Positions 1 through 64,000 of a DNA stretch of 64,000 bases are shown piece by piece. Under the pieces are notes generated by a model. It was given only the letters and a program-made list of their open reading frames with translations. It was not told the origin of the DNA and made no database searches. The stretch is from contig JAOPKE010000005.1 in the NCBI GenBank assembly GCA_025517465.1, forward strand, positions 62,001 through 126,000, given 5' to 3'. The stretch is from Halobacteria archaeon HArc-gm2. Its GTDB lineage: Archaea > Halobacteriota > Halobacteria > Halobacteriales > Haloarculaceae. Each line of letters starts with the position of its first letter. Position 1 is the stretch's first letter. The position numbers were made by a program, and so were the translations under genes.

Positions 1-111
1 GTCATTGGACTACCTATGCGAAAAGAGTTTTAAAAGTATTGCGGGGGTTGGTAACACGTGACGTCACTCGGCCCGGCTGCCGTCCGCCGCCCGACCGGCT
101 GTCACTGCCGA

Positions 112-1149
112 TCACGTTCCGACGAGGTCGTCGTACCGGGCGCCGGTCTGTTTCAGCGTCGCGGTCGAGTACAGGCGCTCGTGGTCGAACGGCAGGTGTT
201 CGCCCGCGAGTTCGTCTATCTTCTCGTTTACGGCGGCCGTCTCCCGGCCGTGGATCATCGTGAACAGGTTGTACGACCACTCCTGCTCGGGCCGTCGCGG
301 CCGGTGATAGCAGAGGGTCACGTAGGGGAGCCGGCCGACGGCCTCGCCGCGCTCGTCGAGTTCGTCGTCCGGGACGTCCCAGACGACCATACAGTTGCTG
401 TCGAAGCCGGTCGCGACGTGGTTGACGACGCAGCCGATGCGCTTGATACAGCCGCCATCGAGCAGTTTCTCGACGGATTCGAGGACGGACTCCACCGGGG
501 CGTCGATCCACTCGGCGACGTCTGCGTACGGCGTCGTCGAGAGCGGGAACCCCTCCTGGACGGCGAGCAACACTCGCCGGTCGAGCGCGGAGAGGTCGGC
601 GACCGACGCCTCGCTGATCCGGGTTGCCTCCACGTCCGTCGCCTGGAGCGATTCGCGTGCGAACCGGTCCCCGTTGACGACGGGGAACTCGAGATCGATG
701 TAGTAGTCCGTCAGCATCGGGAGGTTCAGCACCTCACAGCCCGTCTCGGCCGCGATTTCGTCGAGGATCCGGTCGCGCGTGGCCCGGTCGGCCGCGGTCA
801 CGACGAACCACATGTTCCACTCGTGGTCGCGGGCGTAGTTGTGGTTGACCTGCGGGTGGGCGTTGATCGTTTCGGCTATCTCGTCGAACCGGTCGGCGGG
901 CGCCTGCACGGCCGCGAGCGTCGACGACCCGATAACGGGCGGGTTGAGGACCGGCCCGAACCGGCGGACGATGCCGGCGTCGAGCAGCCCCTCGATCCGG
1001 CGAACCACGTCGTCGCCGTCGATGCCCAGTTCGGCACCGACGGCGTCTAACGGCCGCCGTTCGACGGGGAGGCCGCTCTGGTAGCCGTCGACGAGCGCGG
1101 CGTCCACCTCGCCGATCTCTGCTCGCCAGTCGCCCGACTGGAGACTCAT
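112..1149 (-). CDS. Siroheme decarboxylase-like protein, AhbA-AhbB fusion (Lrp/AsnC fold)
   Basis: 345 aa made of two Lrp/AsnC-like units in tandem, each a winged helix followed by an AsnC-type ligand domain. The first unit (about 10-165) carries NHNYARDHEWNMWF. The second (about 175-345) begins DRRVLLAVQEGFPL and carries IKRIG and CYHR...SYNLF. These are the signatures of AhbA and AhbB, which decarboxylate siroheme to didecarboxysiroheme in the alternative haem pathway of archaea and sulphate reducers; normally they are two proteins forming a heterodimer. The ATG at 1149 gives MSLQSG and sits just before the first domain; the reading frame continues upstream without recognisable homology. 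It stands alone here, with a structured repeat on its upstream side. A purely regulatory Lrp-like role cannot be excluded from sequence. Confidence 0.8.
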   Translation of the reverse strand: MSLQSGDWRAEIGEVDAALVDGYQSGLPVERRPLDAVGAELGIDGDDVVRRIEGLLDAGIVRRFGPVLNPPVIGSSTLAAVQAPADRFDEIAETINAHPQVNHNYARDHEWNMWFVVTAADRATRDRILDEIAAETGCEVLNLPMLTDYYIDLEFPVVNGDRFARESLQATDVEATRISEASVADLSALDRRVLLAVQEGFPLSTTPYADVAEWIDAPVESVLESVEKLLDGGCIKRIGCVVNHVATGFDSNCMVVWDVPDDELDERGEAVGRLPYVTLCYHRPRRPEQEWSYNLFTMIHGRETAAVNEKIDELAGEHLPFDHERLYSTATLKQTGARYDDLVGT

Positions 1150-1264
1150 TCGACCGTAGTTTGGGGCGGACGATTGTACGGGTTTCGCTTTTCGCGAGAG
1201 ATAGGGAGCTTCTGTAACGATGGGATGGATCTGTGAGTGCTGCTGTGCGTGAGGGCACAAACAC

Positions 1265-1656
1265 CCAGAAAGCCCTCAGCGCGCTGGAGTCGCGCGGACC
1301 CCCTGCGCGCGCTCGTCCCTCGCGTGCTTGCGGGTCCGTGCTTCCTCCAGCCCGCCTCGCCCTTTCATCCACCAGGCCCGCAGCGCAGCCCTGCCCTTCC
1401 CCTGGTCGCGGCATGAACGCCGCTCCCGGCCGACCGCCGCGCGGTTGCGGGGCGGTTGGGAAGCGTGATTCGCGCCGGACGGCGCGAATCCAGGGAGGTT
1501 TGGCGGAGTCAATCGCGAGCGCCTCCGTGGCGCGAGCGAGGTTGTGCCTGGAGGACTGAAAGGGCGAGGTGCGGTCGACGAAGTCCGACGAAGTAAGCAC
1601 CGCAACGGAGTGAGGAGCGCAGCGAGTCGCACGAGTCGAGCGCGCCGAGGGCTTTC
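1265..1656 (+). repeat. Interspersed structured repeat, full copy A
   Basis: 392 bp unit sharing order and sequence with copies at 17684-18256 and 31067-31494. The ends are inverted: AAAGCCCTCAGCGCGCT (1269-1285) against GAGCGCGCCGAGGGCTTTC (1638-1656). A second inverted pair lies inside it (1355-1377 with 1546-1568, containing CTCGCCCTTTC and GAAAGGGCGAG). The central core runs one way only: CAGCCCTGCCCTTCCCCTGG near 1386-1405, a hairpin at 1468-1489 (ATTCGCGCC, loop GGAC, GGCGCGAAT), then GGGAGGTTTGG at 1493-1503. The copy lies between divergent genes. Short open frames cross it on both strands but none is credible. The left-hand homology extends to 1258. It could be a structured RNA or a hairpin-type non-autonomous mobile element. 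Confidence 0.85.
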
Positions 1657-1729
1657 GAGATGGTTGCGGTATCGTTGTCGACTCCAGAGAGCGCGTCGAG
1701 GGCTTTCGAGGTGTTGCGGTCGTCAATAG
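1638..1729 (+). repeat. Tandem duplication of the right end of repeat copy A
   Basis: The right-end sequence GAGCGCGCCGAGGGCTTTC (1638-1656), followed by GAGATGGTTGCGGT, recurs about 51 bp later as GAGCGCGTCGAGGGCTTTC (1692-1707 core) followed by GAGGTGTTGCGGTCGTC. The duplication includes flanking sequence, so it looks like a local tandem event after insertion and not a second element. Confidence 0.6.
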
Positions 1730-1881
1730 CACACCCATGCGCTCAGAATCACACCAGATCGTTACAGACACGCCCTTTACGGATCGCCCGACGCCGTACC
1801 GAGTTGCGACTAGCCACACCGTCCGGAACCTCCTTCGCGGGAAACGGGAGCCTTTAGACGCGCGCAGTCGAACCCACCGAT

Positions 1882-2985
1882 ATGACACAAGCGACTCGCG
1901 AGTACGGCGACTGGCCCCTCAAGCGGCTCATGACGGAGGTCGTCGGCTCGGGGCACAAGTCCGCCGACGACATGAACAGGGAACAGGCCCGCGACGCGTT
2001 CCAGCGCATCCTCGACGGCGAACCCGACGACACGACGCTCGGTGCGTTCTGGCTCGCCAACCGCTGGAAGCGCAACACGCCCGAGGAACTGGCCGCCTTC
2101 GTCGACGTGATGCGCGAGGAGAGCGTCGAGGTGGCGGCGCCCGACGCCGACCCGGTCGACTGCGGCGCCAACTACGACGGCAAGCACTCGACGGCCATCC
2201 TCGGCGTCGCCGCTGGCGTCGTCGCAGCGGCCGCTGGCACGCCGGTCGTCGTCCACTCCGGCGACCGCGTCCCGACCCAGAAGCTCGACGCCTACAAGCA
2301 CGTCCTGGACGAACTGGGCGTGATGACCGACCCCTCGCCCCGCGAGAGCGCCGAGATGGTCGACGAGGTCGGCTTCGGCTTCTACTACCAACCGGAGTTC
2401 AACCCCGGCATCACCGACCTGTTCGACCGCCGCGACGCGATGGGCGTCCGCACCTTCGTCAACACGATGGAGACGCTGGCCAACCCTGCCGACGCCGCCG
2501 TCCACCTCGGCAGCTTCTACCACCTGGCGTTCGCCAAGCGGATGATCCGGACGTTCCAGGCCTGCGAGAGCCAGTCCGTCGAACGTGCCCTCTTCTTCCA
2601 GGGGATGGAGGGGTACGACGACATCCGGCCCGGCTCGACCGTCGTCGCCGAGTGGCCCTCCGAGAGCGACGACGCCGACGACGAGGGGATCGACGACTTC
2701 GAGATCCGCACCTCCGAGTACGGCGTCGACCTCGAGAGCGAGGATCTGGAAGTCGACGACGTCGCGGCGGACTCCGCCGAGATAACCGAGGCCGTCGTCG
2801 CCGGCGAGACGACGGACTGGTTCGACGACGACGAGGCCTTCGAGGACGCCGTCGCGCTGAACGCGGCGTTGCGCATGTACGCCCGAGAGGACGTCCCGTC
2901 GCTCGACGAAGGGATGGCACAGGCCCGCGCCGTCGTCGCCGACGGGAGCGCGGCCCAGGTGCTCGCCGACCTCAAGGACTTCTGA
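1882..2985 (+). CDS. TrpD2/YbiB-like glycosyltransferase family 3 protein
   Basis: 367 aa with the anthranilate phosphoribosyltransferase fold: an N-terminal helical domain (KRLMTEVVGSGHKSADDMNREQARDAF) followed by the Rossmann-like domain. The catalytic GTGGD motif of true TrpD is absent; the equivalent stretch reads CGANYDGKHSTAIL...TPVVVHSG, closer to the TrpD2/YbiB family, which is linked to nucleic-acid binding and not to tryptophan synthesis. An acidic insertion (about 245-300, rich in D and E) precedes the C-terminal helices. The start ATG follows a TTTAGA box by about 27 bp, consistent with a leaderless transcript. No other trp gene is nearby, which argues against a tryptophan role. 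Automated annotation would probably call it anthranilate phosphoribosyltransferase. Confidence 0.75.
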   Translation: MTQATREYGDWPLKRLMTEVVGSGHKSADDMNREQARDAFQRILDGEPDDTTLGAFWLANRWKRNTPEELAAFVDVMREESVEVAAPDADPVDCGANYDGKHSTAILGVAAGVVAAAAGTPVVVHSGDRVPTQKLDAYKHVLDELGVMTDPSPRESAEMVDEVGFGFYYQPEFNPGITDLFDRRDAMGVRTFVNTMETLANPADAAVHLGSFYHLAFAKRMIRTFQACESQSVERALFFQGMEGYDDIRPGSTVVAEWPSESDDADDEGIDDFEIRTSEYGVDLESEDLEVDDVAADSAEITEAVVAGETTDWFDDDEAFEDAVALNAALRMYAREDVPSLDEGMAQARAVVADGSAAQVLADLKDF

Positions 2986-3042
2986 GGTCGCGTCCCCCGA
3001 CGCGGGGAAAGAGCCTTCTTTCGTTCGCGTGCATTCGAACGC

Positions 3043-3954
3043 ATGAGCGACGCCGGCGCCAGCGACCGGTGGACGACCGAGGAGTCCTGGAGCCACGGAA
3101 CTGTCCGGGCCAGCGACGTCGACCTCCACTACGTCGTGGCCGGCCCGACTGACGGCGACCTGGTCGTCTTACTCCACGGCTTCCCGGAGTTCTGGTACTC
3201 CTGGCGCGAGCAGATTCCCACCCTGGCCGAGGCGGGATATCGCGTCGTGGCGCCGGACCTGCGGGGGTACAACCGCTCCGAGAAACCGGCCGGCGTCTCG
3301 TCGTACGACCTCGACGAACTCGTCGCTGACGTGGTTGGACTGATCCGGTCTTTCGGCCACGAGTCGGCCCGCGTCGTCGGTCACGACTGGGGCGGCGTCG
3401 TCGCCTGGCAGGTCGCGAGCGACCGGCTCGACGTCGTGGACCGTCTCGTCGTCATGAACGCGCCCCACCTCTCGGCGTACGAGCGGGAACTCAGGTCGTC
3501 GCTATCGCAGATTCGCCGCTCCTCGTACGCCTTCTTCTTCCAGATCCCGTGGTTGCCGGAGTGGTCGCTCCGTCGGGACGACTTCGCGGCGCTGGAGAAA
3601 CTCTTCCGGGATCAGCCTGTGCGGCAGGAAGCGTTCACCGACGCGGATATCGAACGCTACAAGCGGGCGTTCGCGCGACCGGGCGCGATGACGGCCGCGA
3701 TCGACTACTACCGAGCGCTGTTCCGTCGGATGGTCCGACTGACCCTCACGCAGGGCGGCGCCGGGGACCAGCGCGTCGAGGTGCCGACGCTGTTGCTGTG
3801 GGGATTGCGGGACCAGGCGCTGTCACCGTCGCTCTCCGAGGGACTGGAGCGGTGGGTGCCGGACCTGCGGGTCGAACGCTACCCGGACGCGAGTCACTGG
3901 CTGCAGGTCGACGCGCCGGAACGAGTGAACGGGGAGTTACTGGCGTTCCTGTAG
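3043..3954 (+). CDS. Alpha/beta hydrolase, epoxide hydrolase-like
   Basis: 303 aa, full length for the soluble epoxide hydrolase / haloalkane dehalogenase group. Visible are the oxyanion-hole motif HGFPEFWYSWREQ (about 45-57), the nucleophile elbow GHDWGG with Asp115, a helical cap (about 150-240), an acidic charge-relay candidate in GLRDQAL and the catalytic His in ASHWLQ. An Asp nucleophile with HGFPE points to ester-intermediate hydrolysis of an epoxide; the substrate is unknown. It starts 57 bp after the TrpD2-like gene on the same strand and could be cotranscribed. No signal peptide, so cytosolic. Confidence 0.85.
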   Translation: MSDAGASDRWTTEESWSHGTVRASDVDLHYVVAGPTDGDLVVLLHGFPEFWYSWREQIPTLAEAGYRVVAPDLRGYNRSEKPAGVSSYDLDELVADVVGLIRSFGHESARVVGHDWGGVVAWQVASDRLDVVDRLVVMNAPHLSAYERELRSSLSQIRRSSYAFFFQIPWLPEWSLRRDDFAALEKLFRDQPVRQEAFTDADIERYKRAFARPGAMTAAIDYYRALFRRMVRLTLTQGGAGDQRVEVPTLLLWGLRDQALSPSLSEGLERWVPDLRVERYPDASHWLQVDAPERVNGELLAFL

Positions 3955-4115
3955 GGGCGAACAGACGGTACTTTCCGTCCGCGAGCAGTCGTACCGTACT
4001 TCCGCTAGTTACTCGCGGCGGCTCTCAGGTCACGGGAGCGGGTGGGCCCGCCTTCCCACTTCAACCTCCGGACGGCACCGCCAGGGTTTTGCCCGGTGCT
4101 CGCGTCTCCCCGTCC

Positions 4116-4664
4116 ATGAGCGACCTGACTGCGACGATCCACACGTCCGAAGGCGACATCGAGGTCGAACTGTTCGACGAGCGCGCGCCGCGAACGGTCG
4201 AGGCGTTCGTCGACCACGCCACCGAAGCGGAGGACTACGACGAGGCGTCCGTCGGTCCCGGCGAAGGCGCCTGGGAGGACCCGGAGAGCGGCGAGAAGCG
4301 GACCGACCCGCTGTACGACGGCGTCGAGTTCCACCGCGTCATCGAGGGCTTCATGATCCAGACCGGCGACCCCGAGGGGACCGGCCGCGGCGGCCCGGGG
4401 TACACCTTCGACGACGAGTTCCACGACGACCTGACCCACGACTCGGCGGGCAAACTGTCGATGGCCAACCGCGGTCCGGACACGAACGGCTCGCAGTTCT
4501 TCATCACCCTCGACTCGACGCCCCACCTCGACGGCAAGCACGCCGTCTTCGGCGAGGTCACGGACGGCATGGACGTCGTCGAGGAGATCGGCGCCACGAG
4601 CACCGACATGAACGACCACCCGACGTCGCCGATCACCATCGAATCGGTCGAGATACACGACTGA
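4116..4664 (+). CDS. Cyclophilin-type peptidyl-prolyl cis-trans isomerase
   Basis: 182 aa cytosolic cyclophilin. It opens with a typical first strand (ATIHTSEGDIEVELF) and carries the active-site stretch GVEFHRVIEGFMIQTGDPEGTGRGGPGY, then NGSQFFITL and HLDGKHAVFGEV. An acidic loop (about 40-65) between the first helix and the FHRV motif is longer than in bacterial homologues. It catalyses prolyl isomerisation during folding. The ATG at 4116 was chosen because the cyclophilin fold begins at once; the upstream in-frame sequence is not protein-like. Confidence 0.93.
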   Translation: MSDLTATIHTSEGDIEVELFDERAPRTVEAFVDHATEAEDYDEASVGPGEGAWEDPESGEKRTDPLYDGVEFHRVIEGFMIQTGDPEGTGRGGPGYTFDDEFHDDLTHDSAGKLSMANRGPDTNGSQFFITLDSTPHLDGKHAVFGEVTDGMDVVEEIGATSTDMNDHPTSPITIESVEIHD

Positions 4665-4836
4665 TAGCGTCGGTTGTACTTCTGTACCGGTGTCGCTTCG
4701 TCACCGGCCGATTCAGTTCCGATTTATCACCGTCAGCGTCTGGCTCCTGAAAATAGTTCCAACCGACACCACGAGCGCCTGGAGTCGTCTTTTTCGCTAT
4801 CGCGTCGTCCGGCAATTCCTCGCTGGAAGAAGCGCA

Positions 4837-4842
4837 CTTAAC
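4837..4842 (+). promoter_or_regulatory. TATA-like box of the ferredoxin gene
   Basis: CTTAAC lies 24-29 bp before the ATG at 4866, the spacing expected for a leaderless haloarchaeal transcript. Confidence 0.5.
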
Positions 4843-4865
4843 TGCCGGGAGTCCCGAGTGAGCGT

Positions 4866-5207
4866 ATGGCAGACGAGGACGGCCCCGTCGACCCGAGCGA
4901 GTTCGGGTCCGCGGACGCGCCACCAGTCGAGGACAAGCCCTACAAGATCATCTTCGAGGCCAACAAGTGCATCGGCGCCGGCAAGTGCGCCGAGGTCTCC
5001 GACAACTGGGAACTGAGCCTGGACACGGGTATCGCCGCCCCGAAGACGTACTTCGTCGGCGAGGCGGACCTGGACGACGAGATCCGCGCTGCGGAGGTGT
5101 GTCCGGCGAAGAAGGACCGCGGGGTGATCCACGTCGTGGACCGGCGGACCGACGAAGAGATCGCACCGGACCCGAACGGCGACGGGACGCTCTCGGTAGA
5201 CTGGTGA
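4866..5207 (+). CDS. Ferredoxin, probably single [3Fe-4S] cluster
   Basis: 113 aa. Cluster ligands are Cys35 and Cys41 in KCIGAGKC and Cys79 in VCPAKK. The middle position of the usual CxxCxxC motif is Ala38, so only three Cys are available, which favours a [3Fe-4S] cluster. The first 25 residues are an acidic extension; the C-terminal tail is also acidic. It acts as a cytosolic electron carrier; a cytochrome P450 or other partner is not encoded nearby. It has its own TATA-like box and is convergent with the next gene. Confidence 0.85.
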   Translation: MADEDGPVDPSEFGSADAPPVEDKPYKIIFEANKCIGAGKCAEVSDNWELSLDTGIAAPKTYFVGEADLDDEIRAAEVCPAKKDRGVIHVVDRRTDEEIAPDPNGDGTLSVDW

Positions 5208-5229
5208 GAAAGCGGACAGTCTGGGGCGT

Positions 5230-5775
5230 TTACGCCTCGTCGTCGCCGAACGTCTCGTAGCGGGGGAAGAATTTCCCGGGGTCGTCGTGACGTGCTTGCG
5301 CGACGACGGTTCCGTCGAGGAACCGGACCACGGTGTTCACGTGGCCGGCCTCGCGGGCGTGTTCGACGAGCGGGCGGGCCCTGCGGAGCTCGAACTGGTT
5401 CGAGACGAGGACGGCCGTCTCCGCCTCGGGGTCGAGCAGAGCCGTAACGGAGAAGACGCGACCGTCGACGAGCGTCCGGTAGACGTCGTAGCGCGGGAAG
5501 TCGGCGGACTCGACGGCGTCGCCGATGGCTTCGGCGTCGCTGTCGGGCACGATGTGGGTCAATCCCCAGTACCCCTTCTCGTGTGACGGCGTCACTGCTG
5601 CGGTGTGGCCCGCGGCCGTGACGAGCGTCTCCCACCCCTCGTCCTGGAACTCCTCCTCGAGAGCCCACATGTCGTCCAGCGTCCGCTGCCAGGCGTTCGC
5701 GTGCACCTCGCTGCTCGCGGCGAGTCGCTCGGCTTCGTCCACGCTCTCCCCGTCGATATCGGGGGCGTCAGTCAT
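5230..5775 (-). CDS. Haloarchaeal conserved protein of unknown function
   Basis: 181 aa, acidic and soluble, with no family I can name. It starts MTDAPDIDGESVDEAERLA; the middle alternates strand-like segments (VYRTLVDGRVFSVTALLD, AVLVSNQFELRRARPLVEHA). There is no signal peptide or membrane segment. The first methionine in the frame after plausible coding sequence is at 5775, and upstream residues are low-complexity read-through. It stands between the ferredoxin and the end of the ABC transporter operon, 38 bp from the latter, and could be its last cotranscribed gene. Confidence 0.75.
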   Translation of the reverse strand: MTDAPDIDGESVDEAERLAASSEVHANAWQRTLDDMWALEEEFQDEGWETLVTAAGHTAAVTPSHEKGYWGLTHIVPDSDAEAIGDAVESADFPRYDVYRTLVDGRVFSVTALLDPEAETAVLVSNQFELRRARPLVEHAREAGHVNTVVRFLDGTVVAQARHDDPGKFFPRYETFGDDEA

Positions 5776-5813
5776 AGATAGTGAGTGAGGCTTCTCGCCG
5801 TAAAGGCTGTCGC

Positions 5814-6230
5814 TTAACCGACCGTCGGGACGCCCACGCCGAGGACAGCCTCCAAGCCGAAGGAGACGGCCCATGACAGCGCGCCGGCGAGCAGGAACCG
5901 ACCGCCGTCTGAGAGGTGGTCCGCCGGCGTGGGTTCGAGCCAGGCGACGGGCGGGAGGCGCCCGACCAGTCCGCCGAGTCCGTCGTCGGCCCGCGAGTTC
6001 GTGAGGCCGAACCGCGGGTTCTCCCGGCCGGCCGGGGGCGGTCGGAGCTTCACGGTTCCGACGCCGATGAGGAACAGGCCGACGAGAAAGAGGAGCCACT
6101 TGAGTCCGACCAGTGACCCGGTCGCCAGCAGCCCGACCGGCGTGCAAACCGCGACGACGAGCGCCGTCAGGACCACGGCGTACTGGACCCCGTCGACCGC
6201 CTTGATCCAGAGCCGGCGCCCGCTCCTCAT
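5814..6230 (-). CDS. Small membrane protein at the end of the dipeptide ABC operon
   Basis: 138 aa with about four hydrophobic segments ([37 protein letters not shown], and two near the C-terminus), linked by a [12 protein letters not shown]-type loop. Function unknown. Its ATG overlaps the TGA of the upstream ATPase gene (TCAT at 6227-6230 read on the minus strand as ATGA), so translation is probably coupled to the transporter. Confidence 0.7.
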
Positions 6231-7843
6231 CGGCCGGCGTAGTCCCCGTAGCGCTCTTCGAGGACGGGACCCACATCGTCGTACGCCGGGTCGTGACGGT
6301 GGCACATCGAGACGCGCCCCCCCTCGTCGACGTCGTAGTACGCCGGGCTGGTCGCGTCACACTCGCTCCCGAAGGCGTCGAGCAACCGTTCGAGGGCGTC
6401 CTCCTCGCGGTTCTCCCGGAGGTGGTCGGTCACGTCGACGAGGGGGCCACGGACGTCACGTGGCAACGCGTCCATCATCGCCTCGAACGAGCGCTCTGCT
6501 GTCGTATCGGGCGTCCGGTCGAGGCGGCCGAACACCTCCACGACGATGTCCTCGACGTCGGAGAAGCGCGTCTCCATCCCCAGCACCTCCCTCGCTCGCT
6601 CGCGTAGCGACCGTTCGGCCCGGCCGCGCTCGCGGACGATCCGGTGGAGGTCGTCGATGGCTGCCCAGGTCTCGTCGTCGAGGTCGTCGAACGCCTCCGG
6701 TCGGATCTTGGCCGGGCATCGCGTCGAGAACGGACAGCCCGTCGGCGGGTCCCGCGGCGACGGCGGCGTTCCGCGCAGAGTGATCGGGTCCGACTCGATG
6801 GTCGGGTCCGGTTCCGGGATGGCCGACAGCAGCGAGTGCGTGTAGGGGTTCGCGGGCTCGTCGAACAGGGAATCGGCCGCACCCAGTTCCATCACGTTGC
6901 CGAGGTACATCACCGCGACCCGGTCGCAGATGTGGCGGACCACCGCGAGGTCGTGGGCGATGAAGAGGTAGGTGAGTCCGAATTCGTCCTGCAGGTCTTC
7001 GAGCAGGTTCAGGATCTTCGCCTGGACGGAGACGTCCAGCGCGCTCACTGGTTCGTCGAGGACGACGAACTCCGGTTCGAGCGCGAGCGCCCGCGCGATG
7101 CCGATGCGCTGGCGCTGGCCGCCGGAGAACTGGTGTGGATACCGGAAGTAGTGTTCCCGTTGCATCCCGACTCGCTCCAGCAGATCCCTGACGTGGGCTC
7201 GCCGGACCTGCGCCTTGGAAGGGAGCAGTTCGACGTCGACGGTCGTCGTCGACCCGCTGTCCACGTCGACGGCCAGGTCCTCGGGACCGATCGGGAGCGA
7301 GTCGCGGACTGCCACGTCGGCGTCGTCACCGCTGACCGTGACGGTGACGTCGACGTCGCGCCCGGTCGCTGTCGGGCCGACTGCCTCCGCGTCGCCGGTG
7401 ACGGTCGCGTCCGGGTCGCCCGCGACGCGGACGGTGAGCGTCGGCCAGTCGTGGACGTCGAGCGGTTCCCGGACGATCTCGCCGACGGTCATCCGGTCGT
7501 TCAGCGACGACTCGGGGTCCTGGAAGACGATCTGGGCGTTCCGCCGCCAGCGCTTGAGTTCGCTCCCGCTGAGTGAGGTGACGTCGCGCCCGTCGAACAG
7601 CACCTCCCCCTCGGTGGCGGCCTCGAGGTGGACGAGCGTCCGCCCGAGGGTCGTCTTGCCACAGCCGGACTCGCCGACGAGGCCGAGCGTCTCGCCCCGC
7701 CGGATGTCGAAGTCGACGCCGTCGACGGCCTTCACCGGCGTCCCGGTGAGCGAGCCGGCGTCGTAGTACTTCTTCAGTCCGTTCACCTCGACGAGGACGT
7801 CTTCCTCGCGAGCCGACTCGTCCGATTCGACGACTTCTGTCAT
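6227..7843 (-). CDS. dppF: Oligopeptide/dipeptide ABC transporter ATP-binding protein, DppF type
   Basis: 538 aa ATPase of a peptide importer. Walker [10 protein letters not shown] (about 58-65), Q-loop VFQDP (106-110), signature FSGGQRQR (239-246), Walker B VVLDEP (260-265). The oligopeptide-type C-terminal CPFSTRCP motif is present and is followed by a long helical extension with a late Cys (SMCHRH). Unusual: about 80 residues (133-212), strand-like and rich in T, V and D, are inserted between the Q-loop and the signature, inside the helical subdomain that contacts the permease. Start and stop both overlap neighbours by 4 bp, the mark of a tight operon. Confidence 0.92.
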
Positions 7844-8967
7844 TGTTCTTCCTCCGGTGGGGTGTTCTCGTCGACTAGCTGCGCGTCGCCGTCGCCGGTC
7901 CGCTCCGCCTCGGTCTGGCGCTCCTGGTGGATAGCCAGCGCCTCCTCCTGGGGCAGGTCGTCGGGGTAGAGCAGGCAGGCGGCGGTGTGTTCGACGTCCT
8001 CCTCGCCGACGTCGACGTGGGCCGGGTGGATGGCGTCGCACTCGTCGAAGGCCTTCGGACAGCGCGGGGCGAACCGGCAGTACGTGGCGGCCCCGTGCGG
8101 CGTCGGGACGTCGCCCTCGATGGACTGAAGCCGCTCGTCGGCGTCGCCCCGACCCGGGATCGATTCGAGCAGGCTCTGCGTGTAGGGGTGTCTCGGGTTG
8201 GCGAACAGCTCCTCGACCGGCGCCTTCTCGACGAACTCGCCGGCGTACATCACGTTCACCCGGTCGGCGACCTGGGCGATGACGCCCATGTCGTGGGTGA
8301 TGAAGACGATCGCCAGGTCCTCCGCGTCCTGAATGTCGTTGAGTAGCTCCAGGATCTGGGCCTGGATGGTGACGTCGAGCGCGGTCGTCGGCTCGTCGCA
8401 GATCAGCAGATCCGGGTCACAGGCCAGCGCCATCGCGATGACGGCTCGCTGGCGCATCCCGCCGGAGAACTGGTGGGGATACTCCGTGAGCCGGCGGCGG
8501 GCGTCCGGGATCGAGACGGCCTTCAGCAGCTCTGCGGCCCGGTCCGTCGCGGCCTTGCCCGTGAGGCCCTGGTGGAGTTTCAGCGCCTCCTTGATCTGGT
8601 TCCCGACGGTGTAGACGGGGTTGAGCGAGGACAGCGGGTCCTGAAACACCATCGCGATGCCGTCCCCGCGCACGTCGCGGTACTCGTCTTCGGTCTTGCC
8701 GACGAGTTCCTCGCCGCGGAACCGGATCGACGACCCGTCGAGGAGCCGCCCGGGGTCGTCGACGAGGCCCATTATCGAGCGGGCCGTCACCGACTTCCCG
8801 GAGCCGCTCTCGCCGACGATGCCGACCGTCTCGCCGGGGTGGACGTCGAAGGAGACGTCGTCGATGGCCCGGATGACCTCCTTGTCCGTGTGGAACTCGG
8901 TCCGGAGGTTCTCGACCGACAGGACCGGTTCGCTCGCGGTTCGCTGCCGGCGCGGTTGCTGGCTCAT
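7840..8967 (-). CDS. dppD: Oligopeptide/dipeptide ABC transporter ATP-binding protein, DppD type
   Basis: 375 aa with Walker [20 protein letters not shown], signature FSGGMRQR, Walker B LLICDEP and the oligopeptide-binding C-terminal motif YCRFAPRCP. It pairs with the DppF-type ATPase to drive peptide import. The C-terminus is an acidic, charged tail ([13 protein letters not shown]...). The ATG overlaps the stop of the permease gene upstream, and its own stop overlaps the start of dppF. Confidence 0.94.
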
Positions 8968-10427
8968 CCGCCACCACCCCCGGCGGCCGCGGCGGTGGTC
9001 TCGCTCTCGCCACCCTCGGACTGCGGGTCGATGGCGTCGCGGATGCCGTCGCCCAGGGCGTTGAACGCCGTCACGACGGCGACGACCAGCAGACCGGGGA
9101 TCATGGCGATGTGCCAGGACTGGGTCGCGATGAACGGCTGGCCGAGACTCACTGCGCGGCCCCACTCGGGCGTCGGCGCGTCGATGCCGATGCCGAGGAA
9201 GGACAGCGCCGCCGTCCCGATGATGACGCCACCGAGCGTCATCGACGCGTAGACGAGCAGATAGCCCACGACGTAGGGGAGCATGTGTTTGCGCATCGTC
9301 GCGCTCGGGCGCTGGCCGAACGAGCGCGCGGCGTCGACCCACTCCTCGGTCGACACCTGAAACGCGGGGCCGCGGACGGCGCGCCACAGCCCCGGCCACC
9401 CGCTCAACCCGAAGACGAGCGCGATGAGGAGCCCGCCGTTGTAGATCCCCTCCAGCCAGTGGCCGTTGAACACGGCCATCGCCAGTATCAGCAGTAACAG
9501 CTGCGGGATCGACATCACCGAGTCGCCGACGATGACCACCGCGAGGTCGACGAGTCCCTTGTAGTAGGCCGTGGTCATGGCGAACACCGTCGCGAACGCG
9601 CCCATGATCCCCATCGACAGCAGGCCGATGAACAGCGAGACGCGGGCGCCGTACATCATGAAGGTGAACAGATCCTTCCCGTTCGGCATGGTCCCGAACG
9701 GGTGGAACCGGCCGAAGTCGTCGTACTGCCAGAGGCCGATGTTGTCGTCCCCGGCTCCCTGCGAGGTCGACTGGCTGTTAGCCTGGCCGACGAACACCGT
9801 CTCGACGCTGCCAGTCTCCTCGTCGAAGTACTGCATCTCGTAGCTGTATGGGTTCTCGATGTTCTCCTCGGCCAGCGCCGGGGAGAGCGTCGGCGCGAAC
9901 ACGGCCATGACAACGAACACCACCACGACGACGAAGCCGAACTTGCCCCACGAGTGCGATCGGAACCGGCGGACGACGTCGTCCGTCGGGGTCCAGTCGG
10001 CCTGCCGATAGTGCTCGCGGTAGAGCCGGTAGCCGTAGAGGAACCAGCCGATCAGCACGCCCACGTAGGCGTAGGTGAGCGCGAACCGTAGCAGCCAGGC
10101 GACCATTGGTTCGAGACCGAGGAAGGTGTTCGTCCAGGGCCCGTTCGCGCTCGTGCGCCACCCCTGGTTCGGGATCGTCTCTCGCGAGAGCAGCGTCGGA
10201 ATGGCCTCTGCCGCGGCCTTCGCGCTCTCGATCCCGGCCATCCCGGGGTTGCCGAAGGGCCAGGCTTTCACCATCCCCTGTACCAGCACGACTGCCAGGT
10301 CGACGAGCGCGCCGGCTTCGAGCGCGACCAGTGCGAGGAGCACCGCGACCCACACCGCTGCGGGTCGCTGGTTCTCCCGAATCCGTGTCCGCAGCGATCG
10401 GTGAACGGCGTGTTCGGTACCAGTCAT
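8964..10427 (-). CDS. dppC: Oligopeptide/dipeptide ABC transporter permease, DppC type
   Basis: 487 aa, much longer than the roughly 300 aa of bacterial DppC. An N-terminal extension (about 1-150) with two hydrophobic segments precedes the conserved core. The BPD permease core carries the EAA-type loop EEWVDAARSFGQRPS near residues 398-412 and ends with GDGIRDAIDPQ, typical of DppC/OppC. A soluble loop (about 190-250) is enriched in N, Q and acidic residues. It forms the channel with DppB. Confidence 0.93.
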   Translation of the reverse strand: MTGTEHAVHRSLRTRIRENQRPAAVWVAVLLALVALEAGALVDLAVVLVQGMVKAWPFGNPGMAGIESAKAAAEAIPTLLSRETIPNQGWRTSANGPWTNTFLGLEPMVAWLLRFALTYAYVGVLIGWFLYGYRLYREHYRQADWTPTDDVVRRFRSHSWGKFGFVVVVVFVVMAVFAPTLSPALAEENIENPYSYEMQYFDEETGSVETVFVGQANSQSTSQGAGDDNIGLWQYDDFGRFHPFGTMPNGKDLFTFMMYGARVSLFIGLLSMGIMGAFATVFAMTTAYYKGLVDLAVVIVGDSVMSIPQLLLLILAMAVFNGHWLEGIYNGGLLIALVFGLSGWPGLWRAVRGPAFQVSTEEWVDAARSFGQRPSATMRKHMLPYVVGYLLVYASMTLGGVIIGTAALSFLGIGIDAPTPEWGRAVSLGQPFIATQSWHIAMIPGLLVVAVVTAFNALGDGIRDAIDPQSEGGESETTAAAAGGGGG

Positions 10428-11506
10428 CAGTTCTCCTCGTAGCCGACTCTGGGGTCGATTATCGTGTACAGGAAGTCCTGCAGGACGTTCAGCGAGAGCG
10501 TCAGCAGGATGAATATGAAGGCCAGTGAGCCGACCAGCGGCAGGTCACCCTTGGTGGCGGCGGTGAAAAACAGCTGGCCGAGCCCGTTGATAGCGAAGAT
10601 GTACTCGACGATCACCGACCCGCCGATGAGCAGGAACGCCTCGGCGGTGATGATCGGGATCAGCGGGATGAGCGCGTTCCGGAAGACGTGCTTCCAGACG
10701 ATCGAGCGTGCGGAGACGCCCTTGGCCCGCGCCGTCTCGACGTAGTTCGAGTTGATCGTCTCGAGCACCGCGGTCCGGCCGATCCGCATCTCGTTCCCCA
10801 TCGACGACGACCCGAGCACGATGGCCGCCGGCAAGATCTGTTTGGTCGCGCCGAGCAACTGGTTGAACGCGCGTCCGGGGTCGGACAGGAACATGCCGGG
10901 GTCCGTCAGGAAACCCAGGTTGGGTGCGGTGACGACGTTCGTCGGGACGACCAGCTGCTGCCAGCTGAAGCCGAACAGCTGCTGTGAGTTCGACAGCACC
11001 GCGACGAGGATCACCGCGAGCCAGAAGTTCGGCATCGCCCGCCAGACGATCCCGCCGAACGAGGCGGTGTAGTCGCCCCACGTGTTCGGGTTGAGTCCGG
11101 CGTAGAAGCCCAGCGGGATCCCCACGAACAGGGCGATCAGCACCGACCAGAAGCCGAGCCAGAGCGTCCGCGGTGCGCGCAGAGCGATCACCTCGTAGAC
11201 GCTCGTCTCCGGGTAGATGACCCACGACTGGCCGAGATCAAGCGTCAACAGGCCTGCCATGAAGTCGACGTACTGTTGCCAGAGCGGCACGTCCACGTAC
11301 CTGACTTCGCCGTCGACCCTGACTGCACGTTCGATTCCGAGGTCGACGGCCACGTCGTGGTAGCCGGCGGGGTTTCCCATCCCGACGATGGCACGCGCCG
11401 GGTCCAGCGGGCCGGCGCGGACGATCAGGAACACGATCGACATCGCCAGCAGCAGGATGGGGACGGTCAGAACGAGTCGTTGCAGAAAATACTTCCATCT
11501 ACTCAT
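10427..11506 (-). CDS. dppB: Oligopeptide/dipeptide ABC transporter permease, DppB type
   Basis: 359 aa membrane protein starting MSRWKYFLQRLVLTVPILLL, the usual DppB N-terminal helix. The C-terminal permease core includes the EAA loop NYVETARAKGVSARSIVWKH and ends LYTIIDPRVGYEEN. Its TGA overlaps the ATG of dppC (TGATG). About 200 bp separate it from the solute-binding gene. Confidence 0.93.
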   Translation of the reverse strand: MSRWKYFLQRLVLTVPILLLAMSIVFLIVRAGPLDPARAIVGMGNPAGYHDVAVDLGIERAVRVDGEVRYVDVPLWQQYVDFMAGLLTLDLGQSWVIYPETSVYEVIALRAPRTLWLGFWSVLIALFVGIPLGFYAGLNPNTWGDYTASFGGIVWRAMPNFWLAVILVAVLSNSQQLFGFSWQQLVVPTNVVTAPNLGFLTDPGMFLSDPGRAFNQLLGATKQILPAAIVLGSSSMGNEMRIGRTAVLETINSNYVETARAKGVSARSIVWKHVFRNALIPLIPIITAEAFLLIGGSVIVEYIFAINGLGQLFFTAATKGDLPLVGSLAFIFILLTLSLNVLQDFLYTIIDPRVGYEEN

Positions 11507-11710
11507 GTGTTAGGATAGTTTACAAGAGCCGGGGTGTAGTGTGTTATCACGTATGAATTCTCGTCGCGATCGTATATTCACTGCGATCCGGCGAACGTCG
11601 GAGCGTCGTCGGCGCGGCCGGACGTCACTGACCGGTGGACGGCCGACGGCGCGGACGGGTGGCCGACCGCGCGGGTGAACGGCGACGCGTCCGGTCCCGC
11701 TGGACCGGCG

Positions 11711-13561
11711 TCACTCCTTCGTGGTGGTGTAGTGGGTCTGTCGCGAGATCCCCATCCCGCCGAACGGTTCGACGGAGACGTTGTCCCCGTAGAACCGCTC
11801 GGTGGCGCCGTGGACGATGTTGATAAGGACCACGTCCTCCCAGTTCGCCTCCTCGAGCTGGACGTAGGCCTCGGCACGGGTCTGGGTGGCCTCGTCGCTC
11901 GGGTCGAGGTTGTTCGAAATCGTGTCCCAGGCCTCCTGGGCCTGCGTCTTGGCGTCGGTGTCGATTTCGCTCCAGTTCGTGTACGTCAGCGCGGACTGAC
12001 CCAGTTCCGCGACGTCGGTGTACTCCGGGGCCATCAGCTGCACGAAGTTGTCCGGTGCCGGCCAGTCGGCGATCCAGCCGAGCGTGTAACACTGCAGGTT
12101 CCCTTTCTTCCCTTTCTCGATGATCGTCGCGAAGTCGGTCGGTTCCACGCTGGCGTTGATGTGGGCGGCCGACAGCTTGTCGCGCAGGCCGCGGACCATC
12201 TCGGTGAAGATGCCCTGGTAGGAGTTGATCGTCAGCTCGTACTGGTTGTCCGGCCCGTAGCCGGCCTCCTCCATGACCTGCTTCGCGTTCTCGATCTGAC
12301 TCTCGGCGAGGCCGTAGGGATAGTTCTCCTCGACGTGCTGGTCGTAGGCCTCGGCCCCGCCGGGGTAGATGGCGGGCGGCGTGAGGTGGTACGCCACAGG
12401 CTGGCGTTTCTTGAACGTCGAATTGGCGATCTCCTCGCGGTTGACCATGTACGCGACGGCCTTCCGGACGGCCGGTTCCGTGTTGGAGACGTCGAAGGCG
12501 ATGTAGTAGGTCCCGATCTCCGGCGTGCGGAGGTAGTTGACCGTCGTCCCGTTCAGGCTCCCCGAGGAGATGGGCCCGTACGTCCCCATCTCCTGGCCGG
12601 CCTCGGTCGTCTCCTCGACCGACACCTTACCCGGGTCGTAGTACTGGGTCGGTATCTTCAGGAGGTCGGCGTTCCCGTTCGTCGCATAGCGATACTGGGG
12701 CTCCGGCTTCTCGATGATGGCCCAGTTGATCGCGTCGAGTTTGGGCTGGTCGTCGCGACGGAAGTCCTCGAACGCGGTCACCTGGGCGGAGTCGCCCTGT
12801 TCCCAGAAGTCGAGGACGAACGGGCCGGTCCCGTAGGACGCGCTGGTGGCGATCGTCTCCTGGTCGACCTCGCCGTCGTAGCCCTCGATGTCGCCGACGA
12901 TGCCCTCGGGGTGGATGGCGAAGTTCCCGTACGCGAGCATCTGCATCGTCGCGTGGAACGGTCGACGCAGGGTAAAGGACACCTCGTAGTCGCCGGTCGC
13001 CTCGACCTGCATCGACCCCGGCTGGTACTCGTCTCCCGTGGCGTACGCCTCGCCGTTCTGGTTTTGCGCCTCGATCCCCATGGAGTCGAGGATGAAGTAC
13101 GCTCGCTCCGATGCGGGCGAAGCCGCCAGCCGCTCCCAGGAGTAGACGACGTCCGACGCCGTCAGTTCGCCCATGTCGTTGTGATACTGGACCCCTTCCT
13201 GGAGCGTGAACGTGTACTCCAGGAAGTCGTCGCTGGTCTCGTACCCCGTCGCGAGGTTCTGCTCGACCTCCGGGTTCGCGTTCGGATAGGTCATCAGCCC
13301 CTCGTAACACTGGTTTGCGACGATACCGCTCGCAGTGTCGGAGATGGCTACCGGGTCCAGCGACGTCATCGTCCCGGTGTTGATCATGTTCAGCGTGGTG
13401 CCGGCGTCACCGCCGTCACTACCGCTGGTCGTGTCGGTACTCTCGGCCGGAGTCGAATCGCCGCTGCCGCCGCCGTCACAGCCGGCCAGTACTGAGGCCC
13501 CTGCGACGCCGCCGGTGCCCTTCAGGAAATCTCGTCGGGATAGATTGTCTTTATCTAACAT
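11711..13561 (-). CDS. ABC transporter solute-binding lipoprotein, family 5 (peptide)
   Basis: 616 aa. The N-terminus has a twin-arginine motif (Arg9-Arg10 in SRRDFLK) and a lipobox LAGC with Cys28, so it is exported folded by Tat and lipid-anchored. A Gly/Ser/Thr/Asp-rich linker follows. The family-5 body shows DPVAISDTASGIVANQCYEG and the family signature region EYTFTLQEGVQYHNDMGELTASDVVYSWER. It captures peptides for the DppBCDF importer. Being first in the operon with its own promoter and a 204 bp gap before dppB fits higher expression of the binding protein. Confidence 0.94.
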   Translation of the reverse strand: MLDKDNLSRRDFLKGTGGVAGASVLAGCDGGGSGDSTPAESTDTTSGSDGGDAGTTLNMINTGTMTSLDPVAISDTASGIVANQCYEGLMTYPNANPEVEQNLATGYETSDDFLEYTFTLQEGVQYHNDMGELTASDVVYSWERLAASPASERAYFILDSMGIEAQNQNGEAYATGDEYQPGSMQVEATGDYEVSFTLRRPFHATMQMLAYGNFAIHPEGIVGDIEGYDGEVDQETIATSASYGTGPFVLDFWEQGDSAQVTAFEDFRRDDQPKLDAINWAIIEKPEPQYRYATNGNADLLKIPTQYYDPGKVSVEETTEAGQEMGTYGPISSGSLNGTTVNYLRTPEIGTYYIAFDVSNTEPAVRKAVAYMVNREEIANSTFKKRQPVAYHLTPPAIYPGGAEAYDQHVEENYPYGLAESQIENAKQVMEEAGYGPDNQYELTINSYQGIFTEMVRGLRDKLSAAHINASVEPTDFATIIEKGKKGNLQCYTLGWIADWPAPDNFVQLMAPEYTDVAELGQSALTYTNWSEIDTDAKTQAQEAWDTISNNLDPSDEATQTRAEAYVQLEEANWEDVVLINIVHGATERFYGDNVSVEPFGGMGISRQTHYTTTKE

Positions 13562-14084
13562 GGTTTTTGTTGGCTCGCAACATATCGTCAGTTGTTGACC
13601 CGCCAGTCTCGCCTATCACGTCTTTCAAATTCGTACGGAATAAGCGTGTTGGATGTTACAGTCGGCATTTCACATTGCGTATCTACTTTCCGAATGATGT
13701 ATATCTGCCTTTGATCAGTAACGAACGGAAGTGATCATCGATGGCCCCTTACCGACCGAGATTCGGTCCGGACGGGCCAACCGTTTCCGTCAGCGGCGTC
13801 GCCGCGCGGCCGTGAGCAGTGTTCCATCGAGATACACCGCGAAAACCCGGATGGCACGCCTGTCGCCCAGTGTGACCACGACGACGTCGAACGTTCGTTC
13901 CAGCGGACTGGTTCTCTCCCGAGGAGTGAGGTATCCATTTGCCCCTCCCCTCCCAACAGTGCATCCTACGGCCAGTCGCGTGGCCGCGGGGCGGTCCGGA
14001 GGCCGTGCTGAATCGGCACCAGACGATAGTTGTCTGTCGGGTTCCGATCAGGTTGAAGTACGATGACGGACCGAACTCGCCCCG
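13562..14084. other. Intergenic region between dpp operon and nuclease gene
   Basis: 523 bp. Next to the dpp operon it is AT-richer than its surroundings (about 13562-13725) and holds the promoter of the solute-binding gene: a TATA-like GATATG on the minus strand at 13581-13586, 20-25 bp before the ATG. ATGTATATCTG near 13695-13705 is a second TATA-like patch. The remaining part (13730-14080) has short open frames on both strands with no protein-like composition; I see no gene there. Confidence 0.5.
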
Positions 14085-14531
14085 ATGAACGAGGGAAGAG
14101 CGCACCAGTGCCGCGGGCGGCGGACGGAGGCGGTCGTTACGAGCCGATTGATCGACCGGGGAATCGCCGTGTTCACCCCCGTGTTCGGGTCTGAACGGTA
14201 CGACCTGGTAATCGACCGCGACGGCGATCTGCAGCGAGTGCAGGTGAAGACGGCCTACGACCACCACGACAGGGACGGAACCATCGTCGTCGAGTTCGAC
14301 TGTACCGTCTACGACAGCGACGGCACGCCACAGAAGACGTACTACACGAGTGACGAACTGGACGCGTACGTCGTCTACTACGAGCCGACAGACGTCACTC
14401 TCTTCGTTCCCTTCGACGAGACGCCGGAGACGCAGATGAACTTCAGCCTCCGGGACCCGGGCGACTACGGAGAGTACAACCGAAAAGCAATACACTTCGT
14501 CGGAGACTATACCCTGGACGAGCGGTTGTGA
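14085..14531 (+). CDS. PD-(D/E)XK-type nuclease-like protein overlapping tRNA-Leu
   Basis: 148 aa. The N-terminal half reads like a small PD-(D/E)XK nuclease of the type associated with group I introns or archaeal Hjc-like proteins: an early Glu in RRTEAVV, Asp in SERYDLVIDRDG, and QVKTA with the catalytic-type Lys. The second half (VYDSDGTPQKTYY...DAYVVYYEP) matches the fold's later strands. The start at 14085 is the only good ATG. Its TGA (14529-14531) shares two bases with the 5' end of the tRNA gene. Endonuclease activity and target are unproven. Confidence 0.75.
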   Translation: MNEGRAHQCRGRRTEAVVTSRLIDRGIAVFTPVFGSERYDLVIDRDGDLQRVQVKTAYDHHDRDGTIVVEFDCTVYDSDGTPQKTYYTSDELDAYVVYYEPTDVTLFVPFDETPETQMNFSLRDPGDYGEYNRKAIHFVGDYTLDERL

Positions 14532-14612
14532 GGGGGTAGCCAAGTGGTCAACGGCGCGGGTCTTAAGAACCCGTCTCGTAGGAGTTCCGGGGTTCGAACC
14601 CCCGTCCCCTCA
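14530..14612 (+). tRNA. tRNA-Leu (anticodon UAA)
   Basis: 83 nt. Acceptor stem GAGGGGG (14530-14536) pairs with TCCCCTC (14605-14611) with one G-U pair; discriminator A at 14612. D stem GCC/GGC. Anticodon stem CGGGT/ACCCG around loop CTTAAGA (14562-14568), anticodon TAA at 14564-14566. A long class II variable arm (CTC-GTAG-GAG) and the T arm CGGGG-TTCGAAC-CCCCG are complete. No intron and no encoded CCA. Its 5' end overlaps the stop codon of the preceding gene. Confidence 0.97.
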
Positions 14613-14637
14613 ATCTCTCTCCGTCGCTGTGTCACCT

Positions 14638-15123
14638 TCAGTGGCCACGCCAGCGAACGACGGCTATCGGGAGCGCGAGAAGTCCGGCGAGCGCACAGCC
14701 CGCGTAGACCGGCAGAAACGCCGTAGCACCGACGTAGAATGGATTGACTTCCAGCGGGAAGAACGGCCGTGCGTCCGTGTAGAGCTTCGCGTCGAGCAAC
14801 ACGTGGGAGTACACGCCGACGAGCGCCGCGGCCACCACCGGACCGGCGGCGTCGGTGTCGGCCAGGCGGAGCGGCGCCAGCAGGGGTCGGAGACGCTCTC
14901 CGAATCCGGTGATCACGCCTGCGAGCAGAAGCGCCACGACGGTTCCGCCTGCGAACGTCGTCAGGATACCGTGGATGGGCGGGTCGAGCGGGCCGAAGAG
15001 GACGAGCGCGGCGCGGACGTCGACGACGACGCTGGCGGCGAGCAGGGTCGGGAGGTCCAGTCGACGATGGAGGATCACACCGATCAGTAGCGCGGGACCG
15101 AGGTGGAAGGGCGTGAGCGGCAT
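14638..15123 (-). CDS. YdjM/DUF457-like membrane-bound hydrolase family protein
   Basis: 161 aa, mostly membrane-embedded. The N-terminus MPLTPFHLGPALLIG carries the early His typical of the YdjM/DUF457 inner-membrane putative metal-dependent hydrolases, with DPPIHG and YSHVLLDAKLY as further His/Asp sites and a conserved-looking ARPFFPLEVNPF segment. No substrate is known for the family. The start at 15123 puts the first His at residue 7 as in relatives. Confidence 0.7.
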   Translation of the reverse strand: MPLTPFHLGPALLIGVILHRRLDLPTLLAASVVVDVRAALVLFGPLDPPIHGILTTFAGGTVVALLLAGVITGFGERLRPLLAPLRLADTDAAGPVVAAALVGVYSHVLLDAKLYTDARPFFPLEVNPFYVGATAFLPVYAGCALAGLLALPIAVVRWRGH

Positions 15124-15211
15124 CGCCGGAACGGTTGCCGCGCGGACGCTTAACTCTCCGGGCGGACCGCTGACGACGGCCTTTTGACGCACACTCACCT
15201 ACCGAACGCCA

Positions 15212-15730
15212 ATGACCGACGAGCTTCCGGACGCCGTCGAGCAGGCGTTCGACCGCCACGACGCATACGAGCGGGCCGACGACGGATCGTATCGCCTGAC
15301 GACGACGGTGTTCGACGGCCGCGTCACCGCAGAAGATGCGGAAGAGTGGCGAACCAGCTATACCGTCACCGTGCGCGCGCCGACGCTCCACGCCGCCACC
15401 GAGGACGAAGTCGGCGACGCCGTCGCCGACGGCTGGTTCGAGACGCTGGAACTCCGCCTGGAGGACGCCCCGAAAGCGACGCGGGCTGACGTCGAACTCG
15501 ACGCGTTCTCGGTCGAACGGGACGGCGAAGACGTCCTCACCACCTACGAGTTCACGTTCGGCAGCGCCGACCGGGCCGCCGACGTGGCCAAGGCCTTCGT
15601 CGAGTACGTCGAGGGCACCTACGTCGAAGGAATCGTCCCCGGCTACAGCTACGAAGGCAAGGTCGCGGACCTGGTCAGCGACGCTTCCAGCGGGGGTGGC
15701 GAGGGCGAGGTCGGCGGCACGCCGCTGTAG
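15212..15730 (+). CDS. Haloarchaeal conserved protein (DUF5813-like)
   Basis: 172 aa acidic soluble protein. From memory it matches the haloarchaea-restricted DUF5813 family, which I cannot confirm here. It has alternating strands and helices (YRLTTTVFDGRVT, YTVTVRAPTLHAA, FVEYVEGTYVEGIVPGYSYEG) and a Gly/Glu-rich C-terminal tail. No catalytic motif seen. It is followed by a hairpin-rich intergenic stretch. Confidence 0.75.
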   Translation: MTDELPDAVEQAFDRHDAYERADDGSYRLTTTVFDGRVTAEDAEEWRTSYTVTVRAPTLHAATEDEVGDAVADGWFETLELRLEDAPKATRADVELDAFSVERDGEDVLTTYEFTFGSADRAADVAKAFVEYVEGTYVEGIVPGYSYEGKVADLVSDASSGGGEGEVGGTPL

Positions 15731-15744
15731 CGGTTGCGCTAACC

Positions 15745-15935
15745 TTCCAGCATACGGCGCGAGCACCGGAAGAGCAAGCTCTTCCGAGCACCCGTTCGCT
15801 TCGCTCACGGGAACGAAGCGAGCCGTTTCACCGGTCACGAGCGGAGCGAGTGACCGGGAAGTTTGAAACTAAAGTTTGCGAGGAGGGGTTCGAGCGCGCC
15901 GAAGGCGCGACTCGAACCCGACGACGTAAAGTTTA
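15745..15935. repeat. Hairpin-rich intergenic block
   Basis: Four perfect or near-perfect stem-loops in 190 bp: GGAAGAGC/GCTCTTCC (15768-15785), a CGTTCGCTTCGCTCACGG stem near 15791-15825, CCGGTCAC/GTGACCGG (15831-15857), and a two-part stem GGGTTCGAG/CTCGAACCC enclosing CGCGCC/GGCGCG (15886-15919). AAGTTT recurs three times around the last stem. It lies between convergent genes and may serve in bidirectional termination, or be a decayed relative of the large structured repeats, whose variable arms have similar hairpins. Confidence 0.6.
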
Positions 15936-15939
15936 GTCG

Positions 15940-16170
15940 CTAGTCCATCGCGATGTACGTCTGCGTGTCCTCGATGCCGTCGATGTCCTGGATCTGGGTG
16001 GCGGCAACGTCCTTGACCTCGCCGGGGGTCTCGACGTCGACTTTGGCGATGAGGTCGACGTCCCCGGCGACGATGGAGGCCTCGACGACGCCCTCGATAG
16101 CCTCGATGTCGCGTTTCAGTCGGTCGGCCTCGCCGGTGTGGGCCTTGACCATGACGTAGGCGACGACCAT
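15940..16170 (-). CDS. Stand-alone Lrp/AsnC ligand-binding (RAM) domain protein
   Basis: 76 aa consisting only of the AsnC C-terminal ligand domain (MVVAYVMVKAHTGEADRLKR...GIEDTQTYIAMD), with no DNA-binding helix. Such domains bind small molecules and oligomerise. The ATG at 16170 lies 1 nt after the stop of the TrkA gene, so both are cotranscribed. Its sequence parallels the protein encoded on the other strand at 16963-17193. It probably senses a ligand for the K+ system; the ligand is unknown. Confidence 0.88.
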   Translation of the reverse strand: MVVAYVMVKAHTGEADRLKRDIEAIEGVVEASIVAGDVDLIAKVDVETPGEVKDVAATQIQDIDGIEDTQTYIAMD

Positions 16171-16171
16171 G

Positions 16172-16858
16172 CTACACACCCCCCGCGGCCGCCTTGCGGC
16201 CGGTCTCGCCGACGACGATGCTGCGGACGTCCGAGAGCGCGTCGAAGTCCGCGAGGACGATGAGGTGGTCGCCGAGTTCGAGGGTGTCGTCGTCGGTGGC
16301 CAGCCGGGCCGGTTCGCCGTCCTTGCCGAAGGCCATCATCGTCGAGTGGGCGGGGAGTTCGAGTTCGCTCAGCGAGTAACCCCGGACGGGTGACTGCTCG
16401 GTGACGGTGAGTTCGACGAGCTGGAGGTTGTGGGCGACGTCGGCGACGGCGCGGATGCTGCCGCCCAGCAGGGCGTTCTTGGCGGCAATGGCGCCCAGCC
16501 GCTCGGGGTAGATCACCTCGTCGACGTCCTCGGCGTAGGTGCGGTAGATCTCCTCGCGGTAGTCCTCGTCGATGCGCATGACCGTGCGACAGCCGTGTTC
16601 CTTGGCGATCATACAGGCGACGAAATTGTCGTTGAGGTCGCCGGTGAGCGCACCGAGCGCGTCCGCGCTGTTCAGGTCGGCCTCGTCGAGGGTCGCTTCC
16701 ATCGCCCCGTCGCCCTCGATGGCATCGTACCCCTCTTCGCGAGCCCGCGCTACCTTCGCGTCGTCGCTGTCGATGACGACGACGTCGTGCCCGCTCTCGT
16801 CGAGGACGCGGGCCGTCCGGAGCCCGACGCGACCGGAACCCACGATAACGAATCGCAT
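16172..16858 (-). CDS. trkA: TrkA-type potassium uptake regulatory subunit
   Basis: 228 aa. TrkA-N (RCK) Rossmann domain with VIVGSGRVGLRTARVL and a following acidic residue in VVVIDSD, typical of NAD binding; a TrkA-C domain occupies about 140-228 (LVELTVTEQSPVRGYSLSEL). It has no membrane segment, so it acts as a cytosolic gating subunit for a TrkH or channel protein encoded elsewhere. A TATA-like CATTTATCC (16882-16890, minus strand) precedes it. It is flanked by two RAM-domain genes. Confidence 0.92.
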   Translation of the reverse strand: MRFVIVGSGRVGLRTARVLDESGHDVVVIDSDDAKVARAREEGYDAIEGDGAMEATLDEADLNSADALGALTGDLNDNFVACMIAKEHGCRTVMRIDEDYREEIYRTYAEDVDEVIYPERLGAIAAKNALLGGSIRAVADVAHNLQLVELTVTEQSPVRGYSLSELELPAHSTMMAFGKDGEPARLATDDDTLELGDHLIVLADFDALSDVRSIVVGETGRKAAAGGV

Positions 16859-16859
16859 G

Positions 16860-16890
16860 GTAACTGTTACAACCTGGGGGTGGATAAATG
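16860..16890 (-). promoter_or_regulatory. trkA promoter with palindrome
   Basis: TATA-like CATTTATCC at 16882-16890 read on the minus strand, 24-32 bp before the trkA ATG. Between it and the start codon lies GTAAC-T-GTTAC (16860-16870), a perfect 5+5 palindrome abutting the ATG, placed where an operator would block initiation. Confidence 0.45.
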
Positions 16891-16952
16891 TACCCCGAAC
16901 GACGGACCGCCGTGGGGCGGTGGCGGGCAAACCTTTTCGTGGTATCGTGTCA

Positions 16953-16965
16953 CATACTACGTATG
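16953..16965 (+). promoter_or_regulatory. Palindrome over the start codon of the second RAM gene
   Basis: CATAC-TAC-GTATG is a perfect 5+5 inverted repeat ending in the start codon at 16963. With the palindrome at 16860-16870 it brackets the divergent promoter region. Whether a Lrp-type regulator binds is untested. Confidence 0.35.
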
Positions 16966-17193
16966 GTCACCGCCTTCATCATGATAAAGACCGCCGCGGG
17001 GAAGTCTGAAGGGCTCCTGGCGGCCATCCGCGACCACGAAGGGGTCACCGACGCCCACATCGTCGCCGGCCAGTACGACATCATCGCCGAGGCCGCCGGC
17101 GACGAGGTGTACGACGTGATGCACTCGGTCGCGACGCGTATCCGCGACCTGGACGGCGTCGCCGACACGCGCACCTACATCTGTCTGGAGTGA
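16963..17193 (+). CDS. Stand-alone Lrp/AsnC ligand-binding (RAM) domain protein
   Basis: 76 aa, RAM domain only (MVTAFIMIKTAAGKSEGLLAA...GVADTRTYICLE). Same length and layout as the protein at 15940-16170, from which it probably arose by duplication. It is divergent from trkA with a 104 bp gap, suggesting joint control of K+ homeostasis. No DNA-binding region. Confidence 0.88.
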   Translation: MVTAFIMIKTAAGKSEGLLAAIRDHEGVTDAHIVAGQYDIIAEAAGDEVYDVMHSVATRIRDLDGVADTRTYICLE

Positions 17194-17301
17194 TCCCGAC
17201 CGGCCGAGTCACCGGGCGGTGTCTCCCACCGACTGTCGGAATCGGCGCTCCCGACGGTAGCGCTTCGATACGGCAAAGAGGGCTGAGTCACTAGCGCCAC
17301 C

Positions 17302-17619
17302 ATGGTCGGCGTCGTCGGTATCACTGGTCTCCTCGTCATCGTGCTGGTCAACAGCGCGCTCGCTGCCCTCATGACCCGCTTCTTCCGCGTCCGCCTCGAG
17401 ACGGCCTGGGGGAGTATCCTCTACGCCCTCTTCCTCATCCCGCTCACGATGGTGGTGGTGCTGTTCGTCCTCTCGGGCGTGTTCGGCCTCGGGGTCGACC
17501 TGGGGAGCCGCGCGACGGTCATCGCCATCACCATCGCGGTGCCACTCGCCCTCGGCATCACCTTCGACTACTTCTGGATGCCCGCGCCCGACGAAGTGGA
17601 CGTCCCCGAGCGATCCTAG
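17302..17619 (+). CDS. Small three-helix membrane protein, unknown function
   Basis: 105 aa with three hydrophobic segments (about 5-27, 38-60, 72-92) and an acidic C-terminus PAPDEVDVPERS. The Arg-rich loop TRFFRVRLETAWG after the first helix is probably cytosolic. Typical of haloarchaeal conserved membrane proteins; no function can be assigned. It is followed by structured repeat copy B. Confidence 0.7.
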   Translation: MVGVVGITGLLVIVLVNSALAALMTRFFRVRLETAWGSILYALFLIPLTMVVVLFVLSGVFGLGVDLGSRATVIAITIAVPLALGITFDYFWMPAPDEVDVPERS

Positions 17620-17683
17620 GATTTTGGGTGAGTTGAACGGGTGGTTGGTCTGTGCTCGTCGGAAGAAACGATACCGCGAATGA

Positions 17684-18256
17684 CCAGAAAGCCCTCGGCG
17701 CGCTCCGGCACCGAAAGACTCGCTTCGCTCGTCTTTCGAGCCCTCGTTCGCTTCGCTCACGAGAATCCCGCGGACCGCGCTGCGCGCGCTCGTTCCTCGC
17801 GTGCTTGCGGGTCCGGGGTTCCCGGAGCCAGCCTCGCCCTTTCAGTCCGCCAGGTAACCGCACCCCAGCCCTGCCCTTCCCCTGGTCACGAGAGCCTCGT
17901 GGCTCGCGTGTCGCTTCGCTCCCGCTCGTCCATCCGGCGGTCCTCGCTGCGCTCGGCCCGCCCGTCGCTCGGCTACTCGCTCCCGGCCGGACGGTTGCGG
18001 AGCGGTGGGGAAGCGTGATTCGGCGCGGACGCGCCGAATCCGGGGAGGTTTGGTGGCATCAATCGCGAGCGCGTTTCATCGCGTGAGCGATGCGGAACCT
18101 GGTGGAATGAAAGGGCGAGGCGTGGTCGACGAAGCACGACACGTCAAGCGACCGCGAGAGCGAAGCTCTCGCGTAGTCCTCAGCTTCGCTGAGGGCACCG
18201 GAGCGTAGCGAGGAGCGCAGACTGTGGCGCGCGAGTCGAGCGCGCCGAGGGCTTTC
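17684..18256 (+). repeat. Interspersed structured repeat, full copy B
   Basis: 573 bp, the longest copy. Ends CCAGAAAGCCCTCGGCGCGCTC (from 17684; its first 20 bases read CCAGAAAGCCCTCGGCGCGC) and GAGCGCGCCGAGGGCTTTC (18238-18256) are inverted; the right-end homology continues to 18266 as the exact inverse of 1258-1277. Inner pair 17831-17855 with 18097-18121 matches at 23 of 25. Core CCAGCCCTGCCCTTCCCCTGG (17865-17885, minus one end base) and GGGGAGGTTTGGTGG (18042-18056). The core hairpin at 18018-18039 is ATTCGGCGC-GGAC-GCGCCGAAT: the stem differs from copy A but still pairs. Extra length comes from small hairpin insertions in the arms (for example 17708-17740, 17890-17975 and 18150-18195). 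It lies between convergent genes. Confidence 0.85.
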
Positions 18257-18287
18257 TGGGTGTTTGATTCCGCCGAAGATGCGAAAC

Positions 18288-18893
18288 CTACGGGAGCAGC
18301 GACGCCACAGTTTCGTGAACCTCGTCGAGAACCTCCGCTTGCGGCTGAGAAGCGTCGACGCGGACGAATCGGTCGGGCTCGGCCTCGACCAGTCGCTCGT
18401 AGTTCGCACGCACGTCGGCGAGGTAGTCGGCGGTCTCGAACTTGTTGGTGGCGCCGCTGCGTTCGGCGGCCGTCTCGGGGTCGACGTCGAGGTAGACGGT
18501 GGCGTCCGGCGGGCGTGTCCAGGGGGCGTGGACGTCCTGGACGTACGTCAGCGGGTCGTCGAGGGCGTCCGAGAGGGTCGCGCCCTGGTAGGCGTACCGA
18601 GAGTCGGAGTAGCGGTCCGAGACGACGACGCGACCGTCGGCGAGCGCGGGACGGACGGTGTCGGCGAGGTGGGCGGCGTGGTCGGCAGTGTAGAGGAACA
18701 GTTCGGCCAGCGGGTCGGCGTCGTCGTCCCCGATGGAGCGTTCGACGGCCTCCCCGTACCACGTCTCCGTCGGTTCGCGGGTGAAGACGGCGTCGTCCGG
18801 CACGGCGTCGTCGCGAGTGCCGTCGCCGTCCCGGAGCGACTCCCAGGCGGACGTCTTGCCGCTCCCGTCGAGGCCCTCCAGCGTGATGAGCAT
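18288..18893 (-). CDS. tmk: Thymidylate kinase
   Basis: 201 aa. P-loop [13 protein letters not shown] at residues 3-15, FTREPTET, and [12 protein letters not shown], the usual dTMP kinase motifs. It phosphorylates dTMP to dTDP for DNA synthesis. It starts 83 bp downstream of the ATP-grasp gene stop and may be the last gene of that group, though a separate promoter is possible. Length and motifs are complete. Confidence 0.93.
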
Positions 18894-18976
18894 ACCGGCA
18901 GGTCACGGGCGTCTCACGTAAACGCCCCGCTACGCGGCGGGGGTCTCGCGTCGACCACCGGTCCTGGCCCGGTGCA

Positions 18977-20305
18977 TCAATCGCCCGGGAGGTCTGCTTC
19001 GTCTGCGATGCCCTCGTCGGCGTCTCCAGGCGGCGAGTCGACGTTCGTGGGCTCGGTACCGGCGGGGCGGCGGTCGGTTTCGTCGGCACGGCTGTCGCCG
19101 TTCGCCGCGTTCTGGGCCGACGTCCCGACGCTGGATTGACTGGCGGTGGCTGTGTCGACGGTGTCGACGACGGCGGCCGGCGGGGTGAGCCACGCCCCGA
19201 GATCGCGGAGGTTCAGATCCAGGCGGGCTGGCGGCCAGCAGATGGCGGCGGCCGACCGGAGGAGCGACTCGTCGTCTGTCCGGGCGGCGTAGTAGAGTTC
19301 CCGGAGGGGGAACACCATCTCCGCCGTCGCGTCGGGCGGATGGCCCGTCTGAGCACCGTCGAGTTCGAGTGCGCGGCGCGCACACGTCGAGACGAAGCGG
19401 TAGCCCGCCTGGCTCGCGAGCGCGTAGGAGGCCCAGAGCTTCGGGTTGATCTCCATGAGGGCGTAACTACCGTCGGCGCAGCGCTTGAACTCGACCAGCG
19501 CGGGCCCGTGCCAGTCGAGGCTGTCGAGCAGGCGGATGGCGGCGGTCTCGATCCGTGGGTCGCGGAACAGGCGCACCCGGGTCCCGCTGCCGCCTTCGCG
19601 CGGGACGGAGCGGAGTTCCTCGTGGGCGAACAGCAGCTGCGGCGCGCCGTCGTCGTAGAGGAGCCCGCAGGCGTATGTCCGTTCGCCCGGGATGCACTCC
19701 TGGACGATCACCTCCTGCACGCCGCGCTCGCCGACGAGGTCGTCGTAGGTCGCCCAGAACGCTCCGGGACGTTCGACCTCAGCCGTGACGTTCTTCCCGC
19801 ACTCGTGGCGGGCTTTGAGGAAGAGGGGAAACGGCAGGTCGGCGACCCCGCCCGGTCGACCTCGCTCGTCGAGCGCCGCGACGCGGTCGGTGAACGACGT
19901 GGGCGTGCCGACGTCGAGTTCGGCCGCCAGTTCCGCGGTCGCGACCTTGTCGACGGCCACGTCGAGCGAGTCCGAGGGCGGGAGCCAGCACTCCACCGCG
20001 TCGGGGAGGTCGTCCCGAATTCCGTCGACGGCGGCCACGGAGTGGTAGCCGACCGGGATCAGGAGGTCGGGACGGTGCGCCTCGACGGCGTCGAGAAGCT
20101 GGTCGGCGTACTCCGGCTCGCTCGCGGGAACCGTCGTCACGCCGACGTCGCAGTACCGGGACCGGAGCAGGCGACTCCAGTTGCTGGTGCCGACGCCGAC
20201 GACCTCGGCGTCCAGGTCCTCCGAGAGCTCGGTGGCGACCTGGATGGCGTTGTCGTTGTCGCCGTCGAGCACCATCACTGTCGGACGGCTGCGGTCTCGT
20301 CCCAT
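18977..20305 (-). CDS. ATP-grasp carboxylate-amine/thiol ligase-like protein
   Basis: 442 aa. The N-terminal Rossmann-like part starts VMVLDGDNDNAIQVATELS; the ATP-grasp core follows with FLKARHE, EVIVQECIPGERTY and metal/ATP ligands in ALVEFKRCADGSYALMEINPKLW. The last 90 residues are a low-complexity acidic Ser/Thr/Asp tail. These ligases join a carboxylate to an amine, thiol or similar group using ATP; the substrates are unknown. It lies 5 bp after a GNAT gene, suggesting a two-step modification such as peptide or sugar acylation. Confidence 0.82.
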   Translation of the reverse strand: MGRDRSRPTVMVLDGDNDNAIQVATELSEDLDAEVVGVGTSNWSRLLRSRYCDVGVTTVPASEPEYADQLLDAVEAHRPDLLIPVGYHSVAAVDGIRDDLPDAVECWLPPSDSLDVAVDKVATAELAAELDVGTPTSFTDRVAALDERGRPGGVADLPFPLFLKARHECGKNVTAEVERPGAFWATYDDLVGERGVQEVIVQECIPGERTYACGLLYDDGAPQLLFAHEELRSVPREGGSGTRVRLFRDPRIETAAIRLLDSLDWHGPALVEFKRCADGSYALMEINPKLWASYALASQAGYRFVSTCARRALELDGAQTGHPPDATAEMVFPLRELYYAARTDDESLLRSAAAICWPPARLDLNLRDLGAWLTPPAAVVDTVDTATASQSSVGTSAQNAANGDSRADETDRRPAGTEPTNVDSPPGDADEGIADEADLPGD

Positions 20306-20310
20306 CCGGA

Positions 20311-21507
20311 TCAGTCCTTGTTCGGTTCGAGGAAGGTAGGCAACCAGTTCGCACGGTCGGTGACGGCGTCGCTGTCCGGTCCGTCGGCGCCAGTGTCCGG
20401 CCCGTCGTCTTCCTGCCCGTCGTCATCGTGGACAGGCCCCTCAGCGTCGTCGCTCGCGAGCGGCCGCGCGGCCATGCGGAGCGGTTTCGTCCGGCTGTCG
20501 AGCACCGGCGCGGAGTCGCGGACGAAGCCGAACCGGCCCAGGACGTCGGCCGGGAGCGTCTCGCCGACGGACTTGACGACGTCCGCGTCGCGGTGGTCGG
20601 CGAGCGCCGCCGACAGGAGCCGTCCGAGTGGGCCCACGGGCTGGTTCGGCGGGAGCGGCACCGCGTCGCGGAGCTGCAACACGCCGCTGTCGGTGAGTCG
20701 CGTGACGAGGCCCGCGACGGGGTCCCCGCGCGACCGGGCGACGTAGGTCCGGTAGTCGTGGGTCGGGTCGGCGAGCCACCACTCGTAGAACTGCGCTTCG
20801 CGGTCGACGTGGATCCGCTCGGGAATCGACCGGTCGTACAGGGTGGCGAGGAGTGCCGCGGGCGGGTCGACGTGCCGTTCGACCGTGAGGCGCTCCGACG
20901 GCGTCCCGACCCTGTCGAGGGCCGTCAACGCGCCGCGTGCGACCCCGTCCGCGACGCGCCCGAGCGTCCGACCGCCCGCGCCGCCGAGAGCCTCCTCGAG
21001 TGCGTCGCCGAGGAACGCGGAGGGGCGCTGGATGCGGTAGAAGACGTCGAGTTCGCCGAGCGACTCCCAGCCGAGCTTTCGCTGGGCGCCCAGCGCGCCC
21101 TCGGTCGGATAGTTGAAGAACAGCGACGGCTCTTCGGCCTCGTAGCGGTCGATGGCCTGGCGCGTCATCCGGGTGTAGAGCCCGTTCCGGCGGTGGTCGG
21201 GGTGGATGACTGCGTCGGCGGGCTGGAGCGCCAGCACCGTCCGGCCGGCGTGTCGGAGCCGACAGGGGAGGTACGCCTGCACGCCGACCAGGTTGCCGTC
21301 GTGCTCGGCGACGTTGATCGGGACGTGGGAGAGGTACGGGTCGTCGACGTACTTCCAGTCGACGTACGCTCGCGACCGTGTCCGACCCAGCGCGTCCTCG
21401 AACAGGGCGCGAACGCCGTCCGCGTCGCCACTGCGGAACCAGCGGACCGAGTACCCGGCGGCCGTCGACTGGGTCTCTTCGGTCGTCTCTTGCGATTGAC
21501 TGGACAT
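20311..21507 (-). CDS. Double GNAT acyltransferase-like protein
   Basis: 398 aa. The first GNAT domain has YSVRWFRSGDADGVRALFEDA and ends with the acyl-CoA loop region DAVIHPDHRRNGLYTRM. A second, weaker GNAT-like part (about 225-345, FYEWWLADPTHDYRTYVARSRGDPVAGL) resembles FemX/BH0842-type acyltransferases. It has acidic N- and C-terminal tails. Cytosolic. It forms an operon with the ATP-grasp gene; the acceptor is unknown. Confidence 0.8.
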   Translation of the reverse strand: MSSQSQETTEETQSTAAGYSVRWFRSGDADGVRALFEDALGRTRSRAYVDWKYVDDPYLSHVPINVAEHDGNLVGVQAYLPCRLRHAGRTVLALQPADAVIHPDHRRNGLYTRMTRQAIDRYEAEEPSLFFNYPTEGALGAQRKLGWESLGELDVFYRIQRPSAFLGDALEEALGGAGGRTLGRVADGVARGALTALDRVGTPSERLTVERHVDPPAALLATLYDRSIPERIHVDREAQFYEWWLADPTHDYRTYVARSRGDPVAGLVTRLTDSGVLQLRDAVPLPPNQPVGPLGRLLSAALADHRDADVVKSVGETLPADVLGRFGFVRDSAPVLDSRTKPLRMAARPLASDDAEGPVHDDDGQEDDGPDTGADGPDSDAVTDRANWLPTFLEPNKD

Positions 21508-21818
21508 CTGTCTCTGTACCCGTCGACAGCGGGGATTGTAATTGACGGCTTAGTCGCAGCGAAACCCGATCAAATCTCGGATTAACGTCCACCCGGGTCG
21601 TCGCTACGAACGGGGGCGAATTTCGAGAAACTGGCCGACTGCGGTCCGATTCAGCCGTCTCCACCGTTCTCTGACGCTGCGCGCGGCCGGTATCCCGACC
21701 AAACTGGACGGTAAGCCCTGGCTGGTGTCGGACCGTGAACGATACGCCGATTGCCGTCGTCAGCGCGCCTCGCTAGCGAGCGCCAAGTTTTACGGTCGCT
21801 CCCGGTCCAGTTTCGAGC
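21508..21818. other. Divergent intergenic region
   Basis: 311 bp between the GNAT gene and the NAD(P)-binding protein gene. It contains GTTTTACGG at 21787-21795, a TATA-like box 24-32 bp before the ATG at 21819. On the other side, AT-rich TTGTAATTGACGG (21536-21548) is the best candidate for the GNAT promoter. No gene or repeat is seen. Confidence 0.4.
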
Positions 21819-22709
21819 ATGAACGTGCTCGTGGTCGGCGGCGACGGCTTCATCGGACAGTACCTGTGTACCGAACTCGTCGAGCGCGGCCACGAGGTGA
21901 CGTCGCTGTCGCGCTCGCCCGACCAGGGCGCGCTCCCCGACGGCGTCTCGACGGTGGCCGGCGACGTCACCGACTACGACTCCATCGAACCCGCCTTCGA
22001 GGGGCGCGACGCGGTGGTGAACCTCGTCGCGCTGTCGCCGCTGTTCCAGCCCAGCGGCGGTAACGAGATGCACGAGACGGTCCACCTCGGCGGGACGCGC
22101 AACTGCGTCCGGGCCGCGGAAGAACACGGCGTCGACCGCTTCGTCCAGCAGAGCGCCCTCGGCGCGGACCCGGAGGGGACGACTCACTACATCCGGGCGA
22201 AGGGGAAGGCCGAAGACGTCGTGCGCGCGAGCGATCTGGACTGGGTCATCTTCCGTCCCTCTATCGTCTTCGGGGAGGGCGGCGAGTTCGTCTCCTTCAC
22301 GACGAAACTGACGACGCCATACGTCACGGGGCTACCTGGCGGCGGTCGGACGCGCTTCCAGCCGATCCACGTCGAGGAGTTCGTCCCGATGGTGGCGGCG
22401 GCTCTCGAGGACGAGACCCACGTCGGCGAGACGTACGAAATCGGCGGCCCAGAGGTGGTGACCCTCGCCGAGGTGGCGAAACTGGCCTACCGCGCGCGCG
22501 GCAAATCGCTGACCGTTCTTCCCGTCCCGATGGTGCTCGCCGGCCTCGGCCTGTCCGTCGCCGGGGCCATCCCGGGGTTCCCGATGGGCGCCGACCAGTA
22601 CCGCTCGCTGCGCTTCGACAACAGCGTCGCGGACAACGACGTCGATGCATTCGGTGTCGACGTAGCGGACCTTACCACACTGGCTACGTACCTGGGCGTC
22701 GACGAGTGA
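21819..22709 (+). CDS. NAD(P)-binding protein of the complex I NDUFA9 type
   Basis: 296 aa extended/atypical short-chain dehydrogenase. Dinucleotide motif VVGGDGFIGQYLCTEL at residues 4-19, GDVTDYDS, and a C-terminal region typical of NDUFA9-like proteins (QPIHVEEFVPMVAAALED, YEIGGPEVVTLAEV). The Tyr-Lys catalytic pair is represented by HYIRAKGKAE, but members of this group are often non-catalytic. No respiratory genes are nearby, so its role is unclear. Confidence 0.85.
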   Translation: MNVLVVGGDGFIGQYLCTELVERGHEVTSLSRSPDQGALPDGVSTVAGDVTDYDSIEPAFEGRDAVVNLVALSPLFQPSGGNEMHETVHLGGTRNCVRAAEEHGVDRFVQQSALGADPEGTTHYIRAKGKAEDVVRASDLDWVIFRPSIVFGEGGEFVSFTTKLTTPYVTGLPGGGRTRFQPIHVEEFVPMVAAALEDETHVGETYEIGGPEVVTLAEVAKLAYRARGKSLTVLPVPMVLAGLGLSVAGAIPGFPMGADQYRSLRFDNSVADNDVDAFGVDVADLTTLATYLGVDE

Positions 22710-22795
22710 CGACCAGCTAATCACCGGCTGTAGCCCCCAAAGCTGTAGATTATCACACAGGAGATCCCCTATCGTATTCGATATTCTGGCAAAAG

Positions 22796-22803
22796 GCTTA
22801 TAC
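22796..22803 (+). promoter_or_regulatory. TATA-like box of cetZ
   Basis: GCTTATAC lies 42-49 bp before the ATG at 22845, giving a predicted 5' leader of about 20 nt. CTTTAAGC at 22820-22827 is a second AT-rich patch too close to the ATG to be a TATA box. Confidence 0.4.
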
Positions 22804-22844
22804 CCGCTTTCGCACTTGCCCTCTTTAAGCGGAGTCTCGAACCA

Positions 22845-24023
22845 ATGAAACTCGCGATGATCGGCTTCGGGCAGGCCGGTGGCAAAATCGTCGACAAGTT
22901 CCTCGAATACGACCAGCGAACGAACTCCGGTATCGTTCGCTCGGCCGTCGCAGTGAACACGGCGAAAGCTGACTTGCTCGGACTCGAACAGATACCAGAG
23001 GAGCACAGGGTCCTTATCGGACAGGCTAGGGTCAAGGGTCACGGCGTCGGTGCCGACAACGAACTCGGTGCGGAGATCGCCGAGGAGGACATAGACGAGA
23101 TCCAGGGGGCTATCGACAACATCCCGGTCCACGAGATCGACGCGTTCCTCGTCGTCTCCGGACTCGGCGGCGGGACAGGGTCGGGCGGGTCCCCGGTTAT
23201 CTCGAAACATCTCAAGCGCATCTACACCGAACCGGTGTACGGGCTCGGCGTCCTGCCGGGCGGCGACGAGGGTGGCATCTACACCCTCAACGCCGCGCGC
23301 TCGTTCCAGACGTTCGTCCGCGAGGTGGACAACCTCCTCGTGTTCGACAACGACTCCTGGCGGAAGACGGGGGAGTCCGTCCAGGGCGGTTACGACCACA
23401 TCAACGAGGAGATCGTCCGGCGCTTCGGCGTGCTGTTCGGTGCCGGCGAGGTCGGCGCCGGCGACAACGTCGCCGAGTCCGTCGTCGACTCCTCCGAGAT
23501 CATCAACACGCTGGCCGGCGGCGGCGTCTCCACGGTGGGCTACGCCTCCGAGGACGTCGAACTCTCCGGCTCCAGCGGCGGCCTCCTCTCCCGGTTCAAG
23601 GGCGACGAGGGCGGCAGCGACATGGACACGGCCAACACGACCAACCGCATCACGTCGCTGGTCCGCAAGGCCGCGCTCGGTCGGCTGACGCTGCCCTGTG
23701 AGATAGAGGGTGCAGAGCGCGCGCTGCTGGTGATGGCCGGTCCGTCCCAGCACCTCAACCGGAAGGGCATAGAGCGCGGGCGGAAGTGGCTCGAGGAGCA
23801 GACCGGGTCGATGGAGGTCCGCGGTGGGGACTACCCGACCAACGAGCCCCGCGTCGCCGCGGCGGTGTTGCTGTCGGGCATCCACAACGTCCCGCGGATC
23901 AAGGAGCTCCAGCAGATCGCCATCGAGGCCCAGGACAACATCGACGACATCCGCCAGCAGAGTGAGGACAACCTCGAACAGCTGGTCGAAGATGACGAGG
24001 ATGAGCTCGATCCCCTGTTCTAG
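22845..24023 (+). CDS. cetZ1: CetZ tubulin-superfamily cytoskeletal GTPase
   Basis: 392 aa, very close in layout to Haloferax CetZ1. N-terminal nucleotide loop MIGFGQAGGKIVDKF, tubulin signature GGGTGSG at 108-114, and the T7-loop Glu at residue 218 (ESVVDSSEIINTL), the position needed for GTP turnover in CetZ1. The C-terminus is acidic (DDEDELDPLF). CetZ proteins polymerise and control cell shape and motility. A membrane-protein gene overlaps its 3' end by 23 bp. Confidence 0.95.
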   Translation: MKLAMIGFGQAGGKIVDKFLEYDQRTNSGIVRSAVAVNTAKADLLGLEQIPEEHRVLIGQARVKGHGVGADNELGAEIAEEDIDEIQGAIDNIPVHEIDAFLVVSGLGGGTGSGGSPVISKHLKRIYTEPVYGLGVLPGGDEGGIYTLNAARSFQTFVREVDNLLVFDNDSWRKTGESVQGGYDHINEEIVRRFGVLFGAGEVGAGDNVAESVVDSSEIINTLAGGGVSTVGYASEDVELSGSSGGLLSRFKGDEGGSDMDTANTTNRITSLVRKAALGRLTLPCEIEGAERALLVMAGPSQHLNRKGIERGRKWLEEQTGSMEVRGGDYPTNEPRVAAAVLLSGIHNVPRIKELQQIAIEAQDNIDDIRQQSEDNLEQLVEDDEDELDPLF

Positions 24024-24771
24024 GGCGACGATCGCACTCCTGTTCGTGGCGGTTCTGGTCGCTGCCGTCGGACCAGCGAGTGCGCTCAGTCTCTCTAGCG
24101 AGGGCGTTCCCGAGTCGTCCCAGGTGGGCGAGGAGATCCAGGTCACCTACACCATCGACGACCCGTTCACCGACGCCCCGAACGAGTGGACGCTCCAGGG
24201 TGAGACCGAACTCGAAGACGTGCGCTGGACGGTCACCGTCCTGCGCGCCGGCACGCAGGTCTCCCAGGAGACCTACACCGAGCAATCGTTCAACCACTCG
24301 CTCGACGTCGACGACAACGGCGACGAGGTCGTCGTCAATCTCGACGGCACGACGCCCGCCATCGAGAATTACACGTACAGCCCCGAGGAGACCTACCGCG
24401 TCACCTCCCTCGACCAGCGGACCGGCGGGAACGTCGAGGAACTGACCAACGACTCGGCCCACCACTACACCGGGGACAGTCAGGAGGCCCGCAACGCCAT
24501 CGAGGACGCCGAGACGGCCATCGACGAAATCGGCGGCCACGACGAGGCCGAGACGACACTGAACCGTGCCATAACGCTGTACGAGGCCGAGCGCTTCTCG
24601 GACGCCGTCGAGGCGGCCGAAGACGCCCAGGAGAAGGCCGAGAACGCCCAGCAGTCCCAGCAGACGCTCACCATGGCGCTGATGGGCGGTGGCGTCCTGC
24701 TCGTGCTCGCCCTCATCGGCGGCGGGGTCTACTACTGGAAGTCCCAGCAGGAGACGGTCAGCCGCCTGTAG
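24001..24771 (+). CDS. Membrane-anchored extracellular protein coupled to cetZ
   Basis: 256 aa. Signal peptide (ATIALLFVAVLVAAVGPASA, about 9-28), a beta-rich extracellular domain (about 29-130, VTYTIDDPFTDAPNEWTL...VVVNLDGTTPAIENYTY), a charged helical stretch (about 150-215, EDAETAIDEIGGHDEAETTL...AEDAQEKAENAQQ, coiled-coil-like), and a C-terminal membrane segment (ALMGGGVLLVLALIGGGVYY) with a short basic tail. Probably anchored in the membrane facing outward. The start inside cetZ (24001, or 23992 in the same frame) makes translational coupling likely, hinting at a role with CetZ at the envelope. Confidence 0.85.
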   Translation: MSSIPCSRATIALLFVAVLVAAVGPASALSLSSEGVPESSQVGEEIQVTYTIDDPFTDAPNEWTLQGETELEDVRWTVTVLRAGTQVSQETYTEQSFNHSLDVDDNGDEVVVNLDGTTPAIENYTYSPEETYRVTSLDQRTGGNVEELTNDSAHHYTGDSQEARNAIEDAETAIDEIGGHDEAETTLNRAITLYEAERFSDAVEAAEDAQEKAENAQQSQQTLTMALMGGGVLLVLALIGGGVYYWKSQQETVSRL

Positions 24772-25380
24772 ATGCGGACCGTCGTCCCGTTCGCCGTCTC
24801 GGAGCCGAAAACGCGACTTGCTTCCGTTCTTTCACCCGACGAGCGCCGCGAGTTCGCGAGAGCGATGCTCGACGACGTGCTCGCCGCGCTCCGTGCTCTC
24901 GACCGTGACCCGGAGGTGCTCGCGACAGAGCGCGTCGACGTCGACGCGCCGGTCACCGTCGACGACCGGCCGCTCGACCCGGCCGTCAACGACGTGCTCG
25001 AAACCACCGACGGCCCGGTCGCCGTCGTGATGGCCGACCTCGCGCTCGCGACGCCCGACGCACTCGACCGACTGTTCGAACCCGACGCGGACGTCGTCCT
25101 CGCGCCGGGCCGCGGCGGGGGCACCAACGCCTTCGTCGCCCGCCACCCAGCGTTTCGCGTCGACTACCACGACGCCTCGATCCGCGACCACCGACGGATC
25201 GCCGCCGAACTCACGGACGACGTCGTCGAGGTGGATTCGTTCCGACTCGCGACGGACGTCGACGACCCGTCGGACCTGGCCGAGGTCCTGCTGCACGGCG
25301 AGGGAGAGGCCGCCGACTGGCTCGAAGCCCGCGGGTTCGAACTCTCACTCGACGACGGTCGAGTGGGCGTGTCGCGATAA
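24772..25380 (+). CDS. cofC: 2-phospho-L-lactate guanylyltransferase (CofC)
   Basis: 202 aa. N-terminal [30 protein letters not shown] matches the nucleotidyltransferase start of CofC/FbiD; later motifs are [26 protein letters not shown] and [16 protein letters not shown]. It activates 2-phospholactate (or a related acid) with GTP for the side chain of coenzyme F420. The ATG directly follows the TAG of the previous gene, so cetZ, the membrane protein and cofC form one transcription unit. Confidence 0.93.
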
Positions 25381-25423
25381 CGGATTTTCCGATCGAAACG
25401 GCTGGCTGCCCATCCCCCGGGAT

Positions 25424-25531
25424 GGGACTGAAAGGGGCGAGCGTCTCGGTCGAAGCCCGACGACGCAAGCACGCGAACGAAGTGAGCGCGCACAGCGAGT
25501 CGCGCGAGCCGAGACGCTCGGGGCTTTCGAG
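25424..25531 (+). repeat. Structured repeat half-copy D (right arm)
   Basis: 108 bp corresponding to the right arm of the full elements: GGGACTGAAAGGGGCGAG at the left, CGACGACGCAAGCACGCGA in the middle, CGGGGCTTTCGAG at the right. It folds on itself: CGAGCGTCTCGG (25438-25449) pairs perfectly with CCGAGACGCTCG (25510-25521). The one-directional core is missing. Confidence 0.7.
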
Positions 25532-25627
25532 TTGTTCTTGCTGGCGTCGTCGACCGATACGATCGCGTTCGCAGAGTCAGATCATGGGGACGAAACAGGG
25601 AAGGCCGCCCCTCGTGAATTCACGGCC

Positions 25628-26089
25628 ATGAAGGAAGGGACGTTTCTCGTGACGACCGCGGAGGACGAGGCCGCCACGCTGCGCGACGTCCACGATCAGC
25701 AGGTTATTACCCTCGCTGACAATCCGGGCGTCGAGGCCGGGGAGGTCATCGAGGGGACGGTCGAGGCCGAGCCACCCCTCGAAGTCGCCTACCAGATTAC
25801 CGAGGTCGAGTCCCGGCGGGCGATTCCGGTCGAGCGCAGCGATATGGCACCCACCTCGATGGAGAAAGAGATGGCCGCCGAGCAGTCGGAGGGGGACGTC
25901 GAGATCCGGGAACGCGCCGGCGACGGCGAGATTCACGTGCTGACGGTGCCTGCGGAACGTACCGACCAGGCCGCGACGGACGTCGTCGACGACCAGGAGA
26001 CGGTCGCCCGGGCGGCCCGCCTCGGCGTCGAGCGGGTCGAAGTACGCGCCGCGGACGGCGTCGTCAGCGTCCGGTACCTCCCCGACTAA
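25628..26089 (+). CDS. Haloarchaeal conserved protein (DUF5812-like)
   Basis: 153 aa, acidic and soluble. From memory it resembles the haloarchaeal DUF5812 family; unverified. The N-terminal part (KEGTFLVTTAEDEAATLRDVHDQQVITLADNPGVEAGEVIEG) is beta-rich, similar to small OB-like domains. The ATG at 25628 is preferred because upstream in-frame sequence lies in the repeat. Its TAA overlaps the ATG of the next small gene by one base. Confidence 0.75.
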   Translation: MKEGTFLVTTAEDEAATLRDVHDQQVITLADNPGVEAGEVIEGTVEAEPPLEVAYQITEVESRRAIPVERSDMAPTSMEKEMAAEQSEGDVEIRERAGDGEIHVLTVPAERTDQAATDVVDDQETVARAARLGVERVEVRAADGVVSVRYLPD

Positions 26090-26250
26090 TGGTCTCCCGA
26101 GATACCAAAACCACGGCTGCGTTCGTCGTCCTCGCCGTTATCCTCTGGATAGGGGCCTCGGCGATAACGGACAATGAACTCGTCCAGTGGGGCGTCCTGA
26201 TCGGCGTTGGACTGATCGCACCGCTGGCGGTCAACGAGTGGCGCGAGTAG
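26089..26250 (+). CDS. 53-aa two-helix membrane protein
   Basis: A short frame starting MVSRDTKTTAAFVVLAVIL, with two hydrophobic segments (about 9-25 and 32-47) and a charged end NEWRE. The ATG overlaps the stop of the DUF5812-like gene (TAATG), which argues for a real coupled gene despite its size. Function unknown. Confidence 0.7.
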   Translation: MVSRDTKTTAAFVVLAVILWIGASAITDNELVQWGVLIGVGLIAPLAVNEWRE

Positions 26251-26270
26251 GCAACGACTCTTTCCTGAGG

Positions 26271-26582
26271 CTACTGCGTCGGCCCGCCGGCGCTCTGGAC
26301 GCGCCAACCCCCCTCGACTTCTTCGACGTCACGCTCGGTGAACGCGAACTCCGTGTCCTCGTCGACAGCGTCGCCACCTTCGACTTTTTCGACGTGGAGG
26401 TCGACGTCGAGCGTGTCCCCACAGCAGCCGACGCTGACGAACTCAGCCCAGACGTCGCCCTCGCTCGCGGTGTCGTGGGCCTTCGCGAGGTAGGCCCGAA
26501 AGGGGCGCCCCTCGACGCCGTCGCGGCCCCAGTCGCTCAGGTCGGACGGGTATGAGAGCACGACTCGCGTGGCTCGTGTCAT
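26271..26582 (-). CDS. Small acidic protein of unknown function
   Basis: 103 aa, very acidic. It contains SVGCCGDTLDVDLHVEKVEGG, a Cys-Cys pair followed by alternating charged strands, and ends in TERDVEEVEGGWRVQSAGGPTQ. It resembles no family I know. It is convergent with the 53-aa gene (20 bp apart) and followed upstream by half-repeat E. Confidence 0.65.
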   Translation of the reverse strand: MTRATRVVLSYPSDLSDWGRDGVEGRPFRAYLAKAHDTASEGDVWAEFVSVGCCGDTLDVDLHVEKVEGGDAVDEDTEFAFTERDVEEVEGGWRVQSAGGPTQ

Positions 26583-26680
26583 CGCTCAGTGTAGGACTCT
26601 CAGTCAGGTAGGTCCTTCGCGATACCGAGGTAGCTCAGTTCGCAGTCTTCAACAACTGGGAAGCGACTGTCAGCGTCTCC

Positions 26681-26913
26681 GAAAGCCCCCTCCCGCTCGT
26701 GGCCTACACCTCGCTGTCGTCCGAAAGGCGCTCCGCGCCTTTCGTGATGAGCGTGGGACTCTTCGAGTCCCACGAACCATGCGAACGGGCGCTTCGCGCC
26801 CGTGAGCAGATGACGAGAGAGCTTCGCTCTCTCGAACCATGCGCGCTCGCTTCGCTCGCGTGCTTGCGTCGGTTCGGCTCACGACCGGTCGGCCCCTTTC
26901 GATGCCCCACCCT
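26681..26913 (-). repeat. Structured repeat half-copy E (inverted relative to D)
   Basis: About 233 bp starting GAAAGCCCC and ending GGCCCCTTTCGATGCCCC, an arm of the element lacking the core. TGCTTGCGTCG at 26862-26872 is the inverse of the CGACGCAAGCA in half-copy D, so E is in the opposite orientation. It is expanded by small perfect hairpins: CGAAAGGCGC/GCGCCTTTCG (26722-26742), CGTGGGACTC/GAGTCCCACG, CGGGCGCTTCGCGCCCG and GAGAGAGCTTCGCTCTCTC. Confidence 0.65.
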
Positions 26914-26973
26914 GGCGGTTGTGGAAGCGCTGTTCGAACGGTGGGTACGACCAAGTATTGAATTGGAGTTTCT

Positions 26974-28263
26974 TCACTCGTCGGCGACGATGCGGTAGAG
27001 GGCCCCCGTCGGCCCGTCCCCCCCGTCGTCGTCACCGCCGTCCTCGCTTTCATCCTCCCCGAGGTACTCCTCGGACGCCCGCGAGGTGACGTAGACGGCG
27101 TCGTCGGTGACGAGCGGCGTGCTCGTGACCCAGCCACCGGTTTCGACGCGCCAGCGTTCCTCGCCGGAGTCCTTCTCCACGGCGTAGAGGTGGCGGTCGT
27201 AGGAACCGGCCAGGACGTGGTCGTTCGTGACGACGGGGCACCCGATGACTCTGCCGCCGGTGTCGAAGCGCCACTTCGACTCGCCGGTGGCGGCGTCGAG
27301 GGCGTAGAGGTTGGAGTCGTGGCTGCCCACGTACACCGTCCCGGTCGACGGCTCGACGGAGGGGCCGGACATCACCAGACTGCCCGTCTCGAACGCCCAC
27401 TCCTCGGTGCCGTCGTCGAGGGCGACGCGATAGACGTGGTCGTCCCAGGAGCCGAAGAAGGCGCTGCCGTCGTACGTGGCGACGGGGCCCTTGATGGGTT
27501 CGCCAGTCGAGAAGGTCCACTCGAACTCGTGGTCGGGGGAGGACCAGGCGTAGAGGTCGCCGTCGTTCGACCCGACGACGATCCGACCACTCTCTTCGTC
27601 GATGGCGGCCGTCGAGTGCGGGTGGTCCGTCGGGCGCTGGTCCTCCCAGACGACGTCGCCCGTGACCGCGTCGACGCCGAACATCCCACCGCTGGGGTCG
27701 TAGTACTCGACGGCGATGTAGACGACGCCGTCCAGGTAGCCCGGGCTCGACCCGATGGCGTCGCCGAGCTGGACGCGCCAGTACTGCTCGCCGGACTCCA
27801 GGTCGAAGGCGTACAGGTTCCCGTCGTAGGCGCCGACGTAGATGGTGTCGTTGGCAATGGTCGGCGTGCCGTGGAATCCCCGCGTGGTGTCGGTGGCGTC
27901 GGTCCGCCAGCGAACCTCGCCGTCGGGCGTGACGGCACGCACCTCGCCGGTGTCGCCGGGGACGACGACGTCGCCGTTCGGGGCGAGCACCGGACTCGCC
28001 TTCGCAGCGGTGTGGTCCCCGGTGTTGACGTCGGGGACTTCCCAGTTGACCCGGACCGATTCGGGGACCGTCGCGTCCGGAGCGATCCCCCGTCGGGTCG
28101 GGTCACCGCGGAACTGCGCGTCCGCGGTCGCGGTGGCCGGACTCGTCGGGCCGCCGCCGAGCGTCCGGAGCGGTCCCGTACAGCCGGCCAGGCCGCCGGC
28201 CGCCGCGACACCGGCCGCGGCCGCTCCCACCGTCCGGAGGAACTGCCGTCTGGATTCGTCCAT
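26974..28263 (-). CDS. PQQ-type beta-propeller lipoprotein
   Basis: 429 aa. Tat signal with Arg5-Arg6 (SRRQFLR) and lipobox LAGC with Cys28. The rest is a propeller of PQQ-like/BamB-type repeats: successive blades contain forms of YVGAYDGNLYAFDLESGEQYW, DLYAWS, NLYALDAATGESKWRFDTGG and HLYAVEKDSGEERW. An acidic Gly/Asp stretch lies near the C-terminus. It sits on the outer face of the membrane, probably as a scaffold; quinoprotein enzyme activity is not implied. It is divergent from secF. Confidence 0.9.
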   Translation of the reverse strand: MDESRRQFLRTVGAAAAGVAAAGGLAGCTGPLRTLGGGPTSPATATADAQFRGDPTRRGIAPDATVPESVRVNWEVPDVNTGDHTAAKASPVLAPNGDVVVPGDTGEVRAVTPDGEVRWRTDATDTTRGFHGTPTIANDTIYVGAYDGNLYAFDLESGEQYWRVQLGDAIGSSPGYLDGVVYIAVEYYDPSGGMFGVDAVTGDVVWEDQRPTDHPHSTAAIDEESGRIVVGSNDGDLYAWSSPDHEFEWTFSTGEPIKGPVATYDGSAFFGSWDDHVYRVALDDGTEEWAFETGSLVMSGPSVEPSTGTVYVGSHDSNLYALDAATGESKWRFDTGGRVIGCPVVTNDHVLAGSYDRHLYAVEKDSGEERWRVETGGWVTSTPLVTDDAVYVTSRASEEYLGEDESEDGGDDDGGDGPTGALYRIVADE

Positions 28264-28397
28264 CGTTCGTCGACTGTCCGCGGACCACGATCAAAGCAGT
28301 TTGGGTCCGGGGCGGCGGGGCGCGGTCCGCCAGCGCACGTGGACTGCTTCCTCACCCGTCCGGCGACTCTCGCACTCCTCGACCCCGAGATAAGAAG

Positions 28398-28406
28398 GCT
28401 TATTCG
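28398..28406 (+). promoter_or_regulatory. TATA-like box of the secFD operon
   Basis: GCTTATTCG lies 23-31 bp before the secF ATG at 28429, consistent with a leaderless or very short-leader transcript. Confidence 0.5.
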
Positions 28407-28428
28407 GAGCCCTTTCGCACCAAACCCC

Positions 28429-29310
28429 ATGATGGAGTTCGACGTGCGCGAGGTCGATTACACGGAGTATTCGAACCGTCAGCTGGCGGCCGTGCCGCTG
28501 GCGGTGCTCGCCCTCGCGATACTGATTCTCGTCGGCTGGTCGCTCTTCGTCACCGGGGCGCCGACCGACCCCGGTGCACCAGTCACGCCCGGCATCGACT
28601 TCACCGGGGGAACCGAGTTGCGCGTCGAATCGGACATGACACAGCAGGAAGTCGAGGCGTCGTTCGACCAGACCGTCATCTCGGTCCAGGGGGTCGTCGG
28701 GTCCGGCGACACCTACGTCGTGCGCCTCCAGTCCTCCGACGTCCAGTCGATCCGCCAGCAGGCGCAGGCGGCCGATATGAACGTCCTGTCGAGCGCGTCG
28801 ACCGCGCCATCCTTCGGGGCCGGGGCCCAGCAGACGGCAGTCATCGGGCTGGTCGTCGCCTTCACCGGGATGAGCCTCCTCGTGTTCGGGCTGTTCCGCA
28901 CCTTCGTCCCGAGCCTGGCCGTCGTGGTGTCGGCGTTCTCCGACATCATCATCCCGCTGGCGGTGATGAACTTCATCGGGATCAAACTGTCGCTGGGCAC
29001 CGTCGCCGCCCTCCTGATGCTCATCGGTTACAGCGTCGACTCTGACATCCTGCTCAACAACCACGTCCTCCGTCGCTCCGGTGGGTTCTACGAGAGCGTC
29101 TACCGCGCGATGGAGACCGGTATCACGATGACGCTCACCTCCATCGCCGCGATGGCGGTGATGGCGGTCGTCGCGACGATATTCAACATCGACCTGATGG
29201 CGGACATCGGGATCGTCCTCGTCATCGGGCTCACCGCTGACCTCATGAACACCTACCTGTTGAACCTCTCACTGCTTCGCTGGTACAAGTACGAGGGGGT
29301 GGCGCGATGA
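28429..29310 (+). CDS. secF: Protein-export membrane protein SecF
   Basis: 293 aa, six membrane segments in the RND-like arrangement: one at about 22-42, an outer loop containing the conserved GIDFTGGTELRV, then five helices with GYSVDSDILLNNHVLR between the fourth and fifth. With SecD it uses the ion gradient to help complete Sec export. Archaeal order secF-secD is the reverse of most bacteria. Two ATGs lie side by side (28429 and 28432). Its TGA overlaps the secD ATG by 4 bp. Confidence 0.95.
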   Translation: MMEFDVREVDYTEYSNRQLAAVPLAVLALAILILVGWSLFVTGAPTDPGAPVTPGIDFTGGTELRVESDMTQQEVEASFDQTVISVQGVVGSGDTYVVRLQSSDVQSIRQQAQAADMNVLSSASTAPSFGAGAQQTAVIGLVVAFTGMSLLVFGLFRTFVPSLAVVVSAFSDIIIPLAVMNFIGIKLSLGTVAALLMLIGYSVDSDILLNNHVLRRSGGFYESVYRAMETGITMTLTSIAAMAVMAVVATIFNIDLMADIGIVLVIGLTADLMNTYLLNLSLLRWYKYEGVAR

Positions 29311-30935
29311 GCGCCATCCGCGACAACTGGCGCATCGTCCTGCTGGTCCTCCTGCTCGTCGCGAGCGCAGTCGTGCTGTTCGTGCCCGGCGCGACGGCCG
29401 GCGGCGGCGCGAACGAGACCGAAGCGCCGACCGGGACCAACGTCTCCGCGGACGAACGCGACAGCGGGTGGACGAACCTCCAGTACGGCATCCAGCTCGA
29501 CGGCGGATCCCGCATCCGCGCGCCCATCGTCGGCAACACCACGGAGAACGTGAACATCACGAGCTTCAACGAGAGCGACTCGCTGGAAACCACGCTGGCC
29601 CAGCGCTTCGAGATCGACCGCCTGGACGTCGAGGTGACTCCTAACGAGCAGAACGAACCCGACAGCGGCACCGTCGAGGTGTACAGCCGGAACGTCACGC
29701 AGGCCGAGCTACTGACCGCGCTCCAGGACGAAGGATACGATGTCTCCGAGTCCGACGTCCGGAACGGCGTGACGCAGTCGACCCGCGACGAGATGGTCAG
29801 CGTCATCGACGAGAAGCTCCAGGTCTCCGCACTGACAGGCGCGGACGTCCGCGAGGCCAGAACGCCCACGGGCGAGAACTACATCGTCATCGAGGCGACG
29901 GGTCGCGACATCGGTGAGCTACGTGAAATCCTCGACGAACGGGGCATCGTCCGCCAGTACGTGCTCTACCAGGCTCAGAACGGATCGGTCGTCCGCGAGG
30001 AGGTCCTCACCCAGGAGGACTTCGACGACATCGGCAGCGTCCGCCAGGACCAGGCCGGCCGGTACAGCGTCGGCGTGACCCTCTCCGATTCCGCCGCGGG
30101 GCCGTTCATGCAGGCGATGCAGACCCACGGCTACACCCAGGGCACTCGGTGTGGCGTCGACACGACCAGTTCCACACCACCCGAGGAACAGCTCTCGGCG
30201 GGCGACCGCTGTCTGCTGACGACGCTCAACGAAGAGCCCGTGTTCGCCGCCGGTGTTGAGCCGGGCCTGGCGTCGTCGTTCCGTGACGACACGTTCGTCA
30301 ACGACCCGTCGATGTCGATGACCGCGCCGGACCGGGACCGCGCCCGGAATCTCGAACTGAGCCTGAAGGTCGGCGCGCCCCTTCCCGCACCGCTGGACTT
30401 CGCGGAGGCCCAGACCACGTCGCTCCAGCCCTCGCTCGGTGACCAGTACAAGACCAACTCGGTCATCACCGGTCTCATCGCCGTCATCGCCGTGAGCGGT
30501 GCGGTGTACACCCGCTACCGCGACCCCCGCGTCGCCGCGCCGATGGTCGTCACCGCGCTCTCGGAGGTGGTGATCCTGCTCGGGTTCGTCTCGCTGGTCC
30601 AGTTCCCCATCGATCTGTCCCACATCGCCGGCTTCATCGCCGTCATCGGCACGGGGGTGGACGACCTGATCATCATCGCCGACGAGATCCTCCAGGAGAA
30701 GGGGGTGGCGACCGGCCGCGTCTTCCAGAACCGCTTCCGCAAGGCGTTCTGGGTCATCGGCGCCGCCGCCGCGACCACCATCATCGCGATGAGCCCGCTG
30801 ATGGTGCTCTCGCTGGGCGACCTGACCGGCTTCGCCATCGTCACCATCGTCGGCGTCCTCATCGGTGTGCTCGTCACCCGTCCGGCCTACGGTGACATCC
30901 TCCGCCACCTCGTCCTGAGCGAGGACGAGCGGTAA
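29307..30935 (+). CDS. secD: Protein-export membrane protein SecD
   Basis: 542 aa. N-terminal helix (RIVLLVLLLVASAVVLFVPG), a large outer domain with LQYGIQLDGGSRIRAP (the SecD LGLDLxGG-type motif in divergent form), and C-terminal helices with GTGVDDLIIIADEILQE and a FRKAFWVIGAAAATTIIAMSPL helix. Translation is coupled to secF. T-rich runs follow the stop. Confidence 0.95.
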   Translation: MSAIRDNWRIVLLVLLLVASAVVLFVPGATAGGGANETEAPTGTNVSADERDSGWTNLQYGIQLDGGSRIRAPIVGNTTENVNITSFNESDSLETTLAQRFEIDRLDVEVTPNEQNEPDSGTVEVYSRNVTQAELLTALQDEGYDVSESDVRNGVTQSTRDEMVSVIDEKLQVSALTGADVREARTPTGENYIVIEATGRDIGELREILDERGIVRQYVLYQAQNGSVVREEVLTQEDFDDIGSVRQDQAGRYSVGVTLSDSAAGPFMQAMQTHGYTQGTRCGVDTTSSTPPEEQLSAGDRCLLTTLNEEPVFAAGVEPGLASSFRDDTFVNDPSMSMTAPDRDRARNLELSLKVGAPLPAPLDFAEAQTTSLQPSLGDQYKTNSVITGLIAVIAVSGAVYTRYRDPRVAAPMVVTALSEVVILLGFVSLVQFPIDLSHIAGFIAVIGTGVDDLIIIADEILQEKGVATGRVFQNRFRKAFWVIGAAAATTIIAMSPLMVLSLGDLTGFAIVTIVGVLIGVLVTRPAYGDILRHLVLSEDER

Positions 30936-30947
30936 GGAATTTCTGAG

Positions 30948-30973
30948 TTTTCTTTTGTCTCGGTCTGATTTTT
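30948..30973 (+). terminator. T-rich terminator after secD
   Basis: Three T runs (TTTT 30948-30951, TTTT 30953-30956, TTTTT 30969-30973) just past the secD stop, the oligo-T type of archaeal termination signal, ahead of structured repeat copy C. Confidence 0.5.
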
Positions 30974-31066
30974 GTGAGTGTGGCGCTACGCTCTCTGGTG
31001 TATGCTATTGTGAAGTGAGTGGGTGTTTTGGTGGAATAATGCTGGAAGAAACTAGACTGCCAACAA

Positions 31067-31494
31067 CCAGAAAGCCCTCGGCGCGCTCCGATCCCGGGGC
31101 TCGCTGCGCTCCAGTAGGTGCTTGCTTCGCCCGGGTTCCCGGAGCCCACCTCGCCCTTTCAGTCCACCGTCAGAGCAAGCTCTGACGAGCCCTCGTTCGC
31201 TTCGCTCACGAGGACTCCAAGGCCCGCACAGCACCGCAGCCCTGCCCTCCCCCTGGTCGCGCGATGAAACGCGCTCCCGGCCGTGCGGTTGCTGTGCGGG
31301 CAGGAAGCGTGTCGCGCCGCCAGGCGCGACTGGGGAGGTTTGGTGGTTGTAATCGCGAGCGCCTCCGTGCGCGAGCATTACGGTCCCTGGTGGACTGAAA
31401 GGGCGAGGTGCGCTGGCCGAAGCACGGCGATGCAAGCACCGACCGGAGGGAGGCGCGCAGCGAGCCGCGCGAGGCGAGCGCGCCGAGGGCTTTC
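31067..31494 (+). repeat. Interspersed structured repeat, full copy C
   Basis: 428 bp between the convergent secD and rnhB genes. Outer ends: AAAGCCCTCGGCGCGCTC (31071-31088) and its exact inverse (31476-31493). Inner pair: 31147-31168 is the perfect 22-nt inverse of 31389-31410 (GGTGGACTGAAAGGGCGAGG plus two bases). Core CAGCCCTGCCCTCCCCCTGG (31238-31257) and GGGGAGGTTTGGTGG (31332-31346). The core hairpin at 31311-31330 is GTCGCGCC-GCCA-GGCGCGAC, different in sequence from copies A and B yet fully paired. A GAGCAAGCTC-type hairpin insertion lies near 31172-31190. Confidence 0.85.
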
Positions 31495-31611
31495 GACATC
31501 TTGTTGTCCACGGCCGCGTCTACAACTCGAACCCACCAAATTGCTCACTGCCCTCACTGTACTGACTGCTCCAGGCGATGGAATTCCAGACGCTGGAAAG
31601 ACGCTTCCTGC

Positions 31612-32244
31612 TCAAAACTCGTCCAGACCGGATTGTTCGGCGGCGGCGAGCACGTCGTCACAGGTCGACCACGATTCACGCGCACAGGGCGGCAACTCGC
31701 CGTGGTCGTCGACGAACTCCCGCAGGAACTCCCTGGTCGTCGGGTCGCTCGGATAGCCGCTCCCCACCTCGCCGTGGTCCGCGGCCAACCGTTCCACGTG
31801 GGCGTCCCGTTCCACCTTCGCGACGATGCTCGCGGCGCCCACGACCGGGTCGGACTCGTCGGCCTGGTGTTCGGCAGTAACGCGCACGTCGGCCGACACC
31901 CGACTCGTCACCCGCTCTCCGAAGCGGGTGGCGTTCGCGTCGCCGGCGTCGACCAGTCCGACGTAGCCGTCCGCGGCGATTTCGGCCAGCGCTTCGGCGT
32001 GGGCGGCGACGGTCAGCGTGTTCATGTCCGTCTCGGGGTCGTCGATACGTTCGACCGAAATCTCCGCGACGCCGACGGTGGCGATCTCGCGGATTTCGAC
32101 GGCGAGTTCCTCGCGGCGGGCGGGGGCGATGCCCTTCGAGTCGCCGACGCCGTCGGGCAGGGCCGACGGCTCGCAGTGGACCGCCGCGGCGAACATCGAA
32201 CCCAGGACGGGTCCCTTGCCGGCCTCGTCGACGCCGAATCGCAC
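31612..32244 (-). CDS. rnhB: Ribonuclease HII
   Basis: 210 aa. Catalytic motifs GVDEAGKGPVLG (Asp5, Glu6), DSKGI, an Asp in DESDPVVGAASIVAKVERD, and GSGYPSDPTTREF. It cleaves the RNA strand of RNA-DNA hybrids and removes misincorporated ribonucleotides. GEAGKGP replaces the more common EAGRGP of bacteria, as is usual in archaea. Full length. Confidence 0.95.
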   Translation of the reverse strand: MRFGVDEAGKGPVLGSMFAAAVHCEPSALPDGVGDSKGIAPARREELAVEIREIATVGVAEISVERIDDPETDMNTLTVAAHAEALAEIAADGYVGLVDAGDANATRFGERVTSRVSADVRVTAEHQADESDPVVGAASIVAKVERDAHVERLAADHGEVGSGYPSDPTTREFLREFVDDHGELPPCARESWSTCDDVLAAAEQSGLDEF

Positions 32245-32307
32245 GGCTGTCCAGTGTGTGGCTCGAAAGAAGTCCGTTGTGGTCCGCGCCGCCCGTTCCG
32301 GTCCGCG

Positions 32308-32451
32308 CTACTCGAACAGGGATCGCGACCGCCTGCGTTCGCCCTCGTCCACGTCGTCCAGGTCGAGTCCCTCCGCCTCGGCCCTGGCCCGCAGTTGTTC
32401 GTACAGCCGGCAGAACGCCCGATCCATGTGATCGCCCGTCGTGGCTGGCAT
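32308..32451 (-). CDS. Putative 47-aa acidic protein next to rnhB
   Basis: Short frame starting MPATTGDHMDRAFCRLYEQL and continuing as a charged helix (RARAEAEGLDLDDVDEG) with a basic ERRRSRSLFE end. The composition is that of a haloarchaeal protein, whereas other frames in this stretch are Arg/Ser/Thr-rich noise. It lies 63 bp upstream of rnhB on the same strand. No family recognised; a second ATG at residue 9 is possible. Confidence 0.5.
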   Translation of the reverse strand: MPATTGDHMDRAFCRLYEQLRARAEAEGLDLDDVDEGERRRSRSLFE

Positions 32452-32553
32452 CTACCAGTAGATGGTGCGGATCCCTCGTAAGGATTGCGGGTGCCCCGGA
32501 TCCGATCTGGGGCCCCCATGGCACTTTTCTCTGCGGGGCGCCAACACCACGCC

Positions 32554-32817
32554 ATGCTCCGATTCCTCATCGCAGTTGTCGGGCTGATCCAGCTTATCGC
32601 GCCCGAGAAGGTCGTCGCGATGTACACGCGGCTGGCCTTCGAGGGGCCCGAAGCGTTCACCGTCCGTCGGTGGGTCGTGCCGGCGATGCGACTGGAAGGG
32701 CTGCTGTTGCTCTGGGTCGCCGTCAACGGGCTCGAAACGGGAGAATCGGACGAAGAAGCGCTCTCGGATCAGGCGAGCTTGGCGAAGGCGAGCGTGCCCG
32801 AGATGTTCTCGATGTAG
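32554..32817 (+). CDS. Small membrane protein, 3' end overlapping aIF2-beta gene
   Basis: 87 aa. A hydrophobic N-terminus (MLRFLIAVVGLIQLIAPEKVV) and a second segment (MRLEGLLLLWVAVNGL) around a soluble loop with FTVRRWVVPA. The last 15 codons read antisense through the end of the convergent aIF2-beta gene (49 bp overlap), where composition is constrained by that gene. It looks like a genuine small membrane protein of unknown role. Confidence 0.65.
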   Translation: MLRFLIAVVGLIQLIAPEKVVAMYTRLAFEGPEAFTVRRWVVPAMRLEGLLLLWVAVNGLETGESDEEALSDQASLAKASVPEMFSM

Positions 32818-33380
32818 GCGGTGACGACCTGGCCCTCGCTGGCGCCGGGGACGAAGATGGTGTACTTGCCCTTCTCGGCGACGCCGTCACCCTCGCGGCC
32901 GGTGCCGGTGATCTTCACTTCGTAGGTCTTGCCTTCTTCGAGCGTCGCGGTGTTCTGCTGGCTCGAGGAGGTGCTGCGCTTTGCGACGGGACGGAAGGCA
33001 CCGCAGGCCTCACAGCGGAGCATGTCGACGCCGTCTTCTTTGGTGAGTTTGGTGTCCGGGAGGCCACACTCCGAGCAGGTGACGTACTCGGCGACGTAGG
33101 CGTCGATGGCGGCCGAGAAGTCGTCGGTGTCGAACGATCCGTTGTAGCGGGCCTGGCTCCCGTCGAACTGGCCGTTGGTCCCGAGTTCGCGCTGGATGGT
33201 CCGGTGGACGTGCTTGGAGTCACGTGCGAGCGCGTCTGCGATGTCGTCGAGGTTCGTCAGGCGCGTGAAGGCGCCGTCTGTCTGGCCGACGGGGTCGGGG
33301 ACGGAGAGGCGTTCACCGGCCTCCCGGGGCTGGTCCGGGAGTTCGTCGAACGCGCGGTCGAGCGCTGAGTCGTAGTTCAT
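32769..33380 (-). CDS. Translation initiation factor aIF2 subunit beta with TRAM domain
   Basis: 203 aa. The N-terminal part is the aIF2-beta/eIF5 fold (YDSALDRAFDELPDQP...VHRTIQRELGTNGQFDG); the zinc finger is CSECGLPDTKL...LRCEACGAFRPV. After a Ser/Gln linker, residues about 145-203 form a TRAM domain (LEEGKTYEVKITGTGREGDGVAEKGKYTIFVPGA), an RNA-binding beta-barrel. It is part of the heterotrimer that brings initiator tRNA to the ribosome. The TRAM fusion is a halophile-type architecture. The ATG at 33380 begins the conserved N-terminus. Confidence 0.95.
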   Translation of the reverse strand: MNYDSALDRAFDELPDQPREAGERLSVPDPVGQTDGAFTRLTNLDDIADALARDSKHVHRTIQRELGTNGQFDGSQARYNGSFDTDDFSAAIDAYVAEYVTCSECGLPDTKLTKEDGVDMLRCEACGAFRPVAKRSTSSSQQNTATLEEGKTYEVKITGTGREGDGVAEKGKYTIFVPGASEGQVVTAYIENISGTLAFAKLA

Positions 33381-33529
33381 ATCGAATCGAGGTGGCAAGG
33401 ACGTAAATGCGTTCCGTACATCGTGCTATCATTCCCCCCTTCGACGGCGAGTACGTGCACACTGTGAAACACAATCGTGTGTATTGTTAGCAGAAGACAC
33501 AAATGGGGCGAGCTACTATATACAATTTA

Positions 33530-33916
33530 ATGAGTGACGACCCGCCGGACGTTCTCGGTCGTGTCCTGGATGCGGACGTCGACGAGGACCTCCTCCGCGC
33601 TCTGGGGACGCGTGAGCAGCGTTACACGCTCTATCACCTCCTCGACCACGAACGCGTCACGCTGTCCGAACTCGCCGACGTCCTCGCCGGTTGGCGAGCG
33701 ACCACGGAGTCCCGGGTCACCACCGGCGCCGACCGGTCGTCGCTCCGTATCGCCCTGTACCACAATCACCTCCCGCAACTGGCGAGCGCGGGACTCGTCG
33801 ACTTCGACGCGACGGAACTGGTCGTCGACCGGTCGCCGCTGTCGGCCGAGGAGCGCGAGATCGTCGAGGCGGCCTACCTCTCGGAACACTGGACCGGCGA
33901 ACCCGTCACTCCATGA
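33530..33916 (+). CDS. Winged-helix protein of haloarchaeal DUF7344-like type
   Basis: 128 aa. A helix-turn-helix region (EDLLRALGTREQRYTLYHLLDHERVTLSELADVLAG) followed by LRIALYHNHLPQLASAGLVDFD, the layout of haloarchaeal winged-helix regulators where the second helix pair leads into a hairpin wing. The ATG at 33530 (MSDDPPDVL) is preferred; an in-frame ATG at 33503 would add nine unusual residues. The start is preceded by AT-rich CTATATACAATTTA. Probably regulates or pairs with the DICT protein that follows. Confidence 0.75.
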   Translation: MSDDPPDVLGRVLDADVDEDLLRALGTREQRYTLYHLLDHERVTLSELADVLAGWRATTESRVTTGADRSSLRIALYHNHLPQLASAGLVDFDATELVVDRSPLSAEEREIVEAAYLSEHWTGEPVTP

Positions 33917-33962
33917 CCCGACCACTCCCGGGACCCGGTCCAAGTCCGACGCAATCGGGGAG

Positions 33963-34679
33963 ATGACGCTCGCGGATTTCGTCGCGGACGTGGCGAAGCG
34001 ACGCAAGACGATTGTCGTGTACGCGAGCGACGGCGCGCCCGACGTCGCGGCTCACTTCGAGTCGCGCAACGTCACCGTCGAGCGCAAGTCGCTCGCGCCG
34101 GGCGGGCCGGACGGCTTCGTCGTGTTACGGGACGAGGACGGCTTCGTCGGCGCCTTCGGCATCGACAAGTTCGCCGAACTGCTGGACCCGCCGCTGTTCC
34201 GGCCGACGTACCGGACGGACGTCTCGGAACCCTGGCGGTCGCTGTACGAGATTCTCGACAACACGCTGTTCGCCTCCTTCGGCCGCCGACAGTTGCTCGG
34301 TGCCACGCGCGAGATAGAGAACCGGGCCTGGCGGATCGGCGCCGGCACTCTCCGCGTCGGCTTTCAGTCGGTCGACGCCCTGGCGGCGCAGGTGAACGTC
34401 TATCGCCGCCTCGCCGAGCAGACCGACCTGTCTATCCACGCCTTCGTCGACGCCGGCGACGAGGCGGTCCCCGTGCCCGACGGGGTCGAACTGTTCCGGA
34501 GCGAGGGGACGGAGATCGGTGACTTCTGGTTTCTCGTCTACGACGCCGCCGGCGACCCGCTGAACGCCTGTGCCCTCCTCGCCGAGGAGCGTTCCCCAGG
34601 CATCTACTACGGGTTTTGGACGTACGACGAAGACCGGGTCGCGGCACTCTCGACCTACCTCCGGGACGGCCACGAGTGA
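33963..34679 (+). CDS. DICT-type sensory domain protein
   Basis: 238 aa made of a DICT domain, a predicted ligand or light sensory module: LADFVADVAKRRKTIVVYASD, FASFGRRQLLGATREIENRAWRIGAGTLRVGFQ, and IYYGFWTYDEDRVAAL at the end. No output domain is present. It is 46 bp downstream of a winged-helix gene, so the two probably form a sensor-regulator pair. Confidence 0.8.
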   Translation: MTLADFVADVAKRRKTIVVYASDGAPDVAAHFESRNVTVERKSLAPGGPDGFVVLRDEDGFVGAFGIDKFAELLDPPLFRPTYRTDVSEPWRSLYEILDNTLFASFGRRQLLGATREIENRAWRIGAGTLRVGFQSVDALAAQVNVYRRLAEQTDLSIHAFVDAGDEAVPVPDGVELFRSEGTEIGDFWFLVYDAAGDPLNACALLAEERSPGIYYGFWTYDEDRVAALSTYLRDGHE

Positions 34680-34922
34680 CGCCCGTCGACCGTTGCTCGC
34701 CGACGGAGCGAGAGCGATCCCCACCGCTCTAGGCCGACCGTTCGCTCGTTCCGGCCGGGGAAACGTCGCGTTTCACCCACTGGAGGCGCCTGTCGGGCGC
34801 TGTGTCACCGGCGGCGCGATTTTCGGTCCGGGCCGGGAATGCTCGTCGATCCAGCGCTAACGTCGGGTTGTCGGCGCTACTCAGGTTCTAACAAAGGATG
34901 CCTGGCTCCAATGCCCACGAGC

Positions 34923-35204
34923 ATGGCAAACAGAGGTCAACAGCAACAGGCGATGCGTGCCGCAGAAAAGACCGGAATGGACCCCGCCGTCGTGGCGTCG
35001 GCGGCGTCGGTCGCGCTGTCCTGGTACTTTTACTTCGTCAAGGGCGACAAACTCACCGGCCTGTTCGTCGGGCTGTGGCCACCGACGTTCCTGGCGTTCG
35101 CGAGCTACTTCGAACAGACGCGCATGAGCGACATGGTCGATCAGGCGACTGGCGGGAGCAGCGGCGGTGTCGTCCAGTCCCTCGAGCGCGTGATGCAGCG
35201 GTAA
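34923..35204 (+). CDS. Small membrane protein of unknown function
   Basis: 93 aa with a Gln-rich N-terminus (MANRGQQQQAMRAAEKTG), two hydrophobic segments (VVASAASVALSWYFYFV, GLFVGLWPPTFLAFASYF) and a C-terminal amphipathic helix. An in-frame ATG at 34911 would add four residues. No family known to me. Confidence 0.7.
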   Translation: MANRGQQQQAMRAAEKTGMDPAVVASAASVALSWYFYFVKGDKLTGLFVGLWPPTFLAFASYFEQTRMSDMVDQATGGSSGGVVQSLERVMQR

Positions 35205-35420
35205 CCAGGGTTTCGTGCCCTGACCGATCCGTTCTCCGGTTTTTCACGTGATAGCGTCGCTCGTCGCGCTCCGACGCGGAAGCAAATCGCGTCGTAAGCG
35301 AGCCGTCCGTTCGTACCGTGACACCTCGCCGTCTATCAGACTGACAGGTAGCTGGCGACGACGCTGCAGCGACCCGGGACACAACGGTTTCACCCGTCAC
35401 CGAGTCGTCATGTACTGGCT

Positions 35421-36077
35421 ATGCAATCGGAACGATCACGCACGAGACGCGACGCGCTCGCCCTCGCCGGCGCCCTGTTCGGAACGACCGCTCTGGCCGG
35501 CTGTACCGGTGCCGTCGGTGACCAGGAGTCGACCGGGACCTCGACAGCGGAGACAGGCGCGACGGCGACCGACGAGTCGACGCCCGACGGCGAAGCGACC
35601 GACGGCGACGAAACGCCGACGCCGACCGAGCTGGCGATGGACGGGCTGGTGACCGTCGAGCGCGAGGAGTCCGTCGCGGACGTCGTCACGGCCATCTCCA
35701 GCGCCATCGAGGCCAACGAGAACCTGAACCTGATGACGACGGTGGATCACGCCGAGAACGCCGCGACCGTAGACCAGTCGCTCCCACCGACGACGCTCCT
35801 GCTGTTCGGCAACCCCGGGCTCGGGACCCAGCTCATGAACGACCAGCGGACCGTCGCCATCGACCTCCCCCAGAAGCTCCTCGTCTTCGCGGACGAGGCG
35901 GGGACGACCGTCGTGTACAACGACCCAGCGTATCTCGCGCGCCGCCACGGGCTCACGGCCAGCGACGAGGTTCTCGACACGATCAGCGGCGCGCTCGACA
36001 TGCTGGCGAACGCGCCCGTCGAACAGACAGAAACCGGGTCAGCGACGGAGACCGATACTGCCAACGAGACGGAGTAA
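35421..36077 (+). CDS. DUF302-domain lipoprotein
   Basis: 218 aa. Signal with RR at 9-10 and lipobox LAGC (Cys28), so membrane-anchored outside, probably via Tat. A Thr/Asp/Glu-rich linker (about 35-75) precedes a DUF302 domain (about 80-190) with MTTVDHAENAA, TTLLLFGNPGLGTQLM and AIDLPQKLLVFADE. DUF302 domains are small homodimeric beta-sheet units of uncertain function, sometimes tied to redox or metal handling. The C-terminal tail is Thr/Glu-rich. Confidence 0.88.
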   Translation: MQSERSRTRRDALALAGALFGTTALAGCTGAVGDQESTGTSTAETGATATDESTPDGEATDGDETPTPTELAMDGLVTVEREESVADVVTAISSAIEANENLNLMTTVDHAENAATVDQSLPPTTLLLFGNPGLGTQLMNDQRTVAIDLPQKLLVFADEAGTTVVYNDPAYLARRHGLTASDEVLDTISGALDMLANAPVEQTETGSATETDTANETE

Positions 36078-36130
36078 CCGACGAGAACCGAGAACGAGCC
36101 GGAGACGGAATAGACGCCGGTTTCGACGGT

Positions 36131-36805
36131 CTACGCGAGCCCGCTGGCGATCTCCCAGCGGTCGGCGGTGACGCCGTCGACGCCGAGCGACCGGAGGACG
36201 TGGATCTCGGTTCGCCGCCGGGCGGCCTTCCAGGCTACGACGGCCAGGCCGGCCTCGTGGGCCGCCTCGACGACGTCCGTCTCCAGGCACATATCGTAGT
36301 AGGGGTGAACGGCGTCACAGCCCAGGTCGACGGCGGTCTGGAGCTTCTCCAGCGGGTCGGACTCGAAGAGGAGCCCGGTGGAGACGTCCCAGCCGAGGTC
36401 GACGACCTCCCTGATCGCGGCCTCGTCGAACGAGGAGACGCTCACCTCGCAGTCGGCCGCACGGACGGCCTCGCGGACGTCGGCGGCGAGGCCGGTCTCC
36501 TTCAGTTCGATCTGCAACTCGACGCCGTCGGGGACCGCTGCGAGCACCGTCTCCAGGCGCGGGATCGATTCCCCCGACCCGAGAACGTCGAGCTCCCGTA
36601 GCTCCGCCCACGCCATGTCGGCGAGGCGGCCGCTCGCGTCGGTCAGGCGGTCGACGGTCTCGTCGTGGAAGACGACCAGCTCGCCGGAGCCACAGCGGCG
36701 GACGTCGACCTCGACGGCGTCGAGGAACTTCCCCGCGCGCGTCACCGCGCGCACGGTGTTCTCGGGATACACGTCGGCACAGCCTCGGTGGCCGATCACC
36801 TGCAT
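36131..36805 (-). CDS. Glycerophosphodiester phosphodiesterase
   Basis: 224 aa. Catalytic motifs: IGHRGCADVYPENT (His6, Arg7, Glu15-type residues), EVDVRRCGSGELVVFHDETVDRLT and the ELQIELKE strand. It hydrolyses glycerophosphodiesters to glycerol-3-phosphate (in archaea perhaps glycerol-1-phosphate) and an alcohol. No signal peptide, so intracellular. It lies about 115 bp downstream of the nucleotidyltransferase gene on the same strand; the neighbouring polyol-phosphate genes make a link with polymer turnover plausible. Confidence 0.92.
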   Translation of the reverse strand: MQVIGHRGCADVYPENTVRAVTRAGKFLDAVEVDVRRCGSGELVVFHDETVDRLTDASGRLADMAWAELRELDVLGSGESIPRLETVLAAVPDGVELQIELKETGLAADVREAVRAADCEVSVSSFDEAAIREVVDLGWDVSTGLLFESDPLEKLQTAVDLGCDAVHPYYDMCLETDVVEAAHEAGLAVVAWKAARRRTEIHVLRSLGVDGVTADRWEIASGLA

Positions 36806-36920
36806 TGCTGGAGGCGAAGGGAAGGATCCAATTAACGCTGTCGCCTCGCCGTCGGGCGGTTTTCGGCCGCCGCTAACCCGTCCTTATCGTCGAGGCGAGT
36901 GTAATTTCCGCGCGCGCCTC

Positions 36921-37613
36921 TCAGATTTCGACGTCTGCCTCGCTGGTCGCGACCATGGGCAGTTTCCGCATCGCGCGCACCTTGTCCTGGGGTCGGTTTA
37001 TCTCGACGTGGTGGGCCCGCGGAATGGCGACGGCATCGGTGGCGAACGCCGGGTAGACCACGGGGTACCACTCCTCGCGGTGGTCGGCGAGGTACGACGC
37101 CGCCGGGCCGACGGTCGACCGGTCGACGACGCCCACGCCGGCGTGCTGGGGCCCCCGTATCATCCCGTAGTCCGTGACGACGCCCTCCTCGTCACACCGG
37201 ACCGCCGTCGACTCCTCCTGGTCCCCACGGATGCACCCGACGACGTTCCGTCCGGCGGGGGCGCGGGCGAACGCGCCGAGCAGTTCTTCGAGCGCCTGCT
37301 CGGTGACGATGACGTCGCCGTTGAGCACGAGTACGTCGTCGTCGACGACCTGGAGCGCCCGACGGAGCGACTCGGCGTTGTCGTAGTCGTCCCAGTCCTC
37401 GACCACGACGACGTCGGCCCCGCCGACTTCGTCACGGACGTTGTCGGCGGCGTAGCCGAGGACGACGGTCACGTCGTCGACGTACTCGTCGAGGACGGCC
37501 CGCTGACGGGCGTACAGCGTTCGACCGCCGAGATCCATGAACGCCTTCGGTCGGTCCTCGGTGTGGACGCCCATCCGGCTGCCCTCGCCGGCGGCGAGGA
37601 TCACTGCGCGCAC
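36921..37613 (-). CDS. Sugar/polyol-phosphate nucleotidyltransferase (LicC-like)
   Basis: 230 aa. N-terminal signature AVILAAGEGSRMGVHTEDRPKAF, then VLGYAADNVRDEV, SLRRALQVVDDDVLVLNGDVI with the metal-binding Asp, and late EINRPQDKVRAM. The form TEDRPKAF with a short body resembles CTP-dependent enzymes such as LicC. It starts with GTG at 37613, overlapping the previous gene by 13 bp. Beside a CDP-glycerol glycerophosphotransferase-like gene, a role making CDP-glycerol or a similar CDP-activated alcohol is attractive, but the substrate is inferred. Confidence 0.85.
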   Translation of the reverse strand: MRAVILAAGEGSRMGVHTEDRPKAFMDLGGRTLYARQRAVLDEYVDDVTVVLGYAADNVRDEVGGADVVVVEDWDDYDNAESLRRALQVVDDDVLVLNGDVIVTEQALEELLGAFARAPAGRNVVGCIRGDQEESTAVRCDEEGVVTDYGMIRGPQHAGVGVVDRSTVGPAASYLADHREEWYPVVYPAFATDAVAIPRAHHVEINRPQDKVRAMRKLPMVATSEADVEI

Positions 37614-38617
37614 GTCGCCACCTCCGCTGCGGCGCGCTCGCCGGCGCGTCCGTCCATCGGAATGCCCAGTTCGGACAGCGTCTCGTCCCGTCGTCGCTCG
37701 ACGTCGGGCGCGTAGCCGTCCTCGTACAGTTCGTCGACGAGTGCCAGCGTGAGCCGGTCGGTCGCGTGCCCTACCTCCGGGACCGCCCTGTCGGCGACGA
37801 CGTCGGTCAGCTGGACCAGCGGCCGGCCGGTGTGGAGCCACTCCGTCACGATGCCGGAGTAGTCCGAGACGAGGAGGTCGGCCCACAGCAGGCTCTCGCG
37901 GGGCGTGGCCTCGTCGTCGAACGTGACGTTCGGGAGGTCGGCGATGCGCTGGCGGCACCGCTCTGTCACGGACTCGCCGGGCTCCTCGATGCGGTCCATC
38001 GGGTGGGGCCGGAAGCGGAGTTCGTAGTCGCTGTCGGTGAAGACGTCGAGGACGTCCTCGGCCGTGTTGACGTAGGAACCGCCGCCGTAGTTGTGATTCG
38101 TCGGGGCGTAGAGTACCCGTCGTTTCCGGGGCGGGTCGGTGTCGACGAGTTCGTCGGCCTCCGGGACGCCGACGACGGGCGTCTCGACCCCGTCGGGGAA
38201 CTGCTCGCGGTAGTGGTCGGCCCAGAACGACCCGGGCGCGAGCGCGACGTCGACCAGGTCCCCGAGATCCCGGGTCGTGTTCCACTCCTCGCCCCGGCCG
38301 AGTGAGCAGCCGTGACGGACGTGAACGACCGGGAACTCGCGGACGTACTGGCGCTCGCCGGGGCGGAACCGGTGGTTCTCGACGACCACGTCCGGATCGA
38401 GCGCCCGTACGGTCTCGTCGATAGTGTCGACGTCACCGGGCGGTACGTCGACCATGGGTACCTCGTCCCAGCACCCGACCGCCTCCTCGCGGAGCGGCAC
38501 GTACGCCGATTCGGCGTCGAGGTGGCGGTCGATCGCCTGGAACGTCTTTCGCATGAAGGGGCGCTCGCAGCTGTAGAGGACTTCGACGGCTCTGTCGGGA
38601 GCACGGAGCGTACTCAT
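37601..38617 (-). CDS. CDP-glycerol glycerophosphotransferase-like (TagB/TagF family)
   Basis: 338 aa, the catalytic GT-B core of the family without the long N-terminal extension of bacterial TagF. Key regions: VVHVRHGCSLGRG, VLYAPTNHNYGGGSYV (as in the family's YAPTxR motif), LRFRPHPMD, and DLLVSDYSGIVTEWLHTGRPLVQL, the family's LVTDYSS equivalent with conserved Asp and Ser. In Gram-positive bacteria it polymerises glycerol phosphate into teichoic acid; in an archaeon it may build a surface polyol-phosphate chain or decorate glycans. It is soluble and probably membrane-associated. Confidence 0.85.
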   Translation of the reverse strand: MSTLRAPDRAVEVLYSCERPFMRKTFQAIDRHLDAESAYVPLREEAVGCWDEVPMVDVPPGDVDTIDETVRALDPDVVVENHRFRPGERQYVREFPVVHVRHGCSLGRGEEWNTTRDLGDLVDVALAPGSFWADHYREQFPDGVETPVVGVPEADELVDTDPPRKRRVLYAPTNHNYGGGSYVNTAEDVLDVFTDSDYELRFRPHPMDRIEEPGESVTERCRQRIADLPNVTFDDEATPRESLLWADLLVSDYSGIVTEWLHTGRPLVQLTDVVADRAVPEVGHATDRLTLALVDELYEDGYAPDVERRRDETLSELGIPMDGRAGERAAAEVATCAQ

Positions 38618-38999
38618 GCGGACTCACGAACGATACGTCGAGGTTGATTGCGATACTGTCCCATCAATAGCGATAGGACGCTATCGGTCTTACCGGGACA
38701 GTTAGTTCACGACCGATAACGGGAGGATACCGGCACCCGCGAGACGGGCGGCCGCGTTTCGCTGTCCATACTGCCGTCCGCTACCGGAGGCGGCCGACCG
38801 GTAGCGGCGCTAGCGTGCGCCGGAATCGCTCTCGACCGGCAGGTGGCCGCCTACTGGGTTGCGTGGCGCGTGGGACTGGCAGGTATCTCGCTGACACGGG
38901 CGCACACTGGTGCTCTCCGCCAGGTCGACGGCGAGTTCGGGCATCGCGGTGGTGTCGAAGCGGTCTGACGTGGGTGGGTGCCAGCGAGTCGGGGCCGGT
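38618..38999. other. Upstream region of the polyol-phosphate genes
   Basis: 382 bp between the glycerophosphotransferase-like gene and the end of the nuclease-type gene. It holds a nested dyad at 38655-38702 (listed separately). The rest (38703-38999) has short open frames on the plus strand that look like noise; I see no gene. Confidence 0.4.
38655..38702. promoter_or_regulatory. Nested inverted repeat upstream of glycerophosphotransferase gene
   Basis: Outer arms ACTGTCCC (38655-38662) and GGGACAGT (38695-38702) are perfect inverses; inner arms ATAGCG (38667-38672) and CGCTAT (38679-38684) lie between them. The dyad is 38-85 bp upstream of the ATG at 38617, around and above the expected promoter. 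It could be an operator for a dimeric regulator. Confidence 0.45.
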
Positions 39000-39875
39000 T
39001 CACTCCGAGGTCGGCTCGTGCGCGCCAGCGCCCTCGATGGCGTTCTGTTCGGCCGGATTCGGCGCGTTCTCCGGTAACATCAGTTCCACCAGAATCGGGA
39101 GGTGGTCAGAGGGGTACACCCCGCTGTCGAAGCAGTCGGCGCACACCCCGTGCTGGACTGGTTCGACGTCGCTGGTGACGAAGACGTGGTCGATCTTTCG
39201 CTCGGGGACGAGGTTCTGAAAGTCCGTGACAGTCGTCGTCGGCCCGTGGTGCCCGCGGCGGGCGACCTGGTGGGTGTCCCGGAGCGTCCGCCCGGCGCTT
39301 CGCTTCTCCCGGCTCGTCAGGTGTTCGTACGGCAGTGACCCCGCCAGGCAGTTGAAGTCGCCCGTCACGACGACCGGCTCGTTCGCCGCCAGGTCGTCGA
39401 TCCGGTCGAGCAACAGCTTCGCGCTCTCGAGACGGGCGGTCTCGCCGTAGTGGTCGAAGTGGGTGTTGAACAGGTAGAACTCGACGTCCGTCTCCTCCTC
39501 GCGCAGGCGCACGTAGTGTACGAGTCTGGGGAGCTGGGCGTCCCAGCCGACGCTCGCTTCCACCTCGGGCGTCTCGGAGAGCCACATCGTCCCCTCTTCT
39601 TCGAGGTTGAAGCGGTCGCGTTTGTACCCGATGGCGGCGTACTCGCCGGCGCATTCGGGCTCTTCGCGCCCGGTGGCGAGCCACTCGTACTCGGGAAGTC
39701 GGTCGCGCAGGTCCTCGAGCTGTCCGTGAAGCGCCTCCTGGAGCCCCACGACGTCGGGGTCGTGGAACCGGATCACGCTGGCGACGCGGTCGCGACGCTT
39801 CCGCCACGGATGGGTGTTCTCTTCGGGATTGTCGTAGCGAACGTTGTACGAGAGGACGCTGACCGGGAGGGGCAT
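39000..39875 (-). CDS. Endonuclease/exonuclease/phosphatase (EEP) family enzyme
   Basis: 291 aa. EEP motifs: SVLSYNVRYDN, VVGLQEALHGQLEDL, LFNTHFDHYGE, VVVTGDFNC, KIDHVFVTSDVE and YPSDHLPILVEL with the final catalytic Asp-His. These metal-dependent phosphoesterases act on nucleic acids, sugars or lipids; the substrate is not evident. No signal peptide. It has an Asn/Glu-rich tail after the fold. It follows a small gene by 14 bp. Confidence 0.92.
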   Translation of the reverse strand: MPLPVSVLSYNVRYDNPEENTHPWRKRRDRVASVIRFHDPDVVGLQEALHGQLEDLRDRLPEYEWLATGREEPECAGEYAAIGYKRDRFNLEEEGTMWLSETPEVEASVGWDAQLPRLVHYVRLREEETDVEFYLFNTHFDHYGETARLESAKLLLDRIDDLAANEPVVVTGDFNCLAGSLPYEHLTSREKRSAGRTLRDTHQVARRGHHGPTTTVTDFQNLVPERKIDHVFVTSDVEPVQHGVCADCFDSGVYPSDHLPILVELMLPENAPNPAEQNAIEGAGAHEPTSE

Positions 39876-39889
39876 TGGAATAGTGACTG

Positions 39890-40171
39890 TTAGCCGTAGA
39901 GTTGCGCCGCGATGTCGGACTCGTTCTGGTCGATGAGGGCGGCGACCGCTTCGAGGTCGTCTGCCGAGAGGTTGGGGTTCCCCGTCGTGCCGCTCCGCAC
40001 GATGGAGAGACGTCCGGTGAGATAGCCCCTGGCCCACATCCGACCGGCGACCGTGAGCGTCGTTTCGTCCTCGAACAGGTCCTCGTCGGTCTTCGAGCGC
40101 ATCCCGCTGGCGATGCTCGCCGCGAGGTTGGCGGCGACGGCCTCCAGGAACTCTCGCTCGTACTGCTCCAT
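39890..40171 (-). CDS. Small helical protein of unknown function
   Basis: 93 aa, acidic, mainly alpha-helical (MEQYEREFLEAVAANLAASIASGMRSKTDEDLF...ADDLEAVAALIDQNESDIAAQLYG). No Cys, no membrane segment, no known family. The ATG at 40171 excludes a short upstream extension of unlike composition. Probably cotranscribed with the EEP gene. Confidence 0.7.
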   Translation of the reverse strand: MEQYEREFLEAVAANLAASIASGMRSKTDEDLFEDETTLTVAGRMWARGYLTGRLSIVRSGTTGNPNLSADDLEAVAALIDQNESDIAAQLYG

Positions 40172-40251
40172 GGTGCCTGTTAGCTCCAGACAGTGAAGTG
40201 GGTTGGGCACGAGCGGAGGTGATAACCGCGGGGAGGCACTAGCCCTGGCCG

Positions 40252-40776
40252 ATGGTCAACGCCTTCTGGCTCGACGAGGACGTCGCCCAGGCGGCCCGCT
40301 GGCTGGTGGACAGACACGTGACCAGCAGCGTCCTGGAGAACGCGACGGTGCTCACCACCGCCGCGCAGGTCAACGGGTATCCCGAGACACCGGACCTGTA
40401 CTTCAGCCACGCGGACCACCCGCTCACCCGCTGGGCGACCGAGAGCCACGCGAACTGGCGTCGACTCCGGGACTACACCGGGGCCGCCCACGACGAGTGG
40501 CGCTATCGCTGGGATCACACGGACGACGAGGACCACGCGTCCTGGGCGGTGGTGAACTCGCTCGACGAGAGCGCTATTCGTGACCTCGACTGGGCAACCG
40601 AGTCGGCCCGGGACCCGCCACAGGTCACCGGCGAGTGGATGGCCGACCACTACGTCGACGCCTATCGGTTCTACTACGCCAACGAGAATCGCCACCTCTT
40701 CGCCTGGTCGAAAGATCGGACCGAACCGCCGTGGATCGACGAGTACACCGTCGACAGTCCGACCCGCGCCGAGTGA
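40252..40776 (+). CDS. Phage-type family protein of unknown function
   Basis: 174 aa. It begins MVNAFWLDEDVAQAARWLVDRHVTSSVLENATVL and has HPLTRWATESHANWRRL...YRWDH and VDAYRFYYANENR. This layout recalls an uncharacterised family common in phages and giant viruses (N-terminal NTFxLDxDPxxAAxYxxDKHVxKMxxE, then HPxxxW with NYxWL). The haloarchaeal form keeps Asp, His and Glu positions (D-x-H-V, E) that could be a metal site. It is not near other phage genes here. Confidence 0.65.
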   Translation: MVNAFWLDEDVAQAARWLVDRHVTSSVLENATVLTTAAQVNGYPETPDLYFSHADHPLTRWATESHANWRRLRDYTGAAHDEWRYRWDHTDDEDHASWAVVNSLDESAIRDLDWATESARDPPQVTGEWMADHYVDAYRFYYANENRHLFAWSKDRTEPPWIDEYTVDSPTRAE

Positions 40777-40817
40777 GCGCCGCCGACCGTGTCACACGGT
40801 ACCACCAATCTCAAACC

Positions 40818-40824
40818 ATTTAAC
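40818..40824 (+). promoter_or_regulatory. TATA-like box of aIF1A gene
   Basis: ATTTAAC lies 24-30 bp before the GTG at 40848, supporting that GTG as the start of a leaderless message. Confidence 0.55.
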
Positions 40825-40847
40825 TGTGCGTCCGGACTAGTACAGGT

Positions 40848-41132
40848 GTGAGTGAAGAACAAGGGCGTCGCAATCTCCGGATGCCCAACAACGACGAGCT
40901 GTTCGCCGTGGTGACGGAACACAACGGCGGCAACCACGTACGCGTCCGCTGCGAAGACGGCGAGAACCGAATGGGCCGTATCCCCGGCCGTATGAAGTAC
41001 CGAACCTGGATCAACGAGGGCGACGTCGTCCTCGTCGAGCCCTGGGACTGGCAGGACGAGAAGGCCAACATCGAGTGGCGCTACACCGGCCAGGACGCAG
41101 AGCAGCTGCGCGAAGAAGGCCACATCGACTGA
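40848..41132 (+). CDS. Translation initiation factor aIF1A
   Basis: 94 aa, S1-type OB fold: [57 protein letters not shown] is the standard archaeal aIF1A core. It stimulates assembly of the small-subunit initiation complex. The start is GTG, with the TATA-like box at the leaderless distance. Confidence 0.97.
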
Positions 41133-41492
41133 TTTTCCGACTGCGAGACGCGCCGCGAACGCGAGCGTGCCATCGTGTCCAGTCTTTCCGACCTGCGAGT
41201 GACGACGCCTTTCCCGCCGCTTTCCTGTGAGGCCCTAGCACGGCCGCCGTCACCGGGTTAGCGGGAAACGTCGGCTTACTCACTCGTTACGTTCCAGCCG
41301 CCGAGATACGGAGTGGTTTCCGGCCGCCGTCTTGCGTTTTTGGACGCTGCCAGCTCCGTCCCTACGGCGACTGGGACCGACACCCGGTTCGGGTTCCGTT
41401 CCGCGGCGGGCCACATATTTTCACCTTAGCGAGTCGGCCGACGTACATGCCGCTGGATAACAAAGCGTCCGCTCTCCCAAGGGTCGCCCGGA
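41133..41492. other. Intergenic region upstream of NET-repeat protein
   Basis: 360 bp. CATATTTTC at 41414-41422 is a TATA-like box giving an expected leader of about 45 nt for the gene at 41493. An alternative in-frame region before the ATG (ACAAAGCGTCC...) has no start. No other gene or repeat seen. Confidence 0.4.
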
Positions 41493-42983
41493 ATGTCCGA
41501 TAACAGACGAACGAAAGTAGTGGCGGTCGCGCTCGCAGTGACACTCGTCGCGAGTGTCTTCGCGGGCGGTGCGATCGTCGCTGCACAGACAGACGGGAAC
41601 GAAACCGGCAACGAGACGGCGACAGAGGCCGACGCCGGCATGAACGAGACAGAGACGGAGGCCGACGCCGGCATGAACGAGACCGAGACGGAGGCCGATG
41701 CCGGCATGAACGAGACAGAGACGGAGACCGATGCCGGCATGAACGAGACGGAGAACGAGACCGACGCCGGCATGAACGAGACCGAGACCGAAACTGAGGC
41801 CGGCGCGAACGAAACGGACGACGAGGACGAGGAAGAGCCCGAGGCCGAGTCCGACGTCGGCATCATCGCGGACGATGACGACGAGGCAGACAACGAGACG
41901 GACGCGCGCGGGGACGCGGCCGCGAACGAGACGACCGACGAGATGGACACCCAGCAGACCACCTACCTCCGCGTCGTCCACGGGGCGCCCGACGTCGACG
42001 CGGTCGACGTCTCGGTCGACAACGAGACCGTCCTCGAGGAGGTTCCCTACGGCGCCGTGAGCGACTACCTGACGCTCCAGGCGGGCGAGTACAACGTGAC
42101 GGTCACGACGAGCGAAGACGACGAGGTCGTCTACTCGGAGGACGTCACGCTGGACCCGCGGACGGTGACGACCTTCGCCGCCACGAGCGGTGAGATGACG
42201 GACGACGAGGACGAAGCGGACGAGGGCGTTGTCAACGACAGCGACGATGAGACGCCCGAACTCGAGGCAGCGACGTTCAACGACAACGCGTACCAGCCGG
42301 AGGACGGTGAGGCAGCCGTGAGCGTCGTCCACCTGTCCCCCGACGCGGGTAACGTCGACGTCACGGTCGAGGGCAGCGACGTGGTCCTCGCCGACAACCT
42401 CTCCTACCAGAACGCCTCGGACTACGTGACGGTCCCCGAGGGCGATTACACTGTCGAGGTCCGTATGGAGGGTGACGAGGAGGGCTCCAACATCCTGGAG
42501 ACCTTCGACGTCACCGTCGAGGGCGGCACGGCCTACTCCGCCATCGCGCTGGGCTACGACCAGCCGCCGTCCGACTCCCAGCGCAGCCTCAATCTGACCG
42601 CTGCCGAGGACGCGACGACGACGGTGAACCTTCCTGGTGAAGACGCCAACGAGACGGCGATGAACGAGACGGCGATGAACGAGACCGAGAACGAGACCGA
42701 CGCCGGCGTGAACGAGACTGAGACGGAAACGGAGACCGAAACGGACGCCGGATTGAACGAGACGGAGACTGAAACGGAGACCGAGACGGACGCTGGACTG
42801 AACGAGACTGAAACGGAGACCGAGACGGAGACGGACGCCGGACTGAACGAGACGGAGACCGAAACTGACGTTGGCCTCGACGAGACCGAGACCGAAACGG
42901 ATGACGGTAACCTGACCGTCGGCGACGATACCGAGACGGAGGCGAACGAGACGGGCAACGACACGCTGTTGCTCGCACCGTAG
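41493..42983 (+). CDS. Secreted DUF4397 protein with NET-rich tandem repeats
   Basis: 496 aa. Sec signal peptide (VVAVALAVTLVASVFAGGAIVAAQ). Tandem repeats follow (about 47-112): an 11-aa unit DAGMNETETEA repeated five to six times (33 bp period from 41631). Two DUF4397 domains occupy about 152-232 (YLRVVHGAPDVDAVDVSVDN) and 268-350 (VSVVHLSPDAGNVDVTVEG). A second repeat block (42699-42900) has a 15-aa DAGLNETETETETET unit. NET occurs about 21 times, and each is an N-glycosylation sequon, so this is probably a heavily glycosylated surface protein. No clear C-terminal anchor. Confidence 0.9.
   Translation: MSDNRRTKVVAVALAVTLVASVFAGGAIVAAQTDGNETGNETATEADAGMNETETEADAGMNETETEADAGMNETETETDAGMNETENETDAGMNETETETEAGANETDDEDEEEPEAESDVGIIADDDDEADNETDARGDAAANETTDEMDTQQTTYLRVVHGAPDVDAVDVSVDNETVLEEVPYGAVSDYLTLQAGEYNVTVTTSEDDEVVYSEDVTLDPRTVTTFAATSGEMTDDEDEADEGVVNDSDDETPELEAATFNDNAYQPEDGEAAVSVVHLSPDAGNVDVTVEGSDVVLADNLSYQNASDYVTVPEGDYTVEVRMEGDEEGSNILETFDVTVEGGTAYSAIALGYDQPPSDSQRSLNLTAAEDATTTVNLPGEDANETAMNETAMNETENETDAGVNETETETETETDAGLNETETETETETDAGLNETETETETETDAGLNETETETDVGLDETETETDDGNLTVGDDTETEANETGNDTLLLAP
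41631..41828 (+). repeat. 33-bp tandem repeat inside the DUF4397 gene
   Basis: Units beginning GACGCCGGCATGAAC or GATGCCGGCATGAAC start at 41631, 41664, 41697, 41730 and 41763, with a diverged unit at 41796. The period is a multiple of three, so unit gain or loss keeps the frame. Confidence 0.85.
42699..42900 (+). repeat. 45-bp tandem repeat near the 3' end of the DUF4397 gene
   Basis: In-frame units encoding DAGxNETETETETET, three complete followed by two shortened ones (DAGLNETETET, DVGLDETETET). Related in sequence to the 33-bp array upstream. Confidence 0.8.
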
Positions 42984-43018
42984 CCGGACGGCACGCTACC
43001 GGTCAATTACCGCTCCAC

Positions 43019-43024
43019 TTTTTT
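43019..43024 (+). terminator. Oligo-T terminator after DUF4397 gene
   Basis: TTTTTT 36 bp past the stop, preceded by a short GC-rich stretch; a typical archaeal oligo-T terminator. Confidence 0.45.
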
Positions 43025-43105
43025 CGCGCTGTGACGCCGCTCACTGCGCAGTCGCTGTACTCCGTGAGACGACGTCGCTGTCGCTCGCCGATTCGTTCGT
43101 TCGAG

Positions 43106-43139
43106 AAAACTTGTACTTCGTCGTCGCCAGGCGGCGACG
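43106..43139 (-). terminator. Hairpin terminator after cspA
   Basis: Read on the minus strand: stem CGTCGCC/GGCGACG (43139-43122) with a 4-nt loop, followed by TTTT (43109-43106). It lies 15-48 bp past the cspA stop. Confidence 0.45.
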
Positions 43140-43153
43140 GGTAGAAGCCGTAG

Positions 43154-43348
43154 TTAGACGCGTTCGACGTTGGTCGCGCGCGGGCCCTTGGGGGCTTGTT
43201 CTATGTCGAATTCGATCTCGGTCCCTTCCGTGAGGTCCTCGCCGCCAACGTCTTCCATGTGGAAGAACACGTCGTCGTCCTCGTCCTCAGTCTCGATGAA
43301 ACCGTAGCCGCCTGTGTCGTTGAAGAAGTCAACCTTACCGTTTGCCAT
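43154..43348 (-). CDS. cspA: Cold shock protein (CSD domain)
   Basis: 64 aa, complete cold-shock domain: GKVDFFNDTGGYGFIETEDEDDDVFFHMEDV contains the RNP1-like GYGFI and RNP2-like VFFH motifs. It binds single-stranded nucleic acid. TATA-like CCTTATCC on the minus strand at 43376-43383 is 28-35 bp before the ATG. Confidence 0.96.
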   Translation of the reverse strand: MANGKVDFFNDTGGYGFIETEDEDDDVFFHMEDVGGEDLTEGTEIEFDIEQAPKGPRATNVERV

Positions 43349-43375
43349 TGCAAATAGACACAGTGCCGATGCAGG

Positions 43376-43383
43376 GATAAGGG
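43376..43383 (-). promoter_or_regulatory. TATA-like box of cspA
   Basis: CCTTATCC, 28-35 bp upstream of the cspA ATG on the minus strand. Confidence 0.5.
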
Positions 43384-43451
43384 TTCCGTGAGTCGTGGTA
43401 CTCCGCCACGCGTTTCGTGGACGAACGTCCGAAGCAAACTTGGGTGGGAAG

Positions 43452-43508
43452 ATAAATGTCCAGTCTGGTGGGGGAATCGCCGATATAAATGCCCACTCCG
43501 GTGGATCG
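43452..43508. repeat. Direct repeat in the cspA/methyltransferase intergenic region
   Basis: ATAAATGTCCAGTCTGGTGG (43452-43471) is repeated 33 bp later as ATAAATGCCCACTCCGGTGG (43485-43504). It lies 104-156 bp upstream of cspA and 98-150 bp upstream of the methyltransferase gene. It may be a paired binding site. Confidence 0.45.
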
Positions 43509-43601
43509 GGCCAGCTGTTCTGCCGGATCGCAAGTTCGACGGATCCGGCCGCAGTCCGCCAGTCCGACCTGACTTAAGCGTCGGGCCCGGAGTTTCGGGC
43601 A

Positions 43602-44294
43602 GTGGATGCCAACAACGTCCGTCAGCAGTGGGCCGACCGGTCCGGCGAGTACTCCCCGGCGTATTACGCCTACTACGGTCCGGACGAGACCAGCGAGTTG
43701 ATCCGGGCGTCGCTCGCGCGATTGCTCGACCGCGAGGCGTCTATCCTCGAACTGGGTTGCAGTTCGGGCCGCCACCTCGCGCACCTCCACGAGGACGGCT
43801 TCGATTCGCTCGCCGGCGTCGACATCAACGACGAGGCCTTCGACGTGATGGCGGATGCCTACCCCGACCTGGCCGAGGCGGGGACGTTCCACGTCGACTC
43901 CATCGAGAACGTCGTCGCCGAGTTCGACGACGACCGCTTCGACGCAGTGTACTCCGCCGAGACGCTCCAGCACATCCACCCCGACGACGAGTGGGTGTTC
44001 GACGAACTCGCCCGTATCACCGGTGACGTGTTCGTCACCGCCGAAATCGAGGAGCCCGCTCCAGACGCGGAACCGGCCGACGACGCCGATCCCGGAACTG
44101 TCGCCGACTCTGGCACTGACCCCGACTCCGCCGCCGACGGCCAGGGGGACGCCGACGTGAACTACGTCCACGACGAGTTGCCGCTGTACTACCGCGACTG
44201 GGAGCGGGTGTTCACCGAACGCGGCTTCGAGCAGGTCGACGTCGGCGAGACCCGCCGCGACACCGTCCGGACGTTTCGCGCCACGACGGCGTAG
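43602..44294 (+). CDS. Class I SAM-dependent methyltransferase
   Basis: 230 aa. SAM-binding motif ILELGCSSGRHLAHLHEDGFDSLAGVDIND (about 47-76), motif II/III FDAVYSAETLQHIHPDDEW. A low-complexity acidic Pro/Ala/Asp insertion (about 150-185) interrupts the C-terminal part. The target is unknown. It starts with GTG (43602); CTTAAG about 27 bp upstream serves as TATA-like box. Confidence 0.85.
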   Translation: MDANNVRQQWADRSGEYSPAYYAYYGPDETSELIRASLARLLDREASILELGCSSGRHLAHLHEDGFDSLAGVDINDEAFDVMADAYPDLAEAGTFHVDSIENVVAEFDDDRFDAVYSAETLQHIHPDDEWVFDELARITGDVFVTAEIEEPAPDAEPADDADPGTVADSGTDPDSAADGQGDADVNYVHDELPLYYRDWERVFTERGFEQVDVGETRRDTVRTFRATTA

Positions 44295-44371
44295 TTCGTC
44301 GGTTTTCGGTCGTCGTTCGTCGCCCCGTCGTTCGTCCAACGTTTATTGGCGTCGCTGCCCGACGTAGCGAT

Positions 44372-45928
44372 ATGGCACCGTCCCGGCCCCTGGACTACCG
44401 CCCGTCGCGCCCGGAACTCGCCGTCTTCGTCTCCGGCGTCACCAGCATGGGTCTCGAAATTCTCGCGGGTCGGATGGTCGCCCCGCAGTTCGGCTCCAGT
44501 ATCTACACGTGGGGTAGCATCATCGGCGTGTTCCTGGCGGCGCTCAGCTACGGCTACTACCGCGGCGGGAAGTACGCCGCGAGCAGGGCGTCCAACGGGC
44601 ACATGGCGCGACTGTTCCTCCTGACGGCGCTGTACGTCGCCGTGCTGATATTCGCCGGCGACCTGCTGTTGCGGTCGACGACGGCGTTCCCGCTCCCCAG
44701 CCGGTACGCCTCGCTGCCGGCCATCGTTCTCATGTTCGGGCCGCCGACGTACCTGCTGGGATACATCAGCCCGTACGCGGCCGAACTCTCGGCGAAGGAG
44801 GGCCTCGGCGAGGCGTCGGGCCACGTGTACGCCGTCGGGACCGTCGGGAGTATCGTCGGCGCCTTCGCCACGACCTTCCTCCTCATCCCGGCCCTCGATG
44901 TCGACGTCATCGGACTCGTCTTCGGCCTGCTCTCGGTCGGGACCGCCGTCGCGCTCGTCCGCCCCTGGGTCGACGGGGACCAGGCGCTGGCGAGCGTCGG
45001 CGTCGCCGTCCTGCTGGTCGCCGCCGCGAGCAGCGGCGCCGTGGGAATCGCCCCTGAGGGCCAGGTCGTCTACCAGACCCAGACCGCCTACCAGGAACTC
45101 GAGGTCGTCGACCGCGGCGAGACGCGGACGCTGTACCTCGACGGCCAGCCCCACAGCGCCATGGACAGGTCCGAGCCGAACCGGCACGTCTTCGAGTACA
45201 CGCGCTACTTCCACCTGCCGCTCCTGCTGACCGACGACGTGGATCGAGTGCTGTTTATCGGTGGCGGCGGATTCACCGGGCCGAAACGATTCGCCGCGGA
45301 CTACGACGTCACGGTCGACGTCGCGGAGGTCGACCCCCAGGTCGTCGGCGCCGCGAAGGAGTACTTTCAGCTGGAGGAGTCCGAGAACCTGAACGTCCAC
45401 ACCACCGGCGGGCGCCAGTTCCTCCGGGAGACCGACCACGAGTACGACCTGATAGTCGTCGACGCCTACCGCAAGGACAAGGTCCCCTTCCAGCTGACGA
45501 CGGTGGAGTTCATGCGGCTGGCCAACGACCGCCTCTCCGAGGACGGCGTCCTCTTCGCCAACCTCATCTCCGCGCCCACGGGGCCGGCCTCGGAGTTCTA
45601 CCGCGCGGAGTACCGGACGATGGACCGGGTGTACCCGCAGGTGTACAGCTTCCCCACGACCGAGACGGTGGCGGTCCAGAATATCGAGGTGATCGCGACG
45701 AAGAACGAGACGCGGCTCACTGAAGCACAGCTACAGGCGCGCAACGACCGTCGGGACATCGGTATCGACCTCAGCGAGGAGATAGCGAACTACCGGGACC
45801 CGCCCGAGACCAGTGACGTCCCGATGCTCCGCGACGACCACGCGCCCGTCGACAGCCTGCTCGACCCGATGGTCGGCCAGCGCTACGTCGTCGAGGAGAC
45901 GGACGGCAACGCAACGGTCGCGGACTAG
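44372..45928 (+). CDS. Membrane spermidine synthase-like protein
   Basis: 518 aa. The N-terminal half (about 15-235) has seven or so membrane segments of the transporter-like type often fused to this family; the C-terminal half (about 240-480) is a spermidine-synthase-like Rossmann domain: TLYLDGQPHSAMDRSEPNRHVFEYTRYFHL, VLFIGGGGFTGPKRF, VAEVDPQVV, YDLIVVDAYRK. The catalytic-type Asp is present, but the following residues differ from true aminopropyltransferases (DAYRK for DSTDP), so the acceptor may not be a polyamine. Confidence 0.85.
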   Translation: MAPSRPLDYRPSRPELAVFVSGVTSMGLEILAGRMVAPQFGSSIYTWGSIIGVFLAALSYGYYRGGKYAASRASNGHMARLFLLTALYVAVLIFAGDLLLRSTTAFPLPSRYASLPAIVLMFGPPTYLLGYISPYAAELSAKEGLGEASGHVYAVGTVGSIVGAFATTFLLIPALDVDVIGLVFGLLSVGTAVALVRPWVDGDQALASVGVAVLLVAAASSGAVGIAPEGQVVYQTQTAYQELEVVDRGETRTLYLDGQPHSAMDRSEPNRHVFEYTRYFHLPLLLTDDVDRVLFIGGGGFTGPKRFAADYDVTVDVAEVDPQVVGAAKEYFQLEESENLNVHTTGGRQFLRETDHEYDLIVVDAYRKDKVPFQLTTVEFMRLANDRLSEDGVLFANLISAPTGPASEFYRAEYRTMDRVYPQVYSFPTTETVAVQNIEVIATKNETRLTEAQLQARNDRRDIGIDLSEEIANYRDPPETSDVPMLRDDHAPVDSLLDPMVGQRYVVEETDGNATVAD

Positions 45929-45955
45929 GGGCCGAGGCCCACCGGGCGAACGGTC

Positions 45956-46522
45956 CTACGCGCTCTCTTCGTCGTCGGTCTCGGCAGAATTCTCGTCCTC
46001 GTCGCGCTCACCGATGGCTTCGACAGAGGTGTCTGCCTCGCCGGACTCGTCCTCGGCCGTCTCGTCCGTCCCCGCGCCGGATGCGTCCGTCTCCTCGCTC
46101 TCCTCGGCGGTATCACTGCCCGTACTCTCCCGGTCCGGGTCGTCCTGGTCGGCGGGGCGCCCGCTGGAAAGGTCCTCGCCGGGCATGGGTTCGTTGCCGA
46201 TGGCGCCCTCTGTCGTTCCGGCGCCCATGGCCGAATCGCGCTGGTCCGGCGATTCCTCGCCGCTCTCGCCGATGGGAATCTCGAAGTCGTCGCCGGACCG
46301 GACGTCGTCGACCGTCTCCCTCACCTCGTCCATCGATGGGGCGCGCTCGCTCCGCCCGGCGCGGCGGACGGCCAGGTACGCAAGGCCGAGGACGCCGAGA
46401 GCGAACAGCGCCTTTCTGAGCCCGCCCCGGGCCGATCCGCCGTCGTCACTCGCGGTCGCGCCGTCCAGTGGTTCCGTCGCGTTGCTCTCCCGCCGTGGAT
46501 CGAGTAATCGGTTCACGTCCAC
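45956..46522 (-). CDS. Single-helix membrane protein with acidic tail
   Basis: 188 aa. A membrane segment near 37-52 (KALFALGVLGLAYLAV) is followed by a conserved-looking stretch SMDEVRETVDDVRSGDDFEIPIG and about 100 residues of low-complexity Glu/Asp/Ser/Thr. No ATG is suitable; GTG at 46522 (or 46516, in frame) gives a sensible start, because residues further upstream are Cys-rich and unlike the rest. Function unknown. Confidence 0.6.
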   Translation of the reverse strand: MDVNRLLDPRRESNATEPLDGATASDDGGSARGGLRKALFALGVLGLAYLAVRRAGRSERAPSMDEVRETVDDVRSGDDFEIPIGESGEESPDQRDSAMGAGTTEGAIGNEPMPGEDLSSGRPADQDDPDRESTGSDTAEESEETDASGAGTDETAEDESGEADTSVEAIGERDEDENSAETDDEESA

Positions 46523-46647
46523 AGTTGGACCCGCACAATGAAGTTCGTTTGGAATACACTTTCGACAGACAGGTCTGCGGTTGCGATAGACGCCGGAGGT
46601 CCCGTGGGGGTAGACACTTGCCAGCACGACTCGAACGTTCGGGCGTG

Positions 46648-47331
46648 ATGACTTTCGACCCCGACGCCGTCGACGTGGTCGCGTTCGATTCCTACGGCAC
46701 GATCGTCGACGTCACCACGGTGGAGGAGCCACTGGCCGACTACGTCGACGACCCGGCAGCCCTGGCGAGTCTCTGGCGGGAGCGCTCGCTGACCTGCGCT
46801 ATGGTCGGCAACGCCATCGACGAGTACCACGCCTTCTTCGACCTGATCGAACACGCCCTCGAGTACGCCCTTTCGGCCCGCGGCGTCGACCTCTCGGAGG
46901 ACGAGAAGGCGGCCCTCCTGGCGACGTACCACGACCTGGACGTCTTCGACGACGTCCACGAGGGGCTCGACCGGTTGCGAGCGGGCGGGTACAACTGCTA
47001 CGTCGTCTCGAACGGAAATCGCGAAATGCTCGACTCGCTGGTCGACTTCGCGGATCTGGGCGACCGGATCGAGCGGACGTTCAGCGCCGACGACGTCGGG
47101 CGGTTCAAGCCCGAACCCGAGATCTACCGCCACGCTGCCGAGGAGATCGAGACGCCCGTCGAGAACGTCGCCTTCGCCGCGGCGGGCTGGTGGGACGTCC
47201 CCGGCGCGGTCAACGCCGGGATGCAGGGGGTGTGGGTGAACCGCCAGGAGACGCTCTGGGGCCCCTACGAGACCGAGCCCCACCTGACCGTCTCGACGTT
47301 CACCGAACTGGCCGACGAACTGGGAGTCTGA
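46648..47331 (+). CDS. HAD hydrolase, L-2-haloacid dehalogenase type
   Basis: 227 aa. Motif I VVAFDSYGTIVDV with nucleophile Asp, motif II VVSNGNREML, motif III Lys in GRFKPEPEIY, and FAAAGWWDVPGAVNAGMQGVWVNR, the type II dehalogenase form of motif IV. It may hydrolyse 2-haloacids or related carboxylates. An overlapping GTG at 46645 is the alternative start. Confidence 0.88.
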   Translation: MTFDPDAVDVVAFDSYGTIVDVTTVEEPLADYVDDPAALASLWRERSLTCAMVGNAIDEYHAFFDLIEHALEYALSARGVDLSEDEKAALLATYHDLDVFDDVHEGLDRLRAGGYNCYVVSNGNREMLDSLVDFADLGDRIERTFSADDVGRFKPEPEIYRHAAEEIETPVENVAFAAAGWWDVPGAVNAGMQGVWVNRQETLWGPYETEPHLTVSTFTELADELGV

Positions 47332-47334
47332 GAG

Positions 47335-47988
47335 CTACGCAGTACCGGCGTCCGTCGGCCGGATTTTCAGCAGGGTGATGATGCCGAGGAACCGCTTTCT
47401 GACCTCGAACGAGTCGAAGCCGGCCTCGGCGACCAGGTCGGCGGGCTCCTGGTTCCACCGGCAGCCCATCGACTCGAAGTGGCGCGGCGCCCACCAGTCC
47501 TGGAATCGCGCGACCGGGCCCAGACTGCTCCGGCCGTGCTCCAGCAGCAGGATTCGGCCGTCGGGTCGGCAGACCCGATCCATCTCCCGCAGCACCGTTA
47601 TCGGCTCCGGGAACGTACACGTCGACAGCGACGAGATCACGGTGTCGAAGCTGTCGTCGGGATAGGGGAGGTCGGCCGCGTCGGCCCGCTGGAGGTCCAC
47701 GTCCCTCCCGAGTTCGGCCGCCTGCTCGCGCGCCCGCTCGAGCATCGCCTCGCTCAGATCGACGCCCGTAAGTTCGACGTCGTCCGGGAGGTAGCGGAAG
47801 TTGATACCGGTCCCACAGGCCACGTCGAGCACGCGCCCGTCTGCGCGGGAGAACAGTTGCTCGCGATATCGCCCGGTGAACAGCCGGTCGAGCGCTTCGA
47901 ACCGGGCGAACTTCGGCGCCACGTCCTCGTACACCGCCTCGATCTCTTCGGGCTCTTTCGTGGGGCGTTCGCGGGACTCGGCGGTCAT
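47335..47988 (-). CDS. Class I SAM methyltransferase, UbiE/PmtA-like
   Basis: 217 aa. SAM motif VLDVACGTGINFRYLPDDVELTGVDLSEAML, then AADLPYPDDSFDTVISSLSTCTFPEP and GRILLLEHGRSSLGPVARFQDWW. The EHG...W region is shared with phospholipid and quinone methyltransferases. The substrate is unknown. It is convergent with the HAD gene, with 3 bp between stops. Confidence 0.85.
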   Translation of the reverse strand: MTAESRERPTKEPEEIEAVYEDVAPKFARFEALDRLFTGRYREQLFSRADGRVLDVACGTGINFRYLPDDVELTGVDLSEAMLERAREQAAELGRDVDLQRADAADLPYPDDSFDTVISSLSTCTFPEPITVLREMDRVCRPDGRILLLEHGRSSLGPVARFQDWWAPRHFESMGCRWNQEPADLVAEAGFDSFEVRKRFLGIITLLKIRPTDAGTA

Positions 47989-48237
47989 ACGTGACGATTG
48001 GACCGGACGCGACTAAAGCGCTGACCCGGGCGCGACTGCCGACTGGCGGGACCGTGTTCGATGCAGCAGGCGGAACGGGAGGGCATCCGTCCTCGGCGGG
48101 CAGAACGGACCGGACGGGTCAGAAGGACGTCGCAGTGGGACGTCCGACACCGCCCACCGGGACTACCGGAATCGATGGATCACCGGGCCGGGCCGTCTCG
48201 AACGGACTTTTCCGCCATCCGTGCGTACCTCTCGCAT

Positions 48238-48684
48238 ATGACCGACTTCCGTGGCGCCTGGTCCGAGGGCGAGGTCGAATCCTTCCTGCACGAGGTGACG
48301 GTCCCCATCCGAATCGCGACTCGGCGGTCGGACGGGTCGCTGTGGCCCGTCACCGTGTGGTACCGGTACCGCGACGGATTCCTCGAGTGTGCGACGCAGG
48401 CTGGGGCCGACCTGGTGGCCATCCTCCGAAACGATCCGGCCGTCGGATTCGACGTCTCGACGAACGAGGTGCCCTACCGCGGGATCCGTGGGAGTGGCGT
48501 CGCCACCGTCTCTCGCGACGGCGGCAGTGACGTCCTGCGCGCACTCGTCGAGCGCTACCTCGGCGGGACGGACTCCTCACTGGCCAGGTACCTGCTCAGT
48601 GACGACCGCGACGAGGTCAGGATTCGGATCGATCCGCGTGAGATCTATAGCTGGGACTACACCGAGCGGATGAGAGACGTCTGA
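48238..48684 (+). CDS. Pyridoxamine 5'-phosphate oxidase-like flavin protein
   Basis: 148 aa split-barrel flavin/F420-binding type: IRIATRRSDGSLWPVTVWYRYRDGFLECATQAGADLVAILRNDPAVGFDVSTN, ending EIYSWDYTERM. The family includes PNPOx-like and F420-dependent reductases; the presence of cofC in the window makes F420 a fair candidate cofactor. Small size and no extra domain. ATG at 48238. Confidence 0.82.
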   Translation: MTDFRGAWSEGEVESFLHEVTVPIRIATRRSDGSLWPVTVWYRYRDGFLECATQAGADLVAILRNDPAVGFDVSTNEVPYRGIRGSGVATVSRDGGSDVLRALVERYLGGTDSSLARYLLSDDRDEVRIRIDPREIYSWDYTERMRDV

Positions 48685-48912
48685 AAGGAGGGCAGCATAC
48701 CCCGATCGTCGCATCTTCACCGCAGTCGCCGTTCGGCGCCGTGGATAGAAAGTCGGCCTCGGCACTCATAGGGTTCGTCACGGCGAGGTGGTCATCCCCG
48801 CTCGGAACCGGTCACCGTCACCGGCGACGTTCGTCATCGGCCGGGTAGTGGTAGCGGGCGGACCCTCAAGTCGGTTGCTTTCCGCGAGCAATCTTCGGCC
48901 GCGGGGTCGCGC

Positions 48913-49128
48913 TCACTCGTCGTAGAGGCCCATGTCCTCGGCGGCGAGGTCGAGGACGTGGTCGGCGACGGCGGGGTCTATCTGGGCCACCTCCTCGCCG
49001 TCGTGTAACTGGTCGTTGTGCCGGTCGATGGCGGCTTCGAGGTCAGAGAGCGCCACGCTCGTCTCCGTGTCGCACTCGGGGCAAACCACCGGAAACGACG
49101 GTTCCTCCTCCTCGTCTGGTCCTGTCAT
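48913..49128 (-). CDS. Small protein with a Cys-pair motif
   Basis: 71 aa. One CPEC knuckle (VVCPECDTETSVALSDLEAAIDRHNDQLHDGEEVAQIDP), with His residues nearby that may complete a metal site, then an acidic helical end. A half zinc-ribbon typical of small haloarchaeal proteins; it may dimerise. Function unknown. Confidence 0.7.
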   Translation of the reverse strand: MTGPDEEEEPSFPVVCPECDTETSVALSDLEAAIDRHNDQLHDGEEVAQIDPAVADHVLDLAAEDMGLYDE

Positions 49129-49259
49129 AGCTGGTCGTCCGGGGGTTCGCGACCCCGGAGGAAAACTGGGCCGATTCCCGGCGCTCCCCACTCGCAGGCC
49201 GACGCGCAACGTGTGTATTCCCAGTGACACTTTTCCCGGCAGGGCCCGTCAGTGATCGT

Positions 49260-50267
49260 ATGGATTCGAGCCGGGGATTTCTCCTCCTCGTCGTCGCCGC
49301 CCTCCTCGCGCTCTCCGCGCTGTTCGTCCTCCCGTTCCTCCAGTACTTCCTGCTCGCCGTCGTCCTCGCGTACGTACTCGCACCGGTACAGGCCCGGGCC
49401 GAGCAGTGGGCGAGTCCACGCATCGCCGCGGGGGCCGTCGTCGCTCTCGCGAGCGTCGCGGTCATCCTCCCGCTGGTCGTCGTGACGCGCGCCGTCGCCG
49501 CCGACGCGGCGGCCCTGGTCGAGGGCGTCCAGCAGGGCGGTGAGAGCGTCGCGGAACTCGAGGCGGCAATCGAAGCGCTGGTCGGCGCCGATATCTCCTT
49601 CAGCGAGCTGCTCCAGTCGGTCGTGAGCAACGGCGGGTCTGGGGCGTTCGGCAGCATCCTCGGCGTCTTCGGCGCGGTGACCCACGCCGTCATCGGGCTC
49701 GGGCTCACCATCTTCCTCCTGTACTACTTCCTGAAGGACGGCGACGACTTCGTCGCCTGGCTCCGCTGGGTCCTGCCGCTCCCGGCCGACGTCCTCGACG
49801 AGCTACTCGACGCCATCGACGACATCACCTGGGCCGTCCTCGCCGGCCACGTCTTCATCGCCATCGTGCAGGGCGCCATCGCGGGGCTCGGCCTCTTCGC
49901 CGTCGGCATTCCGAACGCCCTGTTCTGGACGTCGGTGATGATCGTCCTGGCGCTCCTCCCAGTCGTCGGATCCTTCCTCGTCTGGGGGCCCGCGTCGGTG
50001 TACCTCGTCCTCGTCGGGCGACCCGTGCCGGCCGCGTTACTGTTCGTCTACGGAACGATCATCGTCGGGATCTCTGACGACTACCTCCGCCCGGTCGTCG
50101 TCGACCGGTACGCCCGCGTCAACCCGAGCGTCATCATCCTCGGCGTCATCGGCGGCCTCTACGCCATCGGGTTCATGGGCCTGTTCGTGGGTCCGATCAT
50201 CATCGGCGCGCTCCGGGCCACCCTCGACGTCTACCGCGAACAGTGCGCGCCCGAGGTCGACGGCTGA
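49260..50267 (+). CDS. AI-2E family membrane transporter
   Basis: 335 aa. Membrane segments at about 8-40 and 60-80, a periplasm-side helical stretch (DAAALVEGVQQGGESVAELEAAIEAL), then five C-terminal segments with GIPNALFWTSVMIVLALLPVVG and DDYLRPVVVDRYARVNPSVIILGVIGGL, the AI-2E signature. Family members include AI-2 exporters and Na+/H+ antiporters; substrate unknown here. Confidence 0.88.
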   Translation: MDSSRGFLLLVVAALLALSALFVLPFLQYFLLAVVLAYVLAPVQARAEQWASPRIAAGAVVALASVAVILPLVVVTRAVAADAAALVEGVQQGGESVAELEAAIEALVGADISFSELLQSVVSNGGSGAFGSILGVFGAVTHAVIGLGLTIFLLYYFLKDGDDFVAWLRWVLPLPADVLDELLDAIDDITWAVLAGHVFIAIVQGAIAGLGLFAVGIPNALFWTSVMIVLALLPVVGSFLVWGPASVYLVLVGRPVPAALLFVYGTIIVGISDDYLRPVVVDRYARVNPSVIILGVIGGLYAIGFMGLFVGPIIIGALRATLDVYREQCAPEVDG

Positions 50268-50303
50268 TCGTCGCAGACGGAACTCGGGGTACTAACATGG
50301 CCC

Positions 50304-50954
50304 GTGTCAGAGGTTCAGGTAATGCTAGTGCTCGGTGACGCACACGCCGCCGACCCGGAGAACCGCGCGGCGCTGCTGGCCGCCTACGACGACGCCGACG
50401 CGGACGTGGCCATCCAGTTGGGGGACCTGGAGTGGTACGACCTGCCGGTGCCGACGTGGTTCATCGCGGGCAACAACGAGGACTTCGACGTCACCGAGGC
50501 GATGCGAGCGGGCGAGACGCCACCAGGGGCCAACAACGCACACCTCCTGGCCAGCACCGCCACCGAGATCGAGGGACTGCGAATCGCCGGCCTCTCCGGC
50601 AACTTCGCACCGACGCGCTACGACAGGGCGCGGAGCGACCTCGTCGGCGAGCGGCGGCGCCACTTCACCCACGAGGACGTCGAGCGACTCGCCGAACTCG
50701 AAGATATCGACCTGCTGCTCACCCACGAGGCGCCGAACGGCCTCCTCTCCTACGGTTACGACCCGGGCTGTGACCACGTCGACGACCTGATCGCCACGCT
50801 CGACCCGGACCTCGTCCTCGTCGGCCACCACCACAGCCACCACGAGACGACCGTTCACGGCACCCGCGTCGTCGGCCTCGCTCCGGCCTGGCAGTGTTAC
50901 TACCTGCTGGACCCCGTGGACCTGACCTTGCAGGTCCGCGAGACGCCCAGTTGA
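50304..50954 (+). CDS. Metallophosphoesterase (YfcE/MJ0936-like)
   Basis: 216 aa. Metal-binding motifs VLGDAH, QLGDLEWYD, FIAGNNEDFD, LLTHEAP and VGHHHSHHET: the full set of calcineurin-like phosphoesterase ligands. Probably a small phosphodiesterase. A GTG at 50304 gives MSEVQVMLVLGD; the ATG at 50322 (MLVLGD) is the alternative. It is convergent with the permease gene. Confidence 0.88.
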   Translation: MSEVQVMLVLGDAHAADPENRAALLAAYDDADADVAIQLGDLEWYDLPVPTWFIAGNNEDFDVTEAMRAGETPPGANNAHLLASTATEIEGLRIAGLSGNFAPTRYDRARSDLVGERRRHFTHEDVERLAELEDIDLLLTHEAPNGLLSYGYDPGCDHVDDLIATLDPDLVLVGHHHSHHETTVHGTRVVGLAPAWQCYYLLDPVDLTLQVRETPS

Positions 50955-50961
50955 GGGCCGG

Positions 50962-52539
50962 TCACCGACCGCTGCGACCGGTCTCGGCGCCCTCGCTCGC
51001 GACCGAGTCCTCGCCGAAGCCGAACCACTGGTACCAGACGGGCTGGAACGCGCCCTCGTCCTCGGCGATGTCGTCCCACTCGGCGAGGCCGCGCTCCTCG
51101 CGCGTGCCGGGGATGGTGTTGTCGAGGACGAGCGCCGCGAGCCCGCCGACGGCCATTCCCGTCGTCCCGATGACGTAGGCCGTGTCGGCGACGACCTGCT
51201 GGCCGAGGACCGCGCCGGCGACCGGAACCGCCGCCAGGCCCTCCCGGAACGCACCGATCGAGCCGACGTTGGCCACGTACTCGGGGACGGCGAGGCCGAC
51301 GAACAGCGCGAAGCCGACGACGAAGACGTTCCGCGAGGAGTCGAGATCGACGTAGCGCAGGTTCGAGAGCCCGACGGCGACGATCTGGGCGAACATCGCG
51401 ACGAAGAGGCCGCCGACGATGGGGTCGGGGATGGTCGCCACGAGCTGGCCGAAGTAGCCGACGAAGCCGAACACGAGCATGATGACCGCACCGATCTGGA
51501 CGACGTAGCGCGAGGCGACGCCGGTCAGCCCGATGGCGCCGATGTTCTCGGAGTAGGAGGTGGACCCGCCCGTCCCCATGATCCCGGCGAAGACGTTCAT
51601 CAGCCCCTCCATCCCGATGCCGTGGTTCATCCGCCGCTCGCTGGGCATCCCGTTGCCGGTGAGCCGCGCGACGGCGTGGTAGTCGCCGATGCTCTCGACG
51701 ATGGAGGCCAGCACGCCGGCGAACATCCCGATGACGAAGGCGGCGTTGAACGTCGGCATCCCCCACTGGAGGGGGTAGATGGGGAGCAGGAACCGGGCGT
51801 CGGTGATCGCTCCGAGCGCGACGTAACCCGTCGTATCGGGCGTGTAAAAGCCCGTGACGGAGAGGACGGCGGCGACGAGCCAGGCGATGACGACGCCGAG
51901 GATCACGGGGAAGAGGCGAAACAGCTGAGAGTAGCTGTCGAGGTACTGCGAGAAGCCGACGATCAGCAGGAGCGTCAGCCCGAGGAGCCACCAGTTGTTT
52001 CCTGCACTGGTGACCTGGCCGACGTTGAACAGCGCCAGCCCGATCAAGGTGATAGTCGGGGCGATGACGACCGGCGAGAGGAATCGCCGAAGTTTGCCGA
52101 CGATGCCGAAGTAGCCGATGGCGACCTCGGTCAACGCCGCAACGATGATGGCGCCCTGGAGCGCCTGCAACTTGACCTGCCAGCCGACCTCGCCCGGCAG
52201 GACGGTGACGGTCGCGACGATGGCGAGCGCCGGCGCCAGCATCGAGAACGGCGCCCCCTGGACGAGCGGGTAACGGTTCCCGAACGTGGTCTGTGCCAGC
52301 GTCGCGATCCCGGAGACGACGAAGAAGGTCCCGACGAACCGCGCGGTCACGCCGGTCGGCATCTCCATCGCCGCTGCCAGGATGAGCGGGACGGCGACGT
52401 TCGCCCCGACCATCGTCAGGTAGTGTTGCATCCCGAGGACCATCGACTTCGGCAGCGATGGTCGGTCGTCGATCCCGAACGCCACGAACGACTCGTCGTC
52501 GTCCCCCGCGTCGCCGTTCCCGTCGGACGCTGTACTCAT
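50962..52539 (-). CDS. Nucleobase:cation symporter-2 family permease (uracil/xanthine)
   Basis: 525 aa. After an acidic N-terminus, QHYLTMVGANVAVPLILA begins a 14-helix NCS2 core; VESIGDYHAVARLTGN, GGSTSYSENIGAIGLTGVASRYVV and GLSNLRYVDLDSSRN match the substrate and signature regions of the UraA/UapA fold. It imports uracil or xanthine with H+ or Na+. The C-terminal cytosolic tail is acidic. Confidence 0.92.
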   Translation of the reverse strand: MSTASDGNGDAGDDDESFVAFGIDDRPSLPKSMVLGMQHYLTMVGANVAVPLILAAAMEMPTGVTARFVGTFFVVSGIATLAQTTFGNRYPLVQGAPFSMLAPALAIVATVTVLPGEVGWQVKLQALQGAIIVAALTEVAIGYFGIVGKLRRFLSPVVIAPTITLIGLALFNVGQVTSAGNNWWLLGLTLLLIVGFSQYLDSYSQLFRLFPVILGVVIAWLVAAVLSVTGFYTPDTTGYVALGAITDARFLLPIYPLQWGMPTFNAAFVIGMFAGVLASIVESIGDYHAVARLTGNGMPSERRMNHGIGMEGLMNVFAGIMGTGGSTSYSENIGAIGLTGVASRYVVQIGAVIMLVFGFVGYFGQLVATIPDPIVGGLFVAMFAQIVAVGLSNLRYVDLDSSRNVFVVGFALFVGLAVPEYVANVGSIGAFREGLAAVPVAGAVLGQQVVADTAYVIGTTGMAVGGLAALVLDNTIPGTREERGLAEWDDIAEDEGAFQPVWYQWFGFGEDSVASEGAETGRSGR

Positions 52540-52690
52540 CGCTACCGCGTTTGCGTTCCCCCTTCAAATCATGCGGGGGAACGGCACGAAGCGTGTCGAT
52601 AGGCCGACACGCAGGACGCCGTGGTGAGATCTCGGCCGCAGACCACCGGCAGGGCCAATAGTTTTCAGCCAGCCGGGAGAATTCGCTCGT

Positions 52691-52969
52691 ATGGCAGACC
52701 TGCTCTCCGACGACGAGATCGCGGCACAGCTACCAGACGAGTGGGAACGCGACGGCGACGAGATCACCCGAACGTACGAGTTCGACGCCTACCTCGACGG
52801 CGTCGGCTTCGCCGCGGCGGCCGGCGGCCTCGCCCAGGAGGCGTTCCACCACCCGGAGATGACCATCGGCTGGCGCGAGGTCGAGGTCCGCCTGACGACC
52901 CACGACGAGGGCGGCATCACGGGCAACGACGTCGACCTGGCCGAGCGGTTCGACGAAATCTACGACTGA
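52691..52969 (+). CDS. phhB: Pterin-4a-carbinolamine dehydratase
   Basis: 92 aa. Motif EAFHHPEMTIGWREVEVRLTTHDEGGITGNDVDLAERFDEI contains the catalytic HHP and the later TH and GGIT-D elements of 4a-hydroxytetrahydrobiopterin dehydratase. It regenerates pterin cofactor or acts in a moco-related pathway. Its TGA overlaps the ATG of the LWR-salt protein gene by one base. Confidence 0.93.
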   Translation: MADLLSDDEIAAQLPDEWERDGDEITRTYEFDAYLDGVGFAAAAGGLAQEAFHHPEMTIGWREVEVRLTTHDEGGITGNDVDLAERFDEIYD

Positions 52970-53448
52970 TGCGCGACGGTCGACGATCGACCGGCGCTGG
53001 CCAACCACCGGTGGGCGACGAGGGCTCACCGCGACTGCTCCCCGACGGCGGGAGCGAGGGCGAGTCGACGAAGGACGTCGGCACGGCAAGCTACGTCTTC
53101 CGGGTCCGGTTTCGAGTCGAACCGGGACCACCCGAGCTGTCGGTCGAACCGAACAGCTTCGAGACGGTGCTGTACCGCGAGGCCGACCGGCCCGGCTCCG
53201 AGGGGTGGCTGTTCTTCCGCGACAACCTCTGGCGCGGCGACCTGGGCGACGAGGCCCACTTCCGCGAACTCACCGAGGAGGCACTGGACGTCCCGGTGAC
53301 CGAGGTCTCGTTCCGGGAACTTCAGACCGAGGGGGCGTACCTCGACGAGTTGAAGGAACGGATCGCTGCCGACCTCGACCTGTTCAACGCCGATACCGTC
53401 TCCGAGGTCCTCACCAAGTACCTCGGCAGTTCGATCCGCGTCGAGTAA
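52969..53448 (+). CDS. LWR-salt family protein
   Basis: 159 aa. After an unstructured Gly/Ser-rich start, ASYVFRVRFRVEPGPPELSVEPNSFETVLYREA leads into FFRDNLWRGDLGDEAHFRELTEEALDVPVTEVSFREL, the hallmark LWR region of a halophile-specific family. It ends LTKYLGSSIRVE. No biochemical role is known. Overlap with the dehydratase start-stop implies coupled translation. Confidence 0.85.
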   Translation: MRDGRRSTGAGQPPVGDEGSPRLLPDGGSEGESTKDVGTASYVFRVRFRVEPGPPELSVEPNSFETVLYREADRPGSEGWLFFRDNLWRGDLGDEAHFRELTEEALDVPVTEVSFRELQTEGAYLDELKERIAADLDLFNADTVSEVLTKYLGSSIRVE

Positions 53449-53472
53449 CCTACTTGTCGGCGGGTCGAGTAG

Positions 53473-54450
53473 TTACTCGTCGGCCGAACTGGCGGGCGGG
53501 ACGCCGCTCGTCGAACGCGTCGCCGGCGCACCCTCTTCCATCCTGACCAGCAGATAACCCGCCAGCGCGAGCCACGGGAGGACGGAGACGACTCCCATCG
53601 GGAGCGGGCCCAGCAGATAGTCGGGGTCCCCGCGGGCGAAGACGACGGCGACGACGGCGGTGGCGTTGATGGCGCCGTGGCCCAGCGAGGCCGGCCAGAT
53701 GCTGTCGGTCCGGAGGGTGAGCCACGCCAGGAACGTGCCCGCAGCGAGGGCGAACGCCAGGAAGACGACGAATCCGACCCACGGGAAGCCGGCGTAGTCG
53801 AAGCCGTACTCGTAGCCCATCGCGATGAGCGGCCAGTGCCACGCGCCCCAGACGAGGCCCTGGACGACGACGGCGCCCCGGAGGCCGAGCGGCGCGAGTT
53901 TCGGGAGGAGATAGGCCCGCCAGCCGAACTCCTCGCCGAAGCCGAAGACGGCGTTGAACAGCGGGTTGACCACCGTCGCTGCGCCGATGGTTATCGCTGC
54001 GAGGGCCAGGGGCGACATCCCGACGTCGGCGCCGCCGACCGTGGCCGACGCGAAGGACTCCGCCGCTGGGTCGAAGTACTGCGGGAAGACGGCGAAGTAC
54101 AGCGCCGCACCGAGCGCGGTGAGGAGGCCCGGCGCGAACCAGGCGGCGACGTACGCCCGCCAGTGCTCGAAGAAGCCGACGGATAGCCCGAGGTCGTCCC
54201 ACCCTTCGCGGGTGAGTGCGCGGGTCAGGACGTTCGCGACGCCGGGCGCGAACATGTAGGCGGTCGGGAGCAGTATCCCGGCCAGCGTGAGCGAGAGCGG
54301 GCCGGCTTCGACGACGGTCGGACTGTCCGTGAGGCCGCCGTTCGCGTAGATGTAGCCCGCCGTCGCCCAGGCGATGCCGAAGGCGACGAGTACGAACAGT
54401 CCCAGACGGCGTCGTTCGAGACGGCCGTCGGTGTCGGGGAACGCGTCCAT
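53473..54450 (-). CDS. CPBP family intramembrane glutamic protease-like
   Basis: 325 aa, about eight membrane segments. CPBP/Rce1 motifs: FGEEFGWRAYL (EExxxR), a WGAWHWP region and GHGAINA with a conserved Asn. These proteases process membrane-bound or prenylated proteins, and some serve in immunity or stress. The C-terminal tail is Ser/Ala/Glu-rich. Specificity is unknown. Confidence 0.88.
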   Translation of the reverse strand: MDAFPDTDGRLERRRLGLFVLVAFGIAWATAGYIYANGGLTDSPTVVEAGPLSLTLAGILLPTAYMFAPGVANVLTRALTREGWDDLGLSVGFFEHWRAYVAAWFAPGLLTALGAALYFAVFPQYFDPAAESFASATVGGADVGMSPLALAAITIGAATVVNPLFNAVFGFGEEFGWRAYLLPKLAPLGLRGAVVVQGLVWGAWHWPLIAMGYEYGFDYAGFPWVGFVVFLAFALAAGTFLAWLTLRTDSIWPASLGHGAINATAVVAVVFARGDPDYLLGPLPMGVVSVLPWLALAGYLLVRMEEGAPATRSTSGVPPASSADE

Positions 54451-54591
54451 GTTTCACTTTTCGAACAGGAAGTCCAAAAGAGTTAGCTCGATTGACTATT
54501 TTTGCTGTCCCGCTGGAACGGGCTCGGACGCCGCTCATCCCGGCTTCGCCGGAAACTACTTACTTGTCACCCGCCTACTCACACGATCCGC

Positions 54592-55227
54592 ATGCCCCGA
54601 GACGACTACGACTTCTGGGTGTTCGACCTGGACGGCACCCTGGTCGACATCGAGCCCTCCTACCCCCGCGAGGTCCTGACCGAGGTCGGCGACCGCCTCG
54701 GCGTCACGTTCACGGACCGGGACGCGACCGTCCTCTGGTACGGTATGGGCGGCACGCGTGACCAGTGCCTGCGCCGCCACGGCGTCGACCCGGTGACGTT
54801 CTGGGAGACGTTCCACGAGGTCGAGGATCCGCTCGCCCGCGCGTCCGCGACGTTCCTCTACGACGACGTCGAGCGGTTCGTCGGCGCCATCGACGGCCCC
54901 GTCGGCCTCGTCACCCACTGCCAGGAGTACCTCACCGACCCGGTGCTCGCCGAACTCGACATCGGCGACTGGTTCGATTCGGTGGTGTGCTGTACCGAGG
55001 AGATCGGCTGGAAACCCGACCCCGGCCCGGTCGAGCAGGTGATGACCGACATGGGCGTGGGGTACAATGGCCATACGGGAATTATGGCCGGCGACGACGC
55101 CGACGACGTCGGCGCGGCCTGGAACGCCGGCCTCGACGCGGTCCACGTCGAGCGCCACGACCCCCACGAGCGAGGCCAGTGCGTGCTGGGTGACCACCGG
55201 GTCACTAGCTTCACCGAACTCCACTGA
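54592..55227 (+). CDS. HAD-superfamily phosphatase (PGP-like)
   Basis: 211 aa. Motif I FWVFDLDGTLVDIEP, a helical cap, motif II GLVTHCQEY (Thr), motif III Lys in GWKPDPGPVEQV and motif IV GIMAGDDADDVGAA. Full set of HAD catalytic residues; probably a phosphoglycolate-phosphatase-like small-molecule phosphatase. The ATG at 54592 is preferred to an earlier in-frame one because MPRDDYDFW starts the fold. Confidence 0.87.
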   Translation: MPRDDYDFWVFDLDGTLVDIEPSYPREVLTEVGDRLGVTFTDRDATVLWYGMGGTRDQCLRRHGVDPVTFWETFHEVEDPLARASATFLYDDVERFVGAIDGPVGLVTHCQEYLTDPVLAELDIGDWFDSVVCCTEEIGWKPDPGPVEQVMTDMGVGYNGHTGIMAGDDADDVGAAWNAGLDAVHVERHDPHERGQCVLGDHRVTSFTELH

Positions 55228-55296
55228 CCGATTCGACCGTTTCTTCCTCCAACAGGACGCGCGGGTTTTAAGCCGCTCTGTGCCGGGTGTGGTTGC

Positions 55297-56076
55297 ATGC
55301 CCCTGAATCCCGTGACGACGGTCCTCTTCGCGGTGTTCCTCTTCGTGGGCCTCGCCATCGTCTGGTACGGCGCCCGCGACCTCCGCGTCGTCTATCACGT
55401 CTTGCGCAACGACCCGGTCGACGTGTACACCCTCCCGAACCATCCCGGCCCGGTCGAAATCGAAGGGACCGCTCGCGAGGGCGACGACGGCACCGTCACC
55501 GCGCCGTTCTCCGGCCGGTCGTGTCTCGCCTACGAGTACGAGGTCCAGGAACTGCGTTCCTCGGGGAAACACAGCAACTGGGAGACGCTCGTCGAAGGGG
55601 GTCAAGCGGTACCCTTCTTCCTCGACGACGGCGACGCTCGCGTCCGGGTCGAACCCGCTGGGGCGTCGCTCCACTTCGGTGATCACGTCACGAAGGTCGA
55701 CCCGGGCGACGAACCGCCCGAACGGATCCGCCGGTTCGTCGACGCTACCGACGACGTCGAGGCCCAGGACAGCGCGCTCGACTTCGGCCCGCTGGAACTC
55801 CACCTCGGCAACCAGCAGAAGTTCGTCGAGCGCCGCCTCGACGTCGGCGAGACGGCCTACGTCTACGGCGAGGCGTTCGACGAACCCGTCGGCGGCTGGG
55901 GGTCCGGCGTCGTGAACGCCGTCGTCCGCCGCGGCGAGCGAACCCCGGTGTTCGTTATCTCGGACGCGCCAGAGCGGGCGACGGCCTGGCGAATCGTCAA
56001 GGGGGCGGTCGTCACTGTCGGGTTCGGGGCGCTGTTCCTCGGGTTCGTCGCCCTGTTCGGCGTCGGGATGCTGTGA
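55297..56076 (+). CDS. GIDE-domain membrane protein (MAPL/E3-like without RING)
   Basis: 259 aa with an N-terminal membrane segment (about 7-28) and two C-terminal hydrophobic stretches (about 235-258). The middle (about 45-225) follows the GIDE/MAPL domain: FSGRSCLAYEYEVQELRSSG and ERRLDVGETAYVYGEAF with an earlier IEGTARE. Mitochondrial MUL1 has the same topology plus a C-terminal RING; no RING Cys/His cluster is present here, so ligase activity is unlikely. Confidence 0.8.
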   Translation: MPLNPVTTVLFAVFLFVGLAIVWYGARDLRVVYHVLRNDPVDVYTLPNHPGPVEIEGTAREGDDGTVTAPFSGRSCLAYEYEVQELRSSGKHSNWETLVEGGQAVPFFLDDGDARVRVEPAGASLHFGDHVTKVDPGDEPPERIRRFVDATDDVEAQDSALDFGPLELHLGNQQKFVERRLDVGETAYVYGEAFDEPVGGWGSGVVNAVVRRGERTPVFVISDAPERATAWRIVKGAVVTVGFGALFLGFVALFGVGML

Positions 56077-56150
56077 GCGCTCCCGGTCGCGAACCCGGGA
56101 CCTGACAGCGGACCACGGCCTTTTTCGTCGCGGCTCCCCAATCGTGTATC

Positions 56151-56510
56151 ATGTCAGCGCTCCGTGACGCGTTACGAGACCTGCCCGAGGCGGTGTTCGC
56201 CGACGTGCTGGAATCCGACGACGCGTACCTGCTGGTGATGGACCTGCCGGGGGTCACCGCCGACGGGCTGACCGTCAGTATCGAGGGCGGCAAACTCGTG
56301 CTCGAAGCCGAGCGGGCCAAGGCCGTTCCCGAGGAGTTCGAGTACGTCCGCGAGGACCGCTCGCTCTTCCTCGACGCGGAGCTCCCGCTCCCGCCGGACG
56401 TGACCGAGTCGGGGGCCGAGGGGGACGTTTCGGACGGCGTGCTCGAACTCCGGTTGCCCAAGGCGACCACGGGTCGACAGACGACCATCCCCATCGAGGA
56501 CGCTCGCTAG
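56151..56510 (+). CDS. Hsp20/alpha-crystallin small heat shock protein
   Basis: 119 aa. The crystallin core includes YLLVMDLPGVTADGLTVSIEGGKLVLEAERA and the C-terminal GVLELRLPK, with a RQTTIPI tail supplying the IxI-type oligomerisation motif. A holdase chaperone. It precedes the UbiB gene by 13 bp and may be cotranscribed with it. Confidence 0.92.
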   Translation: MSALRDALRDLPEAVFADVLESDDAYLLVMDLPGVTADGLTVSIEGGKLVLEAERAKAVPEEFEYVREDRSLFLDAELPLPPDVTESGAEGDVSDGVLELRLPKATTGRQTTIPIEDAR

Positions 56511-56523
56511 GGGTGGCCTGCTG

Positions 56524-58248
56524 GTGAACCTCCGCGCCTACTGGCGCTTCTTCGTCGTCGTGCGCCACTTCCTCCCGCTGATGCTCGCCTACGCCCGGGA
56601 CCGCAACCGGTTCCTCTTCTTCGGCTCGTCCCGGCGCGTCACCGCCGAACAGCGCCGCGACCGCGCGGCCACGCTGCTGGACTCGCTGCTGACCCTCGGC
56701 CCGACGTTCATCAAGCTCGGCCAGCTGCTGTCGACCCGGCCCGACGTCCTCCCGCCGGAGTACATCGACGAGTTCACCAAACTCCAGGACCGGGTGCCAC
56801 CGGCGCCGTGGGCCGACGCGAAGGAGGTGCTGGAGGCGGAACTCGGGCAGGTCGACGAACGCTTCGACCAGTTCGACGTCGACGCCATCAGCGGCGCGAG
56901 CCTCGGCCAGGTGTACCGCGCGGAGGTCGACGGCGACCCGGTGGCGGTGAAGATACGCCGGCCGGGCATCGAGGCGCTCGTCGAGGCCGACCTCCGGGTT
57001 GTTCGGTGGACGCTCCCGGTGCTGCTGTACTTCGTCGACGAGTCCCGCTCGTTCTCGCTGGAGACGCTGGCCGACGAGTTCGACCGGACGATCCGCGAGG
57101 AGATGGACTACCACCGTGAGGCCCGGATGCTCACCGAGATCCGCGGGAACTTCGCCGACGACCCGGACGTCCGCATCCCCGAGGTCCTCGAATCGCACTC
57201 GACCGAGCGCGTCCTCACGATGGAGTACGTCCCGGGGACGAAGATCAACGACGTCGACTCGCTCGACGATCTGTCGGTCGACCGGACGGCGCTCGCGGAG
57301 ACGCTCCAGCGGACCTACCTCCAGATGATCATCGACGACGGCGTGTTCCACGCCGACCCCCACCCCGGCAACCTCGCGGTCCAGGACGACGGCACGCTCG
57401 TCTTCTACGACTTCGGCATGTCCGGCCGGGTCGACTCGTTCGTCCAGGGGAAGATCGTCGACTTCTACACCGCCGTCGCCAGCCAGGACATCCACGCCAT
57501 CCTCGACGCCCTCGTCGAGATGGGGACGCTCTCGCCGGAGGCCGACCGGCAGGTGATGGGCGAGGTGATGGAACTGGCCATCGCCGACGCCCGCGGCGAG
57601 GACATCGAACAGTACCGCGTCCAGCAGATCGTCTCCCAGGTCGAGGACACGATGTACGAGTTCCCGCTCCGCCTCCCGGCCGACCTGGCGCTCGTCCTCC
57701 GGGTCGCGACGGTGGTCGAAGGGGTCTGCGTCACGCTCGACCCCGACTTCGACTTCATCGCCGTCGCCACCGGCTACCTCCGCGAGGAGGGTCACATGGC
57801 CGCGGGTGCCCGCGAGTTCGCCGAGGAGCGCGCGACCGAGTTCAGGGACGCGGCCCGGTCGACGGTCCGCATCCCGCCGAAACTGGAGGGGACCCTCGAC
57901 CGCATCCAGCGCGACGAACTCAGGGTCAACGTCGAACTCGAGGACCCCGGCAGCCTGTTCGGCGGGCTCGCCCGCCGCCTCGTCCTCGGGATGGCGATGG
58001 CCAGCGGCGTGTTCTCGACGGCGTTCCTCTACGCCGTCGAGGAACTCGAAGCGACTGTCGTCGCGGCAGTCTTCACCGTCCTCGTCGGCGTCTCGCTGCT
58101 ATACTCGTTCCGTCGCCGCCGCGGCATCCGCGCGAAACCCCAGTTTACGAGGCAGAGCATGCGCGAACGGTCCGGGTCCGGGACAGGGCCCGGGTCCAGC
58201 GCGACCGACCAGCAGCTGACGTTCGGCGATAACGACGGAGAGAACTGA
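56524..58248 (+). CDS. UbiB/AarF/ABC1 family atypical kinase
   Basis: 574 aa. Family motifs: TLGPTFIKLGQLLSTRPDVLP (KxGQ), GASLGQVYRAEVDGDPVAVKIRRPG, HADPHPGNLAV (catalytic) and FYDFGMSG (DFG). C-terminal membrane segments at about 485-540 anchor it. UbiB proteins are ATPases supporting quinone biosynthesis; in haloarchaea probably menaquinone. It starts with GTG at 56524. The tail is Ser/Gly-rich. Confidence 0.93.
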   Translation: MNLRAYWRFFVVVRHFLPLMLAYARDRNRFLFFGSSRRVTAEQRRDRAATLLDSLLTLGPTFIKLGQLLSTRPDVLPPEYIDEFTKLQDRVPPAPWADAKEVLEAELGQVDERFDQFDVDAISGASLGQVYRAEVDGDPVAVKIRRPGIEALVEADLRVVRWTLPVLLYFVDESRSFSLETLADEFDRTIREEMDYHREARMLTEIRGNFADDPDVRIPEVLESHSTERVLTMEYVPGTKINDVDSLDDLSVDRTALAETLQRTYLQMIIDDGVFHADPHPGNLAVQDDGTLVFYDFGMSGRVDSFVQGKIVDFYTAVASQDIHAILDALVEMGTLSPEADRQVMGEVMELAIADARGEDIEQYRVQQIVSQVEDTMYEFPLRLPADLALVLRVATVVEGVCVTLDPDFDFIAVATGYLREEGHMAAGAREFAEERATEFRDAARSTVRIPPKLEGTLDRIQRDELRVNVELEDPGSLFGGLARRLVLGMAMASGVFSTAFLYAVEELEATVVAAVFTVLVGVSLLYSFRRRRGIRAKPQFTRQSMRERSGSGTGPGSSATDQQLTFGDNDGEN

Positions 58249-58305
58249 CCGCCGACCGGTCTCCCGACGGCTGGCTTCTCCGACGACTCTCGCAGACGGC
58301 GACGA

Positions 58306-60078
58306 CTACAGCACGAACCGCTCGAAGCCGGCCTCCCGGACCGACCCGTCGGCCAGGCGCTCTCGGGCCAGTTCGACGGACGTAAAGAATCGGCAGGTGA
58401 TCGCGTCGTCCTCACGGGGGTCCTCGACGACGAAGGCGGCGCCGTCCTCGAGCGCGGTCGACTGCTCGATGGACCGCTCCGTCGCCGCGTCGGGGTCGAA
58501 GCCGGACTCGCGGTGTCGTTCGAGTCCCTCCTCTGAGAGCAGGAGCAGCCACTCCCCGTCGCCGACCTCGACGTGCGTCCCCGAGGAACTCTGGTCCGTG
58601 ATCTGCCACTCCTTGCCGCTCTCGTCGAACGTGACTCTCGCGTGGACCGGTTCGACGTGTGCGTCGGTCGCGACGTCGAGCGCGAGGTCGGGGCGCTGGT
58701 CCGCCTCGGCGTCCCGTCCGACGGTGGTGTCGCCGGCGATTTCGTACACCGTCCCCTCGCTCGGGACGGCGAGTGCTGCCGTCGGCGCCCCGCTACCGAG
58801 CGAGACAACGTCGACGTCGTGGGCCGGACTCCCGGACGCGCCCGGGTCAGCGGCGCTCTCCGGGTCGTCGGACTCGCCTGTGGACCCGGTCCCGTCGGTC
58901 TCGGCCTCGGTCGCGCCGGTGGAACTCGTTTCCTGTCCAGTCGACGCTGGTGGGTCGGGGGGGTCGTCGCCGGCCGAGCCGCCCGTTTCCGACCCGTCGC
59001 TACTCGCGTCTGCCTGCGTCGAGTCACTCCCGTCGCTGTCCTCGCTCCCGTCGTCGTCCGCGCCGCCGTCGTCGGCCGGCTCGATGACCGTCTCGGCCCG
59101 GGAGACCATCGACTCCGGCGTCGGCCGGGCGTTCGGATCCTGGGCGAGCGTGATCGAGATGTTGTCCTTCCCGCCGCGCTCGTTGGCGAACGCGACCAGG
59201 TCCGTCACGGCGCCGTGCAGGTCCTCGGCGCCGAGAACGAGTTCCATAATCTCGTCTTCCGTGACCAGGGTGTCACGGATCTTCTCACAGACCGACTCGG
59301 TGTCCTCGGCCCGCTCGTACTCCCTGCGGAGCGGCCTGACGTCCGGGTAGGCGTCGATGAGGCCGTCGCTGGTGAGCATGACGACGTCCTCGCGGAAGAC
59401 GTCCGTCGTCCCGAACTCGACGTCGACGCTCGGTTTCCCGGCGCTGGATCCGCCGACGGCGTTGGTGATGGCGGTGGCGTCCTCGTGGACGCGGGCGTAG
59501 GCCTCGTCCTCGATCTCGCCCCGTTTCAGCCGGACGTTGGTGACGGCGTGGTCCTCTGTCAGCTGTCTGATCGTCCCGCGTTTCGTGTTGACGACGTAGA
59601 GGCGGCTGTCGCCGACCCAGCCGTAGTGGAGTTTCCCGTCGGCGTACACCGCGACGACGACCGTCGTCGCTGGCTGACCGCCGATGGCCGAGGCGTACTC
59701 CTGGATCTTCCGGTGGGCGGCGTCGACGCTGTCCTTGATCGCACTCCGGATCCGTCCCTCGGAGAGGACCGCGCGTGGATCCTCGTCGACCGTGGGCGGG
59801 TCCGCGGGGTAGGCGTCGATGCCGAACCGCTCCAGGACGTCCGTCGCCGACCCCTGGAGGCGCTCGGTCAGTCGCTTGCGGACGATCGAGGTGACCAGGA
59901 ACGACGCGACGTCGCCGCTGGCCTCACCTCCCACGCCGTCCGCGAGCACGAAGACGCCGACAGACCGGCCCGTCTCCCGGTGGTGATTCTCCAGGACCGC
60001 CGAGGCCACGCTGTCCTCGTTGATCCCGCCGCTCCCTCGCTTTCGTGCGCCGACGTCGACGCTGCTGGCGTGTTCCAT
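58306..60078 (-). CDS. PP2C-type protein phosphatase with C-terminal FHA domain
   Basis: 590 aa. The PP2C domain (about 1-275) has all metal-binding motifs: GINEDS, VFVLADGVGGEASGD, GWVGDSRLYV, LTEDHA, MLTSDGLIDAY and GGKDNISITLA. A long Ser/Asp/Thr/Gly-rich linker (about 290-410) leads to an FHA domain (about 430-590) with TVGRDAE, EPVHARVTF and SSSGTHVEV. After the FHA SGT strand it has EWLLLLSEEGLERHRE and further strands, a tail shared with the kinase next door. Predicted to dephosphorylate Ser/Thr and bind phosphothreonine partners. It starts 2 bp after the kinase stop. Confidence 0.92.
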   Translation of the reverse strand: MEHASSVDVGARKRGSGGINEDSVASAVLENHHRETGRSVGVFVLADGVGGEASGDVASFLVTSIVRKRLTERLQGSATDVLERFGIDAYPADPPTVDEDPRAVLSEGRIRSAIKDSVDAAHRKIQEYASAIGGQPATTVVVAVYADGKLHYGWVGDSRLYVVNTKRGTIRQLTEDHAVTNVRLKRGEIEDEAYARVHEDATAITNAVGGSSAGKPSVDVEFGTTDVFREDVVMLTSDGLIDAYPDVRPLRREYERAEDTESVCEKIRDTLVTEDEIMELVLGAEDLHGAVTDLVAFANERGGKDNISITLAQDPNARPTPESMVSRAETVIEPADDGGADDDGSEDSDGSDSTQADASSDGSETGGSAGDDPPDPPASTGQETSSTGATEAETDGTGSTGESDDPESAADPGASGSPAHDVDVVSLGSGAPTAALAVPSEGTVYEIAGDTTVGRDAEADQRPDLALDVATDAHVEPVHARVTFDESGKEWQITDQSSSGTHVEVGDGEWLLLLSEEGLERHRESGFDPDAATERSIEQSTALEDGAAFVVEDPREDDAITCRFFTSVELARERLADGSVREAGFERFVL

Positions 60079-60080
60079 GG

Positions 60081-61334
60081 TCACTGGCTGAATCGGAAGT
60101 AGAATCGCTCGGGGTAGCTCGGGCTGACCAGCGCGACGACGTCGCCGGGCTCCAGTGCGGCGCTGGCGTCCGGGTCGCTGGGGATCGATTCGCCGGCCTG
60201 GCGCTGGCGCTCCCGTCCCGTCTCGGAGAGCAACAGTCGCCACTCCTGTTCGTCGTGTTTGCTGATGTAGGTCCCGTTGAGGCTGGTGTCGACGACCCGC
60301 CAGCCGCCGTCCTCGTCGGTGACGAAGCGGCAGTGGACCGCTGACAGGGCCGTGTGCCGGCCGTCGGCGAGCATGATCGAGGGCCGCGGTCCGTCCTCGG
60401 TCTTTCGGCCGATGGTGTCGCCGGGGCTGATCCGCCACTTCTCGCCGCGACCGAGCCACTCGAGGGTGGCCTGCGAGGGCATCGTCGCGTCCCGGTCCTC
60501 GAGAGCGGTCTTGAGCATCGAGGCGTTGGAGTACCGGTCGGCGTGGTCGTGCTGGGTCGCGTTCCTGACGATCTCGTCGAGATAGTCGGCGCCGTCGACG
60601 CCGAACTGACTGGGGGCGACGCTGTCGTCGTCTGGTACCCACCCCACCTGGAGAAAGCACAGCAGCTTCCCGATGGAGTAGACGTCGCTCCAGGGCCCCT
60701 GGCGCTGCTCGGCGTCGCGGTTCAGCTCCGGCGGCTTGAACTCGCCCGGCACCGTCGAGTCGCCGGTCGAGCCCTGGACTGGCTGGGAGGTGACGTTACC
60801 CGTGAACGAGGGGATGTCGTCGCTCGTGACGGTGCCCTTCGCCGTCGTGAAGTCCAGTAGCTTCGGATCCCTGTCCCCGTTCAGCATGATGTTGTCGGGC
60901 TTCAGGTCGCGATAGATGATGTCGTGGTCGTGGAGGAAGGAAAGGGCGTCACAGATCCCGATCCCGATCTCGCGGACCTCGTCGGGGTCAGTGATCGGCC
61001 CGTCCTCGCGCACGACCTCGCCGAGTTCGGCGCCCTCGATGAGTTCGACGACCAGGAACGGCATTCCGAAGCCTTCCTCCCGGCCGTAGTAGCTCATGAT
61101 GTTGTCGTGCTCGCCGGCCTCGCGGATCTCCTCGAGGATGTCCGTCTCGCGCTCGAAGTACTTCTCGACGAGTTCGTCCGGCGTCGACCCCTCGTAGTTG
61201 GGGTGTTTCAGCGCGACCATGCCACCGCTCTCGCGGTCGTCGGCGCTCCACACGACGCCGAACCCGCCGCGACCGATCTCTTCGCGCAACACGTACCGGT
61301 CGGCGAGTTCGTCGCCAGGGGACGGTTCGGACAT
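60081..61334 (-). CDS. Ser/Thr protein kinase with C-terminal FHA domain
   Basis: 417 aa. The kinase domain (about 10-265): glycine loop EEIGRGGFGVVW, ATP Lys in VALKHP, a Glu helix RETDILEEI, catalytic loop IIYRDLKPDNIM, metal-binding loop LLDFTTAKGT and GEFKPPEL as APE equivalent. HRD is YRD and DFG is DFT; both catalytic Asp are kept. An FHA domain follows (about 290-417: DTIGRKTED, SAVHCRFV, SLNGTYI), with the extended tail EWRLLLSETGRERQRQ also found in the phosphatase. The ATG at 61334 is closest to the fold; in-frame ATGs at 61355 and 61388 are alternatives. Confidence 0.92.
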   Translation of the reverse strand: MSEPSPGDELADRYVLREEIGRGGFGVVWSADDRESGGMVALKHPNYEGSTPDELVEKYFERETDILEEIREAGEHDNIMSYYGREEGFGMPFLVVELIEGAELGEVVREDGPITDPDEVREIGIGICDALSFLHDHDIIYRDLKPDNIMLNGDRDPKLLDFTTAKGTVTSDDIPSFTGNVTSQPVQGSTGDSTVPGEFKPPELNRDAEQRQGPWSDVYSIGKLLCFLQVGWVPDDDSVAPSQFGVDGADYLDEIVRNATQHDHADRYSNASMLKTALEDRDATMPSQATLEWLGRGEKWRISPGDTIGRKTEDGPRPSIMLADGRHTALSAVHCRFVTDEDGGWRVVDTSLNGTYISKHDEQEWRLLLSETGRERQRQAGESIPSDPDASAALEPGDVVALVSPSYPERFYFRFSQ

Positions 61335-61444
61335 GGGACGTGATACCTCAGACATCCTCACAGCCGACGGTGAGTCGTCGGCACACACTCCTCGCGGCGT
61401 GGGCTCGATCGCCGCCGCTCCTCATCGCGGCGACGACTGGTCCG

Positions 61445-62647
61445 CTAGTACTCATCGGGGTCGTAGACGCCGGTGGTGTTCTCCTTGACCTGCCGGGCCT
61501 GGCTCTCGTCGCCCTCCTCGATGCGAGTGACGTTCTCGTGGAGGGCGTCGGCGATCTCCGTCTCGCCCGTGATGACCTCGGTCTCGTCGATCTTGGCCTT
61601 GACCGCCTCCAGTTCGTCCTGGGAGTCGGCGTGGGCGATCCGCGTCCGGAGGTCGGTGTCGTAGTAGGCGACGGTGACGTCCTCGTCGTGGACGGACAGC
61701 TCTGACTCGTCGTCCGAGTAGGTGACGGCGATTTCGGTCTCGGCCGAGTTCGACCCCGCCTCCAGGGTCACGTCGACGAGCGTCTCCTCGGTCCCGACGT
61801 CGTTCGGCGGCGCGTCCATCTCCAGGACGACCTGCTGTTCCTCCCGGTCCTGGAGGTCCGGGAGACCGATGATCGTCTTCCCTTCCTCGTGTTCGAGCGG
61901 GATCTTCTGGACCTGCGGGAGCCGCCGGAACGCCTGTCCAATCTCGCAGCCGTCGACGGTCTCGAGGACGAGTTCGGGGTTGTTCGAGAGGACGGTCGAG
62001 GCCTCCTGGACGACGTCGCCGAAGAACGACCGGATGTCTGCCGGGTTCTCGACGTGGGCCCACCGGCCCTGGGAGAACTCGCCGAGGCTGCGGATGGTGT
62101 CCTGGCCGTAGTTCGTCCCGAGGCCGGCCGAGTAGATGGAGATGCCGGCGTCGGTCAGGTCCTGGGCGAGCGGTTCGAAGTCGGCGGCCGACGCCCGGGT
62201 GTCCCGCCCGTCCGAGAGCAGCAGGACGCGCTTGGAGATGGACTCGCCGCGCTCCAGCCCCGAGAGGATGCCTTCGGCCTCTTCGAGCGCGGAGTAGATG
62301 TCCGTTCCGCCCGTCGTCGTTATCTCCTGGAGGCGCTCTTCGGCCTCCTCGCGTTCGATGTCACCCCACCGCGTCGCGTCCATGACCACCTCGATGTCCT
62401 CGTCGAAGGTGACGATGCTCAGGTAGTCGTCGTCGTTGAGGATACCGAAGACCAGCTCCGTCGCGTCGCGGGCGTGGTCCAGCTTGTCGTCGTAGGCCAT
62501 GGACCCGCTGCTGTCGATACACAGCGCGATGTGGCGCTCCGCGGCCTGCCCCTGTGCCTGCGGTGTGATGTCCAGCTCACAGGTGATCCCCCCACCCGAC
62601 TCCGGAACGTACGGTCGATTTACAGTCGCGGAAATCTCGGTCGGCAT
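61445..62647 (-). CDS. von Willebrand factor A domain protein
   Basis: 400 aa. The vWA domain (about 38-225) has a complete MIDAS: DSSGSMAYDDKL (DxSxS), the Thr in TTTGGTDIYS, and LLSDGRDTRAS. N-terminal strands (EISATVNRPYVPESGG) and a C-terminal beta-rich part plus a helical tail (LEAVKAKIDETEVITGETEIADALHEN). No signal or membrane segment, so it is cytosolic. It sits between the zinc-ribbon FHA protein and the kinase, 110 bp before the latter. In TerY-type systems such a protein partners a kinase and PP2C. Confidence 0.93.
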   Translation of the reverse strand: MPTEISATVNRPYVPESGGGITCELDITPQAQGQAAERHIALCIDSSGSMAYDDKLDHARDATELVFGILNDDDYLSIVTFDEDIEVVMDATRWGDIEREEAEERLQEITTTGGTDIYSALEEAEGILSGLERGESISKRVLLLSDGRDTRASAADFEPLAQDLTDAGISIYSAGLGTNYGQDTIRSLGEFSQGRWAHVENPADIRSFFGDVVQEASTVLSNNPELVLETVDGCEIGQAFRRLPQVQKIPLEHEEGKTIIGLPDLQDREEQQVVLEMDAPPNDVGTEETLVDVTLEAGSNSAETEIAVTYSDDESELSVHDEDVTVAYYDTDLRTRIAHADSQDELEAVKAKIDETEVITGETEIADALHENVTRIEEGDESQARQVKENTTGVYDPDEY

Positions 62648-62784
62648 GCTCCTATCTGGCAACGCTTTCGGAGATAAATTTAACGGATATTGATAATTGG
62701 TTTAGATATTCGACGCGCGTCTACGTCCCGTCCGGCGATCCGGACGAGTGTGCCACGTCCATTCGGCGGTGACCGGGTCGGATC

Positions 62785-63657
62785 TCAGAACTGGACCTCG
62801 ACCTCGGCCCGTCCGGCGAGCGTGAGGAAGTCCCCGTCGGAGACCTGTTCGGTCCCGCCCTCCATCTTCGTGGAGTTCAGGAGCGTGCCGTTCCGGCTCA
62901 CGTCGGTCACGTAGACGCCGTCGTCCTCGATAGAGAACTCGACGTGCTCGCTGGAGATGTAGGAGAGCGCGTCCGAACCGCCGCCCGCGACGACGAGGTC
63001 CTCGAGCCACTCCTCGTCCTCCCTGCCGAAGGTGTCGCCGTCCCCGAAGGTGTAGGACTCGCCGTTGACGACGAGGGTAATCTCTTCGGGCACCGATTCT
63101 GCGTCCTCGGAGTCCGGCGACTCGACGTCCGTCTGTGCATCTTCGGTTCCAGCGTCCTGCGTCTCTGCCTCGGCGGCCGTCGCGTCGTCGTCCGTCGCCG
63201 CGTCATCGCTTGCGGCCTCGGCACTGTCGGCGTCGGCCACCACAGTCGGTTCGTCCTCGGGCCCGTCTGCCGTCTCGTCGGCCTCGATCGCCGTGCCGCA
63301 ATCGGGACAGTACGACGCGTCGGCGGCGACGGTCCGCCCGCAGTCCGAGCACTCCGTCGTGTCCGACGACGCGCTCTCCGCACCGATCGCCGCGCCGCAC
63401 TCACGGCAGTACGACGGTGCCGCTCCGTCGTCGGACGAGGCCGTCGCCTCCTCGTCGGCCGGTTCGGTCGCCTCGGTTTCCGTCTCCTCGGCCTCGATCT
63501 CGTCGTCTCCCGTTTCCTCGGCGTCGTCCGCGTCGTCGGCCTCGCCGTGCTCGAAGTCCGGGTGAGGCGTGTCGCAGTCGGGACAGAACCCGCCGGTCGG
63601 TGCTGGGTCGAACGCCGTCTCGCACGAAACACACGCCAGTTCGGATTGATCGGACAT
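62785..63657 (-). CDS. Zinc-ribbon and FHA domain protein
   Basis: 290 aa. The N-terminus has a CxxC pair set (LACVSCETAF...GFCPDCDTPHP), then an acidic linker, a second zinc-ribbon unit YCRECGAAIG...ECSDCGRTV and a third YCPDCGTAI. A long acidic Ala/Asp/Glu/Thr linker (about 130-200) with many Thr could be phosphorylated. The canonical FHA domain is C-terminal: TFGREDEEW, ISSEHVEFSI, DVSRNGTLL. First gene of the phospho-signalling operon, 137 bp before the vWA gene; probably the adaptor substrate, like Fha proteins in bacteria. Confidence 0.9.
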   Translation of the reverse strand: MSDQSELACVSCETAFDPAPTGGFCPDCDTPHPDFEHGEADDADDAEETGDDEIEAEETETEATEPADEEATASSDDGAAPSYCRECGAAIGAESASSDTTECSDCGRTVAADASYCPDCGTAIEADETADGPEDEPTVVADADSAEAASDDAATDDDATAAEAETQDAGTEDAQTDVESPDSEDAESVPEEITLVVNGESYTFGDGDTFGREDEEWLEDLVVAGGGSDALSYISSEHVEFSIEDDGVYVTDVSRNGTLLNSTKMEGGTEQVSDGDFLTLAGRAEVEVQF

Positions 63658-63684
63658 GTTTCTTTGACCAGTTGACGGAGGGAT

Positions 63685-63716
63685 GTAAAAAAGATGTGGT
63701 GCACTGTTAAATTAAC
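63685..63716 (-). promoter_or_regulatory. Promoter of the phospho-signalling operon with palindrome
   Basis: TATA-like TTTTTTAC on the minus strand at 63685-63692, 28-35 bp before the ATG at 63657. Just upstream of it lies the perfect palindrome GTTAA-A-TTAAC (63706-63716), at the position of an activator or repressor site. Confidence 0.5.
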
Positions 63717-63836
63717 TGTCTCGTTTTTTGCTGCGGCTGCGATCTCCCACGCGCCGCTGATCGGGCTGGTTCGAGGCGATACCGGGAGTGACGCCGCCCG
63801 AGCGGACCGAAACCTGTAGGCGCAACTGAACGTTGG

Positions 63837-63846
63837 AAAATATTTA
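63837..63846 (+). promoter_or_regulatory. TATA-like box of the terminal gene
   Basis: AAAATATTTA lies 18-27 bp before the ATG at 63864. Confidence 0.45.
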
Positions 63847-63863
63847 CGGGCGCCCTCTCGCGA

Positions 63864-64000
63864 ATGATTCACGTGCGCTCCGCGAAACGAACGCTGACGG
63901 CACAGGCCACCATCGCCTTCCTCGAGTTACTCGTGGGGCTATCCGCGATTCTCGCGACGGTTGCCGTCCTTCTGGTGGCTGCGGTGGCCGTCCACGCTAT
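63864..64000 (+). CDS. Membrane protein, N-terminal fragment (runs off the window)
   Basis: The first 45 residues begin MIHVRSAKRTLTAQA and continue as a hydrophobic segment (AFLELLVGLSAILATVAVLLVAAVAVHA). The gene continues beyond the window. It is divergent from the phospho-signalling operon with a 206 bp gap and shares its intergenic region. The Lys/Arg-rich start before the helix suggests an internal N-terminus. Family cannot be assigned. Confidence 0.65.
   Translation, partial: MIHVRSAKRTLTAQATIAFLELLVGLSAILATVAVLLVAAVAVHA

Follow-up and report, generated by a model that had tools for sequence, protein, structure and literature searches.

The window analysed here, a stretch of 64,000 nucleotides from a haloarchaeal genome of 4.25 Mb (G000:C14:62001-126000), contains a cassette of four genes that spans positions 58306-63657, as the initial annotation had stated, and lies entirely on the minus strand. 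In the order in which they are read, these genes encode an ArnA-like protein of 290 aa that combines zinc ribbons with an FHA domain (ZnR-FHA protein, 62785..63657, −), an ArnB-like vWA protein of 400 aa (61445..62647, −, with its ATG at 62647), a Hanks-type Ser/Thr kinase of 417 aa with a C-terminal FHA domain (60081..61334, −), and a PP2C phosphatase of 590 aa with a degenerate C-terminal FHA domain (58306..60078, −). Each call is based on an open reading frame and Pfam, together with alignment for the ZnR-FHA protein, kinase and phosphatase and with profile and fold matches for the vWA protein. Pfam finds FHA in three of the four proteins, along with Pkinase (9e-30), PP2C_2 (1e-12), VWA (2e-18) and a double zinc ribbon. 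Homologues support a kinase start at the ATG at 61334 rather than at the upstream GTG at 61388, with the stop at 60081. The genes are separated by 137, 110 and 2 bp, the last being the distance from the kinase stop to the PP2C gene that had been reported. A fifth component, TMZn, was absent from the four genes first annotated. This membrane partner, which bears a conserved Thr motif of its own, is encoded divergently from the ZnR-FHA gene by an open reading frame that starts on the plus strand (63864..64000 in the window) and continues to contig position C14:127408 (L005:10865-12409). The nearest neighbours, named from reading their translations, are UbiB-, HSP20-, eIF5A- and agmatinase-like genes.

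The cassette is present in 33 of 242 Halobacteria genomes, distributed over 12 genera and 3 families, as judged from a kinase search in which scores and loci were inspected. Neighbourhoods of 20 kb were read from most of the 12 genera and from six named contigs. Nearly all of these loci have the order vWA-kinase-PP2C, with a few bases to about 140 between genes; the exceptions are rearranged loci in G234 and in Halorubrum (L012) and one contig edge. Chance falls far short of explaining an arrangement whose order and spacing are repeated across 12 genera; the co-occurrence of the four genes, whose conservation the initial annotation had left to be checked in haloarchaeal genomes, holds. Two layouts exist. 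Type I, found in the window and in Natrinema, Halovivax and Halobiforma, runs ZnR-FHA - vWA - kinase - PP2C, while type II runs vWA - kinase - PP2C - ZnR-FHA - TMZn. In the kinase tree the types form separate groups (type I at 100/99), and the window genome has one copy of each. Its type II copy lies on contig C13 (L006:3358-9418; G000:C13:249357-255417) and comprises vWA, kinase, a PP2C without FHA, ZnR-FHA and TMZn genes; two adjacent PH-like membrane proteins are encoded upstream of it.

Within the window's genus, only two of five sampled genomes (G000 and G138) carry type I; its other occurrences are in Natrialbaceae-type genomes, a distribution that suggests horizontal transfer or differential loss. 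Outside the class, a sample of 295 genomes of the phylum yielded no cassette-like kinase and one weak match to the kinase domain. A wider scan for related loci returned, beyond the first six, mostly unrelated bacterial kinases. One haloarchaeal cassette contig (L007, PWPN01000083.1), with a kinase 69% identical, is binned in a Phycisphaerae MAG and is probably contamination.

Catalytic and MIDAS residues are intact in the window proteins and in nearly all homologues. The kinase retains its P-loop, Lys, YRDLKPDN and DFT motifs, and its C-terminal FHA domain is canonical (G-R, S-A-V-H, N-G-T). The phosphatase keeps NED, DGVGG, SDGL and GGKDN together with the metal-binding Asp residues; its FHA domain in the window preserves G-R, but neither the Ser of S-x-x-H nor the Asn of N-G remains. 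FHA domains had been claimed for three proteins, and the claim stands for the ZnR-FHA protein and the kinase, both canonical, with the phosphatase domain degenerate. The conserved active-site residues and the FHA domains are consistent with the proposed reading of writer, eraser and reader. Directly past the PP2C catalytic domain, an acidic or Ser residue is followed by T-x-[ILMV] in 29 of 31 proteins; most homologues have the acidic form, [DE]Tx[ILMV]. In the window this site reads ETVIE (59080..59094, −, from the homologue alignment), and its Thr, T330, is a candidate phosphosite.

The ZnR-FHA protein is built of an N-terminal zinc ribbon, an acidic linker, a double zinc ribbon and a C-terminal FHA domain. 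This FHA domain is canonical in the window (G-R, S-S-E-H, N-G-T), and its best PDB profile matches include Rad53 FHA1 and GarA. ArnA itself is matched weakly in the profile search, via a zinc ribbon. With an N-terminal zinc finger and a C-terminal FHA domain encoded beside a vWA gene, the protein has the layout of ArnA plus extra ribbons. Type I proteins keep the residues of the FHA phosphothreonine pocket. In type II (e.g. L006:4665-5738) this pocket is lost, SxxH being replaced by HREH and NGT mostly by NPT, and the kinase's own FHA is therefore the only possible reader there. Most Natrialbaceae-type cassettes contain a further, divergent kinase-FHA gene after PP2C (L008:13045-14265, L009:13018-14295, L119, L120). 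Its product has HLDxxPSN or HLDLKPxN as catalytic loop and DLN in place of DFG, and is possibly a pseudokinase.

The vWA protein possesses the intact MIDAS that had been ascribed to it, with DSSGS (D45, S47, S49), T115 and D146. Its vWA domain is inserted in a split beta-sandwich and is followed by a helical bundle, the composition of the ArnB module, and then by a disordered tail. By sequence profile, its best PDB relatives include ArnB of Sulfolobus (8s05_A, E=1.4e-15) and ArnE (5a8j). An AF2 model of middling quality (pLDDT 70.6) matches 4fx5, 8s05 (E=8e-24, TM 0.65-0.70), 5a8j and Sec23/24 in Foldseek. Judged by profile and predicted fold, this is an ArnB-type, Sec23/24-like three-domain protein and not a bare vWA domain; an ArnB-like structure in Halorubrum has been mentioned (PMC12852372). 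A conserved Thr motif sits in the tail, beyond the helical domain. In the window it is TTGVYDP (61457..61477, −, from the homologue alignment). The majority of type I homologues have TTVV[YF]D, and type II proteins have ATxIVxD. Of 23 distinct tails, 18 conform to T-x-[IV]-[FYV]; among the most divergent proteins the motif is weak. The tail threonines, T391/T392 in the window protein, are a second candidate phosphosite.

TMZn has 514 aa, comprising about six TM helices, a linker of 260 aa rich in Ser, Thr and Asp, and a C-terminal zinc ribbon. Its membrane domain belongs to no family in Pfam or NCBIfam, and AF2 modelling of three sequences reached a pLDDT of 51. TMZn homologues adjoin the cassette in both layouts, and their membrane domains can be matched between types I and II (hhalign 98.8%, over 55 columns). 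In G041, G059 and G114, TMZn is found about 180 kb from the cassette with its motif kept (TRVYDPD or TRVYDPDN); in G199 the ZnR-FHA gene is the displaced one, by about 70 kb. The linkers are hypervariable, and yet T-x-[IV]-[FY] is present in all 22 of them, against 0.63 expected from shuffled linkers. It mostly takes the form T-R-[IV]-[FY], a short distance ahead of the ribbon, and reads QTRIYTP in the window. Thr motif and zinc-binding tail together look like an address on which the module acts. The initial annotation had named the Thr-rich linkers of the FHA proteins as candidate substrates. Those linkers as such are unconserved; the conserved elements are the short Thr motifs of the vWA tail, of TMZn and of the segment past the PP2C catalytic domain.

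The same combination recurs on other proteins. Near divergent cassettes (G229, G174, G112 and Halorubrum ezzemoulense L012), many unrelated proteins end in the motif, a short spacer and a zinc ribbon, with N-terminal parts consisting of PQQ beta-propellers, cold-shock domains, HEAT repeats, pentapeptide repeats or DUF7343 (wHTH-like). A DnaJ-like membrane protein near such cassettes has the motif, but its Cys motifs are internal. A motif no more than 70 residues upstream of a C-terminal zinc ribbon occurs in 40 of 60 cassette-linked ORFs, versus 0 of 23 that are unlinked or from cassette-free genomes. A tag profile (A1) was made from 18 tails, all from cassette-linked loci and none from G041, G059, G114, G028, G143, G052, G167, G071, G101 or G112, and was searched against the 242 genomes with matches required to include the motif at E<=1e-8. 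It matches 20 genomes, namely 19 of the 33 with a cassette and 1 of the 209 without (Fisher 2e-18, a value that overstates independence because the genomes are related). Twelve of the 14 cassette genomes lacking a match belong to one genus; loci were read in four of them, and all four have the motif with a score below the cut. The tag was undetected in G199 and G234 despite their cassettes.

Around divergent cassettes, islands of up to about 20 proteins carry the motif-plus-ribbon tail or the ribbon alone (L133, L137, L204 and L205 at G229:C1:2382-2428 kb; L136 and L206 at G174:C5:169-193 kb). Many of their members are PQQ beta-propellers; paired cold-shock domains and HEAT repeats are also found. 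Genome G072, a draft of 120 contigs, encodes tagged cold-shock and beta-propeller proteins (L252-L254; C84, C13), and the cassette kinase was not found in it, which reflects either loss or a gap in the draft.

These features can be combined into a model that we consider probable, in which the locus encodes a reversible phosphothreonine switch, complete in itself, by which an ArnAB-like complex would form on partners bearing the tag, in this case TMZn. The kinase would write on the Thr of T-x-[IV]-hydrophobic motifs in the vWA tail, past the PP2C catalytic domain and in the TMZn linker. These marks would be read by the kinase's own FHA domain and, in type I, also by that of the ZnR-FHA protein; in type II the kinase FHA would be the sole reader, a difference between the types that can be tested. 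The vWA protein would be the docking site for the zinc ribbons of the ZnR-FHA protein and of the partner's tail, in the way that ArnB receives the ArnA zinc finger. Removal of the marks by PP2C would cause the complex to fall apart. The outcome would be that the vWA/FHA complex is reversibly recruited to proteins with the tag, presumably one membrane protein here, with TMZn as the output in the window organism, and many soluble proteins in some other genera. Precedent comes from Sulfolobus, where the ArnA zinc finger docks on the beta-sandwich and helical domain of ArnB, and the ArnA FHA domain binds threonines in the ArnB helical domain that are phosphorylated by ArnC, with the SIETT site of ArnB taking part in this binding (PMC12852372). 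By analogy, the Thr motifs of the cassette resemble this site and the vicinal-Thr ETTS site of GarA (PMC12321487). Weighed against the switch are the shortness of the motif, its weakness on the most divergent vWA tails, the pocket loss in type II ZnR-FHA proteins, the middling vWA model, the relatedness of the genomes behind the co-occurrence, the cassette-linked origin of all A1 rows, and the exceptions G072, G199 and G234.

A broader model is more tentative, and we regard it as possible without favouring it. A portable two-part C-terminal tag, formed by a T-x-[IV]-[FY] phosphothreonine motif and a zinc ribbon, may place unrelated haloarchaeal proteins under one kinase-phosphatase-FHA-vWA module, with the ArnAB-like complex as the receiver of the tag. 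Its hosts comprise membrane proteins, beta-propellers, and cold-shock, HEAT, pentapeptide and wHTH-like proteins.

The main alternative to phosphosite reading is that T-x-[IV]-[FY] serves as a constitutive docking peptide, for example by beta-augmentation on the vWA or FHA domain, and provides a fixed scaffold address while the kinase acts on other sites. In the tag alignment, positions +2 and +3 share the conservation of the Thr, and the motif and zinc ribbon come together, both of which suit such a peptide; the Thr itself is invariant in the same alignment and the +1 residue varies, which does not. Furthermore, the vWA tail and PP2C carry related Thr motifs of a kind suited to FHA binding, and kinase, phosphatase and FHA domains are encoded together. 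We hold this alternative to be unlikely. Somewhat less plausible still is a role as the haloarchaeal version of the archaellum regulatory network of Sulfolobus, in which ArnA/ArnB-like proteins would repress motility genes and have a kinase and a phosphatase of their own. The vWA and ZnR-FHA proteins fit the ArnA-ArnB architecture, and archaellin genes lie about 10 kb from the cassette in two related genomes, G028 (C1:2494-2498 kb) and G143 (C1:2442-2446 kb). Against it, of 35 genomes in which no cassette was detected, 28 have archaellin, the archaellin matches of the window genome are on another contig, and Sulfolobus encodes ArnC and ArnD elsewhere and uses PP2A as its eraser. Two genomes, G224 and G229, have the cassette without archaellin, and archaellum control as the sole role was rejected on this ground.

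The enzyme classes of the cassette, vWA, PP2C and Ser/Thr kinase encoded together, are also those of the TerY-P triad, with which the initial annotation had matched it. A role as such a triad, or as a related stress or anti-phage defence system, would agree with the patchy distribution and with the PADLOC matches of the kinase to the PD-T4-6 and MAD6 defence kinase models. These models are generic kinase models, the other components have no match, and the candidacy as a defence system was rejected accordingly. TerY-P kinases end in a zinc ribbon or OB fold (PMC11090510), whereas the cassette kinase ends in FHA; its vWA protein, which has no PADLOC match as a TerY-like protein, is ArnB-type with beta-sandwich and helical bundle; and no ter, restriction or CoCoNuT context was seen. 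TerD is absent from the genome and the local neighbourhood contains no secretion gene, in agreement with the earlier remark that neither ter nor secretion genes are near. The match to the triad is thus not borne out, and we hold this reading to be quite improbable. Least credible is a regulator of ESCRT-type membrane machinery, despite the known haloarchaeal Halo_FHA ESCRT loci, where FHA, kinase and phosphatase genes likewise occur together (PMC10936438), and despite a partner, TMZn, that is a membrane protein. Vps4_C and Snf7 are unmatched in the window genome and near the cassette in 14 genomes, the Snf7 model being weak on archaeal proteins. The FHA domain occupies the extreme C-terminus with no CdvA-like domain beyond it, N-terminal zinc ribbons replacing that domain. 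Assignment to the Halo_FHA ESCRT loci was rejected, neither Vps4 nor Snf7 having been found near the cassette.

A literature search found no paper that describes the haloarchaeal cassette, its membrane partner or the tag. If the phosphothreonine switch is correct, Halobacteria would possess a compact circuit of writer, reader and eraser whose candidate substrates and sites can be named, so that archaeal phosphothreonine signalling would be open to direct tests. The ArnAB/Sec23-24-like scaffold would then reach past Sulfolobus motility, and the findings suggest that archaea have a modular tag by which proteins are addressed for phosphorylation.

A comparison with known systems places ArnA-ArnB of Sulfolobus (PDB 8s05, 5a8i, 5a8j), by sequence profile and predicted fold, as the closest experimentally studied relative. 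Both place a protein of zinc finger and FHA domain next to a vWA protein of three domains. In Sulfolobus, the docking of the zinc finger and an FHA binding that depends on phosphorylation have been demonstrated (PMC12852372). Unlike ArnA-ArnB, the cassette encodes its own kinase, which has an FHA domain, and its own eraser, which is a PP2C; it adds extra zinc ribbons and a tagged membrane partner, and its tie to the archaellum is not obligate, given G224 and G229. Since kinase and phosphatase differ and that tie is not obligate, membership of the Arn family proper is not claimed. The type VI PpkA-PppA-Fha system, whose logic the initial annotation had invoked, shares kinase, PP2C and FHA; the cassette adds vWA and zinc ribbons with no secretion gene nearby, and its 25.3 bits against the TagH/Fha model TIGR03354 fall far under the cut-off of 120.25, so this likeness does not extend to the family. 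Actinobacterial GarA/OdhI is related by FHA profile, and its vicinal-Thr ETTS is comparable to the TTVVY/TTGVY and TSVF of the cassette proteins; the T-S-V-F of some tags also resembles the residues that follow in GarA. GarA holds motif and FHA in one chain, whereas the cassette distributes its motifs over several partners and, on TMZn, joins the motif to a zinc ribbon.
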